Shown here in pieces: positions 1 to 64,000 of a stretch of DNA of 64,000 nucleotides. Numbering within the stretch: the stretch's first letter is position 1; each line of letters opens with the position of its first letter. Made by a program: the position numbers and the translations under genes. Under the pieces are notes generated by a model. That model was not told the origin of the DNA. It saw only the letters and a program-made list of their open reading frames with translations, and did no database searches. This DNA comes from Algorimicrobium echini (lineage in GTDB: Bacteria > Bacteroidota > Bacteroidia > Flavobacteriales > Flavobacteriaceae). The stretch spans positions 62,001-126,000 of the forward strand of contig NZ_FOVN01000001.1 of NCBI RefSeq assembly GCF_900115185.1, read 5' to 3'.

Positions 1-72
1 TGCGCGAAAATACCATTTTCTATTTAATAATAAAAGGAGAATTTCGCATTAATTATTTTAATTGTCGGGAAA

Positions 73-1371
73 CTAGTCTTCTTCCAGAATTTTAAGTTTC
101 ACCAAGTCGATTTTTGTCGTAGAAACCTCTAAAATTGTAAACTGAAAGTCTTCTGTTAAAACCACCTCATCTTGCGCTGGTATACCTTCTGTATGATCCA
201 CTATTAACCCTCCTAAAGTCTCGTAGTTCTCGCTTTCAGGTAAGTTTAGTTTATAAGTTTCATTTAGATAATCAACTTCTAATCGGGCTGAAAAAATATA
301 ATTTGTGTCGTCAATTTTTTCTTCGGTTAGCACAATGGTATCATGTTCATCTTCAATTTCACCAAAAAGTTCTTCTACAATATCCTCAACAGTCATAATG
401 CCTGATGTGCCTCCATATTCATCTAAAACGACAGCAATACTTTTACGTTTTTTAATTAAAGCGCTTAAAACATCCTTTATTAGCATGGTTTCTGGTACAA
501 ATTCCACAGGCATAATTATAGATTTAAGTGTTTTAGGTTTTTTAAACAACTCAAAAGAGTGCGCATAACCTAAAATATCGTCTATGTTATCTTTAAAAAC
601 TATTATTTTGGATATTCCTGTATCGGTAAATTTGCTGTTGATGGATTTTAAAGATTCTGAAACATCCACAGCAATAATTTCTGTTCGTGGCACCATAACT
701 TCACGTGCTTTTACTTCCGAAAATTCTAAAGCATTTTGAAAAATTTGAATTTCAGTATCTACATCATCATGTGGCTCTGCCGATTCCATTTGCTCACTAA
801 TATAATGACCCAATTCTATTTTTGTAAACGCCAGTTGCACTTGATCACCTTCAGTTTTAAAGAATTTTTTAAGAACAAAATCGGTTATCCAGATAATAAA
901 ATCGCTAATCCATGAAAATAGTGTATAAAACAAATAAGCAGGAATAGCCAATATCTTTAAAAGTGAATTTGCATAGATTTGAAAAAATACTTTGGGTAAA
1001 AATTCTGCAGTGATTAATATGATTAATGTAGAAATTATAGTTTGCGTAAGGAGACTAAAATCTATTAGCAAATAATTTAAAATTGCTGAATTTGATGACG
1101 AAGCAGCTAGCATATCTTGAAACCAATCCACCAATAAATCACCCATAAAAAACCCATAAACAACCAAGGCTATATTATTACCTATAAGCATGGTAGCAAT
1201 GAACTTGGAAGGTTTTACGGTTAATTTTGATAATATTTTAGCCAGTAAGCCGCTTTGCTTTTTTTCAATTTCAATGTGAATTTTGTTAGAAGACACATAG
1301 GCAATTTCCATACCTGAAAAAAAAGCAGACAGGATTAAGGATGCAATTATAATAATGACATCTGGGTTCAT
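73..1371 (-). CDS. CNNM/CorC-like membrane protein with CBS pair (hemolysin family)
   Basis: This 432-residue inner-membrane protein has the layout of the HlyC/CorC (CNNM) family. An N-terminal DUF21 membrane domain (about residues 1-190, several hydrophobic segments) is followed by a CBS pair (about 205-335, including VMVPRTEI and VVLDEYGGTSGI) and a C-terminal CorC/HlyC domain rich in acidic residues. Family members are linked to Mg2+/Co2+ efflux or to membrane integrity; the substrate here cannot be read from sequence. It is the last gene seen of a minus-strand block coaX, outer-membrane protein, TPR, lptC, a small membrane protein and this gene. That order is, from memory, common in Flavobacteriaceae. 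A GldE-type role is possible but there is nothing specific for it. Confidence 0.88.
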   Translation of the reverse strand: MNPDVIIIIASLILSAFFSGMEIAYVSSNKIHIEIEKKQSGLLAKILSKLTVKPSKFIATMLIGNNIALVVYGFFMGDLLVDWFQDMLAASSSNSAILNYLLIDFSLLTQTIISTLIILITAEFLPKVFFQIYANSLLKILAIPAYLFYTLFSWISDFIIWITDFVLKKFFKTEGDQVQLAFTKIELGHYISEQMESAEPHDDVDTEIQIFQNALEFSEVKAREVMVPRTEIIAVDVSESLKSINSKFTDTGISKIIVFKDNIDDILGYAHSFELFKKPKTLKSIIMPVEFVPETMLIKDVLSALIKKRKSIAVVLDEYGGTSGIMTVEDIVEELFGEIEDEHDTIVLTEEKIDDTNYIFSARLEVDYLNETYKLNLPESENYETLGGLIVDHTEGIPAQDEVVLTEDFQFTILEVSTTKIDLVKLKILEED

Positions 1372-1374
1372 AGG

Positions 1375-1566
1375 CTATTTACGGTCGCGATCCTCAAAGC
1401 GTTTATTAAATTTTTTCCTAAAGAAAAACATAAAAACAGCCGTTGCTGCTAGAAGCAATGAAACGTAATCTATGACTTCGTTTTCCATATATTTTTTTGC
1501 TGCCACATAAATAAATAGAAGTGCAAAAGCTAAATAGGCGTATTGAAAAAACTTAAAGATTTTCAT
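1375..1566 (-). CDS. Small two-helix membrane protein
   Basis: This is a 63-residue protein with two hydrophobic segments (about residues 5-20 and 32-48) and a strongly charged C-terminus (KKFNKRFEDRDRK). The reading frame is open upstream to 1635, but that extension would run through the terminator hairpin at 1612-1642. The Met at 1566 (MKIFKFFQYAY) is therefore the better start. It ends 3 nt before the CorC-like gene and is probably co-transcribed with it. I do not recognise a family; small proteins of this type are often found beside lptC in Flavobacteriaceae, which is recollection only. Confidence 0.6.
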   Translation of the reverse strand: MKIFKFFQYAYLAFALLFIYVAAKKYMENEVIDYVSLLLAATAVFMFFFRKKFNKRFEDRDRK

Positions 1567-1611
1567 CTGTATATTTTTGAATAGTTTATTGAGAAACAAA
1601 GGTAAATAAAA

Positions 1612-1642
1612 AAACCTCATGGGTTTAAAATTCATGAGGTTT
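1612..1642 (-). terminator. Rho-independent terminator after lptC
   Basis: A perfect 10-bp inverted repeat (AAACCTCATG / CATGAGGTTT) with an 11-nt loop. On the minus strand the stem is followed directly by a T-rich run. It lies just downstream of the lptC stop codon and so should end transcription from coaX to lptC, separating it from the two downstream membrane genes. Confidence 0.8.
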
Positions 1643-1664
1643 CCATTATTTATTTAATACGAAT

Positions 1665-2219
1665 CTATTCGTTCACAGTAACGGAGCCATCAATTTCCAA
1701 TACCTGCGCTTTTGAAAACTTAACATCTGAATCAAAACCTTTACCGTTTAAAACATCTGTTTTTCGTTTGAAAGTTACCGGTTTATTAGTAAACAACCAC
1801 TCCCTATTCTGGTCATAGTACAATTGCTCGGCAAACAACGTATCCTTGTCTGAGGAAATTAAAACCACATTCCCTTGCATATCTATTAACCCTGTTTTAT
1901 CATACACGATAGCATAATCTGCAGTAATGGTACTTTTTTGATTGTTTTCATCAAACAGGTCCATTTCAACTGTGTTAGGGAATTCTGAAAATGGAAAATC
2001 CCTATTGGAGAAGTCCAACATTTTTGGACTGCGTAAATTGGCCGTCACACGACCGGAATCGGTGTATTTCAAATTCATGTTTTCTGCAACACCAATAGGT
2101 GTATTTTCAGAAACACCAATTTTTTTAACGTCTTCAAAATTATTTTTACAAGAAAAAACCATAGTCAAAGCAATCACTAAGACTATGGTTTTATTTATAT
2201 GATTATTTATCTTAATCAT
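1665..2219 (-). CDS. lptC: LPS export lipoprotein LptC
   Basis: A 184-residue lipoprotein whose signal peptide ends in a lipobox (MVFSC), followed by a beta-rich LptC/OstA-like domain (for example MDLFDENNQKSTITADYAI and MQGNVVLISSD). LptC is the bitopic or lipid-anchored component that passes lipopolysaccharide from the LptBFG transporter to the periplasmic LptA bridge. The lipobox form is usual in Bacteroidota. The start at 2219 is chosen because its ATG shares a base with the stop codon of the upstream TPR gene (TAATG) and gives a proper signal peptide. The longer frame to 2258 would lie inside the TPR gene. Confidence 0.88.
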   Translation of the reverse strand: MIKINNHINKTIVLVIALTMVFSCKNNFEDVKKIGVSENTPIGVAENMNLKYTDSGRVTANLRSPKMLDFSNRDFPFSEFPNTVEMDLFDENNQKSTITADYAIVYDKTGLIDMQGNVVLISSDKDTLFAEQLYYDQNREWLFTNKPVTFKRKTDVLNGKGFDSDVKFSKAQVLEIDGSVTVNE

Positions 2220-3601
2220 TAGATTTTTGGAACTGTAATGGTTCTTCCTATCCAACAACCAACACTAATTTTTTCTCCTGATTTTCCTGATTGAAAAATC
2301 TCTTGTTTTTGAGGCGCATTACCTCTATAACTTGCCGCTGTTTGTGCTGCAACACTTTTTAATGTTGGGTCTACACGACCTGCTTTTTCAGCTTCATCTG
2401 CAGCTAACCAGAATACAGCACGCTTATTAAAGTTACTATCTCCACAATCGTTAGCACTTGAGCTATACATAGCTGCAATTCTTAAATGTGGACGACCATT
2501 TGAAGGGTTTAACTTTAAGGACTTCATGTAGTACTCACGTGCACTTCCGTATCGTCCTTTCCCTTTAAGCTTGTCACCAATTTTTTCATTAAGTCGTGCT
2601 TTTTTGAAATTATCAGTTTCTAAACCTACAGCTTGCTCATAAAACGATAGCGCTTCGTTAGTTTTACCTTCTTTATCTTTTAAGATACCTAAATAATAGG
2701 CTGAATTAGCTGAAGGGCTTATTTTATGATATGCGTTTACTAATTTAAAGAACATAGGGTCGTCTGTACATTCTTTTTCAGACATTTTACCAGCAGCACG
2801 TTGTAACCATTGCGCATTGTTTTTGTTCTCTTCAAATCCTTTTTCATACAATGGAATTAAGTTTTCACAGTTTGCACGATCACCTAATTTTTTATCTACA
2901 GCGCTAGACACTTGATCGTAAGCTTTCAAATAGCTTTCATAAGATCTTTGGTAACTAGATTCTTTTCTAGTTAAAGCAGTACCCGCTTCTTCTTTTTCAA
3001 TAATTACATTTAATTTTTCTGAATAATTACCGATTTCTGTTTGAATTTTTTCAGAAACATCATCATACTTATCAAATAACTCTCCAGCTGTTTTTGTTTT
3101 AGCATCATATAAGTCTACCATCAGGGAGAAATAGGTATATAATGATTTAGGGTTCGTAAAGTTTTCCTTATCCGCTTTGAAAGCAGCATCAAAGCAATTA
3201 TATAATTCTAAATCAGACAATCCTAAAACATCTCTGTTATCATATTGTAACTGACAAGATTTTGTTTCAAATTCTCCAGAAGGTGAATCACTAGCGAAAT
3301 TGGCTTGACGCTCTTTGTATAGTTTAACTAAATCGTTAATGAAATTTACTTTTTCTGCACCAGAAGCTTTATCAATTTTGTGTTCTAAAATATCTTCACC
3401 TTGACTATAAATAGCTTTGTGTAATTTAGGACATGTAGTTCTTACATACATCCAAGGTTCGTATGCTGCGTCATAATTTTTCGCTTTTGCATATTCAGAA
3501 AAAATGGATAATTTAGTCATACATTCTTCATTCTGTTGCGCATGTGCAACTTGAAAGCCTAAAAATAGCACTACTGCTAATAATGTGATTTTCGTTTTCA
3601 T
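2219..3601 (-). CDS. Secreted TPR-repeat protein
   Basis: A 460-residue exported protein: signal peptide MKTKITLLAVVLFLGFQVAHAQ, a helical middle region, then tetratricopeptide repeats (for example YYLGILKDKEGKTNEALSFY and KGKGRYGSAREYYMKSL, about residues 300-380). Its partner is unknown. It sits between an outer-membrane barrel-like protein and LptC, which suggests a role at the cell envelope, but that is inference. The start at 3601 is chosen for the signal peptide; an ATG at 3610 (MNIMKTK) is also possible, and the open frame to 3655 would overlap the preceding gene. Translation is coupled to lptC by a 1-nt overlap. Confidence 0.82.
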   Translation of the reverse strand: MKTKITLLAVVLFLGFQVAHAQQNEECMTKLSIFSEYAKAKNYDAAYEPWMYVRTTCPKLHKAIYSQGEDILEHKIDKASGAEKVNFINDLVKLYKERQANFASDSPSGEFETKSCQLQYDNRDVLGLSDLELYNCFDAAFKADKENFTNPKSLYTYFSLMVDLYDAKTKTAGELFDKYDDVSEKIQTEIGNYSEKLNVIIEKEEAGTALTRKESSYQRSYESYLKAYDQVSSAVDKKLGDRANCENLIPLYEKGFEENKNNAQWLQRAAGKMSEKECTDDPMFFKLVNAYHKISPSANSAYYLGILKDKEGKTNEALSFYEQAVGLETDNFKKARLNEKIGDKLKGKGRYGSAREYYMKSLKLNPSNGRPHLRIAAMYSSSANDCGDSNFNKRAVFWLAADEAEKAGRVDPTLKSVAAQTAASYRGNAPQKQEIFQSGKSGEKISVGCWIGRTITVPKI

Positions 3602-3620
3602 AATATTCATGGTAAAAGTG

Positions 3621-4934
3621 TTAATCATATCTTTTCTTTTGGAACCATCTGTCATTTAAGGATAAACTCAAACTAACATTAAAAAAGTTCTCTTGTATTA
3701 AATTATTATTTGTTGTTCCACGTTTTCCGTATTCAAAACCAATGTTGGCATTCGAAAAGAAATCATTTCCTACAGGTAATCCTAATCCAAAAGACATGCC
3801 AAACTCATCAATTGAGGTATTATTTATATTTAATCCAGAAGATTCAAAGCGTAAACCTGCTCTGTAAACCACTCTACTTAAGTAACTTGAAAATGAATTA
3901 TACTTTGGAATAATAAATCCACCAAGTGCAATGGTTGAGCTGTTTTCATAATCCACTCCAGTATCACCATAGAGTTCATTTTTAAAGTTTTTAGTGTTCT
4001 GAAAGGTATATTCTGCTCCAACAAACCAAATTCTTGGCTGCCCAATACCTGCTCCTATTGATACTTTTGAAGGTAAAATAAACTCTGTTTCATCTAAACC
4101 TTCAGCAGCCAAATCTGCTTCAATGGTATCGACAGGGAACTCAATATTAGTATCTGGGTTAAATAAGATTGTACCAAACGACCTTTGATTACGAGATTTT
4201 AATCTGGTTTCTGGTGTAAACGTAAATCCTGATTTAAGTTCCAGATCATCGGTAATCATCGCCTTATATGTCAGTCCAAAATTAAGACTAACTCCACTTA
4301 AATCTGATCGGTTAGTCTCTTGCGTTTGATATTGAAGAATGGTACCGTCATCTGGATCATAATCAAATGCTATTGTACTGTTCTTAATATTTCCAAAATT
4401 ATAATTAACATCAACACCAACGCTGAAGTTTTTATTTATATAGTAACCAGCAGATAAATAGGTTCTATTTACACCACCTTCACCTCGAAAACGCTCATTT
4501 AAAGATAAATCACTGTTTCTAGTTTCCAACTTATACCCAACCGATGTGTAAGGAATTAACCCAAAGCCAATGCCAAGTCTACCAAGTGGAATACTCATGG
4601 ACAGATAATCGAAAGTTGATGATTTTAATTTATCCTCTCCAGCATCACTCTTAAGTTTAAGGCGTGAATGCGATCCTGCAACCGAAAAAACAACAGGTCT
4701 ATTTTCCTTGCCATAAACAGCTAAATTATCACTACCGTATGCTGCTGGATTTCTCAAGTTTAAATGAATACTATCTGTATAAATACTGATACCTCCCATA
4801 CTCCGATTTTCCACAGTACCTTTGAATTTCAAGCTCCCAATACCATAAAAGGAATAAGGTGAAGCCGTACCATCTTGCGCATAACTTTTAATTGCAAATA
4901 CAGCAATAAAAACTAATACCAGTTTTTTAATCAT
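3621..4934 (-). CDS. Outer-membrane beta-barrel protein
   Basis: A 437-residue protein with signal peptide (MIKKLVLVFIAVFAIKSYA) and a long series of alternating amphipathic strands (for example YYINKNFSVGVDVNYNF and VVYRAGLRFESSGL) ending in an aromatic-rich segment, as in outer-membrane barrels. It resembles the FadL/PorV-like proteins annotated as outer membrane protein in Flavobacteriaceae. Its start codon overlaps the coaX stop by 4 nt (ATGA), so the two genes are translationally coupled. What passes through or is held by this barrel is unknown. Confidence 0.8.
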   Translation of the reverse strand: MIKKLVLVFIAVFAIKSYAQDGTASPYSFYGIGSLKFKGTVENRSMGGISIYTDSIHLNLRNPAAYGSDNLAVYGKENRPVVFSVAGSHSRLKLKSDAGEDKLKSSTFDYLSMSIPLGRLGIGFGLIPYTSVGYKLETRNSDLSLNERFRGEGGVNRTYLSAGYYINKNFSVGVDVNYNFGNIKNSTIAFDYDPDDGTILQYQTQETNRSDLSGVSLNFGLTYKAMITDDLELKSGFTFTPETRLKSRNQRSFGTILFNPDTNIEFPVDTIEADLAAEGLDETEFILPSKVSIGAGIGQPRIWFVGAEYTFQNTKNFKNELYGDTGVDYENSSTIALGGFIIPKYNSFSSYLSRVVYRAGLRFESSGLNINNTSIDEFGMSFGLGLPVGNDFFSNANIGFEYGKRGTTNNNLIQENFFNVSLSLSLNDRWFQKKRYD

Positions 4935-5662
4935 TCGTTTGAATTATATTGTAAAATGTGGTTTAATCCTTCTAATAAGAAATTAGAATGGGCAAATATG
5001 CTACTTTTTAATTGTTTAGACAAAAAATTAGCGTCTCCTCCTGTTAAAATAACTGTTAAATCTGAAAATTTTTCTCTATATGACTGTATAACACCGTCTA
5101 TTTCAAACAAAACACCATAAATTACACCAGAATGAATGGCTGAATTCGTGGTGTTTCCTGTTATTAATTCAGGAATCTCTTTAGTTAATAACGGTAAGTT
5201 TGCCGTTAAATTATTTAAGGAAGTATATCGCAACCTAATTCCTGGAGAAATTGCACCACCTAGATATTGGTTTTTATTAGTGACAAAGTCATAAGTTATA
5301 CAGGTACCTGCATCTACAATAAGTGTATTTTGATTTGGTTTTTTTTTAACCGCAGCACTAACCAATGCCACCCTATCAACGCCAAGCGTTTGTGGTGTTT
5401 TATAATCATTAATAAAGGGCACAGGTGTTTCAGGACCTAAAACAAGAACATGTAGCCGTTTTTTAACAATCTCTAGTTGTAAATTGGACAAAAAACCAAC
5501 CGATGAAACAATGGATTTACTGATTTTAGGGTGTTTTTTCAAGAGCTGTTCAAAATTAGCCTCAAACTCCTCAAGTGAGCATGTTACTTTTTCAAGAAGC
5601 TCATCCACTTGAAATACAGCTATTTTCACGGATGTATTACCAACATCTATAATTAAATTCAT
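4931..5662 (-). CDS. coaX: Type III pantothenate kinase
   Basis: This enzyme phosphorylates pantothenate in the first step of coenzyme A synthesis. The 243-residue length is usual for CoaX. The N-terminal phosphate-binding motif is visible (IIDVGNTSVKIAVF, residues 4-17), as are the central DAGTCITYDF motif and the GGAISPGI segment that follows it, both hallmarks of the ASKHA-fold CoaX family. Type III kinases do not respond to CoA feedback. It heads the coaX / outer-membrane protein / TPR / lptC unit, and the intergenic stretch up to the tRNA gene must hold its promoter. Confidence 0.95.
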   Translation of the reverse strand: MNLIIDVGNTSVKIAVFQVDELLEKVTCSLEEFEANFEQLLKKHPKISKSIVSSVGFLSNLQLEIVKKRLHVLVLGPETPVPFINDYKTPQTLGVDRVALVSAAVKKKPNQNTLIVDAGTCITYDFVTNKNQYLGGAISPGIRLRYTSLNNLTANLPLLTKEIPELITGNTTNSAIHSGVIYGVLFEIDGVIQSYREKFSDLTVILTGGDANFLSKQLKSSIFAHSNFLLEGLNHILQYNSNE

Positions 5663-5711
5663 AGGATAATTTAAGGCAGTAAAAATACAAAACGATTTTT
5701 TATAAATTTTC

Positions 5712-5743
5712 TTTTGGTGGATAATAAAAACAACTTATATTTG
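5712..5743 (+). promoter_or_regulatory. Promoter of tRNA-Phe
   Basis: TTTTG at 5712-5716 and TATATTTG at 5736-5743 are separated by exactly 19 nt. This matches the Bacteroidota sigma-ABfr consensus (TTTG-N19-TAnnTTTG). It lies 18 nt upstream of the mature tRNA 5' end. Confidence 0.85.
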
Positions 5744-5760
5744 CAACCGCATTTAGCACT

Positions 5761-5836
5761 GGTGCCTTAGCTCAGTTGGTAGAGCAAAGGACTGAAAATC
5801 CTTGTGTCCCTGGTTCGATTCCTGGAGGCACCACCA
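5761..5836 (+). tRNA. tRNA-Phe (anticodon GAA), CCA encoded
   Basis: A complete cloverleaf. The acceptor stem GGTGCCT pairs with AGGCACC, the D-arm contains AGCTCAGTTGGTAGAGC, the anticodon loop reads CTGAAAA with anticodon GAA, and the T-loop is GGTTCGATTCC. The CCA end is encoded (5834-5836). The 3' end (5822-5836) is the attachment site of the integrated elements: 15 bases recur at 21166-21180 and, with one mismatch, at 23232-23246. Confidence 0.97.
5822..5836 (+). repeat. attL: tRNA-Phe 3' end, copy 1
   Basis: CTGGAGGCACCACCA, the last 15 bases of the functional tRNA gene. This is the left boundary of element A. The same 15 bases are present at 21166-21180. Confidence 0.8.
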
Positions 5837-5876
5837 AAAAACCCTTATAAACCTTGTGTTTGTAAGGGTTTTTAAA
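5837..5876 (+). terminator. Terminator of tRNA-Phe, brought by element A
   Basis: A 16-bp stem (5837-5852 with 5858-5873, one G-T pair) and a 5-nt loop, starting on the base after CCA, with a T-rich 3' side. It lies inside the element boundary, so the element seems to supply a terminator to the tRNA it has entered. Equivalent hairpins follow the other two tRNA-end copies. Confidence 0.85.
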
Positions 5877-5880
5877 TTTA

Positions 5881-5899
5881 GTGTGCTGATATGTGTGCT
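5881..5899 (+). repeat. Left arm-type repeats of element A
   Basis: GTGTGCT at 5881-5887 and again at 5893-5899, 12 bp apart. The same word with the same spacing and orientation occurs at 21018-21036 next to the integrase start. These are the likely arm-type binding sites for the integrase; the assignment is inferred from position and repetition. Confidence 0.6.
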
Positions 5900-5960
5900 A
5901 ATAAAAAACCGCTACATTTGATGTAACGGTTTTACTTAATGTGTATTTAAAAAAACAAAT

Positions 5961-6602
5961 CTATGACGCCGTACCAGAGCCTAAATACACACTATTTGAC
6001 ACTTGACTACCATCAGCAGTAATAAACGCCATAAACAGCTCTACTGTATCTCCTGCATAAGCATCTGGAATTGTAACAACTTCAGAACCTACAGTTCTAT
6101 CTGAACCATCAAGAATTGAAATTGATTCTTTTTTACTTGGATTGTAAACTATCAACATCGCTTTATCTGTTGCATTAGCATTTCCTCCTGTTGAGTTGTC
6201 GTCCCAGCCAAAAGATACTTGACCTGCTACAGTTAAATCTGTTGTACCATTCAGCACACCTGCTAAATTACCTCTACTTAATAATGCTAAAGAATAATCG
6301 ATTGTAAAGTTAGGTGCGATACCACCTACTGCATTATTTAACACATAAGACATTGCAGCATTAAACTCGGTCTTACCAACCGCATAAGATTTATAACCTT
6401 TTTTAATAAAGGCTAAATTCGGTTGAAGAAACTCCAACGTTGCTGAAAATTTATTACGCTGATTGACCTGACCTTCTGTACGTGGATTAGCTACACTTAC
6501 AGGCTTCGCTCTGATATAATCAATGTTCTTCCATCTTCCACCTACTATGGTTCCTACTTTACCAGAGAAACCTCCTAAAATACCTTGGGCAATTTTTCCC
6601 AT
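5961..6602 (-). CDS. DUF6266 family protein
   Basis: A 213-residue protein with the start typical of DUF6266 (GILGGFSGKVGTIVGGRWKN), followed by a segment with RAKP..VANPRTEGQ..QRNKFS and a C-terminal beta-rich half that looks like an immunoglobulin-type fold. The family is widespread in Bacteroidota and its function is unknown to me. There is no signal peptide. It is the first gene inside element A next to the tRNA, with 11-bp tandem repeats just upstream of its start (6634-6661). Its conserved place beside attachment sites may mean a role in element biology, but that is speculation. Confidence 0.8.
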   Translation of the reverse strand: MGKIAQGILGGFSGKVGTIVGGRWKNIDYIRAKPVSVANPRTEGQVNQRNKFSATLEFLQPNLAFIKKGYKSYAVGKTEFNAAMSYVLNNAVGGIAPNFTIDYSLALLSRGNLAGVLNGTTDLTVAGQVSFGWDDNSTGGNANATDKAMLIVYNPSKKESISILDGSDRTVGSEVVTIPDAYAGDTVELFMAFITADGSQVSNSVYLGSGTAS

Positions 6603-6633
6603 CTTTATAAAAATTTTAAATTAATACTTATTC

Positions 6634-6661
6634 GGACTTGATACGGACTTGATACAGACTT
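6634..6661. repeat. 11-bp tandem repeats upstream of the DUF6266 gene
   Basis: GGACTTGATAC occurs twice in tandem (6634-6644 and 6645-6655), followed by a partial third unit AGACTT. It lies 32 bp upstream of the DUF6266 start codon. Tandem repeats of about one helical turn suggest a cooperative protein-binding site. Confidence 0.55.
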
Positions 6662-6758
6662 AAAAACTACAATTAATATACGGTTATTTAATAAAATAAA
6701 ATGAGTTAAAATGCCAACATACAATAGATTACATCTTAATACATTAATTTACCATTGA

Positions 6759-7190
6759 CTACTTACGACTTAAATTAAACAGAGTATTTGTAAATGATAA
6801 TTTAAGATTTTCAAGCTTAATTATTGTTTGCTTAAGTTCTTGCTGCTTTTTATTAATACCTGACACTATTTCAATACTCTTTTTGAACTCAAAATCAGTA
6901 TTTTCAATTAACCTCAAACCATTTTTAAGCGTATTTCTGCAATCATCTACAGATATGAACTGAATAACACTACCCTTTAAATAACAAGCGTAAAAACCGC
7001 CTATTTGTAACATCATAGACAAGTGAAAAAGTGTGTTTTTCTCTGTTTCAGTTTTTGTGATTACTACAAAACAGTTAGGACAAGGATTTGAAAGTGGTTT
7101 TCCGCTGTTAAGTCCTTTGTTAAGGATAAAAAAATTAGGGTTCGAGTAGGTTCTTCCGATTTGGTGGGTTTTCATTTCAAAATAAGACAT
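6759..7190 (-). CDS. Small protein, DUF6943-like
   Basis: A 143-residue protein with an N-terminal block THQIGRTYSNPNFFILNKG, then KPLSNPCPNCFVV with a CPNC pair, a middle part and a coiled-coil C-terminus (about 105-140). The N-terminal half resembles, from memory, the Bacteroidota family DUF6943, whose members occur on mobile elements; I am not certain of the name. No enzyme motif is visible. The ATG at 7175 (MKTHQIG) is an alternative start. It is transcribed in the same direction as the DUF6266 gene, 156 bp upstream of it. Confidence 0.65.
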   Translation of the reverse strand: MSYFEMKTHQIGRTYSNPNFFILNKGLNSGKPLSNPCPNCFVVITKTETEKNTLFHLSMMLQIGGFYACYLKGSVIQFISVDDCRNTLKNGLRLIENTDFEFKKSIEIVSGINKKQQELKQTIIKLENLKLSFTNTLFNLSRK

Positions 7191-7472
7191 AGCTATCCAA
7201 TTAAAAGTTCGCTACGCTCACACATATTTTTTTTGAAAATGAAAAAGAAAAAAATTAAAAAAAGAAAGCCAACCGCTTTGTGGCGTGGATAAGGCTGTCA
7301 AGCTTTTTTTAAAAAAGTTTTTGAAAAATTTTATTGAAAATTAAAGTGCTTTAGTTTAACCTAAAAATTGTTTTGAAGTAGTAATAAAAAGTTTTTTAAA
7401 AAAACCGTAGGCTTGAGCTTTATAGCCTTAAAGCGTGGGCTGTAGGAAGCCACATATATTTGCTGTCTTTTA
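7191..7472. other. Gene-free stretch with A/T runs and weak hairpins
   Basis: No convincing gene. The stretch holds long A and T runs, a short hairpin near 7434-7451 (GTGGGCT / AGCCAC with a bulge), and on the minus strand AGGCT...AGCCT followed by a T run (about 7395-7430) that could be a weak terminator for the small membrane-protein gene. Confidence 0.4.
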
Positions 7473-7640
7473 TTAATTTAATGTTATACCTGCTAATATT
7501 ACTATTATAACAAGCATAATGATTGTGAAAAGTTTAGTACCAAAAGAATCATCACCTTCAGGATTTTCGATTTTATTACCGTTTTCATCTAAATCGTGAG
7601 GAAAGAATAAATCAAATAAATCTTCAATCATTTGTTTCAT
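7473..7640 (-). CDS. Small tail-anchored membrane protein
   Basis: A 55-residue protein with an acidic N-terminal half (FDLFFPHDLDENGNKIENPEGDD) and one C-terminal hydrophobic helix (LFTIIMLVIIVILAGITL). The start at 7640 (MKQMIEDLFDLF) is preferred to the longer frame to 7673, whose extra residues look non-coding. I do not recognise it. Small acidic tail-anchored proteins are common cargo of Bacteroidota elements. Function unknown, and expression uncertain. Confidence 0.5.
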   Translation of the reverse strand: MKQMIEDLFDLFFPHDLDENGNKIENPEGDDSFGTKLFTIIMLVIIVILAGITLN

Positions 7641-7673
7641 ACTATAAATATAACTTTTCTGGGGAATTAACAC

Positions 7674-8019
7674 TTAAAAAAATAGGTTACAGTAGTGTAT
7701 TGAGCGTTGGATGAAGCGTTTGTATGGGTAGCGTTTTAAATAGTTGTTTGATAAAACAGCATTTAAACAAGCTACTTATACAGGACTTTTAGATAATAGC
7801 TTATTGCTTTTTTGAGGTACGATAAAAAGTAATGTGCTATGGCGTAGTACTACACTTTATAAACCTATTTTTTTTATAACCGCTGACTTGGGTGGTGGGG
7901 AAAAGTGGACTATGATATTTGTTAACGAAATGAAACAAACAAATACTTGAGGTAAGGAATACTTGGACTTAACGATGGTTTTGTGCAGCTTGAATGAGGT
8001 AACTAAATATAATAATTAT
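7674..8019. repeat. Gene-free stretch with words shared with 10556-10890
   Basis: No gene seen. It holds GCGTTGGAT (7704-7712), TTTTGAGGTACGA (7810-7822) and AAGTAATGTGCT (7827-7838). Each recurs exactly, on the same strand, at 10815-10823, 10850-10862 and 10772-10783. The two stretches flank the SOS operon and look like diverged, rearranged members of one dispersed repeat family. Confidence 0.5.
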
Positions 8020-8751
8020 TTAGATTTGAATTCCTTCGTATTTTACCTCATCGATAATTGTTTTAACATCTGAATTTACTTTTGGACTAAATAAATCACG
8101 ACTTATTGTATATGTGCTTAATTCGTTCTCATTGTAATTTAGATTAATTAATTCATTAATGCCATTTTCGTTTAAATCATCTTTTAACCATTCTTGTTCA
8201 AAGTCCTTTTGAAGTATTACCGGTTGTCTATTTTTTTTATTATGAATTTTTGCAAATAATGGTGATGCTTTTTTAGTAAGAATAGTAAAGGTAACAACAT
8301 CGCCAATTATTGTATATAACCCAGCTAAAGACAAAACATCGTTGTTTTTGTTCTTTATATGAAATGGATATTTTTTTCCTTTGTATTCGTGAGGTTCAAA
8401 AAATCCTGTTACAGGAATTATACAACGTCTTGTTAAGGCTGAATGTTTGTATATAAAATGATTAAATAATTTTTCGGATTGAGCATTAAGACCACCACCA
8501 TACCGAACAGCTTCTTTGTAATAATCGGTTAATTGTTCAGGTTTTTTATTGCCTGGAACTATACCCCATAATGCAGGTGCTAAAGCTGATGGACCTTCTT
8601 GTGGTATTATAAGCATATCAGGATGAGAAAAACCGTTTAAGTGGTATCTTGGAATATCATACGCTTCTCTTGCATCATCCCTTGTCAATGAAACATCATA
8701 GCGATTTTCAAGCTCAATTACTTTTTTAGTTTGAGAAGTATGGAAACACAT
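8020..8751 (-). CDS. SRAP (HMCES/YedK-type) abasic-site protein
   Basis: A 243-residue SOS-response-associated peptidase (SRAP) domain protein. Family members form a covalent link between Cys2 and abasic sites in single-stranded DNA and so shield them. The start at 8751 is fixed by MC, which puts the catalytic Cys at position 2. Other family landmarks are present: AQSEKLF (family ARSEK), the Glu in VTGFFEPHEYKG, and the His in KIHNKKNRQPVIL. It follows umuC by 31 bp and completes a umuD-umuC-SRAP operon, a sensible grouping for damage tolerance carried on a mobile element. Confidence 0.93.
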   Translation of the reverse strand: MCFHTSQTKKVIELENRYDVSLTRDDAREAYDIPRYHLNGFSHPDMLIIPQEGPSALAPALWGIVPGNKKPEQLTDYYKEAVRYGGGLNAQSEKLFNHFIYKHSALTRRCIIPVTGFFEPHEYKGKKYPFHIKNKNNDVLSLAGLYTIIGDVVTFTILTKKASPLFAKIHNKKNRQPVILQKDFEQEWLKDDLNENGINELINLNYNENELSTYTISRDLFSPKVNSDVKTIIDEVKYEGIQI

Positions 8752-8782
8752 AAGGTTTTATTTAGGTTACTAAATATACTAA

Positions 8783-10042
8783 TTAAACTCTTATATCGAT
8801 TATTTCATTAATGTTGGTTGAATATCGTGGGGATAGGCGTTCTTGTTTCATTTTCCATTGCCTACCTAATGATTGACTACCAAACTTTATTTTATTGTTA
8901 CCGTAGGCTTTATTTAGCCTATCTACGATATTCATTATTGGTTGGTGCTTTGGGTTTTCGGAAGTAAATAGCGTGAATTGTTTTTGATTACTTGGGGTTA
9001 AACCCATTACAATAACACCTGCTTTTTTATAATGAAAGCCCTCTCTATAAATTGCTTGTAACCCTGCCTCTGCATATTTAACTAAATCAATGCTCGAATT
9101 GGTTGGATAATGTGTTTTTACTACAATGTTTCTACCATATTGAGGTAAATCTTTACGGAAACCGTTGGTATGCAAAAATACCATAAGCATATTGCATTGT
9201 GATTTTTGATTACGAAGTTTTTCTGCACAGGACACAGCAAACGTAGATACACGTTCTCTAATATCTTGATATGATGTTAGCATTCCCTCAAATGAGCGTG
9301 TTGTTGCTATCATTTTCTTGTTTGCAGTAGTTTCTAAATCTAAAGTAGGTTTACCCTCTAAATCGTGTTTTAGACGTAAACCAACAACAGACATATTTTT
9401 ACGCACCCAATCATCTGACAGTTGGGAAAATTGATAAGCATTATGAATATTTAAGTTCTTTAGTCTTTTGGTATGTTGCCTACCAATACCCCAAACATCT
9501 TCGATTGGTAACCACTTTAAGGCTTTTATGCGCTTTTCTTCATCATCTATTACATAAACATTGTTAGTACGTTCTGGGAATTTCTTTGCTATTTTATTGG
9601 CAACTTTAGATAATGCTTTTGTTGGTGCAAAGCCAATACTTATTGGAATACCTGTACCTTTTGTTACACGATTACGCATTGTTTCACCTATTTCCTGAAG
9701 GCTAAAAAGTTCAAAACCTATAAACTTTAAAAATGCTTCGTCGATACTGTATATTTCAACTTCTGGTGTAAACTCTGAAAGTAGATTCATCACTCTACTA
9801 CTCATATCGCCATATAAAGCGTAATTTGAAGAAAAAACGTTTACGTTTTGTTTTTCAAATGTTTTAGAATATTCAAATGCAGGTGCGCCCATTGGAATAC
9901 CTAACGCTTTGGCCTCGTTGGATCTTGCAATAACACAACCATCGTTATTTGATAAAACCACTATAGGTTTATCATTTAATGATGGGTTAAAAACACGCTC
10001 ACAGGAAGCGTAGAAGTTATTGCAGTCAACGAGTGCGAACAT
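8783..10042 (-). CDS. umuC: Y-family DNA polymerase V catalytic subunit UmuC
   Basis: A 419-residue translesion polymerase. The N-terminal palm motif FALVDCNNFYASCERVFNP gives the first metal ligand Asp, and EIYSIDEAFL gives the second acidic pair. The finger/thumb region with a helix-hairpin-helix (LPIEDVWGIGRQHTKRL) and a C-terminal little-finger domain follow. The length is usual for UmuC. It starts 1 nt after the umuD-like stop codon and must be co-expressed with it. In the known system UmuD' and RecA activate UmuC for synthesis past lesions. Confidence 0.95.
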   Translation of the reverse strand: MFALVDCNNFYASCERVFNPSLNDKPIVVLSNNDGCVIARSNEAKALGIPMGAPAFEYSKTFEKQNVNVFSSNYALYGDMSSRVMNLLSEFTPEVEIYSIDEAFLKFIGFELFSLQEIGETMRNRVTKGTGIPISIGFAPTKALSKVANKIAKKFPERTNNVYVIDDEEKRIKALKWLPIEDVWGIGRQHTKRLKNLNIHNAYQFSQLSDDWVRKNMSVVGLRLKHDLEGKPTLDLETTANKKMIATTRSFEGMLTSYQDIRERVSTFAVSCAEKLRNQKSQCNMLMVFLHTNGFRKDLPQYGRNIVVKTHYPTNSSIDLVKYAEAGLQAIYREGFHYKKAGVIVMGLTPSNQKQFTLFTSENPKHQPIMNIVDRLNKAYGNNKIKFGSQSLGRQWKMKQERLSPRYSTNINEIIDIRV

Positions 10043-10043
10043 A

Positions 10044-10493
10044 TCATAGGTTTTTGATTACGTTAGTAACAATACCCCAAATGATAAAATCATTGTCTTT
10101 AGTGACTTGAATAGGTTTGTAATTTTGATTTTCTGCAATTAACCAAACACAGTCTTTTTCTATGCTAATGCGTTTAACTGTAAATTCACCATCAATAAAA
10201 CAAACAGCTATTTTGTTATTTGTAGGTTCTAAACTTTTATCAATAATTAGTAAATCACCATCGTGAATGCCTGCATCTATCATTGAATCACCACGAACAC
10301 GACCATAAAATGTTGTACTTGGGTTTTTAATTAGATGTTTATTGAGGTCTATGTTTATATCTAAAAAATCATCTGCTGGGGATGGAAACCCTGCACTAAT
10401 ACCATTAGCCACAAAAGGCAATTTTAGATGTGTTGAAACATCTGCACCATAAAATTCTATTGCTCTTGTGTTATATAATTTTCTGACTTGCAT
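10044..10493 (-). CDS. umuD: UmuD-like self-cleaving S24 peptidase
   Basis: A 149-residue LexA/UmuD-type S24 peptidase without an HTH domain. The likely self-cleavage site is the Ala-Gly pair in GISAGFPSP (about residues 31-39). The catalytic Ser is in GDSMIDAGI and the catalytic Lys in FTVKRIS. Cleavage after contact with RecA filaments would give UmuD', the partner of the UmuC encoded 1 nt downstream. A TAACTTTG box ends 4 nt before the start codon, so the mRNA may be leaderless or nearly so. A perfect TTGAAACTTTCAA palindrome lies just upstream. Confidence 0.93.
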   Translation of the reverse strand: MQVRKLYNTRAIEFYGADVSTHLKLPFVANGISAGFPSPADDFLDINIDLNKHLIKNPSTTFYGRVRGDSMIDAGIHDGDLLIIDKSLEPTNNKIAVCFIDGEFTVKRISIEKDCVWLIAENQNYKPIQVTKDNDFIIWGIVTNVIKNL

Positions 10494-10497
10494 ATTG

Positions 10498-10543
10498 CAA
10501 AGTTATATAAAAAGGTTTTCGTTTTTTATATTGAAACTTTCAA
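10498..10543 (-). promoter_or_regulatory. umuDC promoter box and palindromic operator candidate
   Basis: On the minus strand TAACTTTG (10498-10505) fits the Bacteroidota TAnnTTTG element, but no TTTG lies at the usual -33 distance. A perfect 13-bp palindrome TTGAAACTTTCAA (10531-10543) lies just upstream of that position. It may be the site of the damage-responsive regulator or an activator. Both assignments are inferred. Confidence 0.5.
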
Positions 10544-10888
10544 TTTATTAACGGTGTTGAGCGAAAAGGCAGAGCGGATATTTTACATAATACCAGTTAT
10601 AGCTACAAAATGCATTAACACTGCGATAGCAAACCTTTGAAAAGTGCCGTTTGCTACTATAACTTGTATTATGTAAACATAGCTTTGGGTAGTTTTTGGT
10701 GTGAGCTTTGGAAACAGCTTTTTACTTTTTTATTGTACCTATTTATTAAAACATATAAGTTTAAATAAAACAAGTAATGTGCTGTGTGAGGGTTGGCAAC
10801 CAAAAACTACAAGTGCGTTGGATAGCGGAACAAAACAAAAGACAGAGGATTTTGAGGTACGAAAAAACTGGGTTTTATTTTGTGGGGA
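10544..10888. repeat. Gene-free stretch with nested 96-bp palindrome and dispersed repeat
   Basis: No convincing gene. The arms 10582-10602 and 10657-10677 are complementary over 21 bp with one mismatch. An inner perfect 8-bp inverted repeat, TAGCAAAC (10627-10634) / GTTTGCTA (10649-10656), abuts the right arm. To the right are words shared with 7704-7838. The plus-strand frame through here (from a GTG at 10701) uses this repeat sequence and runs into the chaperone gene, so I do not call it. Confidence 0.6.
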
Positions 10889-11290
10889 CTATTCTACTTT
10901 TTTACTTTTTTCTTTATGTAAATTAACAAAGTTAAAAGAAGGTAATATTATTGGGTTGAAACCAGAATTGAGAGTCAAATTTGAAACATATGTTCTTATA
11001 TAAGGAAAAGCTATTGCTGGTGCATTTATATTGCAAAATGCAGAATCCAAAAATTCAGATTCCAACTTAACATCTGTCAAAAATATAGCTACAGAATTTA
11101 CAGCTAAATCAAAGTTTTTATTTTTTAGATTTAGTAGAAAATGAACCGCAAACTTATTTAATTCTTCATCTTTGATTATTTCAGATTTGAAATTTAAAGT
11201 TGTTTGAAGTTTTGTTGTTATGTTTTTATCTAAAGACTCTACCTTTAATTTAACATCATTATAATAAATATGTTCTAGTTTTATCTGCAT
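10889..11290 (-). CDS. SecB-like chaperone of a toxin-antitoxin-chaperone system (CmdC-like)
   Basis: A 133-residue SecB-fold protein. The N-terminus QIKLEHIYYNDVKLKVE matches the first strand of SecB (FQIQRIYTKDISFEA in E. coli). The block AFPYIRTYVSNLTLNSGF (residues 94-111) with the following ILPSFNF matches the SecB core FPYARE...PVNF. Bacteroidota generally lack a general SecB, as far as I recall. Solitary SecB-like proteins beside toxins act as chaperones for the antitoxin (TAC systems such as Rv1957 and CmdC). It is the last gene of the operon, 4 nt after the antitoxin gene. I infer that it binds the antitoxin tail and is the sensor that releases it during infection. Confidence 0.85.
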   Translation of the reverse strand: MQIKLEHIYYNDVKLKVESLDKNITTKLQTTLNFKSEIIKDEELNKFAVHFLLNLKNKNFDLAVNSVAIFLTDVKLESEFLDSAFCNINAPAIAFPYIRTYVSNLTLNSGFNPIILPSFNFVNLHKEKSKKVE

Positions 11291-11294
11291 AATA

Positions 11295-11531
11295 TTAAGC
11301 TGCTAGTGCGTAATTATTCTCGCCTGCTTTTTCAAAAAGAGCATCAGAATTACTAACTATAACATATTTAGGTTTTAATTTTTCCATACTTATATTTACA
11401 GATTCACCATTGAATAAACACTCCATTGTTTCTCTTTCCTCTGCAAAATCTATCCATTGTTGAATCTTTTCTTCAGAGAATGAAGAAAGAATTTCATCAA
11501 ATTGTTTATCTAATTTATCTATATCTAACAT
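11295..11531 (-). CDS. Antitoxin with encoded ssrA-like tail (CmdA-like)
   Basis: A 78-residue acidic protein. A helical N-terminal part (about residues 1-38, with SEEKIQQWIDFAEERETM) is followed by a short segment MEKLKPKYVIVSNSDALFEK and the C-terminus AGENNYALAA (69-78). The last six residues equal those of the E. coli ssrA tag, and GENNYALAA is, from memory, the tag of some Bacteroidota tmRNAs. The protein should therefore be a ClpXP substrate unless its tail is covered. The gene lies between a toxin candidate (10 nt upstream) and a SecB-like chaperone (4 nt downstream), the order of TAC systems. No DNA-binding domain is obvious. The antitoxin role is inferred from context, size and tail. 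Confidence 0.75.
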   Translation of the reverse strand: MLDIDKLDKQFDEILSSFSEEKIQQWIDFAEERETMECLFNGESVNISMEKLKPKYVIVSNSDALFEKAGENNYALAA

Positions 11532-11541
11532 TTTAATCTAC

Positions 11542-12108
11542 TTAATTTTGCTCTTCTAAATGCAGTGCAAAGTTACTAATATTATCAATACCAAATGAAA
11601 CTAACTGTATTCTTTTCTTATAATAAAAAAAGGAATGTCTTTTATCTTCTGAATGTATTACTACAGAATATTTACGGTTTGGTTTATGATTTACATTAAT
11701 AGGCATATCATCATAAATTATGCCTTTTATACCCATCTTGTCCCAAAAATTGTCAGCTAAAAATTGATGAAGCCTTTTAAGTGTTACAGTCTTATTTTTT
11801 TTAATAAAATGATTTGATGCTTTTTCTATCCATTTCTTAAATGCAAAATAATGTTTTTCATTAAAAACCGTATTTAAAAAATCTGTTATATCAACTTCTA
11901 CACTGTAAACATCATAAGCGCCGGTACTCATTTTAAAATCTTCACCCCAATATTTTGCAAATTCTTCATCTACCCAGAAGTAATAACCTTTACCAAGCCA
12001 AGCATCTTTAGATATACATATAATAGGTTCATCAATTACACCTTCTACACGAAACTCTTGAGTGTGATAACATATAATATGGTTGTCAGTTTTACCTCTT
12101 AACATCAT
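11542..12108 (-). CDS. ADP-ribosyltransferase-like toxin (CmdT-like)
   Basis: A 188-residue protein with features of the ADP-ribosyltransferase fold: a histidine motif in IICYHTQ (His15), a GKGYYFWVDEEFAKYW block (39-54) like the glycine-aromatic NAD-binding strand and helix of PARP/DUF3990-like enzymes, and an acidic strand YSVEVDITDFLN (68-79). The frame opens at a GTG at 12114 that overlaps the res stop. The ATG at 12108 is preferred and leaves a 2-nt gap. As the first gene of a toxin-antitoxin-SecB-like trio it matches CmdT, which modifies mRNA with ADP-ribose in E. coli and blocks translation. The target here is unknown, and the fold assignment is by eye. Confidence 0.72.
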   Translation of the reverse strand: MMLRGKTDNHIICYHTQEFRVEGVIDEPIICISKDAWLGKGYYFWVDEEFAKYWGEDFKMSTGAYDVYSVEVDITDFLNTVFNEKHYFAFKKWIEKASNHFIKKNKTVTLKRLHQFLADNFWDKMGIKGIIYDDMPINVNHKPNRKYSVVIHSEDKRHSFFYYKKRIQLVSFGIDNISNFALHLEEQN

Positions 12109-12110
12109 AA

Positions 12111-14723
12111 TCACAAACTATTTAATTTCTCAATAAATATATCTTCTCTGTTAGCTTTATTATAGAATGGCATACCAATAAGTTTATATTGTTGACTTTC
12201 GTATAATTCTATTACTGCTTCTTTTTCTATTTCTTGAAGGAATTGTTCTTTCCATTCATCATTATATAGTAAGTGATCACCTTTTGGTTCTATGAATAAT
12301 TGATAAATAACCTCATCATCTGAATTTTTATCTGTCATATATAACACAAAGTCTGGTTCTGTTGCTTTTGCATCACTAAACCTGTATAACTTAAAGAAAC
12401 GTTCGTTTCTTAATAAATAGATGTTTTTAAAACGCTCTTTTAAATCTTCAATATTATCGTGGAAATACTTTACTAAAAACTTTTCTTCTGATGAACCATA
12501 ATTCTCATTGTAAGCATACCAATCTGCTTTGTTCAAGTCTACAAAATATTCTTGAGGAATATCATTACGCATTGTTGGTTTTCCTGTTTCTGCTGTAGTA
12601 TTTTGATTTACTGAAAACGCTAATTTCTTATTCTTGAAATACTTTCTTAATGGTTCTCTGTAGAATGATTTTGTACCTCTATAATCTCCAAACTTGGTAG
12701 ATATTTCATTTGCTATTTTGGTAGCTACACTTATAACAATTTCTAATTTTTGATTTGCAGATAGGTTGTTTGTATCCTTTTGTAAACCTGTTACTTCAAC
12801 TATAATGCCGCCAAAATACTTTTCATTTGTAATAAAATCATTCATAGATTTTACACTTGGAAAAAACTTTTTGATGTTATTGAAGTGGTAAAATGGTATT
12901 TTATTTAAACCCTTTTGAATAATTGTTTTATCCCATAAAGAAAACAAATGTTTATTTGCATAATTTGCTTGTACTGTATTTTGCTTTACTCTGTTATTAT
13001 CTAATATTACCGTTTGAGCTGACCTATTTGTTTTTAATGCGTAAGTGTGCTTTTTTACAATAGTTGGCTCTTGATATTCTAATAATGTTTTTGGGTTGTT
13101 TTTAACCTTTTTATTTAAAAATATAAAACCACTTTTATATAAAGCTGTTTCTTTAAATTCATCTTTAAGAATTAAATCTACTTCTACTTTTTCTTCAGGA
13201 AACATTCCTATTTGACGAAGTGCATTATTTAATTCAGTAATATATCTTGGGTTGTGTGAGCAATGATAATGTAAAGTCTCGCAAAAACGCATTATGTTTT
13301 CTAAATCATTATCGTATTTACGTTTGTCTAATTCTTGATTTTCTTCTAATTGAAATGGATAATATCTTGCACCTCTACCAATTAATTGTGCTTCTGCAAC
13401 TGTAGTTTTTCCAGGTGTGCTACCTTTGGCATCACGAGTATCATATAATCTAACAATATCGTATAAGTTTAAAACATCCCAACCCTCATTTAATTTATCT
13501 ACTGCAAATACTGCTCTAATTTCATTATTATTATCCTCTAACGTATTAATAGTTATTTGTTTTTCGTCACTATCATTTTTAGAATTTACAGAAACAATTT
13601 TATCTTCTGTAAAGTCTTCTTTAATTTCATCAATCAAACCTTGTGATGATATATTTAACTCTTTAAAATATGCTATTGCTTTATCTAAAATTGCATTATC
13701 TAATTTTATAAGATTCTCTAATTTAGTAACAGTTAAGTTTCTTATTTCATCAATAAATGCTTTTTCCATTTCAGCACTTTCTGTAGTTGTTTTAGATTTA
13801 AACATTACTACTGGTTTTGCTAAAATGCCTTTAGACGCAAATATTTTCTTTTTAAACTGACTTATTAATACTGCAACAATTGCACGTTGTATAGGTTGAT
13901 AATCTACTTGGTTGGTTTGCACTTCTTTTGAGTAACCATCTTCTCTAAACTTTGCTAATGAATAATCATATAATAATTTATCTGCGTATTTAGATGCTAT
14001 ATTAGGATGATTGAGGTCTAATGTAGCTGTAAACTCCATCATTATATTGTTTACATTGCTTCTTAAAATACGCTCAACTGTATATTCCCAACTATTAAAA
14101 TCTTCCTTCTCTCCTTTGCTTAATTTCTTTTTTGTAAGTGTGTTTATGTGGTGTGCCTCATCACTAATTAAAACAACTTCTTTGTTTAAAAAATCATCAA
14201 AAGTTATACTGTTTTCTCTTGGTGCATTTAGTTTGGTATGTAAGCCTTGAATGGTTGAAAACAGTATGCTAATATCATCTGTATTGGTGCTTTCAAAACT
14301 TTCTACTTCTGTAATATTTACATTTACACCATCTATATTAATTTGCTCTTTGAATAAATATTTAGTGCTGTTTGGGTTTAAGAAGTTTTCTTTTGTTTTA
14401 CGGATAATAGTATCTGTATTTACAAAGAAAATAAAGTTACGATAGCCCATTTTATACAACTCTAACATTGCACCTGCCATTACCAAGGTTTTACCAGAAC
14501 CTGTTGCCATATGAAACAACACTTGTGTTGGTTTTGCTCTTAAACGTGGGTTATTTATGTAATAGTTAAAGTGTGTAAACGCTTCTTCTTGATAAGGACG
14601 TGGTGCAAACTTTAGATTATTTTTAATAATGGGTGATAATTCTACAATTAAATCACCATCATCAATTTTGGATGCAATACGCTTGTCTAAACGTTGAATA
14701 GTATTTTGGTTAAACAATGACAT
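12111..14723 (-). CDS. res: Type III restriction enzyme, Res subunit
   Basis: An 870-residue helicase-nuclease. The N-terminal superfamily 2 helicase has the Q-like region APRPYQEEAF (40-49), Walker A HMATGSGKT (71-79), motif II DEAH (188-191) and motif VI near EAQLIGRGARYY. At the C-terminus EPDFVLYM...LFIEPKGD fits the PD-(D/E)xK nuclease of type III Res subunits. It needs the Mod partner encoded 2 genes upstream to recognise DNA. The gene lies 2 nt after the small DUF1737-like gene and 2 nt before the toxin gene, so restriction and toxin genes share one transcript. No frame damage is seen. Confidence 0.93.
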   Translation of the reverse strand: MSLFNQNTIQRLDKRIASKIDDGDLIVELSPIIKNNLKFAPRPYQEEAFTHFNYYINNPRLRAKPTQVLFHMATGSGKTLVMAGAMLELYKMGYRNFIFFVNTDTIIRKTKENFLNPNSTKYLFKEQINIDGVNVNITEVESFESTNTDDISILFSTIQGLHTKLNAPRENSITFDDFLNKEVVLISDEAHHINTLTKKKLSKGEKEDFNSWEYTVERILRSNVNNIMMEFTATLDLNHPNIASKYADKLLYDYSLAKFREDGYSKEVQTNQVDYQPIQRAIVAVLISQFKKKIFASKGILAKPVVMFKSKTTTESAEMEKAFIDEIRNLTVTKLENLIKLDNAILDKAIAYFKELNISSQGLIDEIKEDFTEDKIVSVNSKNDSDEKQITINTLEDNNNEIRAVFAVDKLNEGWDVLNLYDIVRLYDTRDAKGSTPGKTTVAEAQLIGRGARYYPFQLEENQELDKRKYDNDLENIMRFCETLHYHCSHNPRYITELNNALRQIGMFPEEKVEVDLILKDEFKETALYKSGFIFLNKKVKNNPKTLLEYQEPTIVKKHTYALKTNRSAQTVILDNNRVKQNTVQANYANKHLFSLWDKTIIQKGLNKIPFYHFNNIKKFFPSVKSMNDFITNEKYFGGIIVEVTGLQKDTNNLSANQKLEIVISVATKIANEISTKFGDYRGTKSFYREPLRKYFKNKKLAFSVNQNTTAETGKPTMRNDIPQEYFVDLNKADWYAYNENYGSSEEKFLVKYFHDNIEDLKERFKNIYLLRNERFFKLYRFSDAKATEPDFVLYMTDKNSDDEVIYQLFIEPKGDHLLYNDEWKEQFLQEIEKEAVIELYESQQYKLIGMPFYNKANREDIFIEKLNSL

Positions 14724-14725
14724 AT

Positions 14726-14890
14726 CTAATCTTTAATTATTGCTTGATAAAAATAGTTTGCAGCAGTAACTTTATCTGACCTTATGATTAAACCACCACT
14801 TGGACGCCAACCTTTTTCTAAATACTCATTAACTAGTTTTTCAAAGTCTTTTTCGAAATGTGTATCTAATTTTAATATTTTATATTTCAT
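14726..14890 (-). CDS. 54-residue DUF1737-like protein between mod and res
   Basis: A short frame starting at ATG 14890 and ending with TAG at 14726-14728. The protein starts MKYKILKLD, has ELYLEKGW-type spacing (VNEYLEKGWRPSGGLII) and ends ANYFYQAIIKD. The GW.P.GGL core followed by YYQA is the pattern of DUF1737. It lies 2 nt after the mod stop and 2 nt before the res start, so it is clearly part of the operon. Its role is unknown; it could be a small accessory, inhibitor or anti-toxin-like protein of the restriction system. It is too short for many gene callers. Confidence 0.85.
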   Translation of the reverse strand: MKYKILKLDTHFEKDFEKLVNEYLEKGWRPSGGLIIRSDKVTAANYFYQAIIKD

Positions 14891-14892
14891 TA

Positions 14893-16821
14893 TTAATTTT
14901 TATAAAATGAATAGTTTAACGCTTTATCTGCTTCACTGATATTGAAACTTTCATCTTCAATCTCGCTAAAGTTTACACACAATTGGTTTTTATCTAATAT
15001 CTCTATTAAATACTGTTGCATAGTCTGTAATGAAGCTGTTTTAAAAGCGTCTAAACGCTTATTGAACATATCTTTATCGAATTGGTAAGAAATAAACGCT
15101 TTGTCTTGCATTTCTTCCCAAACAGATAAAATATCTTCTTTAGTTTTAGCTTCTTGTATTTTATTTATAAAGTATTGGTTGTATTGCATTAGTTCTGCAT
15201 AAACAAATGAGCCACCACCTTGCCATTCAACATCTTTAGAAATACCACCTTGTTCTCCTTCAATTACTTTTTGCAATCTTTTAGTAGTAATAGTGTTTAT
15301 ATAGTCCATTTGCTCAACACCAATATACTTACGATTCATTTTGTGAGCTACAGCTGCGGTTGTACCACTGCCTAAATGATAATCTAAAACAATATCATTT
15401 TCGTTAGTACATATATGTATGATATTTTGAATTAAATATTCAGATTTAGGAAAACCAAATACTTTTTTACCAAAAAGACTATCTAGTTCTTTAGTACCTT
15501 TATTGCTTATGAAATTCTTATTAAACCATACAGTTTTTTCCATAGTTGTATTTGACCTATATTTTTGGTAAACCCTATAAACACCATCTGAACTTTTTCG
15601 AGAAATTAAATGTTCTTCTTGGTTTTCTTTGGATTTTTCTTTACCCCATCGCCAAACACTTTCATTACCATTAACAGTAATAGGAAATACTTCTAACCAA
15701 CCCTCTTTTTGAGCAACTGATACTTTACAAAAACCATTTTCATCTTCAGAAGTTTCATCTATATAAAATGGATATCTTAAATTCGGACGATTTGTAGAGT
15801 TAAAAGCATTTGCATTTTGATTTCTCAAATCTGTTAAATCAAAGCCACCGTTAGAATCTTTATATCTAAATTTATGACCTACTTTATTAATTTCATTAGT
15901 TTTAGCATTATCTAAATTTTTAGCATACATTAAAATATATTCATGTGTTTTTGCAAGATTACCATAACGTCTACCCTCTGTTTTGACAATAGTCGTAATA
16001 CAGTTATCAAAATTAACTCTACCAAATATCTCGTCAAGCATAACCTTTAAATAAGCTTGTTCATTATCATCACATTGAACTAATATAAAACCATCTTTTG
16101 ACAATAATTGTTTAGCTATAACCAACCTGTTTTTCATAAAAGTTAACCAAGCAGAATGATTGAAATTATCATTATATTGAAAACTATCTGAACCTGTATT
16201 ATAAGGTGGGTCTATATAAATAAGTTTTATTTTACCTCTATGTGTTTTTAGCAATGAAGAAAGTACTAATAAGTTGTTTCCTTTTAAGATAAGGTTTTCA
16301 TCTCCTGTAAACTCTGTTACTTTATGCTTGCCATCTTTATCGTATTTTTTAAAGTTGGTAAATGCTTTTGCATCTAATAATCTATCTACATTATCTGGTG
16401 CAAGTGTTTCATTCCAGAATATCTCGTTTCGTTTTTGGTCTTCTTTGGTTTGCCCTCCTTCTAAAACACAATCTTTATGAGGCCATACTAACACAACATC
16501 GTTTTTAGCTTTTATAAAATTGTCTGTAGTATCATCATTAATAGCTAAACCTATTTTATTTTTAAAGGCTGTATAGCTATCAGGCAAAAAAGACTTATTG
16601 TTTACAAACCTTTGAAACTTAATTTTATCGAACACCAGTACATTTTCTACTTCTTGAAAGAAGTGTTTTTTAAAGGTGTCGTTTTTAATTAACAGGCTTA
16701 TTAAAAAGGGTTCTACCTTTAAAGCAGCTTCAATTATTTTGTTTTTATTCAATTGGTTATCTACTACTAAATTATCTTGGTCTTTAAGTAGCTCTATAAG
16801 GTCGGTTTGTAAGTTTTGCAT
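14893..16821 (-). CDS. mod: Type III DNA methyltransferase, Mod subunit
   Basis: A 642-residue beta-class adenine-N6 methyltransferase. Motif IV DPPY is at 204-207 (YIDPPYNTGSD). The target recognition region follows (about 300-430), and then motif I LDYHLGSGTTAAVAH and YIGVEQM bind S-adenosylmethionine. This IV-then-I order is that of type III Mod proteins. A C-terminal region likely contacts Res. I see no long simple-sequence repeat that would give phase variation. It is the first gene of the six-gene defence operon. A TATTTTTG box (minus strand, 16853-16860) lies 32 nt upstream of the start codon but without a clear -33 element. Confidence 0.94.
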   Translation of the reverse strand: MQNLQTDLIELLKDQDNLVVDNQLNKNKIIEAALKVEPFLISLLIKNDTFKKHFFQEVENVLVFDKIKFQRFVNNKSFLPDSYTAFKNKIGLAINDDTTDNFIKAKNDVVLVWPHKDCVLEGGQTKEDQKRNEIFWNETLAPDNVDRLLDAKAFTNFKKYDKDGKHKVTEFTGDENLILKGNNLLVLSSLLKTHRGKIKLIYIDPPYNTGSDSFQYNDNFNHSAWLTFMKNRLVIAKQLLSKDGFILVQCDDNEQAYLKVMLDEIFGRVNFDNCITTIVKTEGRRYGNLAKTHEYILMYAKNLDNAKTNEINKVGHKFRYKDSNGGFDLTDLRNQNANAFNSTNRPNLRYPFYIDETSEDENGFCKVSVAQKEGWLEVFPITVNGNESVWRWGKEKSKENQEEHLISRKSSDGVYRVYQKYRSNTTMEKTVWFNKNFISNKGTKELDSLFGKKVFGFPKSEYLIQNIIHICTNENDIVLDYHLGSGTTAAVAHKMNRKYIGVEQMDYINTITTKRLQKVIEGEQGGISKDVEWQGGGSFVYAELMQYNQYFINKIQEAKTKEDILSVWEEMQDKAFISYQFDKDMFNKRLDAFKTASLQTMQQYLIEILDKNQLCVNFSEIEDESFNISEADKALNYSFYKN

Positions 16822-17000
16822 TTTTAAATTAGGTGGTCTATTTATATATTCTCAAAAATAGAATTTAATTACTAAATGTTGCTATTAATGTATTTATTAA
16901 ATAACAGCTAATAATTATTTAGGGAGAGTTTAAATATAATTAATTATTTATAAATTCTTACACATTAGCTATTAAGTATTGTTAATCCCTTTCTTTATGT

Positions 17001-17726
17001 TTACAGAGATTTGCGTTTAGAGAAATAAAAAAGAGGATATAAGGTGTCAATTAACTGTAAACGATAGTTACCCTCTTTAAAAACAATATTTTGTTTCTTA
17101 TCATTGTATTTAAGATAGATTTGCATTAACTTTTTATTAATTGGCGTGTTGGAGAAATTCTTTTTCAACTTAATTAAACCCTCTTTAAAGGCTTCGTTTT
17201 TAAGTCTTGATGCTGTAGCTGTTGAGATATTAAAAAGCTGTGTAACACCATTAACAGAAACAGGAGCATATTGCTTTTTATAGTTAAATTTAGGAGACAA
17301 AAAATAATAGGTACTTCCCTTTAATTGTACGCTTTTTTGTTTCTTAACTTTTCTCCAAAAATCTTTATGAAGATAACCATAAATTACTGCCCCTGTAACT
17401 GCTTTTATTTTATTGTAATTAGAAAAATCAATTTGATATGCTAATCGAACTTGCCAATTATTTTCTTTTCTAATTCTATCAAAGGATTTGAAAATAAAGT
17501 ACTGTGTTTTGCTGTTGTAAACAATCCAGCCGATTTCCCTTAAAAAATTGATATACTTATTTAATGTTGCTCTGCTATTTATACCTTCTAAATATTCAAT
17601 AAATTGAAATGCTTCATTGCTTAATTTAGCTTTACCACATGGGTATATTAGCTTGAATAATAAAAAACATTGTAGCTCTTTGGAATAGTTACTGCACTGC
17701 GCATCAATAAACATTTCAATTGGCAC
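17001..17726 (-). CDS. Uncharacterised winged-helix-like protein of element A
   Basis: A 241-residue basic protein. The segment NSRATLNKYINFLREIGWIVY (about 50-70) and the later GVTQLFNISTATASRLKNEAFKEGLIKL (about 157-185) both read like helix-turn-helix units followed by a wing, so a DNA-binding or replication-initiator role is plausible. I cannot name a family. It follows two small HTH proteins in the same direction (21 bp after the nearest), an arrangement seen in Bacteroidota elements that encode regulators or replication/excision functions beside the integrase. There is no catalytic motif. Start at 17726, with Met5 as an alternative. Confidence 0.6.
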   Translation of the reverse strand: MPIEMFIDAQCSNYSKELQCFLLFKLIYPCGKAKLSNEAFQFIEYLEGINSRATLNKYINFLREIGWIVYNSKTQYFIFKSFDRIRKENNWQVRLAYQIDFSNYNKIKAVTGAVIYGYLHKDFWRKVKKQKSVQLKGSTYYFLSPKFNYKKQYAPVSVNGVTQLFNISTATASRLKNEAFKEGLIKLKKNFSNTPINKKLMQIYLKYNDKKQNIVFKEGNYRLQLIDTLYPLFYFSKRKSL

Positions 17727-17746
17727 ACTGATATGCTTATTTATTC

Positions 17747-18028
17747 CTATTTTTTTTTAACAGAATAATTTTGATCTATAACAGCATGAATATCTGAAAG
17801 CTTATAATACAGTTTACCTTTAATCTGCACATAAGGTAATATACCTTCTTCCCTCCAGTTAGATGCTGTTTTACTACTTATTTTAAATAGTTGCATAACA
17901 TCTGCATTATCAAAAATGATATATTCTGGATTTTCATTTTGTTTTTGCTTTTGAAATTTTAACAATTGATCTAATCTTTGATTGATTTTGTTTAAACTAT
18001 CATTAATTGGGTGTTTGAATGTAGACAT
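17747..18028 (-). CDS. Excisionase-type HTH protein
   Basis: A 93-residue protein with a helical N-terminus (KINQRLDQLLKFQKQK) and a MerR/excisionase-type winged helix (DVMQLFKISSKTASNWREEGILPYVQIKGKLYYKLSDI, about 45-82). Proteins of this type (HTH_17 family) regulate element genes or act as recombination directionality factors. It lies 6 nt after another HTH gene and upstream of the winged-helix-like gene. Which of the two HTH proteins is the true excisionase cannot be decided from sequence. Confidence 0.8.
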   Translation of the reverse strand: MSTFKHPINDSLNKINQRLDQLLKFQKQKQNENPEYIIFDNADVMQLFKISSKTASNWREEGILPYVQIKGKLYYKLSDIHAVIDQNYSVKKK

Positions 18029-18034
18029 GATTAA

Positions 18035-18328
18035 TTATTTTTTAGAGTTAATACTAATTAATGCTTCGTCTAATTCGGTTCGCTTATACCTGATTAGGTT
18101 TCCTAATCGATACGGTTTTAAAACGCCTTTTTTATTCCAATCTGATAAGGTTACTAAAGATACTTTTAGAATTTTTGCAGCTTCTTTTCGAGTGATGTAT
18201 TCAGCAGGTTTTACAGGTTGAAAATGTTGAACTAAAGTTTTTAGCTCTGTTCTTACATCGTTTAAAATGTTTTCTTTTAATTCATTTGGCGTGATACCAA
18301 ATACTTGTGTTACTTTACTTTGTTCCAT
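18035..18328 (-). CDS. Excisionase-type HTH protein
   Basis: A 97-residue protein with a helical N-terminus (NELKENILNDVRTELKTLVQHF) and the HTH_17 domain (YITRKEAAKILKVSLVTLSDWNKKGVLKPYRLGNLIRYKRTELDEAL, about 44-90). The YRLGN.IRYKR..LDEAL end is typical of excisionase-family proteins of Bacteroidota elements. It opens the three-gene HTH group (this gene, the 93-residue HTH protein and the 241-residue protein). Its 89-bp upstream gap holds the group's promoter. Confidence 0.85.
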   Translation of the reverse strand: MEQSKVTQVFGITPNELKENILNDVRTELKTLVQHFQPVKPAEYITRKEAAKILKVSLVTLSDWNKKGVLKPYRLGNLIRYKRTELDEALISINSKK

Positions 18329-18417
18329 CGTATTGTGATTTATTATTTGATGGTGTAAAAGTATATAGTACTTAACTGTTACTTACTATTGGTGTAACTC
18401 CAAAAGGTACTCCAACA

Positions 18418-19659
18418 CTAGGAAATACTATCTAAAATATACTGTATTTTATCAATATCCTTTTGATAGTTTTCGCCTAGTTCGCTTACCTTTTTATCTA
18501 ATTTCTGAATAGCTGTTTTTATATTCTTATCATTTAAACCTGTGATAATACTTATTAATTCTGATTGCTTTACTTTGGATGCATTTTCAATTATTGGATG
18601 GCTAAAAAAACCTGTCTCCTGAAGTAGTAATACAATTTGATTTATTGTTAGTTGCTTTGAATTTCCTTTTTTCACTATAAGATTTGTTTCTTTTTGTTTA
18701 TCTGATTTACTTTCAACAAATTCAATTATTTTTTTAACCTCTAGCATACTAGCGTAACAATAGAAGTCAATTTGAATACATAGCAAATTATGTTGTTCTT
18801 GATGCGTTGCATGGTAGATTCCTTGATAATAGGTATTTAATGCTTCATTCAATTCTTTATTTTTAAATTTTGGGAACTCATTTAAATCAACATCATATTT
18901 TTTAATATACTGGTCAAGAAAGTTTTCAGGAATACTAGCATAAGGCGTTTTAGTCACTTTATCTAACACATAACTTAAGTAATCTTCTTTCTTATCTTTA
19001 TCTAGAATTAAAAGATTTTCTGTAATTTCGGATTCTAAATAAGGTCTATAATGCGTGAGGCCGTAATCGTATAATTGCATAAACGATGTTTCTCTAACTG
19101 CTCTTTCATTGCTTATTTCTTTACAAAAAACATTTAGGTATTCGTCTTTAAAAGGTTTTGTTTTTGCAATCGGTATTTGTGCCTGATTTTGAGGTTTAAC
19201 TTTAGGGATTTTAGACCTTAAAAATTCTATAAGCTCATTAGCGTACATACAACAGAAATAATTTAAGAAATCCATTTGCACCAAAAAAGCTTTGTCTTTT
19301 TCTTTAGAAAAGGGTTCCATATCGTTATAATGTCTATCTAAAACTGTAAAAATTGGTTCTTTATGGTCTTCTTCTTCTAAAATAGCATCTATGGAAATAT
19401 TATATTCTTTAAGCCATTTATTTATATAATTAATACCAGCATCTTTTACATAGTACTGCTTTTCAATTTCATTGATTAGAAACTCTAAAAAAACATCTTG
19501 ATTTTCAGTTCTATTCATTAGTTCTTTTAAGACCTGTGACTTTATATCAGCTATGTAAGTTTGAAATTGTTTTGCAACACCAAAAGCCGTAGAAGTTCTT
19601 AAAATATCTTCATCACTTAATAACTCACAAAATTTATTGAATGAATAACTATCTAACAT
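18418..19659 (-). CDS. Uncharacterised 413-residue protein next to the integrase
   Basis: A mainly helical 413-residue protein with two similar segments, VQMDFLNYFCCMYANELIEFLRSK (about 128-151) and IQIDFYCYASMLEVKKIIEFVESK (about 292-315), suggesting an internal duplication. The C-terminus (QLTINQIVLLLQETGFF...LISIITGLNDKNIKTAIQKLDKK) resembles the end of RteC-like proteins, but the match is weak. It starts 22 nt after the integrase gene in the same direction, so the two are likely co-transcribed. A role in excision or regulation is possible; nothing proves it. Confidence 0.6.
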   Translation of the reverse strand: MLDSYSFNKFCELLSDEDILRTSTAFGVAKQFQTYIADIKSQVLKELMNRTENQDVFLEFLINEIEKQYYVKDAGINYINKWLKEYNISIDAILEEEDHKEPIFTVLDRHYNDMEPFSKEKDKAFLVQMDFLNYFCCMYANELIEFLRSKIPKVKPQNQAQIPIAKTKPFKDEYLNVFCKEISNERAVRETSFMQLYDYGLTHYRPYLESEITENLLILDKDKKEDYLSYVLDKVTKTPYASIPENFLDQYIKKYDVDLNEFPKFKNKELNEALNTYYQGIYHATHQEQHNLLCIQIDFYCYASMLEVKKIIEFVESKSDKQKETNLIVKKGNSKQLTINQIVLLLQETGFFSHPIIENASKVKQSELISIITGLNDKNIKTAIQKLDKKVSELGENYQKDIDKIQYILDSIS

Positions 19660-19681
19660 TAATATTAATTATCAATTAGGA

Positions 19682-20983
19682 TTAAACGTTAAAAAAACCG
19701 CCCTTAACAATATGAGATGCTCTCTCTTGATTTTTGATTCTAATATACTTATAAAATTCTTTTTCAGTAGTATGACCAGAAAACAACATAATATCAAACA
19801 CGCTCATTCCTGCTTTATATTTGTTAGTACAGAAACTTCTTCTAGCAGTATGGGATTTGATTAAGTCGTATTTTGGAATCATTTCCGTATTAAGCTTTCC
19901 GCCTTTGGTGTACTCACATTTAATTAACTCATCCCATTCTAACATTTGACCAACCTGCTTGATATTTTCGTTTAAATCTTGTTCGTGAATCTTTTTAGGT
20001 GGTTTTCCGTTATACCTCTTATTCATTATAGATTTCATTTCCTTGGTAATTGGACAATGCACTACCCTACCGTACTTACGGTTTTTCTTCTGCTTAATTT
20101 CAAAAAACTGCACATCATCTATGGTAATAATATCTTCTTCTTTTAATCCGTTGTAATCGCTTATACGTTGACCTGTGTAGCATCCCATTAAAAAAACGTC
20201 TCTTGCGTGTTCTAACTCTGGATATTTGGATAGGTCTTTTTCAAACATTTGATGTATTTCTTCTTCAGTTAGATAAATTTCAGTTGTAATTTCCTTTTTA
20301 ACTTTGAAGTCGTTACTCCTAAATTTTTGATTAGCTGAATAGCCTTCTGAAATTGCATAATTTAAAAACGTTTTTAGTGTTTTTATATGTTTTCCTATAG
20401 TATTTAATGAGTAATCATTAGCCTCCATAAACTTTACAAACTTATTATAGAAACTCATATCAATTGATTGAAATATCAATCTCGTTTTATAATACTTCTC
20501 ATATTCTCGTAATCGTTTTTGAGTTTGCTTATATGAACGTAACGTTATGTTTGAAATTTGCCCATCTTTTAAGTCAATAAATTGCTGAATAACCTCGAAG
20601 AAGGTTAAGTTCTTATTCAATTCTACGTTAGGTTTTATTTTTTTAGTAAAAACGTCCAAATGATACTTTAAAACATCTTTAGAGACCTCTCCTTGCTCTT
20701 TAGTTAGTTCTGAATACGTTTTATTGATAAACTTTTCTAAACCGCTCAAAAAGTCGTTTACTTCGTCTTTGTTTGAAATTGAAGCTTTATTTTTTACTCT
20801 TTGCTTTTTAAAATCCCAATCATCATAACAACTTTTATATCCAGTTGAGTACCTAAAACGTGTAGTTCCGTATGCAAAGTTCAAAATAATTAAACTCTGC
20901 TTTTGTTTTGAATTTTGTAATTTAGTATTCGATTCCCTAAATGCAAAACGAGCTGTACCTTTAGAACGTGAAATAGCAGTCAT
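19682..20983 (-). CDS. Tyrosine integrase of element A
   Basis: A 433-residue tyrosine recombinase. It has an N-terminal arm-binding region, a SAM-like core-binding domain (about 125-225, FFEVIQQFIDLKDGQ onward) and a catalytic domain with Arg273 (CYTGQRISDY), HxxR at 378-381 (SHTARRSF), His404 (FSGHTTE) and the nucleophile Tyr413 or Tyr411 (FYKYIRI). It should recombine the 3' end of tRNA-Phe with the element's site. The gene lies near the right end and reads inward, about 180 bp from the right copy of the tRNA end. The GTGTGCT repeats (21018-21036) lie just upstream of its start, so the integrase may also repress itself. Confidence 0.93.
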   Translation of the reverse strand: MTAISRSKGTARFAFRESNTKLQNSKQKQSLIILNFAYGTTRFRYSTGYKSCYDDWDFKKQRVKNKASISNKDEVNDFLSGLEKFINKTYSELTKEQGEVSKDVLKYHLDVFTKKIKPNVELNKNLTFFEVIQQFIDLKDGQISNITLRSYKQTQKRLREYEKYYKTRLIFQSIDMSFYNKFVKFMEANDYSLNTIGKHIKTLKTFLNYAISEGYSANQKFRSNDFKVKKEITTEIYLTEEEIHQMFEKDLSKYPELEHARDVFLMGCYTGQRISDYNGLKEEDIITIDDVQFFEIKQKKNRKYGRVVHCPITKEMKSIMNKRYNGKPPKKIHEQDLNENIKQVGQMLEWDELIKCEYTKGGKLNTEMIPKYDLIKSHTARRSFCTNKYKAGMSVFDIMLFSGHTTEKEFYKYIRIKNQERASHIVKGGFFNV

Positions 20984-21165
20984 AACATTGATTTGTTTGA
21001 CTTAAAGATACAAAATTGTGTGCTTTTTTGTGTGCTTTTTAAGGTTTATTTTTTTAGAATTTACTTAATTAAATTATAACAAAAAACACTCTAAAACCTT
21101 TATTTTAAAGGGTTTTAATATATTTTGAAAAGAAATGAAATGTTTTAAGAAAGAACACATTGGTA
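20984..21165. promoter_or_regulatory. Right end of element A: integrase promoter region and arm repeats
   Basis: No gene. GTGTGCT occurs at 21018-21024 and 21030-21036, 12 bp apart, the same word, spacing and strand as at 5881-5899. The rest, up to the tRNA-end copy at 21166, is AT-rich and should hold the integrase promoter. Confidence 0.6.
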
Positions 21166-21180
21166 CTGGAGGCACCACCA
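21166..21180 (+). repeat. tRNA-Phe 3' end, copy 2 (junction of elements A and B)
   Basis: CTGGAGGCACCACCA, identical to 5822-5836. It is the right boundary of element A and the left boundary of element B. Confidence 0.8.
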
Positions 21181-21181
21181 G

Positions 21182-21222
21182 AAAACCCCATAAACGCAGT
21201 GTTTATGGGGTTTTTCTTTTTT
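21182..21222 (+). terminator. Terminator following tRNA-end copy 2
   Basis: A perfect 14-bp stem (21182-21195 with 21201-21214), loop GCAGT, then a T-rich run. It is placed like the hairpin after the functional tRNA and probably served as its terminator before element A integrated. Confidence 0.85.
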
Positions 21223-21225
21223 AAG

Positions 21226-21245
21226 GGGACAACATTAGGGACAAC
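21226..21245 (+). repeat. Left arm-type repeats of element B
   Basis: GGGACAAC twice, 12 bp apart, starting 46 nt after the tRNA-end copy; in element A the repeats start 45 nt after it. The word differs from element A's, which suggests a different integrase. Confidence 0.55.
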
Positions 21246-21514
21246 CTATTTGAATATTTGCACAGTTCTTCGACAATAGCTTTTATTATAGATTCATAAT
21301 ATAATCGGTCACATTATATAAAAATACATCGCTCCTTTTTACCTTATTGCTCAATTTCGTCATTATCGAAACTGTTTTTTGAATACATAGACTCCGTTAG
21401 CCATATATAAGCTAATTCATTTACAGAAGTTCTTATATTTAAATTGTTTTAGTTATCACGGTTTAATTTACGTTTAACTCTAATCTATTAACTCTAATGG
21501 ATATTACAAACGTC
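21246..21514. other. Gene-free stretch in element B
   Basis: No complete gene. On the minus strand a short open segment without a start codon (about 21332-21439, reading ...IRTSVNELAYIWLTES...) may be a decayed gene fragment. This could be where an integrase gene was lost, but the fragment is too short to tell. Confidence 0.35.
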
Positions 21515-21850
21515 TTATTTATTTCTTTTCAATCCATCAAATACAGTAGGATCCATAGTTTTTAAATACTCTAAAACACGATTGCTTTTCGGAGTTGCAA
21601 CCAAATTGAATTTCCATTTAATCTCTTCTTTATTAAGAAAATATAATAAAAATTCTTCTTCAAACCTTTTAGATTTTTCTTTTTCTGCAAGTTTTTTTAG
21701 TTCTTTCTGACTTTTACCTTGATTAGGTAAATCATTAAAAATGGGAGCTTGGACATCAATAGTCTTATCTTGCAATAGAGATAACAGTTTTAATTGTGTT
21801 TCTTCTATTCTTATTATTCTATTTAATACTTCTTTAAGCATCGCTTTCAT
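21515..21850 (-). CDS. Uncharacterised small coiled-coil protein
   Basis: A 111-residue protein. Residues 1-30 (EVLNRIIRIEETQLKLLSLL) look like a coiled coil, followed by a linker and a lysine/glutamate-rich helix (SQKELKKLAEKEKSKRFEEEFLLYFL). The C-terminus is KWKFNLVATPKSNRVLEYLKTMDPTVFDGL. I do not recognise it. It lies in element B, diverging from the Fic gene. Start at 21850, with Met4 as an alternative. Confidence 0.5.
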   Translation of the reverse strand: MKAMLKEVLNRIIRIEETQLKLLSLLQDKTIDVQAPIFNDLPNQGKSQKELKKLAEKEKSKRFEEEFLLYFLNKEEIKWKFNLVATPKSNRVLEYLKTMDPTVFDGLKRNK

Positions 21851-22053
21851 AATTCACCTTTTAAAATTAATAACTCTCGATTAAATTACTATTGAAAAAC
21901 CAATTAGGACAGTAAATAACCAAATGAAATAACTGCTTTACCTGATACTAATTTAATGGTCTTATTTGAGATTTAATCTAACTCGGAAAGAAAAACTTTA
22001 GATTCAATTTGAAATACCTTATTAAGAACTATAGCAGTTTCAGGCGTAAATAT

Positions 22054-22106
22054 TACCCTCGAATGATAAACGAGAGTAATTTTTTAGTATATTTACTCTC
22101 GTTATC
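22054..22106. promoter_or_regulatory. Operator candidate upstream of the Fic gene
   Basis: A perfect 10-bp inverted repeat ACGAGAGTAA (22070-22079) / TTACTCTCGT (22093-22102), extended by GATA(A) / TTATC. A third related word, TTACCCTCG, lies just to the left. It ends 32 bp before the Fic start codon. The Fic protein's own C-terminal winged helix is a candidate ligand. Confidence 0.65.
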
Positions 22107-22137
22107 ATAATAGAAGTAATTTTTACCCCTGTTTAAT

Positions 22138-23223
22138 ATGGCTAATTTCAATAAAAACACACCCTACAATAGCTTACCGATACTTCCACCAAAAGCCGAT
22201 TTGGAAACCACTAAAGTTCTACGAAAAACCATTGATGCCAGTAGAGCTTTAGCGCAATTAAACGGTATGCTAACTAACCTTCCAAATCCGACTTTATTTT
22301 TGGACACCATACACCTAAAGGAAGCCAAAGCCAGTTCAGAAATAGAAAATATAATTACAACAAATGATGATTTATACAAATCAATAGTTGCCGACAAAAA
22401 GTTTGATAATCCTGCAACTAAAGAAGTAATCAGCTATAAAGAAGCGCTTTGGAATGGGTTAGAAGAAATAAAAAAACGTCCTTTTATAACCACTAACCTA
22501 TGTATTCAAATAGTTCAAAGCATTAAGAAAAACACAGCTGGAATACGAACAACGCCAGGGACAGCATTAAAAAATGAAAAAGGCGAAACCATTTACACAC
22601 CACCAACTGGCGAAGATACCATCCGAGAGAAATTAGCGAACCTTGAAGCTTTCATAAATAGTACTGATGAAATAGACCCATTAATTAAAATGGCATTAAT
22701 GCATTATCAGTTTGAGGCTATTCACCCATTTAGTGATGGGAATGGCAGGACAGGTCGAATCTTATTATTACTCTATTTAAAACTTACAAACTTACTGGAT
22801 ACTCCTGCTATTTATTTAAGCGAATACATCATTCAAAATAAATCTGACTATTATACTAAGCTTCGAGAGGTTACTGAAAACAACAATTGGGAATCATGGG
22901 TTCTCTATATGTTAGAAATGGTAGAATATACAGCAAACAAAGGTTTACAGCGCTTAAAAGACGTCACGACCTTAATGCAAGAAATGGCAGAAGAAATTAG
23001 AACAACATTACCGAAAGTTTATACGAAAGAACTTGTAGAAATACTTTTTAGACTGCCTTATACCAAAAGACAATTTTTAATTGATGCCGAGCTAGGCACA
23101 CCAAAAACAGTAGGTAACTATTTAATAGCGTTGGAGGAAGCCGGATTTTTAATATCTGAAAAAGTCGGTAAAGAAAAACTATATCTCAATTATAGATTAA
23201 TGACTGTTTTAGATGAATCATAA
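22138..23223 (+). CDS. Fic family AMP-transferase
   Basis: A 361-residue Fic protein. The active-site motif HPFSDGNGRTGR is at residues 196-207, complete with the catalytic His. An N-terminal inhibitory helix motif of the (S/T)xxxE(G/N) type, SSEIEN (66-71), should hold the enzyme in an inactive state (class II Fic). The C-terminal region (LPYTKRQFLIDAELGTPKTVGNYLIALEEAGFLISEKVGKEKLYLN) reads as a winged helix. Such proteins attach AMP to target proteins; the target is unknown. The gene ends 8 nt before the third tRNA-end copy. An inverted repeat upstream suggests autoregulation. Confidence 0.92.
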   Translation: MANFNKNTPYNSLPILPPKADLETTKVLRKTIDASRALAQLNGMLTNLPNPTLFLDTIHLKEAKASSEIENIITTNDDLYKSIVADKKFDNPATKEVISYKEALWNGLEEIKKRPFITTNLCIQIVQSIKKNTAGIRTTPGTALKNEKGETIYTPPTGEDTIREKLANLEAFINSTDEIDPLIKMALMHYQFEAIHPFSDGNGRTGRILLLLYLKLTNLLDTPAIYLSEYIIQNKSDYYTKLREVTENNNWESWVLYMLEMVEYTANKGLQRLKDVTTLMQEMAEEIRTTLPKVYTKELVEILFRLPYTKRQFLIDAELGTPKTVGNYLIALEEAGFLISEKVGKEKLYLNYRLMTVLDES

Positions 23224-23231
23224 TTTAATAT

Positions 23232-23246
23232 CTAGAGGCACCACCA
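23232..23246 (+). repeat. tRNA-Phe 3' end, copy 3 (right end of element B)
   Basis: CTAGAGGCACCACCA, 14 of 15 bases identical to the tRNA end. A weaker hairpin followed by T residues comes next (23254-23278: CCAATC with GGTTGG, one G-T pair). Chromosomal DNA presumably resumes here. Confidence 0.68.
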
Positions 23247-23253
23247 CCAAAAC

Positions 23254-23278
23254 CCAATCTGAAAAGGTTGGATTTTTT
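23254..23278 (+). terminator. Terminator-like hairpin after tRNA-end copy 3
   Basis: A 6-bp stem (23254-23259 with 23266-23271), loop TGAAAA, then A followed by six T residues. It may be the ancestral terminator of tRNA-Phe. Confidence 0.6.
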
Positions 23279-23465
23279 GGTTTTAGGATTCCAGTACTCA
23301 AAGTAATACTTAAATAACCCAAGTAAAGCCAATATAATTTCAGAATTCATTTCTTAACACATTTCTCAATTAGCTATCTAGAATTAAATATTATTTCATG
23401 GTGATTGCTCTTTAAACTAAATAAATTTTTATCTTGGTTCACTTTAGTTTAAGCCCTTAACCGCC

Positions 23466-25013
23466 ATGCCAAGATTTTTTAAAACCTTATTTTTCATCAC
23501 TTTCACGAGCCTGACGGCCACTTTCAGCCAATCTTTCAACTCCAGTTTTGAGGAAGAAATTTTTAAATCCTATAAAAGAGACTCCATTAATTATAATTTT
23601 TTCAAAAGCATGTTTGCTATTGATTCTTTAGCAAACAACAATTTGGTTTTAAAATATCAAGATAGAATTAATACACTTCTTAAAACCTTTCCTGAGAAAG
23701 AAAATAAAGAAAAAAAAGAACAAAAAAGAATCAAGTTTATTTACGATGAAATTCACAGTGCTTTTTTTAATAAGTATAAATTAGATTCCTATTTCAATGA
23801 TTTATTTGAAGATGGTACATACAATTGCGTAACAGCATCTGCACTATATGCCTACGCTTTTGATGAATTACAAATACCATATCACATTAAAGAAACACCT
23901 ACACATGTATTTATAATTGCTTATCCTGAAACATATAAAATTTACCTTGAAACCACTGTTCCTGGAGAATATGGTTTTATAGTTCCAAAAGAATCTGAAA
24001 TAATCAAAGTGATCGATGAGTTAATCAGCTACAAACTTATAACTAAAGAGGAGGTTCTTAAAAAAGGCTACATGAAGTTTTATGAAGATCTTTATTATGG
24101 GCATGAGTTTGTTAATAAAAATGCTTTAGTTGGAATGCAGTATTACAATAGAGGATTATCGTATTTAGATATCGAAGATTACGACAAAGCCATAAATAAC
24201 TTAAGGAAGTCTAAAATATTTTTCTCATCACCGTTAATAAAACCTATTATAAAAACAATCATGTTTGACAAAATAAATGAATTGGAATTTAATTCATTTG
24301 AAGACATAGATTATTTATTAGAGCTAATAGCAATTGCTAATTACCCAGAGGACTACTCCTTAAAAAATTTGGAATCGTCATTATTTAAACTCGTAAATCA
24401 TGATGATAACACAAATGAATTTATTGAGGCATCCGTAGAAAAATTCAACACTATAAAGGAGGACGACGTAAGAAATACTGCATTAGAGTTTTTATATGAA
24501 TACCTAGCTAAACAAGCAGGAACAGACGAAAACCTAGACGATGCTTTAAAGTATAGTGATAAGATTATAAATTTAAATCCCAATAGTAAAATAGCTCAAA
24601 AAATTATTGAATACGTCTGTTTTAAAAAAATTGCATTATCTACATTAAATAAAGCTACTCTTAATGAACTTGAAAATAATGTTGACAAATACCCTTTTAT
24701 AAAATCTAACAATCGCTATCATATAGCATTGGCGCACTTATACGGCAACATTTCATTAGATAGCTTTGGTGATAAAGACATTGAAAGTGCTCACTTATAT
24801 CTTAAAAAGTTAGAAGATTTATTAGATAATAATGACATTACAAATGAAATTAGTAAAAAGCTCATCTCTAATCTGTACACAAAAGCAGGAAATTATTATT
24901 ATTACAAAGAGCAACACAAATCAGCTTTTACCATATATAGTAAAGGGTTAAGCTACGCACCAAATGACCACGAATTAAATAAAAGGGCTAAATGGTCAAA
25001 AGAGGAATTATAA
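23466..25013 (+). CDS. Secreted transglutaminase-like protein with TPR repeats
   Basis: A 515-residue exported protein with signal peptide MPRFFKTLFFITFTSLTATFSQS. The region GTYNCVTASALYAYAFDELQIPYHIKETPTHVFII (about 117-152) has the Cys and His spacing of the transglutaminase-like (SirB1-type) fold, with NCV..SALYA around the Cys. The rest is helical, with TPR-like units (GMQYYNRGLSYLDIEDYDKAINNLRKS, KAGNYYYYKEQHKSAFTIYSKGL). Function unknown; it may be a protease-like or scaffold protein at the envelope. It is the first chromosomal gene after element B and has its own 240-bp upstream region. Confidence 0.8.
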   Translation: MPRFFKTLFFITFTSLTATFSQSFNSSFEEEIFKSYKRDSINYNFFKSMFAIDSLANNNLVLKYQDRINTLLKTFPEKENKEKKEQKRIKFIYDEIHSAFFNKYKLDSYFNDLFEDGTYNCVTASALYAYAFDELQIPYHIKETPTHVFIIAYPETYKIYLETTVPGEYGFIVPKESEIIKVIDELISYKLITKEEVLKKGYMKFYEDLYYGHEFVNKNALVGMQYYNRGLSYLDIEDYDKAINNLRKSKIFFSSPLIKPIIKTIMFDKINELEFNSFEDIDYLLELIAIANYPEDYSLKNLESSLFKLVNHDDNTNEFIEASVEKFNTIKEDDVRNTALEFLYEYLAKQAGTDENLDDALKYSDKIINLNPNSKIAQKIIEYVCFKKIALSTLNKATLNELENNVDKYPFIKSNNRYHIALAHLYGNISLDSFGDKDIESAHLYLKKLEDLLDNNDITNEISKKLISNLYTKAGNYYYYKEQHKSAFTIYSKGLSYAPNDHELNKRAKWSKEEL

Positions 25014-25046
25014 CGCTTGCTTCGTTTAAACACTTAATATTACAAA

Positions 25047-25460
25047 TTAATGCGGTAATTTATCTTTTAGCAAACCATAAACATAGGTTCCTAAAATAGC
25101 CGATGCAATTACCACCAAAATGGGCCAATATTTTGCCCCTAACAAAACATACATTGGTCCAGGACAAGCACCTGCTAAAGCCCAACCCAAACCAAAAAGC
25201 GTTCCACCAATCAAGTAGCGTTTAAAACCACTATCTTTTGCCTCAAACTGAAGCGTTTTACCGTAAAACGATTTTACATTGAACCGTTTTATAACATATG
25301 TCATTAACAAACCAAGTCCTAATGCCACACCTATTATACCATACATATGAAACGATTGAAATTGAAACATTTCATAAATTCGAAACCACGAAGCTGCTTC
25401 AGATTTAAACATGGTAATCCCGAAAATGACACCTATTACTAAATATATACTTGTTTTCAT
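25047..25460 (-). CDS. YeeE/YedE-type (DUF6691) sulfur-transport membrane protein, half 2
   Basis: A 137-residue membrane protein with about four hydrophobic segments and the motif GLGWALAGACPGP. This is the C-terminal-half signature of YeeE/YedE (TsuA-like) transporters, in which Cys residues relay thiosulfate. It pairs with the 185-residue protein encoded 3 nt upstream; together they equal one full-length YeeE. The pair should import thiosulfate or another sulfane-sulfur compound. A GTAAC-N4-GTTAC palindrome upstream of the first gene links the pair to the nearby Crp/Fnr regulator. Confidence 0.88.
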   Translation of the reverse strand: MKTSIYLVIGVIFGITMFKSEAASWFRIYEMFQFQSFHMYGIIGVALGLGLLMTYVIKRFNVKSFYGKTLQFEAKDSGFKRYLIGGTLFGLGWALAGACPGPMYVLLGAKYWPILVVIASAILGTYVYGLLKDKLPH

Positions 25461-25463
25461 TAT

Positions 25464-26021
25464 TTAAAAAATTAAAGGGAATAATACATGAACCATTATC
25501 AAGCCTCCTACAAAAAAACCAACAACAGCAATTAATGAGGGTCGTTGTAAATTACTTAAACCAGAAATAGCATGACCAGATGTACAACCTCCAGCATAAC
25601 GTGCTCCAAATCCAACTAAAAATCCACCTATTACTAAAACTAGCAACCCTTTTATATCAGTAAACACCGTATTATCAAAAAGTTCTGCTGGCAAGTAAGC
25701 CGTTCCCGCGCTTTTAAAACCTAAACTGTGCAAGTCTGAAATCGTTTCGCTACTAATTGCAACAGCTTTACTTGGCGACAGGTACTCTGAAGCAATAAAA
25801 CCACCAACAACAGCCCCAATAACCACAACTAAATTCCATCGTTGAGCTTTCCAGTCAAAATTGAAAAAATCGGTTCGTTTACCTGCTCCTGCCATACTGC
25901 AAAGCGTTCGTAAATTAGAGGACATTCCGAAGCGTTTGTCTACCATAATGAGCAGAAACATTACTAATGCTATCATAAAGCCCGAAACATACCAAGGCCA
26001 AGGTTCTAAAATAAATGTCAT
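25464..26021 (-). CDS. YeeE/YedE-type sulfur-transport membrane protein, half 1
   Basis: A 185-residue membrane protein with the motif GFGARYAGGCTSGHAISGLS (about 138-157), the N-terminal-half signature of YeeE/YedE transporters, including the conserved Cys. It has about five hydrophobic segments. It is the first gene of a two-gene operon with the DUF6691 half. The palindrome TGTAACTTTCGTTACA lies 58-73 bp upstream of its start codon. The split into two proteins is common in Bacteroidota and Proteobacteria and is not a sign of damage. Confidence 0.9.
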   Translation of the reverse strand: MTFILEPWPWYVSGFMIALVMFLLIMVDKRFGMSSNLRTLCSMAGAGKRTDFFNFDWKAQRWNLVVVIGAVVGGFIASEYLSPSKAVAISSETISDLHSLGFKSAGTAYLPAELFDNTVFTDIKGLLVLVIGGFLVGFGARYAGGCTSGHAISGLSNLQRPSLIAVVGFFVGGLIMVHVLFPLIF

Positions 26022-26078
26022 TCCTTATGTTTATTTTTGTGCAAAGAAACAGATAAATGTTCAAGAAACTAAATCCTT

Positions 26079-26094
26079 TGTAACTTTCGTTACA
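26079..26094. promoter_or_regulatory. Crp/Fnr-type operator candidate 1
   Basis: TGTAAC-TTTC-GTTACA, a perfect palindrome. It is 58-73 bp upstream of the YeeE-type gene and 77 bp upstream of the divergent sterol-desaturase-like gene, and matches sites at 29629, 31162 and 32036. Confidence 0.7.
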
Positions 26095-26170
26095 GACTTT
26101 AACGGTTCATAATGCTTTCTTTGTATCCATTTGTAATTTCTTCAGTAACTTTGCAAAACAATAAATTGCT

Positions 26171-27049
26171 ATGTGGAATTATATTAACGCCTTTAAAGAT
26201 GCTATTTCAGGCACACTACATTGGACTTGGAATTCTATCATTTTTGATGTCCCTTGGTACACCAATTATTTTTGGGGATTAATTGTTATTTCACTTATTG
26301 TTTGGGGACTGGAAATTCTATTTCCCTGGCGAAAAAATCAAGCCGTTTTTAGAAAAGACTTCTGGCTAGATGCATTTTATATGTTTTTCAACTTCTTTAT
26401 TTTTGCCATTGTTATTAGTGGTGTTTATAGTGTTTTAGAAGTCGCTTTTGCAGATTTAGGTTTTTCCATGACGAGTCTGGCTATAATAGATATCAGTATT
26501 TGGCCTATGTGGTTACAACTCGTGGTGTTTTTTATTGTTTTAGATTTTGTACAATGGATTACTCATGTTTTACTACATCGTTTTGATGTGCTTTGGCGTT
26601 TTCATCAAGTACACCACAGCGTAAAAGAAATGGGTTTTGCCGCTCATTTACGCTATCATTGGATGGAAAACATTTTATACAAGCCTTTAAAGGTTTTTGG
26701 CGTTATGATTCTTGGTGGTTTTGAACCGGAACATGCCTATATTGTTCATTTTATTGCCATTTCTATAGGTCATTTTAATCACTCCAATATTAAAATCACC
26801 TACGGACCATTAAAATATATTTTAAATAATCCAGTAATGCACTTATACCATCATGCCTATAATTTACCAGATAACAGACGCTATGGTATGAATTACGGAA
26901 TTAGTTTAAGTGTTTGGGATTATATCTTTAAAACAAATTACATTCCTGAAGACAGTGGCACAATTGAATTAGGTTATGAAGGCGATGACACCATGCCTAA
27001 AACCTTTTTAGGACAACTAAAATATGGCTTCCTCTCCAAAAAGCATTGA
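26171..27049 (+). CDS. Sterol desaturase / fatty acid hydroxylase family protein
   Basis: A 292-residue membrane protein with four to five hydrophobic segments and the di-iron histidine clusters of the fatty acid hydroxylase superfamily: HVLLH (about 135-139), HQVHH (about 147-151) and HLYHH (near 230). The substrate is unknown; bacterial members act on carotenoids, sterol-like lipids or alkylglycerols. The gene is divergent from the YeeE pair and shares the 149-bp upstream region. A TAACTTTG box at 26146-26153 lies 18 nt before the start codon and may be its -7 element. Confidence 0.87.
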   Translation: MWNYINAFKDAISGTLHWTWNSIIFDVPWYTNYFWGLIVISLIVWGLEILFPWRKNQAVFRKDFWLDAFYMFFNFFIFAIVISGVYSVLEVAFADLGFSMTSLAIIDISIWPMWLQLVVFFIVLDFVQWITHVLLHRFDVLWRFHQVHHSVKEMGFAAHLRYHWMENILYKPLKVFGVMILGGFEPEHAYIVHFIAISIGHFNHSNIKITYGPLKYILNNPVMHLYHHAYNLPDNRRYGMNYGISLSVWDYIFKTNYIPEDSGTIELGYEGDDTMPKTFLGQLKYGFLSKKH

Positions 27050-27054
27050 ACCTT

Positions 27055-27636
27055 TTATGTTTTCTGAAGCTTTATAAAGAGCTCACTACCTTCACGACTT
27101 GGCATAGAATTATAGCTTGACTCAAAAATATCTAATTCAAAATACGGTTTAAAGTACGTGATATATTCTTCTTTCGAACCTCCAAAAGGCGGCCTATCTG
27201 TATATAAAGGTTTATCAAACAACAATCCAACTAACTTACCTTCCGGCTTAAGTAAACCATGTGTTTTTTTTGCATACGCGTTTCGAAATTTTGGGTTTAA
27301 CGCACAAAAAAAAGTTTGTTCAATAATTAAATCAAAGCTATCTGAAATATCAAAAAAATTCACGTGAAGTAGGTTTTCATCTGGAAAATTAGGAACACGT
27401 TTTTTAAAATTATTTAAGGCTGTTTTTGATAAATCGGCTACAAATACATTCTTAAAACCTTTCAAAAACAAATATTCAGCTTCATAGGAATTTCCTGCAC
27501 CTGGAATTAAAATTTTAAGTGATGGATCTTCTAATTGATCAATATAGGTTTTGATTGGTAAAGATATTTCACCTAAATCCCAACCTATATCTTTATTTTG
27601 ATAACGCGTATCCCAAAACGATTCTGATAAATCCAT
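27055..27636 (-). CDS. TPMT-family thiol methyltransferase
   Basis: A 193-residue S-adenosylmethionine-dependent methyltransferase of the thiopurine methyltransferase type. The start ESFWDTRYQNKDIGWDLGE and the SAM-binding motif ILIPGAGNSYEAEYL (about 41-55) are family signatures, followed by the FDLIIEQTFFCAL segment. Bacterial members methylate thiols, sulfide or selenite/tellurite species. It is the last gene of the rhodanese / HMA / cytochrome / thioredoxin operon (4 nt after thioredoxin), which suggests a role in volatilising or detoxifying sulfide. Confidence 0.88.
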   Translation of the reverse strand: MDLSESFWDTRYQNKDIGWDLGEISLPIKTYIDQLEDPSLKILIPGAGNSYEAEYLFLKGFKNVFVADLSKTALNNFKKRVPNFPDENLLHVNFFDISDSFDLIIEQTFFCALNPKFRNAYAKKTHGLLKPEGKLVGLLFDKPLYTDRPPFGGSKEEYITYFKPYFELDIFESSYNSMPSREGSELFIKLQKT

Positions 27637-27640
27637 AACA

Positions 27641-27937
27641 TTACATATGGGATTGTATTAGTTGTACCAAATCCCGTTTAGAGGCCAATCCAGATTGGCG
27701 CCATAATTGCTTTCCATTCTTATAAAGGATTAACGTTGGCACACCACGAACTTTAAATTGAGTTGCTAATTGCTGATTTTTATCAACGTCTATTTTTAAA
27801 ATGGTAACATGCTCGCCAAGGGTATCTTTTACTTCCTTCAAAATGGGACTCATAGTTTTACAAGGCCCACACCATTCTGCAAAAAAATCCACTAAAACTG
27901 GTTTATCTTTATTTATTATTTCCGAAAAATTACTCAT
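27641..27937 (-). CDS. Thioredoxin
   Basis: A 98-residue thioredoxin with the full active site AEWCGPCKTM (WCGPC, about 19-26), the cis-proline segment VRGVPTLILYKNG and no signal peptide, so it acts in the cytoplasm. It reduces disulfides or persulfides. It lies 9 nt after the cytochrome-like gene and 4 nt before the thiol methyltransferase gene, inside the sulfur operon. It is probably a dedicated reductant for persulfide chemistry and not the general thioredoxin; that is inferred from context. Confidence 0.93.
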   Translation of the reverse strand: MSNFSEIINKDKPVLVDFFAEWCGPCKTMSPILKEVKDTLGEHVTILKIDVDKNQQLATQFKVRGVPTLILYKNGKQLWRQSGLASKRDLVQLIQSHM

Positions 27938-27946
27938 AACTACATC

Positions 27947-28951
27947 TTATTTATTAAATGAAATACGCCAAATACCACGTACTTCATTTTCAATATACCC
28001 AATAGCTTGATCCTTTGGATATAAAGCTTTAATACGTTTATAAACTTCTGGTTGTACCGCTTTTCCATAACACTGCAAACACATAGTATTTGTAACAATT
28101 GGATAATAGAATTGAACAGTATCATCCGTTTCCTCAATAATAGCCTTTGGTTCTAAATTGGCTGAAATGTCTTTTTTAAATTTCGAAATATGTACTAGTT
28201 CCGAACTATTGGCTTGATTATTTGGATTTCTAGGTTTATCAGAAACACGCTTTATATTGGCATTATGAACTATTGACATACTGTCCGTAAGTGGATATGC
28301 TTTAACGTTACAAAATTCCACAGCAGCTAAAGTACCTTTTTTTTGAATTGCTCCCATGAGATTTTTACCCAATTCAGCTTTGGTACTTAAAGCATATTTT
28401 AAGCCCAGTTCTTCATAAGTCAACGTGGTGTCTGTTATTGAAGCCTGCTGCCTATTCCTATTTAGCATTCCATGGGTACCTTGTTTGCCTCGACCTTTTC
28501 TGCTTTGCCCATTAAAATGGTTTTCAAACCATTCTGGTTGTTCAATTTCATAATCATAAATATATTCGGCTATCTGATTTATTGTTTTTTCAGGGTATTG
28601 TGCTTTTGGCATGACTCCAAAACGTTTTACAGCGCCAGGCATTTTAGACTTGGCTGCATTTGGGTTTTCCACATAGCTTTGAATGTCTTCAATAAAATCA
28701 GCTTTACTAATCCCGTCTGTTAAATAATGCTTCTTGATGGCTATCATTGGAGGCGCAATACGACTATCATGGCTAGCTGTTGGGCTATGACATACATAAC
28801 AGTTTATTTCCATGAGTTTTTTTCCTGGATGTTCTTGACGTTCTTCCAAATCTGAAAGAGCATTGGTGTAACCTATTTCCTTTTTATTGTCATTTTTACA
28901 ACCTGAAACAAGTCCAAAAACAGCTAATGCTAATAGTAAATTACGTATCAT
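27947..28951 (-). CDS. Lipoprotein with cytochrome c and DUF3365 domains
   Basis: A 334-residue lipoprotein (lipobox LVSGC). The N-terminal half has a c-type haem site CYVCH (51-55) with an Met-containing segment later (KMPG). The C-terminal half is a DUF3365 (Tll0287-like) domain, TYEELGLKYALSTKAELGKNL onward. In that family a second CxxCH is usual, but here the sequence is CLQCY (291-295): the axial His is replaced by Tyr (codon TAT at 28067-28069). The second haem may therefore be absent or have another ligand. It overlaps the upstream HMA gene by 11 nt and is part of the sulfur operon. Confidence 0.85.
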   Translation of the reverse strand: MIRNLLLALAVFGLVSGCKNDNKKEIGYTNALSDLEERQEHPGKKLMEINCYVCHSPTASHDSRIAPPMIAIKKHYLTDGISKADFIEDIQSYVENPNAAKSKMPGAVKRFGVMPKAQYPEKTINQIAEYIYDYEIEQPEWFENHFNGQSRKGRGKQGTHGMLNRNRQQASITDTTLTYEELGLKYALSTKAELGKNLMGAIQKKGTLAAVEFCNVKAYPLTDSMSIVHNANIKRVSDKPRNPNNQANSSELVHISKFKKDISANLEPKAIIEETDDTVQFYYPIVTNTMCLQCYGKAVQPEVYKRIKALYPKDQAIGYIENEVRGIWRISFNK

Positions 28952-29219
28952 GATTTGCTATTTTTCCAGTTGCACAACTCACAAAAGATTTTGCTTTAGT
29001 TATCAAAGAATTAGCCGCATCAACTTCTGGATATCCTAATAATTTTAATTTTTGCTTGGCGGCTAATAAATCTGCTTCAGATTGATATTCGAAACTAATT
29101 TCGTTTGTTTCCAATGCAACTAAAACATGGTCAATACCAGAAACACTTCCTATTTTAGTTGAAATAGTATGTGCACAACCACCACATTTCAAATTTTGAA
29201 TTTCTATTGTTGTTTTCAT
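28941..29219 (-). CDS. Heavy-metal-associated (HMA) domain protein
   Basis: A 92-residue protein with an HMA ferredoxin-like domain (about 1-68) and the metal-binding motif KCGGCAHT (11-18, CxxC). A short tail includes FVSCATGKIANHDT. HMA proteins bind soft metals such as copper; in sulfur gene clusters similar small proteins may handle thiol-linked sulfur or copper. It starts 1 nt after the rhodanese stop and overlaps the cytochrome gene by 11 nt, so it is tightly coupled. Confidence 0.9.
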   Translation of the reverse strand: MKTTIEIQNLKCGGCAHTISTKIGSVSGIDHVLVALETNEISFEYQSEADLLAAKQKLKLLGYPEVDAANSLITKAKSFVSCATGKIANHDT

Positions 29220-29220
29220 T

Positions 29221-29577
29221 CTATTTCCAGTTTAAATAACCACCTTTTAAATCATAAATTTCCGTGAATCCCATTGCTGATAATTTGCTCGCCGCTTTCT
29301 TACTTCGCGAACCACTTCTACAATAAATGTATACTGGTTTTTCTTTATTAAGTTTTTCAAATTGACGTTCAAAACTAGGTGCAAAAAAATCAATATTCTT
29401 TGCATTTGTTATGTGTCCTGCATTAAATTCGTCTGGTGTTCTAACATCAACTAATTGAACTTTCCCTGCTTCTATTTGAGTTTTGTACTCCTCTACTGTT
29501 AATACTTTTACTGCGGCATCTTGAACCGTACCAAATAACATAGTTATAAATGACATAAATATTAAAATTTGTTTCAT
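29221..29577 (-). CDS. Periplasmic single-domain rhodanese
   Basis: A 118-residue protein with a signal peptide (MKQILIFMSFITMLFGTVQDA) and one rhodanese domain. The active-site loop YCRSGSRS holds the catalytic Cys. Rhodaneses transfer sulfane sulfur to acceptors such as thiols. It is the first gene of a five-gene operon (rhodanese, HMA, cytochrome, thioredoxin, thiol methyltransferase). The palindrome GTAACATTTGTTAC lies 52-65 bp upstream of its start codon. Confidence 0.93.
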   Translation of the reverse strand: MKQILIFMSFITMLFGTVQDAAVKVLTVEEYKTQIEAGKVQLVDVRTPDEFNAGHITNAKNIDFFAPSFERQFEKLNKEKPVYIYCRSGSRSKKAASKLSAMGFTEIYDLKGGYLNWK

Positions 29578-29628
29578 GTTTCACTTTATTTTCGGTTATA
29601 AAATTACAAGGAATACTTGACCTTATAC

Positions 29629-29642
29629 GTAACATTTGTTAC
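29629..29642. promoter_or_regulatory. Crp/Fnr-type operator candidate 2
   Basis: GTAAC-ATTT-GTTAC, a perfect palindrome 52-65 bp upstream of the periplasmic rhodanese start codon. Confidence 0.7.
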
Positions 29643-29643
29643 T

Positions 29644-29672
29644 AAAAAAAGAGTGGTTTTCACCACTCTTTT
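29644..29672 (-). terminator. Terminator after the persulfide dioxygenase gene
   Basis: A perfect 11-bp stem (29647-29657 with 29662-29672) with a 4-nt loop. On the minus strand it ends in a run of T residues. It separates the persulfide dioxygenase gene from the promoter of the rhodanese operon. Confidence 0.85.
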
Positions 29673-29694
29673 AAGTTACAAAATTTTTAAGAAA

Positions 29695-31107
29695 TTACTT
29701 TAATGTCGTTGGGCAAACATAATCAGTTACTGGAATACCTACCTCTTTAATGGCAGCAAACCCACCTGCAACATCTACTAGGTTATGAATTCCACGACTT
29801 TTTAAAATAGAAGCAGCAATCACACTACGATAACCTCCTGCACAATGCACATAGAAGGTTTCTGTATCAGGAAATTCTGATAGATGATTATTTAAAAAAT
29901 CTAATGGAGTTAAATGGGCTTCATTTATGTGAGACGATACAAATTCACCTTCTTTTCGGACATCAAAAACAGGAATATTCTCTTTTTCAAGTCTGTTTTT
30001 AAATTCTGCTGCTGGAATAGACTCAATAGTGTCGGTATCTTTTCCTACTTCTTCCCAAGCTTTAAAACCGCCTTTTAAATATCCAATAGTATAATCAAAA
30101 CCAACACGAGATAAACGGGTTATGGTTTCTTCTTCTCGGCCTTCTGGTGTAATTAATAATATAGGTTGCTTAACATCTGCAATTAATGCACCAACCCAAG
30201 GTGCAAACCCACCGTCAATACCAATAAAAATAGAACGCGGAATATGGCCTTTTACAAATTCGTTTTGATGACGAACGTCTAAAATAACGGCATCAGTTTC
30301 ATTGGCTGCTGCTTCAAAAGCATCAGGAGACAAAGCTTGTGTTCCACGCTTTAAAACCACATCAATGTCTTCATAACCATCTTTGTTCATTTGTACATTT
30401 AAGGGAAAATACTGTGGTGGTGGCTGTAAACCATCGGTTACTTCCTGAATAAATTCAGCTTTAGTCATATCAGCACGTAACGCATAATTGGTTTTCTTTT
30501 GGTCTCCAATAGTTCCAACTGTTTCCTTGCTTAAATTTTTACCACAGGCTGAACCTGCTCCATGTGCAGGATATACAATAACATCGTCAGCTAAAGTCAT
30601 AATTTTGGTTCGTAGACTGTCAAACAAAATACCTGCCAATTCTTCTTGCGTCATGCTTGCCGCTTTCTGTGCTAAATCTGGTCGACCAACATCTCCTAAA
30701 AATAAGGTATCACCACTAAAAATGGCATGATCCTTTCCGGATTCATCTTTTAGTAAATAGGTTGTACTTTCCATGGTATGTCCTGGCGTATGCAAAGCTG
30801 TTATTGTTATATTTCCTAGCTGAAATACTTGACCGTCTGAAGCAATTTCAGCATCGAAACCTGTAGATGCTGTTGGACCAAAAATTATTTTAGCTCCACT
30901 CTCTTTTGCTAATGTTACATGACCACTAACAAAGTCAGCATGGAAATGGGTTTCAAAAATATATTTAATTTTGGCCTTATCTTTTTTTGCACGTTCTAGA
31001 TACGGTTTAACCTCTCGCAATGGGTCAATTATAGCCACTTCACCTTGACTTTCTATGTAATAAGCGCCTTGTGCTAAACAGCCAGTATATATTTGTTCAA
31101 TTTTCAT
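29695..31107 (-). CDS. Persulfide dioxygenase-rhodanese fusion (MBL fold)
   Basis: A 470-residue fusion. The N-terminal metallo-beta-lactamase domain (about 1-245) has the ETHE1-like motif THFHADFVSGH and the later iron ligands HTPGHT and GDTLFLGDVGRPDL. It should oxidise glutathione-type persulfide to sulfite. Two rhodanese domains follow. The first (about 265-355) has TPEGRE where the Cys loop should be and is probably inactive. The second (about 370-465) has the loop VHCAGGYRS with the Cys. No signal peptide. A GTAAC-N4-GTTAC site lies 55-68 bp upstream, and the gene has its own terminator. Confidence 0.94.
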   Translation of the reverse strand: MKIEQIYTGCLAQGAYYIESQGEVAIIDPLREVKPYLERAKKDKAKIKYIFETHFHADFVSGHVTLAKESGAKIIFGPTASTGFDAEIASDGQVFQLGNITITALHTPGHTMESTTYLLKDESGKDHAIFSGDTLFLGDVGRPDLAQKAASMTQEELAGILFDSLRTKIMTLADDVIVYPAHGAGSACGKNLSKETVGTIGDQKKTNYALRADMTKAEFIQEVTDGLQPPPQYFPLNVQMNKDGYEDIDVVLKRGTQALSPDAFEAAANETDAVILDVRHQNEFVKGHIPRSIFIGIDGGFAPWVGALIADVKQPILLITPEGREEETITRLSRVGFDYTIGYLKGGFKAWEEVGKDTDTIESIPAAEFKNRLEKENIPVFDVRKEGEFVSSHINEAHLTPLDFLNNHLSEFPDTETFYVHCAGGYRSVIAASILKSRGIHNLVDVAGGFAAIKEVGIPVTDYVCPTTLK

Positions 31108-31161
31108 AATTCTTACTTTTTAAATACGTTACAAATTTACGAATAACTGTTGAAAAGGGCA

Positions 31162-31175
31162 GTAACTAAAGTTAC
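31162..31175. promoter_or_regulatory. Crp/Fnr-type operator candidate 3
   Basis: GTAAC-TAAA-GTTAC, a perfect palindrome 55-68 bp upstream of the persulfide dioxygenase start codon. It lies directly after the stop codon of the TauE-like gene. Confidence 0.7.
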
Positions 31176-31176
31176 A

Positions 31177-31983
31177 TTACGCCTTAACAAAGAATTCCAT
31201 ATAGAAGATAAAAATAGCCATTACAAACACAAAGTAACCAAACCCTTTTTTCAACTTTTTACCATCTATAAAATTACTTAAATAACTACCTATATAAATC
31301 CCAACCAAGGATATAGCTGTAAAGGACAGTAAAAATTGCCAATCTATTGTCATAGTCAGCGCATCACCTAGAAAAAATCCTGACAAGGCATTCATAGCAA
31401 TAATTATTAATGATGTAGCTACGGCTATTTTTATGTCTACATTGGCTAAAAGCACTAATGCAGGTATAATTAAAAAACCTCCTCCAGCTCCAATCATTCC
31501 TGTTATACCACCAATTAACAGGCCTTCAATTAGAATTAGTGGATAATTATAGGATACATTACGCTTTTCAGGTTTAATTTTTCGATCCTTCAACATGGAA
31601 AAGGCTGCTGGAATCATTAGAATTGAAAACAAACCAAACATAACCATTCGTCGCGTTATTTGGAAAGTACCTATTGTTGTAATTATCTCCGGAAGTGCAG
31701 GTATAACAAAATGCCTAACTAATGAAATTCCTATAATAGCAGGAATTCCAAATACAAAAGCTGTTCGCCAATCTACCAATCCCTTTTTGTGCTGTTTTAA
31801 TCCGCCAACTAACGCGCTAACACCCACAATAAATAAGGAATACGCTGTTGCTACTTTTTCATTCACTAAAAACAAATAAGCTAGCACAGGCACAGCTAGA
31901 ATAGAACCTCCACCACCAATTAACCCCAATACTATTCCAATTAGTAAAGCGCTTAAATAGCCAAAAAATTCTAAAATATCCAT
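31177..31983 (-). CDS. TauE/SafE-type sulfite exporter
   Basis: A 268-residue membrane protein with about eight hydrophobic segments and the repeated glycine-rich family motifs: GLIGGGGSILAVPVL (about 21-35) and GMIGAGGGFLIIPALV (about 161-176). TauE/SafE proteins export sulfite or organosulfonates. Next to the persulfide dioxygenase it would remove the sulfite that enzyme forms. A near-palindromic copy of the regulator site (32036-32051) lies 53-68 bp upstream of its start codon. Confidence 0.92.
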   Translation of the reverse strand: MDILEFFGYLSALLIGIVLGLIGGGGSILAVPVLAYLFLVNEKVATAYSLFIVGVSALVGGLKQHKKGLVDWRTAFVFGIPAIIGISLVRHFVIPALPEIITTIGTFQITRRMVMFGLFSILMIPAAFSMLKDRKIKPEKRNVSYNYPLILIEGLLIGGITGMIGAGGGFLIIPALVLLANVDIKIAVATSLIIIAMNALSGFFLGDALTMTIDWQFLLSFTAISLVGIYIGSYLSNFIDGKKLKKGFGYFVFVMAIFIFYMEFFVKA

Positions 31984-32035
31984 ATAAGTGGTTCAATACA
32001 CGGTTGCAAAAGTAGGATTTATTTTTAATCTGGAT

Positions 32036-32051
32036 TGTAACCCATGCTACA
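32036..32051. promoter_or_regulatory. Crp/Fnr-type operator candidate 4
   Basis: TGTAAC-CCAT-GCTACA, one base off a perfect match, 53-68 bp upstream of the TauE-like start codon and directly downstream of the regulator gene. Confidence 0.58.
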
Positions 32052-32058
32052 TAGCAAG

Positions 32059-32691
32059 CTATTCCTTTTTTAGTATAATATAATTTCTATGCAACGCCAC
32101 CTTTCCCATATTTTCCAATTTTTTGAGCAATCGTGAAACAACCACACGCGATGTGTGTAACTCATAAGCAATATCTTGATGTGTGCTGTAAATTATATGA
32201 TCTTCTGAAACACGTGCTTTTTCGTTGAGATACTTTAATAAACGCGCATCCATTTTTAAAAAGGCTATGCTATCAATAGTTTCAAGCATTTCATTTAGAC
32301 GACTGTGGTAACTTTCGAAAACAAAATTTCGCCAACTTTTATATTTAGCAGACCATTCTTCCATTTTCTCGATTGGAATCATTATTAATTTAGCATCGGT
32401 CTCTGCCATGGCTCGGATTTCACTTTTTGTTCTACCCAAACAACAGGTTAAGGTCATGGCACACGTATCACCTTTTTCTAAGAAGTATAGTAGTAATTCG
32501 TCACCATCATCATCTTGTCGTAAAATTTTTATAGCACCTGTAAGCAGTAAGGGCATGGATTTAACATAGGATCCAATTTCAATAAGCACATCACCTTCTT
32601 TAACCTCTTTTAAAACACCTACTTGATTAATTTCTTCTAATAAGTCCCTCTCAAAAAAATGACTGTAATTATTTGCTAATTCTTCCAACAT
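32059..32691 (-). CDS. Crp/Fnr-family transcriptional regulator of the sulfur genes
   Basis: A 210-residue regulator with a cyclic-nucleotide-binding-like sensor domain (about 15-130), a long dimer helix, and a C-terminal winged helix (HQDIAYELHTSRVVVSRLLKKLENMG). The sensor has a Cys cluster in DTCAMTLTCCLGR that could react with persulfide or bind a metal. In the recognition helix, the Glu that lets CRP read TGTGA is replaced by Val. That fits a different half-site, and GTAAC is the repeated one here. I infer that it controls the four flanking sulfur units. The gene reads towards the TauE-like gene, 75 bp away. Confidence 0.88.
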   Translation of the reverse strand: MLEELANNYSHFFERDLLEEINQVGVLKEVKEGDVLIEIGSYVKSMPLLLTGAIKILRQDDDGDELLLYFLEKGDTCAMTLTCCLGRTKSEIRAMAETDAKLIMIPIEKMEEWSAKYKSWRNFVFESYHSRLNEMLETIDSIAFLKMDARLLKYLNEKARVSEDHIIYSTHQDIAYELHTSRVVVSRLLKKLENMGKVALHRNYIILKKE

Positions 32692-32839
32692 AGAATACGT
32701 TTTTCAAGTTGCAATATAGCTATTTTCAACTTTTCTTTACTCGAGAATACCTGTTAGTTTTATGTAATCTTTATTATAATTCTTCGACATAAAACCGTAC
32801 ATTTCAATTTTACGTAACTATTATAAACAAGATTTAATT

Positions 32840-33175
32840 ATGCAAAAAACATATTACGACCCAGCTGATTTAAAAAAATTTGGTAAAATTTCAGAATGGA
32901 ATGAAGCATTAGGTGCTAAATTTTTTGATTATTACGGAAAAGTCTTTGAAGCTGGCGCTTTATCTGAACGCGAAAAGTCACTCATTGCGCTTGCTGTAGC
33001 ACATACTATTCAATGCCCTTATTGCATTGATGCCTATACAGGAGATGGCTTACAACGCGGCATTACAAAAGAAGAAATGATGGAAGCTTTGCATGTTGCA
33101 GCAGCCATAAGAGGTGGTGCATCATTAGTTCACGGTGTTCAAATGATGAATAAAGTAAATAAATTAGATATGTAA
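32840..33175 (+). CDS. Arsenosugar-associated peroxidase-like (AhpD-fold) protein
   Basis: A 111-residue carboxymuconolactone decarboxylase/AhpD-fold protein with the redox motif CPYCIDAYTGDGLQRG (CxxC followed by the conserved acid and family GLxxG). Short proteins of this type precede arsS in arsenosugar gene clusters and are annotated as peroxidase-like. It opens the long plus-strand cluster. The actual reaction is unknown; reduction of an arsenic or peroxide intermediate is plausible. The intergenic region with the divergent Crp/Fnr gene is 148 bp and has a lone GTAAC half-site (32814-32818). Confidence 0.85.
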   Translation: MQKTYYDPADLKKFGKISEWNEALGAKFFDYYGKVFEAGALSEREKSLIALAVAHTIQCPYCIDAYTGDGLQRGITKEEMMEALHVAAAIRGGASLVHGVQMMNKVNKLDM

Positions 33176-33282
33176 CCACCTATTTAAAATGACATTATCT
33201 AAAAACAGAAACTTACAGTATGGCACTCAAGCTAGCCAATAGCAAACCGTAGAATACTGAATCAGAAACTTTAAACTCTCAC

Positions 33283-34338
33283 ATGATTAAATCCCTAAAA
33301 AAACAAGAAAAAGAAATAGCAGATAGCAAACGTCAACTAGATATACTCTCCAATGGTATTTTTAAAACAGGAGAATTGCCGACTTTTAAAGATAAAATAG
33401 CCGAAAGCAATCAGTTTCCTCTGCAAGCCAAAAAGCTTGAAATTCTTCAAATAAATGTGGGTTATATGTGCAACCAAGTTTGTACGCATTGCCACGTAGA
33501 TGCAGGACCTGACCGTAAAGAAATTATGACAAAGGAAACCATGCTGCAATGTTTAGAAGTTATTAAAAACACGGAAGCACATACTTTAGATTTAACAGGA
33601 GGCGCTCCTGAAATGAACCCAAATTTCCGATGGTTTGTTGAAGAAGCTGCTAAAGCTGGTGTTAAAGATTTTATTGTGCGTTCCAATTTAACCATTATTC
33701 GAGCCAACAAAAAGTATTACGATTTACCAGAATTTTTTAAAAAACATAATGTACATGTTGTAAGCTCTATGCCACACTGGACCAAAGGTAAAACCGACAA
33801 ACAACGTGGCGATGGCGTTTTTGCTAAATCCATAAAAGCGCTACAAGAATTAAATGCTGTTGGTTATGGTATGCCAGATAGCAATTTACGTTTGGATCTA
33901 GTTTATAATCCGTCTGGTGCTTTTTTACCAGGTAATCAAGCAGCCATGGAAAAAGATTTTAAAAAAGCCTTATTGGATGATTTTGGAATAGCCTTCCATA
34001 ACTTGTTTGCTATAACAAACTTACCTATTGCCCGGTTTTTAGATTATTTAATTGCCTCTGAAAATTATGAAGATTACATGTACAATTTAGTGGAAGCCTA
34101 CAACCCATCGGCAGTAAAAAACGTAATGTGTACCAATACACTTTCCATTAGTTGGGATGGCTATTTATATGATTGTGATTTTAACCAAATGTTAAACCTA
34201 CCGGTAAACAGTTCCGTTAAACATATTTCAGAATATAATGAGGATTTACTGGAAGGAAGGAACATTGTAATATCTCAGCATTGTTATGGTTGTACAGCTG
34301 GAGCAGGTAGTAGTTGTCAAGGAAGTGTCGTCAATTAA
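33283..34338 (+). CDS. arsS: Arsenosugar radical SAM enzyme ArsS
   Basis: A 351-residue radical SAM protein with the cluster motif CNQVCTHC (Cys63, Cys67, Cys70) followed by HVDAGPDR, and a Cys-rich C-terminus (QHCYGCTAGAGSSC) that can hold an extra iron-sulfur cluster. The layout is that of ArsS, which joins a 5'-deoxyadenosyl group to dimethylated arsenic in arsenosugar synthesis. It follows the AhpD-like gene and lies upstream of arsM in the same direction, as in other arsenosugar clusters. Length and motifs are normal. Confidence 0.94.
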   Translation: MIKSLKKQEKEIADSKRQLDILSNGIFKTGELPTFKDKIAESNQFPLQAKKLEILQINVGYMCNQVCTHCHVDAGPDRKEIMTKETMLQCLEVIKNTEAHTLDLTGGAPEMNPNFRWFVEEAAKAGVKDFIVRSNLTIIRANKKYYDLPEFFKKHNVHVVSSMPHWTKGKTDKQRGDGVFAKSIKALQELNAVGYGMPDSNLRLDLVYNPSGAFLPGNQAAMEKDFKKALLDDFGIAFHNLFAITNLPIARFLDYLIASENYEDYMYNLVEAYNPSAVKNVMCTNTLSISWDGYLYDCDFNQMLNLPVNSSVKHISEYNEDLLEGRNIVISQHCYGCTAGAGSSCQGSVVN

Positions 34339-34346
34339 TATATTCT

Positions 34347-34853
34347 ATGATAAAGAGCATATCTACTTTAGTAGTGTTTTTTTCTGTCATGAGCACCTGT
34401 ATGGCTCAAGACTCTTTAGCCAATTTATTAAAACGTTACAACACCAAACATATCCCTTATATAACGGTTCAAGAGTTGGCCATGCCGAAAACCAACTATA
34501 AAATTTTAGATGCACGTGAACCTGATGAATACCTAGTAAGTCATTTAAAAAATGCCGTATTTGTTGGTTATAAAGATTTCAAAATTGAAACTATTTTAAA
34601 CGAAATCCCTAATAAAAATGATACTATTGTGGTGTACTGCTCTTTGGGAATTCGCTCTGAAACCATTTCAAAAAAACTACAAGACAAAGGTTATACAGCG
34701 GTTTATAACCTATATGGCGGTATCTTTGAATGGAAAAATAACGATTTCCCAGTTTATAATCAGCAGAACAAAAAAACAGATAGCATCCATGCCTTTTCAA
34801 AAATGTGGGGAAAATGGTTAAACAAAGGGGTAAAAGTTTATGATTTGAACTAA
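34347..34853 (+). CDS. Exported rhodanese-like protein
   Basis: A 168-residue protein with a signal peptide (MIKSISTLVVFFSVMSTCMAQ) and one rhodanese domain. The active-site loop YCSLGIRSE holds the Cys. The start at 34347 is chosen for the signal peptide and follows the arsS stop by 8 nt. A rhodanese between arsS and a glycosyltransferase of an arsenosugar cluster may release or accept sulfur bound to arsenic (thio-arsenicals), but this is speculation. Confidence 0.87.
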   Translation: MIKSISTLVVFFSVMSTCMAQDSLANLLKRYNTKHIPYITVQELAMPKTNYKILDAREPDEYLVSHLKNAVFVGYKDFKIETILNEIPNKNDTIVVYCSLGIRSETISKKLQDKGYTAVYNLYGGIFEWKNNDFPVYNQQNKKTDSIHAFSKMWGKWLNKGVKVYDLN

Positions 34854-34859
34854 TTAAGA

Positions 34860-35525
34860 ATGGGAATTTTATCAAAAAACAATACTAATAGCGACCAAGA
34901 TCAAGTGGCTAATTTCTATTTTCCGACCTCCAAAAGTGCACTTATTATTTTTACAAGAAATCCAGAATTAGGAAAATGTAAAACCCGATTAGCAAAAACT
35001 ATTGGTAACGAATCTGCTTTGGAAATTTACAAACATCTATTAAAGCATACTGCAGAAACGGCAAAAAACGTATCGGTAGATCGCTATGTTTTTTATTCTG
35101 AAGCCATACAAAAAGAAGATATCTGGAATTCTGATTTTTTTAAAAAGAAGCTTCAAGAAGGCTCTGATTTGGGAGGGCGAATGGAAAATGCCTTTTCGGA
35201 ATTATTTCAACTAGGTTATGAAAAAGTCCTGATAATTGGTAGTGATTTATTAGATTTAAATGCCGAGATTATTTCCGAAGGATTTCAAAAATTAAACAAA
35301 AACGATTATGTTTTGGGTCCTGCTGAAGATGGCGGTTATTACCTTTTCGGCATGAAACAGTTACACCCTAAAGTTTTCAAAAACAAAGCTTGGGGAACAG
35401 AAAGTGTTTGTAAAGACACCTTGGATGATTTACAGAATGAAGACGTTCACCTATTAGAAATATTAAATGATATTGATACCTTTGAAGATATACAAGGCAT
35501 TGAATCACTAAAAAAATACTATTAA
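34860..35525 (+). CDS. TIGR04282-type arsenosugar glycosyltransferase
   Basis: A 221-residue GT-A-like protein. The start SALIIFTRNPELGKCKTRLAKTIG is the signature of the TIGR04282 / DUF2064 family, followed by VLIIGSDLLDL (metal-binding DxD-like), LGPAEDGGYYLFGM and a conserved WGTESV. The family is named for its place in arsenosugar clusters and is thought to add or activate the sugar or aglycone. It lies 6 nt after the rhodanese gene and 4 nt before the nucleoside phosphorylase gene. Confidence 0.9.
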   Translation: MGILSKNNTNSDQDQVANFYFPTSKSALIIFTRNPELGKCKTRLAKTIGNESALEIYKHLLKHTAETAKNVSVDRYVFYSEAIQKEDIWNSDFFKKKLQEGSDLGGRMENAFSELFQLGYEKVLIIGSDLLDLNAEIISEGFQKLNKNDYVLGPAEDGGYYLFGMKQLHPKVFKNKAWGTESVCKDTLDDLQNEDVHLLEILNDIDTFEDIQGIESLKKYY

Positions 35526-35529
35526 ACTT

Positions 35530-36342
35530 ATGATGAAGTATATAACAGAAACTACCGAATATTTACAAAGTAAAGGGTTTGAAAGCCCTGAAATAGGCAT
35601 TATTCTCGGAACAGGATTGGGCAAATTAATAGAAGATATTGATATTATAGCTGAAGTTAGCTATAATCACATCCCAAATTTCCCAACGGCTACGGTTGAG
35701 TTTCATAAAGGCAAACTTATTTACGGAACACTTTCAGGAAAAAAGGTAGTAGTTATGCAAGGCCGTTTTCATATTTACGAAGGCTACTCACTTCAGGATG
35801 TTACCTATCCCGTTCGTGTTATGAAACAATTAGGCATAGAAACCTTATTAGTTTCTAATGCCTCTGGCGCCATCAATTTAGTCTTTAAAAAAGGCGAACT
35901 GATGTTAATAGACGACCATATTAATCTCCAAGGTAGTTCTCCATTAGCCTTTAGAGGTGTGGAACAATTAGGTGAACGTTTTACTGATATGAGCGCACCT
36001 TACGATGCAGATATTAATGCCAAATTTGAAACCATTGCTAAAAACCAAGGCATAACCCTACATAAAGGCGTTTATGCTAGTGTTGTTGGACCGCAATTGG
36101 AAACTCGCGCAGAATATAAAATGCTTAAAATTATTGGAGCGGATGCTGTTGGAATGAGTACCGTTCCAGAAATTATTGTGGCCAATCATTTAAATTTAAA
36201 GGTGGCTGCCGTGTCAGTTTTAACAGATGAGTGCGACCCAAGTAATCTAAAACCTGTTGATATTTCTGAAATTATAGAAATGGCAGGAAAAGCAGAACCA
36301 CAAATGATTACCCTTTTTAAAGAACTAATTAAAAGTTTATAA
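35530..36342 (+). CDS. Purine nucleoside phosphorylase
   Basis: A 270-residue trimeric-type (PNP/MTAP) phosphorylase. Visible motifs are the phosphate loop GIILGTGLGKL (22-32), the base-binding VVGPQLETRAEY (Glu191) and GADAVGMSTVPEIIVA. At the position where 6-oxopurine-specific enzymes have Asn, this protein has Asp233 (LTDECDP), as in adenine-type MTAP. In an arsenosugar cluster it probably removes adenine from the arsenic-linked deoxyadenosine made by ArsS. A general salvage role cannot be excluded. Confidence 0.93.
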   Translation: MMKYITETTEYLQSKGFESPEIGIILGTGLGKLIEDIDIIAEVSYNHIPNFPTATVEFHKGKLIYGTLSGKKVVVMQGRFHIYEGYSLQDVTYPVRVMKQLGIETLLVSNASGAINLVFKKGELMLIDDHINLQGSSPLAFRGVEQLGERFTDMSAPYDADINAKFETIAKNQGITLHKGVYASVVGPQLETRAEYKMLKIIGADAVGMSTVPEIIVANHLNLKVAAVSVLTDECDPSNLKPVDISEIIEMAGKAEPQMITLFKELIKSL

Positions 36343-36370
36343 TAGCAATTAACACCCGAATACTGAAACT

Positions 36371-37342
36371 ATGAGCAATTATCTTAACACCACACACGAT
36401 GTATACAAAGAAGCAGCATTAACTCCAGATGTTGGTTTATGTTGCACGACGAATCCTATTTGGGAATTACCTGGTTTAAAAATCCCGAAAATCATGCAGG
36501 AAATGAACTATGGTTGTGGATCAACTGTTCATGCCCGTGATTTAACCAACAACCCTAAAATGCTCTATGTTGGTGTTGGTGGCGGCATGGAATTATTGCA
36601 ATTTTCATATTTCAACCGCGAAAAAAATGGTGTTATTGGTATCGATGTAGTCGATGAAATGTTAGAAGCATCTCGTAAAAATTTTAAAGAAGCCGAAGCT
36701 CAAAATCCATGGTTTAAAAGTGAATTTGTAGATCTTAAAAAAGGCGATGCATTGAATCTTCCAGTTCCTGATAACAGTATTGATGTGGCTGCACAAAATT
36801 GTTTATTCAACATTTTTAAAACAGACGATTTAAAAAAAGCCATTGCTGAAATGTTTCGCGTACTCAAACCACATGGTAAATTAGTCATGAGCGATCCTAC
36901 TTGCGAGCAACCCATGAATGACACCTTGCGTAACGATGACAGATTGCGCGCCCTTTGTTTAAGTGGTAGTTTGCCCATTGCTGAATATGTTAAAATGCTA
37001 ACCGATGCTGGTTTTGGAACTATTGAAATTCGCGCTAGAAAACCGTATCGCATTTTGGCTCCTAACCATTACCCAACGGAAGAATTGATTTACATAGAAT
37101 CTATTGAAGTAGCTGCCATAAAAGACCCCATGCCTGCAGATGGCCCGTGTATTTTTACAGGAAAAGCTGCTATTTACTATGGCGACCAAGATTTTTTTGA
37201 TGACAACGCTGGACATGTATTGGTTCAAAACCAACCACTAGCTATTTGTGATAAAACGGCTGGCGACTTGGCCAAATTGAATCGGAATGATATTTATATC
37301 AGTAAATCCACGTTTCATTATGATGGTGGTGGCTGTTGTTAA
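36371..37342 (+). CDS. arsM: Arsenosugar-type arsenite methyltransferase ArsM
   Basis: A 323-residue SAM-dependent methyltransferase. The SAM-binding loop is LYVGVGGGMELLQFS (about 65-79) with DVVDEM following. Cysteines that may bind arsenic are at 24-25 (LCCTTNP), in NYGCGST, in ALCLSGSLP and at the C-terminus (GGGCC). The length and the extra N- and C-terminal parts are those of the arsenosugar-type ArsM. It would supply dimethylated arsenic for ArsS. It lies 28 nt after the phosphorylase gene. Confidence 0.93.
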   Translation: MSNYLNTTHDVYKEAALTPDVGLCCTTNPIWELPGLKIPKIMQEMNYGCGSTVHARDLTNNPKMLYVGVGGGMELLQFSYFNREKNGVIGIDVVDEMLEASRKNFKEAEAQNPWFKSEFVDLKKGDALNLPVPDNSIDVAAQNCLFNIFKTDDLKKAIAEMFRVLKPHGKLVMSDPTCEQPMNDTLRNDDRLRALCLSGSLPIAEYVKMLTDAGFGTIEIRARKPYRILAPNHYPTEELIYIESIEVAAIKDPMPADGPCIFTGKAAIYYGDQDFFDDNAGHVLVQNQPLAICDKTAGDLAKLNRNDIYISKSTFHYDGGGCC

Positions 37343-37363
37343 AAAATGTAGAAAAACTACGCT

Positions 37364-38068
37364 ATGAAAAATCCGCTATATCTTATTTTATTGCTGTTTG
37401 GCTTCAGTCTTTCGGCTTTTGGACAAACCATAAACCATTCCGGTTTTATAGAATTCTTACAAAAACATGTTTCTAATAAAGGTGAAGTTGATTATAAAAC
37501 TATAAAAGCAAATGATTCAGAATTAAACACCTACCTCAACCAATTTATAGCCGTTTCGCCTAAAGAAAGTTGGACAAAAAACGAAACATTAGCCTATTGG
37601 ATTAACGCGTATAATGCCTTTACCATAAAACTGATTATTGATAATTATCCAGTTGAAAGTATTAAAGACATTAAAAACCCTTGGGATCAAAAGTTTATTC
37701 CTATCAACGGCAAATTACTTTCTTTAAATTATATTGAACATGAGGTGCTTCGTAACATGAATGAACCACGCATTCATTTTGCTATTGTTTGCGCATCAGC
37801 TTCTTGTCCGCAATTATTAAATGAAGCCTATATCCCAGAAAAATTAGACAAACAATTAACAACAGTTACAAAACAGTTTTTGGCAGATTCATCAAAAAAT
37901 AGGATTCAAAAAAACAGTCTGGAACTCTCAAAAATCTTTAAATGGTTTTCAAAAGATTTTAAGGAAAATGGCAGTCTTATCACCTTTTTAAACACCTATT
38001 CAGATGTAAAAATTGCATCAGACGCCAAAATAGAATACATGGATTATAGTTGGGAATTAAATGACTAA
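37364..38068 (+). CDS. Exported DUF547 protein
   Basis: A 234-residue protein with a signal peptide (MKNPLYLILLLFGFSLSAFG) and a DUF547 domain. Family marks are AYWINAYNAFTIKLII, IHFAIVCASASCPQLLNEAY (with the conserved Cys) and the C-terminal WFSKDF segment. DUF547 is related to papain-like or transglutaminase-like folds, and no reaction is established for these proteins as far as I know. The gene is in the arsenosugar operon and overlaps the next glycosyltransferase gene by 8 nt. Confidence 0.9.
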   Translation: MKNPLYLILLLFGFSLSAFGQTINHSGFIEFLQKHVSNKGEVDYKTIKANDSELNTYLNQFIAVSPKESWTKNETLAYWINAYNAFTIKLIIDNYPVESIKDIKNPWDQKFIPINGKLLSLNYIEHEVLRNMNEPRIHFAIVCASASCPQLLNEAYIPEKLDKQLTTVTKQFLADSSKNRIQKNSLELSKIFKWFSKDFKENGSLITFLNTYSDVKIASDAKIEYMDYSWELND

Positions 38069-38768
38069 TACCATTTCCATAATTATTCCCATGCTTAATG
38101 AAGCCGAAAATATAGCTTCGGTTTTAGAACATCTATTAGAGAATTCAACAGCAAAAAATATAGCAGAAATTATTATTGTTGATGGCGGAAGTGTGGATGG
38201 CTCGGAAAAGATAGTAACCAATTTCTTTACAACTTCAAGTAAAATTCAACTCCTAAATGAAGAAAAAGGACGAGCCATTCAAATGAATTTTGGTGCCAAA
38301 CATGCCACAGGAACTATTCTCTATTTCCTCCATGCGGATTCTTTTCCGCCTAAAAATTTTGACAACCTCATAATCCATGAAGTAACCAAAGGGAATTTAG
38401 CAGGTTGCTTCCGTTTACAGTTTGATAACAATCATTGGTGGTTACGTTTAGCAGGTTGGCTCACCCAATTTTCTTGGCGTGCTAGCCGTGGTGGTGATCA
38501 AAGTCAGTTTATTACCAAACAATTATTCACCGAAATTGGTGGTTATGATGAACGTTTCACCATTTATGAAGACAATATTTTAATAAATGAGCTTTATACT
38601 AGAAAGCAGTTTGTGGTCATTCAAGACAAAATAAAAACATCTGCAAGACTCTATAAAAAGCATGGTGTTTGGACATTACAATATCATTTCTGGACTATTT
38701 ATGTTAAAAAATGGTTTGGTGCATCAGCTGACCAATTATTCACTTATTACAAAAAGCATATTTCCTAA
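38061..38768 (+). CDS. TIGR04283-type arsenosugar glycosyltransferase
   Basis: A 235-residue GT2 family enzyme. ISIIPMLNEAENI is the nucleotide-binding start, IIVDGGSVDGS the first acidic motif, FLHADSFPP the DxD-like metal motif, and RGGDQSQFI the acceptor-side motif, as in the TIGR04283 family that accompanies ArsS. It is translationally coupled to the DUF547 gene by an 8-nt overlap. The exact sugar donor is unknown. Confidence 0.9.
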   Translation: MTNTISIIIPMLNEAENIASVLEHLLENSTAKNIAEIIIVDGGSVDGSEKIVTNFFTTSSKIQLLNEEKGRAIQMNFGAKHATGTILYFLHADSFPPKNFDNLIIHEVTKGNLAGCFRLQFDNNHWWLRLAGWLTQFSWRASRGGDQSQFITKQLFTEIGGYDERFTIYEDNILINELYTRKQFVVIQDKIKTSARLYKKHGVWTLQYHFWTIYVKKWFGASADQLFTYYKKHIS

Positions 38769-38886
38769 AAATCTGGTTTCAACATGGTTAATCTGTTAAA
38801 ATAAAGATAAATCTTACTTAATAAAGTGATAAAGAAACGTGTTGCTTCAATTGAAAAATATACTTTTCCACTCTAAACCAATTATC

Positions 38887-40413
38887 ATGAAACCAACCAA
38901 ACTTATCTTGGCACTTTGCTGTCTAACCGTATTTTCAGCAAAGGCCCAACGCACTATTTCTGCAAAAATAGTGGACTCAACCAAACAAGAACCTATACCA
39001 TTTGCAACAATATTAATAGACGACAAAACAGGCGTTATTAGCAATGATAAAGGCGAATTCAACATTACCATTAACAGGAAAATTTCTAATACAGATTCCC
39101 TTTTTATAAGCTGCTTGGGTTACGAGCAAAAACAATTTGCTATTCAAAATTTTAGGGACAGTATAATTCCATTACGCACTAAAAACATTGATTTGAGCGA
39201 AGTATTTATCACCAATAAAGACTATACAATCGATGAAATTTTAGACAAAGCAAAAGAAAGCCTAGAAACTAATTACGATTTTGGCTTTGCCAAGCGTAAA
39301 CTGTTTTACAGAGAATCATACTACACGAATATGCTGAAAACGGATGTGAAAATTGAAGAATCTACCATTCCCGAATTCAATCAAGCATTTGTAGATAGTA
39401 TTATTAGGTCGGTTCCAAAAAATACGGATCAGCACACCGAGGTTTTAGGCGAAATATATGGTAAGCTGAAACCGTCTACACCTCAAAAAATGGACATCTT
39501 AAAGGCTTCTCGATTATATGATAAAGAAAGTGAAATTACCTTTGAAAATTATGAAAAACGCTTTAATGAAATTATCCGAAAACATGTAAAACGCAATTCG
39601 TATTTCAAAATAAAATCGGGTTGGTTTGGAACCAAAGAAGAAATAGACTCTTCATTTTTTGTTGATAAAAAAGAGGAAAAAGAAACAGCAGAGTTTATAG
39701 AAAAGAAAAAAGAACTGGAAGCCAAACGCAAGGCTAACTTTTTAAATTGGCGAAAAGGATCTATTCATAATCTAGAAAACGCTAATTTTTTAAATGAAGA
39801 TTCTGATTTAAATTTTATTGAAAAATCCAGACGTTACGAATTTGAAATGCAGGACTTTGCATATTTTAACAACGAATTTGTTTACACCATTTCCTTCAAA
39901 CCCAAACGGAGCGAAGATTATGAAGGCACACTATACATTAACACCCAAGATTTTGCTATTGTACGTGTAGATTATAAAAATGTAAAACCACTTCGAAAAT
40001 TTGGATTGTTAGGTATCTCATTAAATGAGTATTTAAAGGAAGGCACTATTATTTTTCAAAAAAACACTAACAATAAATACACACTTAAATATGTTGATGA
40101 AACTAATGGACAACAAGTTGGCATAAAAAGACCTTTGAAAATTATTGAAAAAAATAAGCATGTTAAAGGGCGCCGTAAACAAAATGAATTGGCTGCCGAT
40201 TTACATTTCATTGTTCGGAATATTGAAAAAAAGGAATTGATTGTTTTTGAATCGACGCCTATTTCAGAAACAGAGTTCAACAATTTTAATGAAGTCCCAG
40301 AAGTAACACCAACTTATTTGCCTGCGTATGATCCTGAATTTTGGAAAGGCTATAATATTATTGAACCCAATCAAGCCATAAAAGATTTTAAGATTATAGA
40401 GAAAACACACTAA
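38887..40413 (+). CDS. Exported carboxypeptidase-regulatory-like domain protein
   Basis: A 508-residue exported protein. The signal peptide MKPTKLILALCCLTVFSAKA fixes the start at 38887; the frame is open to 38839 but without signal character. An N-terminal CarboxypepD_reg-like beta sandwich follows (ISAKIVDSTKQEPIPFATILIDDKTGVISNDKGEF), then a large mixed region with charged helices and beta strands (about 120-500) of the kind seen in Bacteroidota outer-membrane-associated proteins. There is no TonB-dependent barrel. Function unknown. It closes the first part of the arsenosugar cluster. Confidence 0.8.
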   Translation: MKPTKLILALCCLTVFSAKAQRTISAKIVDSTKQEPIPFATILIDDKTGVISNDKGEFNITINRKISNTDSLFISCLGYEQKQFAIQNFRDSIIPLRTKNIDLSEVFITNKDYTIDEILDKAKESLETNYDFGFAKRKLFYRESYYTNMLKTDVKIEESTIPEFNQAFVDSIIRSVPKNTDQHTEVLGEIYGKLKPSTPQKMDILKASRLYDKESEITFENYEKRFNEIIRKHVKRNSYFKIKSGWFGTKEEIDSSFFVDKKEEKETAEFIEKKKELEAKRKANFLNWRKGSIHNLENANFLNEDSDLNFIEKSRRYEFEMQDFAYFNNEFVYTISFKPKRSEDYEGTLYINTQDFAIVRVDYKNVKPLRKFGLLGISLNEYLKEGTIIFQKNTNNKYTLKYVDETNGQQVGIKRPLKIIEKNKHVKGRRKQNELAADLHFIVRNIEKKELIVFESTPISETEFNNFNEVPEVTPTYLPAYDPEFWKGYNIIEPNQAIKDFKIIEKTH

Positions 40414-40440
40414 ATATCAGTTGGTCTTTATTAGTAAACA

Positions 40441-40480
40441 AATGAATCGGGATTCGGCACAGCCCTATTCTCGATTCATT
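40441..40480. terminator. Bidirectional terminator between convergent genes
   Basis: A 12-bp inverted repeat (40441-40452 with 40469-40480, one G-T pair) lies between the plus-strand gene ending at 40413 and the minus-strand gene ending at 40476. The right arm overlaps that gene's stop codon. The T runs are weak on both sides. Confidence 0.55.
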
Positions 40481-41483
40481 GTCTTTTATAGTAGTTTCTA
40501 ATAACAGCTTCAACTGGTTTGTTTTGAGGTGTAAACTGATTATCTTTTTTACCACCACTTTCTGCGTGATTGTGAAACCATTTCCAAACAAAACCACCTG
40601 CAAACCAAGGTTCTTTCCAGAAAGTTTCAAATAAAGCTTGCGTTGCATTGGTTTGTCCTTCAAAATTTAACGCTGTTATTTTATAATCGCTAACCCAAGG
40701 TTCTTTTCCGGTATAATCTGTACTTCGGTAGCCAAATTCCGTAAATAGTATGGGTTTCTTAAAGGTTTCAGACACGGTTTTCATTTCTATTTTATGAGCT
40801 TGCCAACCTGTAATGGCATCTTCTACACGTGGAGTTATTTTATCACTTACAGGAAAGTAAGCATCTACACCAATATAATCCAAATCGTTCCAAAATGGTG
40901 TGCGTTTATATTCATCCCAATTGGCTGCATAGGTTAACTCACCACTATACACAGCACGAATATTCTTAATTAATTCCTGCCAAAATTCAGGCCTATGAAC
41001 TATAAACTGTTCCAGTTCAGTACCTATACAAAATAAGGCTACTTGTTTTTCTTGTGCTAGTTTGGCAAAGTCTAAAATAAATTGTGAATAGGTTTGTTCC
41101 AATTCCAACCAAGCAACTTCATTAGGCATTTTAATATGACCTGTAAACTCACCATGCCAAACCCAAATTTGTGGTTTTAACATAACCTGTAAACCTGACT
41201 TTTGCAGCACATTTATATATTGAGAAACACCTTCGGTTGTTTCACCAAACCATTGTTTGTTGGTATTATATATAATTTCTGGATGCTCCAAATTTTTAAT
41301 AAACCCAAATGGCATAATAGCCGTATAATTAGCATGCACGTTTAAAACAGGCTGGACATTTTCTTTAGAAATTTGGTCACGGGATGCCACAAAACTAACG
41401 CCATTAATTTTATAATCTTTCTTTGTAGTCATACTGCATGAAAAAAACATAAAAACTAAAAACCACGTTAAATACTTTGTCAT
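40476..41483 (-). CDS. GH113-like glycoside hydrolase lipoprotein
   Basis: A 335-residue lipoprotein (lipobox MFFSC) with a TIM-barrel glycosidase of the GH113 / endo-mannanase-like type. Likely catalytic acids are in CIGTELEQF (Glu156 or Glu158) and ILFTEFGYRS (Glu249), both at strand ends as in clan GH-A. Substrate-facing aromatics include KPQIWVWHGEF. It is the only minus-strand gene inside the arsenosugar cluster, so it may be an unrelated insertion or act on released sugars. Transcription converges with the preceding gene. Confidence 0.82.
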   Translation of the reverse strand: MTKYLTWFLVFMFFSCSMTTKKDYKINGVSFVASRDQISKENVQPVLNVHANYTAIMPFGFIKNLEHPEIIYNTNKQWFGETTEGVSQYINVLQKSGLQVMLKPQIWVWHGEFTGHIKMPNEVAWLELEQTYSQFILDFAKLAQEKQVALFCIGTELEQFIVHRPEFWQELIKNIRAVYSGELTYAANWDEYKRTPFWNDLDYIGVDAYFPVSDKITPRVEDAITGWQAHKIEMKTVSETFKKPILFTEFGYRSTDYTGKEPWVSDYKITALNFEGQTNATQALFETFWKEPWFAGGFVWKWFHNHAESGGKKDNQFTPQNKPVEAVIRNYYKRQ

Positions 41484-41576
41484 AACCGCTTAATTATGTT
41501 TAAATTTAAACAAATTGTTTGAAGACGCTTTAAGGTTCTATAAAAACCTTCGACCAACCAACCAATAATTCACTGT

Positions 41577-42875
41577 ATGGAACACATTGTAATAATAGGA
41601 AACGGTATCTCTGGCGTCACAGCAGCCAGACATATCCGGAAATTATCAGATAAAAAAATCACCATTATTTCTGCTGAAACTGAACACTTCTTTTCCCGTA
41701 CAGCCTTGATGTATATTTATATGGGTCATATGAAATATGAGCATACCAAACCTTATGAAGATTGGTTTTGGAAAAAAAATCGTATCAACCTAAAAAATGG
41801 ATTTGTAAATCAGATTGATACAAACACTAAAACGCTTCATTTTGAAAAGGGAGATACATTAAAATACGACAAACTCATTATTGCAACTGGTAGTAAGCCT
41901 AATAAATTTGGTTGGCCAGGACAAGATTTAAATGGTGTTCAAGGCTTATATAGTAAGCAAGATTTAGACAATCTAGAAGTTTATGCGCCTAATAACAACG
42001 TATGTAAACGAGCTGTAATTGTTGGTGGTGGTTTAATTGGTATTGAATTGGCAGAAATGTTAAATAGCCGAAATATTCCTGTAACGTTTTTAGTTCGCGA
42101 ACCGAATTTTTGGAATAATGTATTACCTGAAGGAGAAAGCCGTATGATAAACCGTGAAATTAAAAAACATGGTATTGATTTAAGGTTAGAAACTAATTTA
42201 AAAGAAATAAAATCAGATAAAAACGGACAAGTAAAATCAGTTATTATTGAAGAAACAGGCGAAGAGATTAGATGCAATTTTGTAGGCTTAACTGCTGGTG
42301 TTTCACCTAACATTTCAATTGTAAAAAATAGTAACATTAATACAAATAAAGGTGTCGTTGTTAATCGGTATTTGGAAACCAATATCCAAGATGTTTTTGC
42401 TATAGGTGATTGTGCTGAACAGCAGGAAGCCATTGGAAACAGGAAACCCATTGAAGCCGTCTGGTATACTGGAAGAATGATGGGAGAAGTAATTGCACAA
42501 ACTATTTGTGGAAATCGCACACCCTACAATCCAAGTCATTGGTTTAATTCAGCTAAATTTTTCGATATAGAATACCAAACCTATGGCTGGGTATTTCCAA
42601 AACCCAAAGAAAACCACGAGCATTTTCATTGGAAACATGAAACTGAATCTAAATGCATTACAATAGAATATCATAGAGAAACTGAAACGTTTAAAGGCAT
42701 CAATACATTTGGAATTCGATTAAAACATGAGGTTTTTGATAGATGGCTAACTGAAAAACGGCCAGTAGATTTCGTTATTAAAAACCTTCAAGATGCTAAC
42801 TTTGATCCCGAATTTTATAAACGTTATGAGTCTTGTATTAAAGAGAAATTTGAAAATCGCATTGTTACCGCTTAA
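41577..42875 (+). CDS. FAD/NAD(P)-dependent oxidoreductase
   Basis: A 432-residue pyridine nucleotide-disulfide-type oxidoreductase. The FAD-binding Rossmann motif is IVIIGNGISGVTAARHI (4-20), the NAD(P)-binding motif is AVIVGGGLIGIELAEML (about 144-160), and VFAIGDCAEQ is the second FAD motif. It lacks the CxxxxC disulfide of thioredoxin-type reductases, so it resembles ferredoxin- or rubredoxin-reductases. The next gene encodes a membrane polyferredoxin 26 nt downstream, and the pair looks like an electron-transfer unit. Its place after the arsenosugar genes suggests that it serves arsenic reduction, by inference. Confidence 0.9.
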   Translation: MEHIVIIGNGISGVTAARHIRKLSDKKITIISAETEHFFSRTALMYIYMGHMKYEHTKPYEDWFWKKNRINLKNGFVNQIDTNTKTLHFEKGDTLKYDKLIIATGSKPNKFGWPGQDLNGVQGLYSKQDLDNLEVYAPNNNVCKRAVIVGGGLIGIELAEMLNSRNIPVTFLVREPNFWNNVLPEGESRMINREIKKHGIDLRLETNLKEIKSDKNGQVKSVIIEETGEEIRCNFVGLTAGVSPNISIVKNSNINTNKGVVVNRYLETNIQDVFAIGDCAEQQEAIGNRKPIEAVWYTGRMMGEVIAQTICGNRTPYNPSHWFNSAKFFDIEYQTYGWVFPKPKENHEHFHWKHETESKCITIEYHRETETFKGINTFGIRLKHEVFDRWLTEKRPVDFVIKNLQDANFDPEFYKRYESCIKEKFENRIVTA

Positions 42876-42901
42876 ATCACAAATCCGAAACAGCTACTAA
42901 A

Positions 42902-44497
42902 ATGAGTTATAAATCAAATCATAGTCTTTCACTAGCAAAACCAGATGCCTATCATACATCCATTAAACAGAAACTATTCCTAGCCATCGGATTACTTGGA
43001 TTATTCATGATGGGAATTGCACTATTTAATTTAAACATACTTTCTGGTTGGACGCTAACTCTATCGCTTGCTTTGATGACTTTAGGAATTGGTGGTTTTG
43101 CTATAGATGCCTATTTAAATAAACCCGAAGGTATAAAAAATGATGGTGTTTGGTTTAAATCTATTTCATCAAGAGGTCTTTGGGGTTGGCTAACAGGTGT
43201 TGTATTAACTCTATTTTATATCGTTCTCTATTTTTATCCGCAATATTTAGGTTTAGCAAAAGATGGTAACGAGAACAGCGGATTGGTTGCACTTTTTGAC
43301 CCATTAAGCCGCCTCTTAAATGGTGGTCCTGCCAGTCAATGGTTTGTTTACGGAACACTTTACACACTAGCTATTTTAGCTTTTGGATTTAAGTTTTTAT
43401 TAAAATATAGGCACAATCGTTATGAGCAGTTGCGCACGTATTCCGTGATGTTTTTTCAACTAGCTTTTGCTTTTTTAATTCCAGAATTTATGTCCCGTTT
43501 AAATTCTGAGACCTTTAGCCTACCTTATTACGATTTAAAAAATATTTGGCCACTGAACTACTATAATTTTGAACAATACCGTGTAGATTCATTTATTAGT
43601 GCTGGCAATATTGGTTTAGGATTACTCATTTTTGGTATTGTTTCAATTTTTATTATTACACCTATTCTCACCTACAAATACGGCAAACGCTGGTATTGTT
43701 CTTGGGTATGTGGCTGCGGAGGATTAGCAGAAACTGCTGGAGATCCCTTTCGCCACTTGAGTGATAAACGACAAGTAGCATGGAAGATAGAACGTTGGGT
43801 TATACACAGTGTATTGGTTTTTGTGGTGCTTATGACTACGGCTGTTATTTATACCTATTTAGGTTATGATTCTGAAAAATACTGGTTAACAAAAGATGTG
43901 TTCTTATTATCAGTAGGCTGTTTCTTAACGCTTATTTTTGCTTTAACTATAATTTTTAAACGTCAGGAACTTGGCAAAGACGCACGATATGGTGCCATTG
44001 GTTATTTTATAATTATCATATTACTTATTGGATTCCATTACGCTACTAATGGAACAAAACTATTTCTTTTTGAAGCTGAAACTTTGCGCTCCGCTTATGG
44101 GTTTCTAATAGGCGCCATTTTTTCAGGTGTTATAGGCACAGGCTTCTATCCTATTTTTGGTAGTAGAGTTTGGTGTCGATTTGGTTGTCCAATGGCTGCT
44201 ATTTTAGGTTTTCAACAACGTATGTTATCTAAATTTAGAATTACGACTAATGGTGGTCAGTGTATTTCGTGTGGTAATTGTTCTACATATTGTGAAATGG
44301 GTATAGACGTGAGGGCTTATGCACAAAAAGGCGAAAACATTGTGCGTTCCAGTTGTGTTGGTTGTGGTATTTGTAGTGCGGTTTGCCCTCGTGGCGTTTT
44401 AAAATTAGAAAACGATAGTATGAAAGGTCGTATAAATTCAAACGATATTCTTCTTGGAAATGATGTTGACTTAATGGATTTGATAAATAAAAAGTAA
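42902..44497 (+). CDS. Membrane polyferredoxin (NosR/CcoG-like 4Fe-4S protein)
   Basis: A 531-residue membrane protein with about eight to ten hydrophobic segments. Two CxxxC-type motifs of the NapH/NosR kind are present (WYCSWVCGCGG, about 262-272, and WCRFGCPMAA, near 424-433), followed by two ferredoxin clusters at the C-terminus (CISCGNCSTYCEMG and CVGCGICSAVCPRG). Such proteins pass electrons from quinols or reduced flavoproteins across the membrane. It likely works with the adjacent FAD oxidoreductase. The final electron acceptor is unknown. Confidence 0.9.
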   Translation: MSYKSNHSLSLAKPDAYHTSIKQKLFLAIGLLGLFMMGIALFNLNILSGWTLTLSLALMTLGIGGFAIDAYLNKPEGIKNDGVWFKSISSRGLWGWLTGVVLTLFYIVLYFYPQYLGLAKDGNENSGLVALFDPLSRLLNGGPASQWFVYGTLYTLAILAFGFKFLLKYRHNRYEQLRTYSVMFFQLAFAFLIPEFMSRLNSETFSLPYYDLKNIWPLNYYNFEQYRVDSFISAGNIGLGLLIFGIVSIFIITPILTYKYGKRWYCSWVCGCGGLAETAGDPFRHLSDKRQVAWKIERWVIHSVLVFVVLMTTAVIYTYLGYDSEKYWLTKDVFLLSVGCFLTLIFALTIIFKRQELGKDARYGAIGYFIIIILLIGFHYATNGTKLFLFEAETLRSAYGFLIGAIFSGVIGTGFYPIFGSRVWCRFGCPMAAILGFQQRMLSKFRITTNGGQCISCGNCSTYCEMGIDVRAYAQKGENIVRSSCVGCGICSAVCPRGVLKLENDSMKGRINSNDILLGNDVDLMDLINKK

Positions 44498-44572
44498 CTG
44501 GAATAAACACCAACAGCTTTTGGAAATCTGTTCAGTTAAATCCTATTTTTGCACCTTAAAAATAAAATATAA

Positions 44573-45265
44573 ATGCCCAATATAAAAGTCATTATTCCCG
44601 CTTTTAATGAAGCGGATTCCATTCCATTGGTAATTAAAGACATTCCAAAATTAGTGACGGAAATTATTGTGGTAAGTAATAGTTCTACAGATGCAACTGA
44701 AAAAAATGCTAAAACCGCTGGAGCCACCGTTTTAACCGAAAGCAGAAAAGGCTATGGCTATGCGTGCTTAAAAGGCTTGGACTATGTTGCTCGACAAAAC
44801 TCCAAAACGGATATTATTGTGTTTTTAGATGGTGATTACAGTGACTATCCAGAAGAGCTGACTAAATTAATTCAACCTATTCTCGATAACAAAGTCGATT
44901 TTGTAATTGGAACTCGTGTGAAATATTTACGTGAACAAGGATCAATGACTTTTCCACAAATTTTTGGAAACTGGCTTGCTACAACACTTATGCGCATCAT
45001 GTTCGGGTCTAAATTCACTGATTTAGGACCCTTCCGAGCTATTAAATATGAGCAATTATTAAAGCTAAATATGCAAGATAAAACCTATGGTTGGACGGTA
45101 GAAATGCAGTTAAAAGCACTCAAACAAAATATATTATATACAGAAATCCCTGTATCATACAGAAACAGAATTGGTGTTTCCAAAGTGTCAGGTACAGTTA
45201 AAGGCGCTGTTTTGGCAGGTATAAAAATATTAAGTTGGATTTTTAAATACGGTTTTAAAAAATGA
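44573..45265 (+). CDS. DPM1-like family 2 glycosyltransferase
   Basis: A 230-residue GT2 enzyme of the dolichyl-phosphate mannose synthase type: IKVIIPAFNEADSIP start, VVSNSSTDATE, and the metal motif FLDGDYSDYPEE (about 83-94). It has a short hydrophobic C-terminus but no separate membrane domain. It probably transfers a sugar to a polyprenyl phosphate. Its stop overlaps the next glycosyltransferase start by 4 nt, so the two work together. The group may build the sugar or lipid part of an arsenosugar lipid, but that is conjecture. Confidence 0.92.
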   Translation: MPNIKVIIPAFNEADSIPLVIKDIPKLVTEIIVVSNSSTDATEKNAKTAGATVLTESRKGYGYACLKGLDYVARQNSKTDIIVFLDGDYSDYPEELTKLIQPILDNKVDFVIGTRVKYLREQGSMTFPQIFGNWLATTLMRIMFGSKFTDLGPFRAIKYEQLLKLNMQDKTYGWTVEMQLKALKQNILYTEIPVSYRNRIGVSKVSGTVKGAVLAGIKILSWIFKYGFKK

Positions 45266-46743
45266 TTATAGAAGGTATCATAATAACCGTTTATACTTTG
45301 GCATTACTTTTAATATTTATCTATGCCTTGGCACAACTGAATTTATTACTCAATTATCTGTCAGCTAAAAAGAAAGACGATAATTCGGTTAAATTCGATT
45401 TTAAAAATCCATCTGAAATCCCTTTCGTAACCATTCAACTGCCAATTTACAACGAATTATATGTTGTGGAAGGCCTTTTGGAAAACATTTCAAAAGTAAA
45501 ATATCCGCAAAATAAATTAGAAATACAGGTTTTAGATGACTCTACTGATGAGTCAACCCAAATTACCATTAAAAAAGTTAAGGAATTACAGCAAACAGGT
45601 CTTGATATTAAATACATTCATAGAACCGACAGAACAGGCTTCAAAGCAGGCGCATTAAAAGCAGGGTTAGAATCTGCCAAAGGTGAATATATTGCCATTT
45701 TTGATGCCGATTTTTTACCAAAACCCGATTGGCTCTTGCAAACCATTCCATATTTCAAAGACTCAAAAATAGGTGTGGTTCAAACACGTTGGGGACATAT
45801 TAATAGAAACTATTCCTTGCTTACCAAAATTCAAGCATTTGCTTTAGACACCCATTTTACATTAGAACAAACAGGAAGAAATAGCAAACACCATTTTATA
45901 AACTTTAATGGCACAGCTGGTGTGTGGCGGAAAGCTTGTATTCTGGACGCCGGAAATTGGGAAGGTGATACACTTACCGAAGATTTGGATTTAAGTTATC
46001 GTGCACAGCTAAAAAAATGGCACTTTAAATACCTAGAAAATGTAGTAACACCTGCTGAATTACCTATAGTTATCAGCGCAGCCCGTTCGCAACAATTTAG
46101 ATGGAATAAAGGTGGTGCTGAAAACTTTCAAAAAATGTTTTTTAAAATTTTAAAAAGTAAAACCATTTCAGCCAAAACTAAAATACATGGTTTTTTACAT
46201 TTGTTGAATAGCACCATGTTTTTAAGCATTTTTATTGTAGCCCTTTTGAGCGTACCCATGCTTTATATAAAACATGAGAACGAAACCCTCAAAATATATT
46301 TTTATGCTACTAGTTTTTTTGTTATTAGCTCACTAATTTTTTTCATTTGTTATTGGCTTATGTACAAAAAGCTGCATGGTTCAACTCTTAAAAACTTTGT
46401 ACAATATTTGGTCTTATTTTTTGCCTTTTTTTCCATTGCAATGGGATTATCATTACATAATACTATTGCCGTTTTAGAAGGTCATTTTAGAAAGCGAAGT
46501 GATTTTATCCGTACACCCAAATTTAATCTGAATGCCCACACTGATACATGGAAAAATAACATTTATTTAAAACCCAAAGTTTCATTCCAATTTATTGTTG
46601 AAGGGTTTTTGATGTGCTATTTCGCTTTTGGTATGTACAGTGCATTTACTGTTGTAAAAGAAGGTGATTTTGGATTATTTCCATTTCATTTGATGTTATT
46701 TTTAGGTTTTGGTTACGTTTTTTTTAAGTCGCTTAAAAATTAA
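45262..46743 (+). CDS. Membrane family 2 glycosyltransferase (cellulose-synthase/ceramide-glucosyltransferase-like)
   Basis: A 493-residue processive-type glycosyltransferase. One N-terminal membrane segment, a GT2 catalytic domain with VLDDSTDEST (DDS), FDADFLPKPDW (DxD), TEDLDLSYR (TED) and QQFRWNKGGAEN (QxxRW), then four C-terminal membrane segments. These are the D,D,D,QxxRW marks of cellulose-synthase-like enzymes. The acceptor may be a lipid. The 4-nt overlap with the upstream GT2 gene indicates coupling. Confidence 0.93.
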   Translation: MIIEGIIITVYTLALLLIFIYALAQLNLLLNYLSAKKKDDNSVKFDFKNPSEIPFVTIQLPIYNELYVVEGLLENISKVKYPQNKLEIQVLDDSTDESTQITIKKVKELQQTGLDIKYIHRTDRTGFKAGALKAGLESAKGEYIAIFDADFLPKPDWLLQTIPYFKDSKIGVVQTRWGHINRNYSLLTKIQAFALDTHFTLEQTGRNSKHHFINFNGTAGVWRKACILDAGNWEGDTLTEDLDLSYRAQLKKWHFKYLENVVTPAELPIVISAARSQQFRWNKGGAENFQKMFFKILKSKTISAKTKIHGFLHLLNSTMFLSIFIVALLSVPMLYIKHENETLKIYFYATSFFVISSLIFFICYWLMYKKLHGSTLKNFVQYLVLFFAFFSIAMGLSLHNTIAVLEGHFRKRSDFIRTPKFNLNAHTDTWKNNIYLKPKVSFQFIVEGFLMCYFAFGMYSAFTVVKEGDFGLFPFHLMLFLGFGYVFFKSLKN

Positions 46744-46826
46744 TGCCTTTCATTACAGCACTCTTAAACTTACGTTAAACAACTCTATTTACTTGTATAC
46801 GTTGTCTTTTCCTGTTATATTAAAAT

Positions 46827-47471
46827 ATGGAAAATATATTAGTAGCAGGTGCTCACGGTACCACTGGAAAAAAAATTATCAATCTTTTATGTGAATCACA
46901 ATATTTCAAGCCCATTGCTATGGTTAGAGCAGAAGAGCAGATTCCTTTTTTTAAGTCGAAAAATGTTGAAACCGTTTTGGCCAATTTAGAACACGATGTT
47001 TCTCCTGCGTTTGAAACACCTATTGATAAAGTCATTTTTGCTGCTGGTTCTGGCGGAAAAAAAGTTGTAGAAGTAGATCAAGAAGGTGCTAAAAAACTGA
47101 TTGATGCTTCTAAAAAAAATAATATAAGAAAATTTGTTATGTTAAGTTCCATGGGAGCAGATAATCCAGAATCTGTTTCGGAATTACAAGATTATTTAAA
47201 GGCGAAACAAAACGCCGATAATCATTTAAAAAAAAGTGGTTTAAATTATACCATTGTTAGGCCTGGGGCTTTAACAAATGGTGAACTACACAATAAAATA
47301 GCTTTAGAAGAAAAACTGAATAAGCAAGGTGAAATAAGCCGAAATGATGTGGCGCAAACTTTAGTAAGAACCTTAAATGATGATGTGGCAAATAAAGCCA
47401 CGTTTGAAATAATAAAAGGCGATACACTTATAGCCGATGCTTTAGATAAAGTTTCTAGAATTGAAGCTTAA
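46827..47471 (+). CDS. NAD(P)-binding oxidoreductase (atypical SDR)
   Basis: A 214-residue atypical short-chain dehydrogenase. The nucleotide-binding loop is VAGAHGTTGKKII (5-17), and KFVMLSSMGAD and LNYTIVRPGALTNGEL are the family's substrate-side motifs. It lacks the YxxxK catalytic pair, as usual for this group (YwnB/HSCARG-like), which often acts as an isomerase or redox sensor. It stands alone, followed by a strong terminator. Confidence 0.9.
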   Translation: MENILVAGAHGTTGKKIINLLCESQYFKPIAMVRAEEQIPFFKSKNVETVLANLEHDVSPAFETPIDKVIFAAGSGGKKVVEVDQEGAKKLIDASKKNNIRKFVMLSSMGADNPESVSELQDYLKAKQNADNHLKKSGLNYTIVRPGALTNGELHNKIALEEKLNKQGEISRNDVAQTLVRTLNDDVANKATFEIIKGDTLIADALDKVSRIEA

Positions 47472-47495
47472 TTATTCTGAACACTAACAATTAAA

Positions 47496-47522
47496 AACAA
47501 TCACCTACGTGGTTGTTTTTTT
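47496..47522 (+). terminator. Rho-independent terminator
   Basis: A 9-bp stem (47496-47504 with 47509-47517, one G-T pair), 4-nt loop CTAC, followed by a T run to about 47522. It ends the unit that includes the SDR gene. Confidence 0.85.
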
Positions 47523-47556
47523 GTTTAGAGAACATTTGAATCTGTATCTTTAACCC

Positions 47557-48948
47557 ATGCAAATTTCTTATTTCATTAAGCTTTATAAGTTTCAATTGCT
47601 ACTCACATTATCGGGTTTGCTCTTTTATTGGGCTTTTGCTTATAATTTATCACGTACAGATTCCATTAAGCTACTAACACTGTACGTAGCCTTATTTGTC
47701 CTTTCTTATAAGTTGCTACAATTAACTAAACACAACATTCAATTCTTAACATGGATAGCGTTTGGATTTCGAGCCGTTTTTATTTTAGCCATACCAAATC
47801 TATCACAAGATTTCTATCGTTTTATTTGGGATGGACGCATGATTTTGGAAGGTTTTAATCCGTATTTATACACACCAGAATCGTTTATTTCAGCTAGCAA
47901 CTTCCCGATAAATCAAGCCCAGCAACTTTATAATGGTATGGGTTTATTAAACGCCAGCCACTTTACCAATTACCCACCTATCAATCAATTATGCTTTGTT
48001 TTAGCAGGTATATTTAGCAGTAAAAGCATTTTAGGATCAGTAATTACATTACGACTAATAATTATTGCTGCTGATTTGGGGATTCTCTATTTTGGAAAGC
48101 GCTTACTACGACAGTTTAAGCTCCCAGAACACCTGATATTCTGGTATATTTTAAATCCATTTATAATTATTGAATTAACAGGAAATCTTCATTTTGAAGG
48201 CGTCATGTTGTTCTTCCTCATTTGGAGCTTGTATTTACTAGAAAAAAATAAATGGCTATTGGCGGCTATTGTTTTTGCTTGTTCAGTTTCCGTAAAATTA
48301 ATTCCATTATTATTTTTACCCTTATTTTTTAAATGGTTTAAAAAGGAAGAGACTATAAATTCCAAAACAAAAAGAACAAAAAAAATTAACCTGTTAAAAC
48401 TACTATCATTTTATAGTATAGTGGGTATAACAACCATCTGTTTCTTTTTGCCGTTTTATTCATCAGAATTTTTGACTAATTACACAAATACTGTTGCTTT
48501 ATGGTTTCAGAACTTTGAATTTAACGCAAGCATTTATTACCTATTAAGAACAATTGGTTATTGGATTTCTGGTTATAATCAAATAGCCATTATTGGAAAA
48601 CTAACAGCTATTTTTATTTTTATTTTTGTTGTTAGCCTGGCCATTTTAAAAAAAGTTAATAACACTAAACAGCTTATTGCAACCATGCTTATCGCATTAA
48701 GTGTTTACTATTTTACTTCTACAACGGTTCACCCATGGTATGTAGCCACACTAGTTTTATTGAGTGTCTTTACAGACTATAAGTTCCCTCTGGTTTGGAG
48801 TTTCATGATTATTTTTAGCTACCTAGCTTATGCTAATTCTAACAACTCTGAAAACCTTTGGATTATTGCGTTTGAATATATAGTAGTTTTTAGCGTATTT
48901 TTACTCGATATTTTTAAACCGAAACTGCTTGAAACTAAATTTTCCTAA
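47557..48948 (+). CDS. Integral membrane glycosyltransferase (GT-C / GT87-like)
   Basis: A 463-residue membrane protein with about ten to twelve hydrophobic segments. The periplasmic first loop has the DxD-like acid and NPYLYTPES segment (DFYRFIWDGRMILEGFNPYLYTPES, about residues 88-112) typical of polyprenyl-phosphate-mannose-dependent GT-C enzymes, and NYPPINQ follows. It would use the sugar-phospholipid made by a DPM1-like enzyme such as the one at 44573-45265. The acceptor is unknown. Its end overlaps the next gene by 20 nt. Confidence 0.85.
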   Translation: MQISYFIKLYKFQLLLTLSGLLFYWAFAYNLSRTDSIKLLTLYVALFVLSYKLLQLTKHNIQFLTWIAFGFRAVFILAIPNLSQDFYRFIWDGRMILEGFNPYLYTPESFISASNFPINQAQQLYNGMGLLNASHFTNYPPINQLCFVLAGIFSSKSILGSVITLRLIIIAADLGILYFGKRLLRQFKLPEHLIFWYILNPFIIIELTGNLHFEGVMLFFLIWSLYLLEKNKWLLAAIVFACSVSVKLIPLLFLPLFFKWFKKEETINSKTKRTKKINLLKLLSFYSIVGITTICFFLPFYSSEFLTNYTNTVALWFQNFEFNASIYYLLRTIGYWISGYNQIAIIGKLTAIFIFIFVVSLAILKKVNNTKQLIATMLIALSVYYFTSTTVHPWYVATLVLLSVFTDYKFPLVWSFMIIFSYLAYANSNNSENLWIIAFEYIVVFSVFLLDIFKPKLLETKFS

Positions 48949-49753
48949 ACTTTTTAGACGATTGCTCCGTATAGTTGCAGCATTATTCGGTTTGTATATT
49001 TTGTCGCTAATTTTCATCTATGTTAAGCAAGAGCGTTTCTTTTTTAATCCGAAACATTTAGATGACAATTTTGTTTTTACCTTTAAGGAAGCTTTTGAAG
49101 AACTGACTATTCCTACAACAGAGACTGTTTCATTAAATGCACTATTGTTTAAAACCGAACAAACTAGAAAGGGTATTATTGTTTATTTTCATGGTAATGC
49201 AGGTGCTATTCATGATTGGGGAAAACGCGCACCACTTTACTTAAATAACGGTTATGATATTTTATTTTTTGATTATCGCAATTATGGAAAAAGTAATGGC
49301 AAATATTCTGAAGCACAGGAATTATTTAATGATGGACAGGCAGTTTATAATTACGTAAAAAAACGGTATTCAGAACGTGATATTGTACTTTTAGGATATT
49401 CATTGGGCTCTGGAATTGCAGCTTACGTGGCTTCTAAAAACAATCCGAAGCAACTTATTTTAAATGCACCATATTACTCATGGAAAACGCTTATTTCTGA
49501 AGAAATTGCACCACCTATTCCCTCCTTTTTAATAAAATATGATATTCCTACCTATCAGTTTATAACAGCTATAAAGTGTCCGATACGTATTTTTTATGGT
49601 ACACGAGATTTTCTTATTCATCCAGAAACGAATGCTAAAAAATTAAAAAATATAAATCCAGATAATATTACACTTTTTCCTATAATAGATGGTGGACATA
49701 ATGGATTACACATTACGAAACAGTATTATGATGAATTGAAGCAAATTCTTTAA
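48929..49753 (+). CDS. Membrane-anchored alpha/beta hydrolase
   Basis: A 274-residue serine hydrolase with an N-terminal membrane anchor (LLRIVAALFGLYILSLIFIYV). The oxyanion region is VYFHGNAGAIHDWG, the nucleophile elbow GYSLGSG (Ser), followed by FYGTRDFLIHPE (Asp) and DGGHNGL (His). It belongs to the ABHD13/BEM46-like group. No ATG is available, and the start is a TTG at 48929 inside the preceding gene. The 3' end overlaps the convergent gene by 4 nt. Confidence 0.87.
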   Translation: MKLNFPKLFRRLLRIVAALFGLYILSLIFIYVKQERFFFNPKHLDDNFVFTFKEAFEELTIPTTETVSLNALLFKTEQTRKGIIVYFHGNAGAIHDWGKRAPLYLNNGYDILFFDYRNYGKSNGKYSEAQELFNDGQAVYNYVKKRYSERDIVLLGYSLGSGIAAYVASKNNPKQLILNAPYYSWKTLISEEIAPPIPSFLIKYDIPTYQFITAIKCPIRIFYGTRDFLIHPETNAKKLKNINPDNITLFPIIDGGHNGLHITKQYYDELKQIL

Positions 49754-50529
49754 AAAAACAATTTAGCAATAAACATATCCACCACTTCAATTACAATAAG
49801 TATAATAATAATCCACTCCAATCTGCTACTCTCTTTATGGTCCATTATATCCTTAAAAAGTTCTAAATTCTCTTTAATAATATCAATTCTATCATGGATT
49901 AGGTTGTATCTATCCTTTAAATCGAAGGTTTGTTTTAAAGCTAAATTTAAGCGATTAAGTTGTTCGTCTTCCCAGGTACTTTCAGGCGAATCAAAAATAT
50001 ATAGGTTTTCGGAAATTTTATTCTTTATGTTTAATATTTTACCAATAACTCGCTTGAGTTGATTACCAGAAATATCTAATTTACCTTTTACTTCAAGGTA
50101 TTTGGTATGTTTATTAGTTTCAATTAAAAGAGATTCTGTAATGCTAGAGTAGGCATTTAATGCTACAGACTGTGAGGCATTCATTAGAACCAAGCGAATC
50201 ATTTCTGGATTAACTTCTGGAAGTATCACCTTTTCAAATTCTACTTTTAAGGTATCTTCAATAATATGAACGTGGATTGATTCGGACATGTCAACCGGAA
50301 TCATTTCCACACAAAATGGTTTTATTTGTTCAATATAATAGGATATTTCATCAGGATTCATGTTAAAAAAACTTACAATACCATAGTGAAAGAGGTACAT
50401 AAATTTCTCTGGCGTAACTTGATAAAATAATTCGTCACTATCTTGAAACAACAATTGGTATGCCAATTCCTGTTTGCTAAATTTTATATGAATAGTGCTC
50501 GCTACTTGATAAGCAACTGCTGTGTACAT
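49750..50529 (-). CDS. RMD1/DUF155 family membrane protein
   Basis: A 259-residue protein of the RMND1/Sif2 (DUF155) family: FYQVTPEKFMYLFHYGIVSFFN at the start, then LNLALKQTFDLKDRYNLIHDRIDIIKENLELFKDIMDHKESSRLEWIIIILIVIEVV, which is the family core with a C-terminal membrane anchor. Eukaryotic members act in mitochondrial translation or membrane organisation; the bacterial role is unknown. It follows the VOC gene with a 1-nt overlap. Confidence 0.88.
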   Translation of the reverse strand: MYTAVAYQVASTIHIKFSKQELAYQLLFQDSDELFYQVTPEKFMYLFHYGIVSFFNMNPDEISYYIEQIKPFCVEMIPVDMSESIHVHIIEDTLKVEFEKVILPEVNPEMIRLVLMNASQSVALNAYSSITESLLIETNKHTKYLEVKGKLDISGNQLKRVIGKILNIKNKISENLYIFDSPESTWEDEQLNRLNLALKQTFDLKDRYNLIHDRIDIIKENLELFKDIMDHKESSRLEWIIIILIVIEVVDMFIAKLFF

Positions 50530-50942
50530 TACTGTTTAAACGTCTCCGTTGGTTTTTTAAAGCATTTAAACTCTAGCATATAACCATTTGGATCTTGTAC
50601 AAAAAAGGATTTGTGTTGTCCTATTTTACCTTCTAAAAAAGTGCTTTCCGTAACCAGTTCTAAACCGGAATCTTGAAGTTTATTATAAATGTTTTTCCAA
50701 ACAATACTATCGACAATCACACCAAAATGAAAAGCTGGTAGAATTTTACCTTCAAACACATAATTTGGATTATTGAAATCGAATTTAGCAGCTTTAATGA
50801 AAGTTAATTGATGTCCAAATAAATTGATATCAATCCAGTTTTGGGTGTGCCTACCCATGGTTGCGCCAACACCATTTACATAAAAAGCTTTAGTATCCTT
50901 TATGCTTAAGCATGGTAATGACATGTGAAAAGATGTTTCCAT
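50529..50942 (-). CDS. VOC family (glyoxalase-like) protein
   Basis: A 137-residue protein with two beta-alpha-beta-beta-beta modules of the vicinal oxygen chelate fold. It has His in FHMSLPCLSI, HFGVIVDS, and the family end FFVQDPNGYMLEFKCFK with the C-terminal Glu metal ligand. The substrate is unknown. It shares a base with the DUF155 gene and follows a 76-residue protein gene by 11 bp. Confidence 0.9.
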   Translation of the reverse strand: METSFHMSLPCLSIKDTKAFYVNGVGATMGRHTQNWIDINLFGHQLTFIKAAKFDFNNPNYVFEGKILPAFHFGVIVDSIVWKNIYNKLQDSGLELVTESTFLEGKIGQHKSFFVQDPNGYMLEFKCFKKPTETFKQ

Positions 50943-50953
50943 ATATACAGAAA

Positions 50954-51184
50954 TTAAAGTGGTTTTAAACTCTCAACTCTATAAATCACTAAATCTTCAT
51001 CGGTAGGATCAGGCACTTCTACAAAAACAATTTTAAACTCCTGATCTATATAATTGTCGTCATTTTTTAAATCGTATTGTTTCAATACGCGTGGATGTAC
51101 TTCTTCAAAGGCTAATTCTTCTCCGTTATCAAACCAGAAAGTGAAATAACCATTTTCATAAGACTTAAAAACTGCTGTTCTCAT
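50954..51184 (-). CDS. Conserved small protein
   Basis: A 76-residue acidic protein with likely beta strands (VFKSYENGYFTFWFDNGEELAFEEVHPRVLKQYDL, FKIVFVEV, LVIYRVESLKPL). I do not know a named domain. It is 11 bp after the acidic-tail protein and in line with the polyamine genes, so it is probably expressed. No signal peptide or motif is visible. Confidence 0.7.
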   Translation of the reverse strand: MRTAVFKSYENGYFTFWFDNGEELAFEEVHPRVLKQYDLKNDDNYIDQEFKIVFVEVPDPTDEDLVIYRVESLKPL

Positions 51185-51195
51185 TTTAAAATGAA

Positions 51196-51528
51196 TTAAT
51201 CAATATCATCTTCAACGTCTTCATCCGTGAGTTCAATATCTGGATCTTGAACAGCTTCTGGATCAGAATCATCAAAATCTTCATAATCATCTTCGTCGTA
51301 GTTTTCCATCGTTACGGCTAACTTGGTACTCACTTTAACTAAATACTTCGTGTCGCTTGTTGTAACCTCAACAGCTTCTATGATTTCGTTTTTTGCATTT
51401 CTGAAGGAAACAATTTGATCTTCATCATAACCATCAGGATATTTTTCAACGAGTAGAGCTAAAATTTCTGGCGTTAACTTTTTAAAGTCTACGATTACAC
51501 GTTTTAAATTATCATTTCTATTTTTCAT
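51196..51528 (-). CDS. Conserved small protein with acidic tail
   Basis: A 110-residue protein. The N-terminal half (VIVDFKKLTPEILALLVEKYPDGYDEDQIVSFRNAKNEIIEAVEV) is well ordered, and from about residue 75 the sequence is almost all Asp and Glu (YDEDDYEDFDD and on). It resembles uncharacterised proteins conserved in Flavobacteriaceae. The acidic tail may bind basic proteins or RNA-related partners, but nothing specific is visible. Confidence 0.75.
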   Translation of the reverse strand: MKNRNDNLKRVIVDFKKLTPEILALLVEKYPDGYDEDQIVSFRNAKNEIIEAVEVTTSDTKYLVKVSTKLAVTMENYDEDDYEDFDDSDPEAVQDPDIELTDEDVEDDID

Positions 51529-51570
51529 TACTTGGGCAATTATTTATACTTTTTTAAAAAAATAAAGTTA

Positions 51571-53106
51571 CTATTTATTGTGATTAATTCGGATAACATC
51601 GTAAAAATCTTTTCGTCTGTCTTTCAAATTTTTAACAGCGCCATGCGAATGAAGTTCGCGTAAGAGGCTCAAATCAACGTCAGCTACAAGAATCATTTCA
51701 GTATTTGGTGTTGCTTCTGCTTTTATTCCATTACTAGGAAATGAAAAATCGCAAGGTGTAAATACAGCTGATTGCGCATATTGAATATCCATATTATTAA
51801 CATTTGGTAAGTTACCAACACTACCAGAAATTGCAACATAACATTCATTTTCTACAGCTCGTGCCTGTGCGCATAATCTAACACGTGAGTAGCCGTTTTG
51901 AGTATCTGTTAAAAACGGAACAAACAGAATATCCATACCTTCGTCTGCTAATAAACGTGATAATTCTGGAAATTCAGAATCATAACAGATTAAAATACCT
52001 ATTTTTCCTGAATCGGTTTCAAACGTTTGTAATTTATTACCACGTTGCATACCCCAAACTTTAGCTTCGTCTGGTGTTACATGAATTTTTTCATAACGCT
52101 CTACACTCCCATCACGACGACACAAATAACCTACATTATACAAATCGTCACCTACTAATTCAGGCATACTCCCTGAAATAATGTTAATATTGTAAGAAAT
52201 GGATAATTGTTTCAACTTGTTAACAATGGTTTCGGTAAATTTTGCCAACTCACGAATAGCATCTGGTTCGTGCATGTGATTAAATTCTGCCATTAATGGA
52301 GCATTGAAAAATTCTGGAAAAACTGCAAAATCTGAACGGTAAGCAGATACGCTATCAATAAAATATTCCACTTGTTGCATCAATTCATCCAAACCAGAAT
52401 AGGTTCTCATTTGCCATTGAATAAGGCCTAAACGCACAATTGTTTTAACGGTACTTGCTTTTTTATTTGGTTTGGTATAGTAAATATTATCCCATTCCAT
52501 TAAAACAGCATATTCATTAGAGGCAGTATCACCTTCTAAATACCCTTTTAAAATACGTACTGGATGAAAATCATTTGAAATTTGAAAGTTTAAAACCGGA
52601 TCATGGATTTCTTTTCGCTTTACTTTTTCAAAATATTCTTTAGGTGTTAAGTCTTTATGCTGGTGGTAATTTGGCATTCGTCCACCAAAAACAATCCCTT
52701 TTAAATTAAGGTTTTCACAAACTTCTTTGCGGTAATCATAAAGACGCCTTCCTAATCGTAGTCCACGGTATTTCGGTTTAATAAACACATCGATACCGTA
52801 TAACACATCGCCATTTTTGTTGTGATTTTTGAAAGATTCACCAGCTATAATATCCTCATAGGTATGCTCATCGTCAATAGTATCAAAATCAACAATTATG
52901 GATAATGCACAGCCTGCAATATCACCATCAATTTTAATAACGACTTGTCCTTCGGGAAATTTTCTGGTTAAATCTTCTATGTGGTGTTTTTTCCAATAGG
53001 AATTTAAAACACCTCCATAGGCCTCTAATGTTGCCGATTTTAATTCTTCATAATCGTCAACCGTGAGGTATTTTAATTCAATATTTTCTATTTTTTGCGA
53101 TTTCAT
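51571..53106 (-). CDS. GNAT acetyltransferase fused to a carbon-nitrogen hydrolase
   Basis: A 511-residue two-domain protein. The N-terminal GNAT domain (about 1-215) has IKPKYRGLRLGRRLYDYR, the acetyl-CoA-binding loop. The C-terminal nitrilase-type amidase (about 225-500) has the catalytic triad Glu (VFPEFFNAP), Lys (YEKIHVTPDE) and Cys (LICYDSEFPE). The amidase resembles N-carbamoylputrescine amidases. It follows the deoxyhypusine-synthase-like gene by 1 nt, so it is part of the polyamine operon. The GNAT domain may acetylate a polyamine; that is inferred from the neighbourhood. Confidence 0.88.
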   Translation of the reverse strand: MKSQKIENIELKYLTVDDYEELKSATLEAYGGVLNSYWKKHHIEDLTRKFPEGQVVIKIDGDIAGCALSIIVDFDTIDDEHTYEDIIAGESFKNHNKNGDVLYGIDVFIKPKYRGLRLGRRLYDYRKEVCENLNLKGIVFGGRMPNYHQHKDLTPKEYFEKVKRKEIHDPVLNFQISNDFHPVRILKGYLEGDTASNEYAVLMEWDNIYYTKPNKKASTVKTIVRLGLIQWQMRTYSGLDELMQQVEYFIDSVSAYRSDFAVFPEFFNAPLMAEFNHMHEPDAIRELAKFTETIVNKLKQLSISYNINIISGSMPELVGDDLYNVGYLCRRDGSVERYEKIHVTPDEAKVWGMQRGNKLQTFETDSGKIGILICYDSEFPELSRLLADEGMDILFVPFLTDTQNGYSRVRLCAQARAVENECYVAISGSVGNLPNVNNMDIQYAQSAVFTPCDFSFPSNGIKAEATPNTEMILVADVDLSLLRELHSHGAVKNLKDRRKDFYDVIRINHNK

Positions 53107-53107
53107 G

Positions 53108-54082
53108 TTACATTCCTAGCAGGTAAGCAAAAACCAATGGTGCTACAATAGTTGCATCACTTTCAATTATAAATTTTGGCGTATTGATATCTAATTTACC
53201 CCAAGTAATTTTTTCGTTTGGTACGGCTCCAGAATAAGAACCATAACTAGTTGTTGAATCACTAATTTGACAAAAATAACTCCAAAAAGGTGTTTCTGTA
53301 CGCTCCATATCTTGATACAGCATTGGCACAACACATATAGGAAAATCGCCAGCAATACCACCTCCTATTTGGAAGAAACCAATACCGTTTTCTGAGTTAT
53401 CGGTATACCAGTCTGCTAAAAATGTCATATATTCTATTCCAGATTTCATGGTATTTGCTTTCAATTCGCCTTTTAATACATAGCTAGCAAAAATATTACC
53501 CATCGTACTGTCTTCCCATCCTGGACAAATAATTGGCAAGTTTTTTTCGGCAGCCGCATACATCCAAGAATCTTTAATATCAATTTCATAATACTCCTCT
53601 AAAACGCCAGAAAGCAGGAGTTTGTACATGTATTCATGTGGTAAATAACGTTCGCCATTAGCTTCGGCATCTTTCCAGATTTTTACAATATGCTCTTGAA
53701 TTCGTCGGAAAGCTTCTTCCTCTGGAATACAGGTATCAGTAACACGATTTAATCCTTTTTCCAATAAATCCCACTCATCTTGAGGTGTTAAATCGCGATA
53801 ATTTGGCACACGTTTGTAATGTGAATGTGCTACCAAATTCATAATATCTTCTTCCAGATTTGCTCCTGTACAAGAAATAATTTGCACCTTATCTTGACGT
53901 ATCATTTCGGCAAATATTTTACCTATTTCAGCTGTACTCATAGCTCCAGCAAGTGACACCAACATTTTAGCGCCATTATTTAACTGTTCTTCATACCCTT
54001 TGGCAGCATCTACCAAAGCGGCTGCGTTAAAGTGCAAATAATACTTTTCTATAAATTTTGATATATCTCCTTTAGTTGTCAT
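53108..54082 (-). CDS. Deoxyhypusine-synthase-like protein (possible homospermidine synthase)
   Basis: A 324-residue member of the deoxyhypusine synthase family. The catalytic Lys region is PNEKITWGKL, and NAD-binding segments include SLAGAMSTAEIG and SCTGANLEED. Bacteria lack the eIF5A substrate of true deoxyhypusine synthase. Relatives in bacteria make sym-homospermidine from putrescine, a polyamine typical of flavobacteria. The start at 54082 (MTTKGDISKF) overlaps the agmatinase stop by 11 nt; the longer frame to 54166 looks spurious. It is in operon with arginine decarboxylase and agmatinase, which supply putrescine. Confidence 0.85.
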   Translation of the reverse strand: MTTKGDISKFIEKYYLHFNAAALVDAAKGYEEQLNNGAKMLVSLAGAMSTAEIGKIFAEMIRQDKVQIISCTGANLEEDIMNLVAHSHYKRVPNYRDLTPQDEWDLLEKGLNRVTDTCIPEEEAFRRIQEHIVKIWKDAEANGERYLPHEYMYKLLLSGVLEEYYEIDIKDSWMYAAAEKNLPIICPGWEDSTMGNIFASYVLKGELKANTMKSGIEYMTFLADWYTDNSENGIGFFQIGGGIAGDFPICVVPMLYQDMERTETPFWSYFCQISDSTTSYGSYSGAVPNEKITWGKLDINTPKFIIESDATIVAPLVFAYLLGM

Positions 54083-55013
54083 CGTCTTCATTAAATTTAG
54101 AAAATTTGTTCGTGTTTTCTTTTGATTCATTAAAATTATTATCGAAACTATCTTCCGCTGCGTCATCTAAAAACTTATAAGATAACATTTTGTAATATAG
54201 CTTGGCTGCTAAAAAATCGGAAGAACGTTCATTTTCATTTGGACATAATTCCACTATGTCAAAGCCTACTACATTCTTTTCAGCAAAAACTTGGCGTAAA
54301 AACTCCAGAGTTTCATACCAAAGCAAACCACCAGGCTCTGGTGTTCCTGTACTTGGCATAATGGAGGGATCAAATGCATCCAAATCTATTGTAATGAAAA
54401 CGTTTTCTGTCATCTGATCGATTGCCGAATCCATCCACGTATCATCTACGGCCATGTCATGAGCAAAATACGTTTTATCGAAATCCATAACGGTTGTTTC
54501 GATAACATCCATACTACGAATACCAACTTGAATTAAATTAGCTGTTTGGCTAGCTTCATAAAGTGCGCAAGCATGATTACATGTGCTTCCATGATAGTCT
54601 TTACGTAAATCGGCATGGGCATCCAATTGCAAAACTGTTAGGTTATCAAAACATTCGTTAAAAGCTCTAATAGTTCCAATAGAAATAGAATGCTCACCAC
54701 CAAAAGCCGTTACAAATTTGTTACGCTTAATATATTTTTTTGTCGCCTCATGAACCGCATCTACCATACGTTCTGGCGATTCATTTTCGGTTACAGGTTT
54801 TGCTAAATAAACCCCTTGTTTATATACCTCGGTTCCTGTTTCAATATCATAAAGCTCCATATTTTCTGAAGCATTTAAAAAGGCTTCCGGACCTTTATCA
54901 GCTCCTTTTTGCCAAGTACTTGTACCGTCATATGGTACGGGAATTAGTACAATTTTTGAGCTTTCTAGTTTAGAATACTGCTCTTCTATTCCTGCATACG
55001 TTTTATTGTCCAT
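54072..55013 (-). CDS. speB: Agmatinase
   Basis: A 313-residue ureohydrolase. The manganese-binding motifs are GGEHSIS, DAHADLR and DLDAFDPSIMPSTGTPEPGG, as in agmatinase and arginase. It converts agmatine to putrescine and urea. It overlaps the arginine decarboxylase gene by 11 nt and the deoxyhypusine-synthase-like gene by 11 nt, so the three are translationally coupled. The C-terminal tail (DSFDNNFNESKENTNKF) is longer and more acidic than usual. Confidence 0.93.
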   Translation of the reverse strand: MDNKTYAGIEEQYSKLESSKIVLIPVPYDGTSTWQKGADKGPEAFLNASENMELYDIETGTEVYKQGVYLAKPVTENESPERMVDAVHEATKKYIKRNKFVTAFGGEHSISIGTIRAFNECFDNLTVLQLDAHADLRKDYHGSTCNHACALYEASQTANLIQVGIRSMDVIETTVMDFDKTYFAHDMAVDDTWMDSAIDQMTENVFITIDLDAFDPSIMPSTGTPEPGGLLWYETLEFLRQVFAEKNVVGFDIVELCPNENERSSDFLAAKLYYKMLSYKFLDDAAEDSFDNNFNESKENTNKFSKFNEDDDN

Positions 55014-56403
55014 GGTAACCTAAAATTTTAAGTAAGTCTTCACTTTTTTGTTGTTCGCTAAATAATTTTGTGGTGATGTTGCCATCAGCATCTTTATTAA
55101 TTAAAATATGTTTTGGTGATGGTATTAAGCAATGCTGTAATCCGCCAAATCCACCAATTGTTTCTTGATAAGCTCCAGTATTAAAAAAACCTATATAAAG
55201 TGGTTTATCTTTATTGTATTTTGGCAAATAAATAGCATTCATATGCTGTTCGCTATTATAATAATCATCACTGTCACAGGTTAAGCCTCCTAAAAGCACG
55301 CGTTCATAACTATCATACCAGCGGTTAATTGGCAGCATGATAAATCGTTTATTAATAGCCCAAGTATCTGGTAAGGTAGTTATAAATGATGAGTTAATCA
55401 TGTTCCACTTTTCACGATCGTTTTGTTGTTTTTGGTATAATACCTCATAAATAGCACCACCACTTTCGCCAACAGTAAAACTTCCAAACTCTGTAAAGAT
55501 ATTTGGTACAGCTACATCTTCATTTTCGCAAGCTAATTTTATCTGATTAATAATTTCATCAATCATATACTCATAATCAAAATCAAACGCTAGTGAATTT
55601 TTTATGGGAAATCCACCACCAATATTCAAGCTGTCTAGTGAAGGGCAAATTTTCTTTAAACTGGTGTACACTTTTAAACACTTTGCCAATTCATTCCAAT
55701 AATAAGCATTATCACGAATACCTGTATTAATGAAAAAGTGCAGCATTTTAAGCTTTACTTTTTTATTGTCTTGAATTTGATTTTTATAAAAAGGCACAAT
55801 ATTTTTGTAGCCAATACCTAGCCGTGAGGTATAGAACTCAAATTTTGGTTCTTCTTCTGATGCAATACGAATTCCAATATTATATTTGCCATTAATTTCT
55901 TCTGAAAGCAAGTCAATTTCCTCATAATTATCAATAATAGGAATACAGTTTTTCTGTCCGTTATTAATTAACCTTGCAATATTGGTTACGTATTGAGATC
56001 GTTTAAACCCATTGCTAATAACATAGGTTTTATCTGTAATTTTACCTTCGGCTTTTAGGCTTTCAACAATATCTATATCAAAAGCTGATGATGTTTCTAT
56101 ATGAATATCATTTGTTAAGGCTTCATCTAAAACATGCTTAAAGTGCGAACTTTTAGTACAGTAACAATAATTATACTTGCCTTTGTATTTATTATTTTTT
56201 ATGGCTTTTGCAAACCAACCTTTAGCACGTTGAATATTGTTGGATATTTGTGGCAAGTAGGTAAATTTTAAAGGCGCTCCATAATCTTCAACCAATTGCA
56301 TTAGGTCTACATCGTGGAATTCTAGGGTTTTATCTTCCAGTTTGAATTCTTCTTGTGGAAAATCAAAAGTTTGACTGATTAAGTCAATATATTTTGTGTT
56401 CAT
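55003..56403 (-). CDS. speA: Arginine decarboxylase (alanine-racemase-fold, PLP)
   Basis: A 466-residue PLP enzyme of the fold-type III decarboxylase family. The PLP lysine is in CYCTKSSHFKHV, glycine-rich LNIGGGFPI binds the phosphate, and SFTVGESGG and GGLTCDSDDYY follow (the Cys-Asp active-site pair). The length is shorter than E. coli SpeA and matches the Bacteroidota type. It makes agmatine, which SpeB then cleaves. It opens the polyamine operon. The 336-bp leader region upstream has two hairpins. Confidence 0.92.
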   Translation of the reverse strand: MNTKYIDLISQTFDFPQEEFKLEDKTLEFHDVDLMQLVEDYGAPLKFTYLPQISNNIQRAKGWFAKAIKNNKYKGKYNYCYCTKSSHFKHVLDEALTNDIHIETSSAFDIDIVESLKAEGKITDKTYVISNGFKRSQYVTNIARLINNGQKNCIPIIDNYEEIDLLSEEINGKYNIGIRIASEEEPKFEFYTSRLGIGYKNIVPFYKNQIQDNKKVKLKMLHFFINTGIRDNAYYWNELAKCLKVYTSLKKICPSLDSLNIGGGFPIKNSLAFDFDYEYMIDEIINQIKLACENEDVAVPNIFTEFGSFTVGESGGAIYEVLYQKQQNDREKWNMINSSFITTLPDTWAINKRFIMLPINRWYDSYERVLLGGLTCDSDDYYNSEQHMNAIYLPKYNKDKPLYIGFFNTGAYQETIGGFGGLQHCLIPSPKHILINKDADGNITTKLFSEQQKSEDLLKILGYHGQ

Positions 56404-56739
56404 TAATTTTGATGTTTAAAATTTAAAGGTACGAACTGATTTTTTTTTCAGCGATAATATAACATTAAATTATAAAACTATCAAACTTGAATTTGAGGAT
56501 GAGTCGTAGGAATAAAGCCAAATAAATGTTGGCTTGAAGCAATATAAGAAACGGAAGTTAGCTCTAAAATTCGGTTACTTAATCTGTAAGCGGCTTTTGA
56601 AAATGACTTCCTGAAAGTCAAAAGCCCGAAAATAAAAACAGTTTTCAATTTGTTCAGCTAAATGCTCTGCAAATGAAATATATTTTTTTGAATTTCAGGC
56701 TTTTTTTGTTTATTTTTTTTAATGCGTCAACCTGCTGTT
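56404..56739. other. Intergenic region upstream of the polyamine operon
   Basis: No gene seen. Two hairpins are visible: AAGCCAA / TTGGCTT (56515-56535, perfect 7 bp, 7-nt loop), and a 9-bp stem GGCTTTTGA / TCAAAAGCC (56592-56626) enclosing a second short stem. Neither is followed by a T run on the minus strand. They may belong to a leader or a small RNA, and no known riboswitch is recognised. Confidence 0.4.
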
Positions 56740-57615
56740 TTACAACATTTTAAGCGTGTTAATCTCTTGAATTGTAAGATGTTTCCAATGACCTCTTGGA
56801 ATATCTTTCTTGGTAAGATGGGCAATGGCTACACAATCAATTTTGATTATATCGTATTTTAAATACTCAAAGATGGTACGGATAATTGTATTACCTGTAT
56901 TTTTAATCTTCAAACCAATTAAATTTTTACTCTGACCTTCAATATAGCTAATCTCTTCAACAGGGACCAATTTACCATCAATTTTTAAACCTTCTTGAAT
57001 ACTCTTTAGGTCTTCAAATTTTAGGTTTTTATCCAATTCCACTTGAAATAAACGTGCAACACCATGTTTAGAATTTGTAAATTTCTTTACTATATCTTCA
57101 TCATTAGTAAATAATAATAAACCGGTTGAATTTCGCCCTAAACGTCCTATTGGCTTAATACGCGAATCGGTAGCGTTTGCCACTAAATCCATAACCGTTC
57201 TTCCTTTTCCTTCGCTAGTTGTTGTAGCAAAACCTTTTGGTTTGTTCAATAAAACATAGGCTTTTTTTTCAGGGTTTATACGTCTGCCATCGTAACGAAC
57301 ATCGTCTTCTAGTTTTACTTTATAACCCATTTCTACAACCGTTTTTCCATTAACGGTTACGAGTCCTATAGCAATATGCTCATCGGCCTCTCTACGGGAA
57401 CAAATTCCAGAATTAGCAATGTATTTATTTAATCGGATTTCTCCAGAATCACTTTTTTTATTGGCTACGGATTTCGGTTTTACAGGCGCATTTCCTCTGG
57501 CAAAACTTTTACTTTTATTGTTATTTGCTCCTCTACCAGAAACTTTATCCTTTCCGTTTTGCTGTCCTCTTCCTGCGGATTTTCCTTTTCCGCCACTTCC
57601 TTGCTGTCTGCTCAT
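56740..57615 (-). CDS. rluB: RluB-type 23S rRNA pseudouridine synthase
   Basis: A 291-residue enzyme. Residues 1-58 are a low-complexity basic Gly/Lys/Ser/Asn tail. An S4 RNA-binding domain follows (IRLNKYIANSGICSRREADEHI, about 62-83), then the RsuA/RluB catalytic domain with the active-site Asp in RIKPIGRLGRNSTGLLLFTND (family GRLDxxTxGLLLLTND). Here the position expected for the catalytic Asp in GRLD reads Asn-containing GRLGRNST, so the usual Asp appears to be missing or replaced. A pseudouridine synthase role at 23S rRNA is likely by family, but activity needs checking. Confidence 0.8.
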   Translation of the reverse strand: MSRQQGSGGKGKSAGRGQQNGKDKVSGRGANNNKSKSFARGNAPVKPKSVANKKSDSGEIRLNKYIANSGICSRREADEHIAIGLVTVNGKTVVEMGYKVKLEDDVRYDGRRINPEKKAYVLLNKPKGFATTTSEGKGRTVMDLVANATDSRIKPIGRLGRNSTGLLLFTNDEDIVKKFTNSKHGVARLFQVELDKNLKFEDLKSIQEGLKIDGKLVPVEEISYIEGQSKNLIGLKIKNTGNTIIRTIFEYLKYDIIKIDCVAIAHLTKKDIPRGHWKHLTIQEINTLKML

Positions 57616-57708
57616 GATTACTAAATTTTAGGCAAAGGTAATACAATAGTTGACATTTTAATGTATTAACCATCAGATTCAATGAGCTAAACTGCGATTA
57701 AAAATTTA

Positions 57709-58614
57709 CTATAGAATTCTAGAAAGCACCAAATCCACATTAATTAGAAGAATGCTAAAAACACCTGCTACAATAATGAACTTTAAAATATTATGAAGTA
57801 TGAGATAATGTGTTTTTGTTTTAGACAGCCAAAGCAATAAAAGAAATATAACAAGTAATAAAACACAGGTATAGAAAAATAGATACATATGGCCAATTTC
57901 AAATTTATACAATACCAAATAGCTTGGAATTAATGTGAGTAATGTTAAAACCGTAAGCATAATTTTTGATACCTTTTCGCCGTAAACAACTGGAATTGTA
58001 TGATAGTTCTGAACCAAATCACCTTTTATGTTTTCTAAATCTTTGGTAAGTTCACGCATGGAAATTATTAAAAACAGAAACGTAGCATGTACAAAAATAA
58101 CCGTCTCGAAATTCCGGTAGTAAATAAAAATGGCAAAAAATGGCGTGATGGTTAAAATAGCCGATGTTAAATTTCCAATAAAGGGTAATTTCTTGAGCTT
58201 ATGCGAATAAAACCAAATACCAAAAATATAGAACGAAAAGAAAATTACAGCTTTAAACGACACATAACTAGCCATAATTACGGCTAAAAAATTCAATAAA
58301 AAATAAAAGGAAAGTTTTGTATTCTGACTTACCAATCGGTCGAGTTGCGACTTATAAGGCCTGTTTATTAAATCTTTTTCAGAATCATAAAAACTATTAA
58401 TAATATAACCCCCTGCTATAGTTGCAGCTGATGCTAAAACAAGCATAAATAGGTTTAAATCGAAAATAACATCACGCAAAGGCAAGTCATGCGCCAAAAT
58501 ATAAATTGCTGTAAGGTATTGAGCAATAATTATAATTAGAATGTTATACCCACGTATAACCGAAAACAGACTAAAAAATTTTAGTAATATATGTTTTTGT
58601 CTGCGAGAAAACAT
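57709..58614 (-). CDS. UbiA-family prenyltransferase
   Basis: A 301-residue membrane prenyltransferase with about eight hydrophobic segments and the two Asp-rich motifs of UbiA enzymes: NSFYDSEKD (N...D...D type, about 68-76) and TKDLENIKGD (about 189-198). It attaches a prenyl chain to an acceptor. Flavobacterial homologues are often annotated as geranylgeranylglycerol-phosphate geranylgeranyltransferase. The acceptor cannot be read from sequence. It lies 10 bp after mevalonate kinase, which fits a supply of isoprenoid precursor. Confidence 0.88.
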   Translation of the reverse strand: MFSRRQKHILLKFFSLFSVIRGYNILIIIIAQYLTAIYILAHDLPLRDVIFDLNLFMLVLASAATIAGGYIINSFYDSEKDLINRPYKSQLDRLVSQNTKLSFYFLLNFLAVIMASYVSFKAVIFFSFYIFGIWFYSHKLKKLPFIGNLTSAILTITPFFAIFIYYRNFETVIFVHATFLFLIISMRELTKDLENIKGDLVQNYHTIPVVYGEKVSKIMLTVLTLLTLIPSYLVLYKFEIGHMYLFFYTCVLLLVIFLLLLWLSKTKTHYLILHNILKFIIVAGVFSILLINVDLVLSRIL

Positions 58615-58624
58615 GTGGATAAAT

Positions 58625-59554
58625 TTAGAAGTTATAAACGACTTCTAACTTATAATTGGAAAGCGATTTTTTAGCGCGATCAATATCTTCGGTAAAACCT
58701 AAAATATAACCACCTCCACCAGAACCACAAAGTTTTAAATAATACTCATTGGTCTCGATGCCTTTCTGCCAAAGCTCATGAAACTGCAACGGAATCATTG
58801 GCTTAAAATGATTCAACACCACTTTAGATAATTGCTTGGTATTCTTAAAAAGTGATTTCACATCGCCTTTTAGAAAATCATCCACACAGGCATCTGTATG
58901 TTTTATGAACTGATTTTTAAGCATATTACGGAAACCTTCTTGTTTCATATTCTCCATAAAAATACGCACCATTGGAGCTGTCTCGCCAACCACACCACTA
59001 TCTAATAAAAAAACAGCGCCTTTTCCATCTGCTGTTTGCGACGGAATTCCAGTAGCCTCTATATTATCTTGAGAGTTGATAAGAATTGGAATACTTAAAT
59101 AACTATTTAACGGATCGAGACCCGAAGACTTTCCATGGAAAAAGGATTCCATTTCAGAAAAAATAGTTTTTAATTGAATGAGTTTTTCACGCGTTAAATT
59201 TTCTAAAACAGTGATTTTATTTTGAGCATACTGATCATAAATTGCAGCAACTAAAGCACCACTACTACCAACACCATACCCTTGCGGAATAGACGAATCA
59301 AAATACATGCCTGCTTCCACATCTGCTTTTAAAGATGTAATATCAAAAGTGACTAACTCAGGGTTAATCTGCTCTAAATATTCAGCAAAACGCTTTAAAC
59401 TTAAATTAGATTTAATAGAGGATTCTGTTGGGTTTTCGGCCACCTTTAAAGCACCATTATAAAAATTATATGGTATAGATAAACCTTTGGAATCTTTAAT
59501 GATTCCATACTCTCCAAAGAGTAATATTTTTGAGTAAAAAAGGGGTCCTTTCAT
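58625..59554 (-). CDS. Mevalonate kinase-like GHMP kinase
   Basis: A 309-residue GHMP kinase. The ATP-binding motif is PQGYGVGSSGALVAAIY (about 90-106), the N-terminus is YSKILLFGEYGIIKDSKGLSIP, and the C-terminal glycine motif is KLCGSGGGGYILGF. The match is with the mevalonate kinase branch. It precedes the UbiA gene and follows the mevalonate diphosphate decarboxylase gene, giving a mevalonate pathway cluster as usual in Flavobacteriaceae. Confidence 0.88.
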   Translation of the reverse strand: MKGPLFYSKILLFGEYGIIKDSKGLSIPYNFYNGALKVAENPTESSIKSNLSLKRFAEYLEQINPELVTFDITSLKADVEAGMYFDSSIPQGYGVGSSGALVAAIYDQYAQNKITVLENLTREKLIQLKTIFSEMESFFHGKSSGLDPLNSYLSIPILINSQDNIEATGIPSQTADGKGAVFLLDSGVVGETAPMVRIFMENMKQEGFRNMLKNQFIKHTDACVDDFLKGDVKSLFKNTKQLSKVVLNHFKPMIPLQFHELWQKGIETNEYYLKLCGSGGGGYILGFTEDIDRAKKSLSNYKLEVVYNF

Positions 59555-59617
59555 AAGCCAGTTTTCAGTAATCAGTATTCAGCACTCTGAAACTATATTA
59601 CAAAGATACGTAATAAA

Positions 59618-60727
59618 TTATATTTGATTAGCACCAAAACCAATTTGGTCTGAAATAAAATGTTGGTTTTGACAATATGTAACAAGCTCGTTCTTAATAA
59701 ATTCTAGAATTGGAGCGGCATCACGTTTTGGATATAACACATGCACATTTGCTCCAGCATCTAATGTAAAACTAATTGGTAAACCCGTTTTTTCACGGAA
59801 ACCCCAAATAGCATTTATGACTTTTAAGGTGTTTGGTTTCATTAAAATAAAGTATGGCATACTGGTCATCATCATAGCATGAAGTGTTAAGGCTTCACTT
59901 TCAACCAATCCAATGAATGCATCCAAATCGCCTGATTTTAAAATCAATTTCAGTTTTTCTAGATTATCATGGGCTTGTTGAAACCGGTTTTGCGCATACG
60001 GATGATTATGCATTAGATTGTGACCAACCGAACTACTCACCTGCTTTTCGCCTTTATCGACTAATAAAATAGTATCTTGATACTCTTTAAAAATGTCATG
60101 AACTGGATACGGGTATTTTGTTCCAAATAAATTGCTACTACCTTCCACGACCTTCGTTTCGCCCCAAACAATTAAATCGCCTTCAATACTTCGGCAAGCG
60201 GAACCAGATCCTAAACGTGCTAAAAAAGATGCTTTTTGGCTGAAGTATTTTTCATTATAAGACCTCTCAACTACGTTCAAGGTGACCTCTTTTTCCATAA
60301 TTTGTTTTTCAACACTCATTAAACACAAAGCCAACGCACTCATTCCTGATGCAGACGATGCAATTCCAGAACTATGCGGAAAGGTGTTTTTAGTTTCAAT
60401 AGTAAAATGATAATCTTTTATAAACGGTAAATACTGCTCCACACGTTCAAAAAAGGTTTGAATTTTTGGCTTAAAGTCTTCATTTTTATTACCATCTAAA
60501 AAAACATCAAAAGAAAAAGTATCATTAGTCTCTTTCGCTTTAAACGAAAGCGTGGTAATGGTTTTACAATGACTTAATGTAAAGCTGATTGAAGGATTTT
60601 CAGGAATTTGATTTTTACGTTTTCCCCAATATTTAATTAAAGCAATATTACTAGGTGATTCCCAAGCAACTTGACCGTTTGGACGTGTTTCTGAAAAATT
60701 TTCTGGAATGAAATGTTGTTCTGTCAT
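59618..60727 (-). CDS. mvaD: Diphosphomevalonate decarboxylase
   Basis: A 369-residue GHMP-fold decarboxylase. Visible motifs: WESPSNIALIKYWGKR (about 22-37, substrate and ATP binding), FPHSSGIASSASGMSALALCL (about 115-135, phosphate loop) and RLGSGSACRSIEG (about 171-183). SFTLDAGANVHVLYP includes the catalytic Asp. It converts mevalonate diphosphate to isopentenyl diphosphate. It is 9 bp after the DUF1697 gene and 63 bp before the mevalonate kinase-like gene. Confidence 0.94.
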   Translation of the reverse strand: MTEQHFIPENFSETRPNGQVAWESPSNIALIKYWGKRKNQIPENPSISFTLSHCKTITTLSFKAKETNDTFSFDVFLDGNKNEDFKPKIQTFFERVEQYLPFIKDYHFTIETKNTFPHSSGIASSASGMSALALCLMSVEKQIMEKEVTLNVVERSYNEKYFSQKASFLARLGSGSACRSIEGDLIVWGETKVVEGSSNLFGTKYPYPVHDIFKEYQDTILLVDKGEKQVSSSVGHNLMHNHPYAQNRFQQAHDNLEKLKLILKSGDLDAFIGLVESEALTLHAMMMTSMPYFILMKPNTLKVINAIWGFREKTGLPISFTLDAGANVHVLYPKRDAAPILEFIKNELVTYCQNQHFISDQIGFGANQI

Positions 60728-60736
60728 CGACTCATT

Positions 60737-61267
60737 TTATGCTGACAAAGATAGTAACTTTAGCATTGTGTTGTAGTTTCTGGCTGTAGCAATTGTATTT
60801 AATTTTCGTTCGAAAAGATTTACATTGAATTTTGCGCGACCAAAACCCTTTTCACAATACCAATACATACAGTCGTTTATAATGTGGTATGCTTCACCTT
60901 CGTAAACTTTTTCTGAAGCTTCACGCACTAAATCAGCATCTGGTGTTTTATGAAGCATGATAAAATAACTGGCTTTCTTTTTTTCTTCGGAAAAGGGACT
61001 CGCCTTAAAAATACGTTCCAATTCAACTCGTGTTTTAACTAAAACTGAAACCTCAAAACCGAAATGTTTTAAAATAACTGCTGTAATATCCGATTCTATT
61101 CTTGCGATATCTTTGGTTGCAGATTCTAAAATAACATTCCCACTTTGGATATAGGTTTTCACATTTTTAAATCCTGATGTGGTTAATAAATTTCGTAAAT
61201 CCGCCATCGGAACTTTTTTATGTCCACCAACGTTAATCCCTTTTAAAAGCACGATGTATATTCCCAT
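60737..61267 (-). CDS. DUF1697 family protein
   Basis: A 176-residue DUF1697 protein with the family start YIVLLKGINVGGHKKVPMADLR and the QSGNVIL segment. The C-terminal part contains YWYCEKGFGRAKFN and ARNYNTMLKLL. Function is unknown in the family. It lies upstream of the mvaD gene with a 9-bp gap, so it may be carried on the same mRNA. Confidence 0.9.
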   Translation of the reverse strand: MGIYIVLLKGINVGGHKKVPMADLRNLLTTSGFKNVKTYIQSGNVILESATKDIARIESDITAVILKHFGFEVSVLVKTRVELERIFKASPFSEEKKKASYFIMLHKTPDADLVREASEKVYEGEAYHIINDCMYWYCEKGFGRAKFNVNLFERKLNTIATARNYNTMLKLLSLSA

Positions 61268-61389
61268 TCCTAGAAATTTTGTGATTTGTTTAAAATATTT
61301 AAAATAACGATTTCGTTGTTAAAGACGGCATAATGAATTGTATGATTAAAATATTCAAGATGCACTAACCTTACATTATTATAGCGAAT

Positions 61390-62601
61390 TTATATAGATT
61401 TAGCCACAATAAAAGCGCCAGTCCAAGCATTCTGAAAATTAAAACCACCAGTAACCGCATCGATATTTAAAACTTCACCTGCAAAATACAGGTTTTTATG
61501 AAGGCGACTTTCAAAAGTTTTGAAGTTAATTTCTTTTAAATTAATCCCTCCAGCTGTTACAAATTCATCTTTAAACGTACTTTTTCCAGTAACCTGAAAA
61601 ATAGCGCTAGTCAATTGATTACTCAAATCTTCCAATTGTTGCTTGTTTAAATCTGCCCATCGGTCAGCTTCCAAAATTCCTGCAGCTAAAACCAATTTTC
61701 GCCATAAGCGTTTTGGCAAATCCAATTGTGCCGCTTTATAAACGGTTTTTTTTGCCAATTGCTGTTTACATTCCTTTAATATATTCAAACAATCATTAAA
61801 AGATTGCTTAATAAAATTTATTTCTATTTTAAAATTATAATTCCGTTTTGCTAATTCTAAAGCACCAAAGGCAGATAATTTTAAGATAGCTGGTGCACTC
61901 ATTCCAACATGGGTAATAAGCAAAGGCCCTTCAGAGTATAAATCTGTTCCAACAACAGAAACACTAACGTCTGGCGCTACTACCCCTGGAATATCTAGGA
62001 TCCGTTCATCTTGAATATCAAAGGTAAATAAAGAGGGAACAGGTGGCACAACGGTATGCCCTAAACCTTCCAATAATTTCCAAAACTTGACAGAACTACC
62101 TGTTGCTATAAGTAGTTTATCAGCTTTATAAATTTCATCTTTTGTTGAAACAAGGAAACCTTCAGAATTATTTTGAACGGCAATTGCCGTAACATTCTGA
62201 CTATACTGCACGTTAACTTGTCGCGCTTGCGCTTCTTTTAAGAAACAATCAATAATTGTTTGCGATGTGTTTGAAACTGGAAACATGCGGCCATCGTCTT
62301 CAATTTTCAATTCCACGCCTCGTTTTTCAAACCAGGAAATTGTATCACCTGTCATGAATTGGTGGAAGGGTCCTAATAATTCCTTCTCACCTCGTGGGTA
62401 GTTCTGTGTTAATTCAGCAGGTATAAATTCAGCATGAGTAACATTGCAACGGCCTCCTCCCGAAATTTTCACCTTTTGCAAACCTTCTTTCGCTTTTTCT
62501 AAAATAGTGATGGATAAATCTGGGTTTAATTCCGCCATGTTAATGGCTGCAAAAAAACCTGCTGCACCACCTCCTATTATAAGTACGTCTTGTTGTTTCA
62601 T
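61390..62601 (-). CDS. BaiN/HI0933-type flavoprotein
   Basis: A 403-residue NAD(P)/FAD-dependent oxidoreductase of the HI0933/BaiN family. The dinucleotide-binding motif is VLIIGGGAAGFFAAINMAE (about 6-24), KVKISGGGRCNVTHAE (about 45-60) is the family hallmark, and AGEVLNIDAVTGGFNFQNAWTGA closes the FAD site. The substrate is unknown. It overlaps the upstream phosphodiesterase gene by 4 nt (ATGA). Confidence 0.92.
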   Translation of the reverse strand: MKQQDVLIIGGGAAGFFAAINMAELNPDLSITILEKAKEGLQKVKISGGGRCNVTHAEFIPAELTQNYPRGEKELLGPFHQFMTGDTISWFEKRGVELKIEDDGRMFPVSNTSQTIIDCFLKEAQARQVNVQYSQNVTAIAVQNNSEGFLVSTKDEIYKADKLLIATGSSVKFWKLLEGLGHTVVPPVPSLFTFDIQDERILDIPGVVAPDVSVSVVGTDLYSEGPLLITHVGMSAPAILKLSAFGALELAKRNYNFKIEINFIKQSFNDCLNILKECKQQLAKKTVYKAAQLDLPKRLWRKLVLAAGILEADRWADLNKQQLEDLSNQLTSAIFQVTGKSTFKDEFVTAGGINLKEINFKTFESRLHKNLYFAGEVLNIDAVTGGFNFQNAWTGAFIVAKSI

Positions 62602-63290
62602 ATTTTATCTGGCACATCGGAAATAATACCATTTACACCATACTGCTTCATACGTAAAATGGTATCCGCATCATTAACCGTCCAGGTATTAACTTCAAAA
62701 CCTAAACTTTGGGCCAATTTCACGTTATCTTTTGTTAATAAAGCAAAGTTAGGATGAATTATTTTAGCTTGAATGGTCTTTGCAAACTCTACAGCTTCAG
62801 TTACGCTTGCTTTTGTTAAAACTGCTAACGGGATATTTTTATTGGTTTGAAACATGGTTTCTAATTCGGTATGTTGAAAACTGGATACAATAAAATCTGT
62901 ATCATCCCATCCACGATTCTGAACATAATTACTTACTATTTCACAGGTTTTTATGGCTGTATTTTTTCCTTTTAGCTCAATATTCAGTAGGCATTTTTTA
63001 TCAATTAAATTTAATACTTCCTCTAACGTTGGAATTTGAAAACCACCATTTACTATTAACTCCTTCAAAGCTTTCAGCGTTTGTTTTCCAACTTCACCGG
63101 TTCCATTAGTCATTCTATCCAATGTAAAATCATGAAAAACGACTAATTCACCAGAAGCGCACAGATGTACATCTATTTCAATACCATCCACATTAAAGTT
63201 TAATGCTTTTTCAATAGACTCCAGAGTATTTTCAGCCAAATACCCTTTAGCACCTCGATGACCAAAAACACGTGTTGAAGCATTCTGCAT
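62598..63290 (-). CDS. Glycerophosphodiester phosphodiesterase
   Basis: A 230-residue GDPD domain protein. The metal and catalytic residues are in VFGHRGAKGYLAENTLESI (HRG...ENT), DGIEIDVHLCASGELVVFHD (EIDV and HD) and NIELKGKN. No signal peptide, so it acts in the cytoplasm on glycerophosphodiesters. The frame opens at a GTG at 63311, but the ATG at 63290 (MQNASTRVFGHRG) fits the family start better. It overlaps the flavoprotein gene by 4 nt. Confidence 0.92.
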   Translation of the reverse strand: MQNASTRVFGHRGAKGYLAENTLESIEKALNFNVDGIEIDVHLCASGELVVFHDFTLDRMTNGTGEVGKQTLKALKELIVNGGFQIPTLEEVLNLIDKKCLLNIELKGKNTAIKTCEIVSNYVQNRGWDDTDFIVSSFQHTELETMFQTNKNIPLAVLTKASVTEAVEFAKTIQAKIIHPNFALLTKDNVKLAQSLGFEVNTWTVNDADTILRMKQYGVNGIISDVPDKI

Positions 63291-63347
63291 ATTCAAAATT
63301 TTTAGTGTCACTTTATGTTTGTAAATTTAGGCTAAAATATACAGGAT

Positions 63348-64000
63348 TTGAAAATTAAAACCATGCTTACTCTATTCATTGCAACATTTATAGCTTGCCA
63401 AAATGGAAACCCGAAAGTCATTGCCAACTTACCAAGTAGCTTACCAGAAGTTTCTGCAATTGAAAAAACAACAACAAGTAACTTATTTTGGGTAATTCAA
63501 GATGCTGGAAATAACAACCATATTTATGGGTTAGACAACCAAGGAAATATTAAAGCCGATATTACTGTAAAAAATGCCAAAAATAGAGATTGGGAAGATT
63601 TGACTTCGGATAACGAAGGCAATTTATATATTGGTGATTTTGGAAACAACCATAAAGATGAAACGCATTTCACCATTATAAAAATAATAAATCCTCAAGC
63701 TAATATTAAAAATACCAAAGCCGAATTTATTCATTTCAGCTTACCTAAAGATGTTAAAACCAAAGATTTTGAAGCCTTTTTTGTTCATCACGGTTATTTT
63801 TATGTGTTTAGTAAAGAAACCAAAAAATTTATGACTTTAAAAATACCTAACCGTATTGGAAGTCACGAAGCCGAGGTTATTTCTGAATTCAATTTAAACG
63901 GGAAAAACAATAAAATTACATCTGCGGCTATGAGTCAAGATGGCAAACGCATGTATTTACTAAATCATGATAAAGTATGGGAGATTTCAGGTTTTGATAA
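63348..64000 (+). CDS. Lipoprotein, beta-propeller-like (partial, cut by window end)
   Basis: A frame open to the right edge of the window. The ATG at 63363 gives a very short leader (MLTLFIATFIACQNG). A TTG at 63348 in frame adds KIKT with positive charges and so makes a better lipoprotein signal, with a lipobox ending in Cys. The mature part has repeats such as NLFWVIQDAGNNNHIYGLD, WEDLTSDNEGNLYIGDFGNN and AMSQDGKRMYLLNHD, typical of six-bladed propeller proteins. It is incomplete, with at least 217 residues. Function unknown. Confidence 0.75.
   Translation, partial: MKIKTMLTLFIATFIACQNGNPKVIANLPSSLPEVSAIEKTTTSNLFWVIQDAGNNNHIYGLDNQGNIKADITVKNAKNRDWEDLTSDNEGNLYIGDFGNNHKDETHFTIIKIINPQANIKNTKAEFIHFSLPKDVKTKDFEAFFVHHGYFYVFSKETKKFMTLKIPNRIGSHEAEVISEFNLNGKNNKITSAAMSQDGKRMYLLNHDKVWEISGFD

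Follow-up and report, generated by a model that had tools for sequence, protein, structure and literature searches.

Why does a small antitoxin gene of Algorimicrobium echini end by encoding the very peptide that its host's tmRNA adds to proteins at stalled ribosomes? The gene lies in a 64,000-nucleotide stretch of contig NZ_FOVN01000001.1 (hereafter the window), between a toxin gene and a gene for a SecB-like chaperone (Table 1), and its 78-residue product has the C-terminus FEKAGENNYALAA. The first-pass annotation, made from the letters alone, had read an AGENNYALAA ending, named GENNYALAA as the tag of some Bacteroidota tmRNAs and proposed that the antitoxin mimics a tmRNA-tagged protein. 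The ending is confirmed by the open reading frame and its codons (11327-11295: GCA GGC GAG AAT AAT TAC GCA CTA GCA GCT TAA), and GENNYALAA is indeed a tmRNA tag of Bacteroidota. The source genome itself contains a tmRNA gene (G000:C9:1672-2067, minus strand; 147 bits to Rfam RF00023) in which ARAGORN finds the tag GENNYALAA, identical to the antitoxin tail. During trans-translation the alanine carried by Ala-tmRNA precedes the encoded tag, and a tagged protein ends in Ala+GENNYALAA; the match between antitoxin and host tag thus extends over 10/10 residues. At the DNA level 5 of the 30 bases differ, all of them silent, so that the identity resides in the protein and not in freshly copied DNA.

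Table 1. Features of the toxin-antitoxin-chaperone operon and the adjoining restriction genes (window coordinates).
Feature	Position	Strand	Basis
SecB-like chaperone gene, CmdC-like, 133 aa	10889..11290	-	PADLOC PD-T4-9_C E=4e-29
Antitoxin gene, CmdA-like, 78 aa	11295..11531	-	ORF; sits between toxin and SecB-like gene
Antitoxin stop codon	11295-11297	-	
ssrA-tag mimic AGENNYALAA, antitoxin C-terminus	11298..11327	-	Identical to Ala plus the tag encoded by the source genome's tmRNA
Toxin gene, CmdT-like, ADP-ribosyltransferase-like fold	11542..12114	-	PADLOC PD-T4-9_A E=6e-14
Type III restriction subunit (res)	12111..14723	-	PADLOC REase_III E=7e-141
DUF1737 gene, 54-aa product, flanked by res and mod	14726..14890	-	Pfam PF08410 E=3e-7
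Type III modification methyltransferase (mod)	14893..16821	-	PADLOC MTase_III E=4e-191

Judged by its sequence, the operon is a toxin-antitoxin-chaperone (TAC) phage-defence module of the CmdTAC kind, formerly PD-T4-9 (PMC9519451), an assignment that we make because both the toxin and the chaperone match the corresponding PADLOC models. The toxin (190 residues from a GTG at 12114, or 188 from an ATG at 12108) has a histidine (H15) and the tyrosine of a GYYFW motif (Y43) that are conserved in 37-38 homologues of a 38-row alignment; its AlphaFold2 model has a pLDDT of 88 and finds its best PDB fold matches, although weak (E 0.02), among PARP ADP-ribosyltransferases. The chaperone also matches the Pfam SecB family (PF02556, E=1e-10), and its gene begins 4 bases past the antitoxin stop; sequence-profile searches of the PDB with toxin and chaperone gave no match. 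The antitoxin, whose relatives are 30-60% identical, matched nothing above the curated cut-offs of Pfam and NCBIfam and nothing in PADLOC. Its AlphaFold2 model has helices at residues 4-17 and 20-40, which are presumed to bind the toxin, and a pLDDT below 50 over residues 49-78, so the tail is presumably disordered. The source genome encodes ClpX.

The module stands directly behind a type III restriction operon on the same strand (mod-DUF1737-res-toxin-antitoxin-chaperone, with toxin to mod spanning 11542-16821), and the junction sequence shows the end of res overlapping the possible GTG start of the toxin by 4 bases. At four other loci (L060, L062, L091 and L097) a helicase or restriction-type gene ends about 16 bases or less from the start of a CmdT-type toxin, and the coupling of restriction and TAC genes may recur. 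On the other side (8020-10493) the module is adjoined by three genes that, by sequence reading, resemble an SRAP-type peptidase, a UmuC-like polymerase and a UmuD/LexA-like protease.

How specific is such an ending? A degenerate DNA pattern for GENNYALAA followed by a stop codon was run on 296 Bacteroidota genomes, with the reversed pattern as a control. The pattern matched 35 times and the control 0 times. Of the matches, 32 fall in tmRNA genes and one in a second, degenerate tmRNA-like copy; the other two are TAC antitoxins, both adjoining SecB-like genes: that of the window and one in genome G238, a protein of 128 residues identical in sequence to an antitoxin of Bacteroides ihuae (L080), with a HEPN protein as the neighbouring toxin. 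The search found no further protein with this end in the 296 genomes. The degenerate tmRNA-like gene (L012 / L017, G103:C1:772761-773172; 49 bits) is not called by ARAGORN and still encodes GENNYALAA-stop.

The host-tag tail is nonetheless not confined to this gene but belongs to a family of ssrA-like tails. An alignment-based scan of GTDB genomes for SecB-like proteins returned 80 loci and a family-level search yielded 11 genomes; the host tmRNA tag was at hand for 59 antitoxins. The commonest residues at positions -9 to -1 of these 59 tails spell the tag: G (11), E (20), N (16), N (21), Y (34), A (26), L (36), A (58) and A (53). The comparison of homologous tails that had been suggested as a check therefore finds the end kept, almost invariantly at -2 and -1 (58/59 and 53/59) and in 36/59 at -3. 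At positions -9 to -4 the tails share 128 identities with the own tag, whereas shuffling gives 25 and never more than 41 in 2000 rounds, and an AA end is present in 59/64 TAC antitoxins of the Bacteroidota set versus 0/336 other open reading frames of the same loci. Nine antitoxins end in the exact tag (the window, L021, L022, L059, L066, L067, L071, L075 and L080), of which L021 is not independent of the window, its chaperone being 99% identical, and L022 comes from a host whose own tag was not found. The preceding residue is alanine in 6 of the nine and serine in 3. Leaving out the near-identical pair, the bodies that bear these tails are about 19 to 91% identical. The full tag is carried by the window cluster (with L022) and by the HEPN-type antitoxins L059, L066, L067, L071, L075 and L080, bodies that, the L059/L067/L075 group excepted, are mostly 27-43% identical; it thus accompanies ADP-ribosyltransferase-like and HEPN toxins alike. 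Because single-linkage clustering chained most antitoxin bodies together, in a group of 41, the number of independent origins is uncertain. We conclude that the host-tag tail is a real, specific and recurrent feature. The claim that the antitoxin mimics a tmRNA-tagged protein is in turn supported by the identical host tag and by homologues that keep the end. Most relatives retain xAA or LAA alone, however, which indicates that the TAC principle does not depend on GENNY.

Several variants surround this pattern. A common Bacteroidota TAC type (L010, L059, L066, L067, L071, L075, L080 and others) combines a HEPN-type toxin of about 112-155 residues with an antitoxin of 121-158 residues and a SecB-like chaperone; one such antitoxin was scanned and gave no Pfam match above cut-off and no PADLOC match. 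In E. coli, blastn brought up a single divergent system, present in two genomes (L187/L188); its antitoxin ends in AQAA and lacks the full tag. CmdT-type systems with the gene order antitoxin-chaperone-toxin (L007, L008, L095, L100, L104, L106 and L184) mostly lack the AA end, and their antitoxins end in Phe-rich sequences such as SSDFFLSKT, SSEFLF and NLRVSF, possibly a different degron or masking mode; L092 and L096 have this order, yet an AA end.

Do the tails follow the tag of each host, or that of the phylum? In the 22 hosts with a variant 9-residue tag, tail identities amount to 91 with the own tag and 94 with generic GENNYALAA. Host-by-host coevolution of tail and tag within Bacteroidota is therefore unsupported, and the mimicry targets the phylum's usual tag, since tails in variant-tag hosts resemble generic GENNYALAA as closely as they do the host's own tag. 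A naive permutation of own against other hosts' tags gave P=0.0004 with relatedness ignored. Among tails with a known host tag, methionine at -3 occurs solely in hosts with AMAA tags; there are two such cases (L023 and L042), a number that carries little weight, and local adaptation of tails to the host tag is possible. One metagenome-assembled genome (G837), probably a mixed bin, has two tmRNA genes (L164 and L134) with the tags GEDNYALAA and AENNNLAFAA; its TAC antitoxin (L097) ends in GSNNYALAA.

Comparison was also made with 29 proteobacterial, plasmid and phage or prophage TAC tails, including IMG/VR contigs without assigned hosts. The AA end is present in 28/29 of them and YALAA in few, and identity to GENNYA at positions -9 to -4 is 0.8 as compared with 2.3 in the Bacteroidota set. 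SspB is the best-known adaptor reading the upstream half of the tag, and ND..[YF] is the core of the SspB-binding AANDENY of the proteobacterial tag. This core occurs in 9/29 of these tails, four of the nine being one close group, versus 1/64 of the Bacteroidota set (shuffles, 0.58 in 29); examples are L203 (ASNDESYSLAA) and L179 (ACNDENY, farther from the end). Another example is L043, with the tail ACNDDDYGNSLAA in a host whose tag ARAGORN gives as ANDDNYALAA. A test on the whole distribution, scoring each tail by its best match to AANDENY, gave no significant result (P=0.55). SspB was found in 6/6 proteobacterial TAC hosts tested and was absent from 5/5 Bacteroidota genomes tested. Within the ssrA tag the SspB and ClpX parts act as modules, and the tag remains functional when four residues are inserted between the two (PMC8512704, PMC8138137). 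That some proteobacterial TAC antitoxins copy the SspB-binding core of the proteobacterial tag is a lead suggested by these sequences.

What might the tail do? The CmdTAC toxin ADP-ribosylates mRNA at GA dinucleotides. In the CmdTAC system of E. coli, the antitoxin CmdA ends in LAA like other TAC antitoxins and is degraded by ClpP; the chaperone CmdC shields it, the T4 capsid protein Gp23 titrates CmdC, and CmdA is lost during T4 infection (PMC11618068). A similar release has been reported for HigBAC with a lambda tail protein (PMC11980606), and in the TAC system of M. tuberculosis the ChAD holds both the site for the chaperone and the degron for ClpX (PMC8165232). The homology allows the CmdTAC mechanism to be carried over to the window operon, and the model of the first-pass annotation is in this way well supported. 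We propose that the last ten residues of the disordered tail would be a gene-encoded copy of the end of a trans-translation product (Ala+GENNYALAA), through which the antitoxin would look to ClpXP like a tmRNA-tagged protein. The SecB-like chaperone would normally hold and hide this tail; a phage product, which on the model of the relatives would be a capsid or tail protein, would take the chaperone away and expose the tag, ClpXP would destroy the antitoxin, and the freed ADP-ribosyltransferase-like toxin would stop translation. We infer ClpXP degradation, chaperone masking, the phage trigger and toxin activity from the published relatives. As a whole explanation, a CmdTAC-type module whose tag-mimicking antitoxin bears a chaperone-masked ClpXP degron has, in our estimate, a probability of about 0.78.

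The closest known system is CmdTAC of E. coli ECOR22 (PMC11618068, PMC9519451), which has the same toxin-antitoxin-chaperone gene order and shares with the window operon a homologous toxin with conserved His and Tyr and a SecB-like chaperone. CmdA, as published, likewise pairs two N-terminal helices with a disordered tail that finishes in LAA, and CmdA sequences are reported to vary widely (PMC9519451). Unlike that of CmdTAC, however, the window antitoxin has the complete tag of its host's tmRNA, alanine included, as its C-terminus; the operon also belongs to another phylum, its toxin is moderately similar by profile, and it is joined to a type III restriction operon. HigBAC of M. tuberculosis (Rv1955-1957) resembles the arrangement proposed here in that its SecB-like chaperone covers a C-terminal degron recognised by ClpXP, but its toxin and antitoxin are unrelated to those of the window and ssrA-tag identity of the ChAD is not described (PMC8165232, PMC9753991). 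The HEPN-antitoxin-SecB loci (L010/L080 of Bacteroides ihuae, L059, L066 and L071) share the tag-identical tail, preceded by S or A, and the SecB-like partner, but differ in the HEPN toxin and a longer antitoxin body (121-135 residues). Finally, the tmRNA tag itself is identical to the antitoxin tail, and the two presumably serve the same protease as a signal; it is added at a stalled ribosome, whereas the antitoxin tail is written in the gene.

Other origins and functions of the tail may be considered. It could be that the last three to five residues (YALAA or LAA) alone matter as a ClpX degron, GENN being drift or a preference for a short polar linker. Many TAC antitoxins indeed end in LAA or xAA alone, only ALAA touches the ClpX pore in E. 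coli (PMC8512704), and both the absence of SspB from the Bacteroidota genomes tested and the failure of the tails to track host tag variants point the same way. We nevertheless consider it unlikely: identity at positions -9 to -4 exceeds that of shuffled tails fivefold, the exact nine residues reappear on bodies down to 27-30% identity, and the upstream residues follow the phylum. That the tail arose by recombination with a tmRNA gene, as a recent functionless accident, would account for the exact protein match to the own tag but is hardly credible given the five silent differences from the own tmRNA, the codons of the other exact tails (GGT or GGA and GCA, where tmRNAs mostly have GGC and GCT) and the recurrence of the motif across the phylum. 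Capture at the DNA level is rejected on account of these silent-site differences.

The tail might also be mainly a chaperone site of the ChAD kind, its ssrA likeness stemming from a chaperone that recognises ssrA-like peptides and degradation being secondary. The tail is terminal and predicted to be disordered, and the shared ChAD region of M. tuberculosis (PMC8165232) offers a precedent; the near-invariant part, though, is the C-terminal AA, which is more easily explained as a degron for ClpX than as a site for SecB, and several systems with the antitoxin-chaperone-toxin order (L007, L008, L095 and L104) keep a SecB-like partner while their tails are Phe-rich, which makes this quite improbable. 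A related idea, in our view a long shot, is that the host ssrA tag is a ligand of the SecB-like chaperone in its own right, with tmRNA-tagged proteins competing against the antitoxin for this chaperone. If so, the module would sense trans-translation load and not phage structural proteins alone, and a flood of tagged proteins from phage-induced ribosome stalling or mRNA cleavage would compete.

The LAA degron of TAC antitoxins was already known, and the mechanism is known in kind; the new part is the match to the whole host tag, and the open-access literature searched for GENNYALAA yielded no statement that TAC antitoxins end in one. We infer only that the whole tag, beyond LAA, may be favoured by selection as the form to which the host machinery is tuned. 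The whole-tag tail across the phylum suggests an antitoxin built for destruction unless its partner chaperone shields the tail. The tail also offers an inexpensive search criterion: a gene whose product carries the tmRNA tag of its host at the C-terminus may encode a TAC-like antitoxin, even where the body has diverged beyond the reach of profile searches. Should the host's own ssrA tag be the degron, sometimes with an adaptor site in SspB-bearing hosts, antitoxin decay would be tied to core quality control. This would help to explain in which hosts a given module works, and the outcome should then differ with phages that modify ClpXP or trans-translation.
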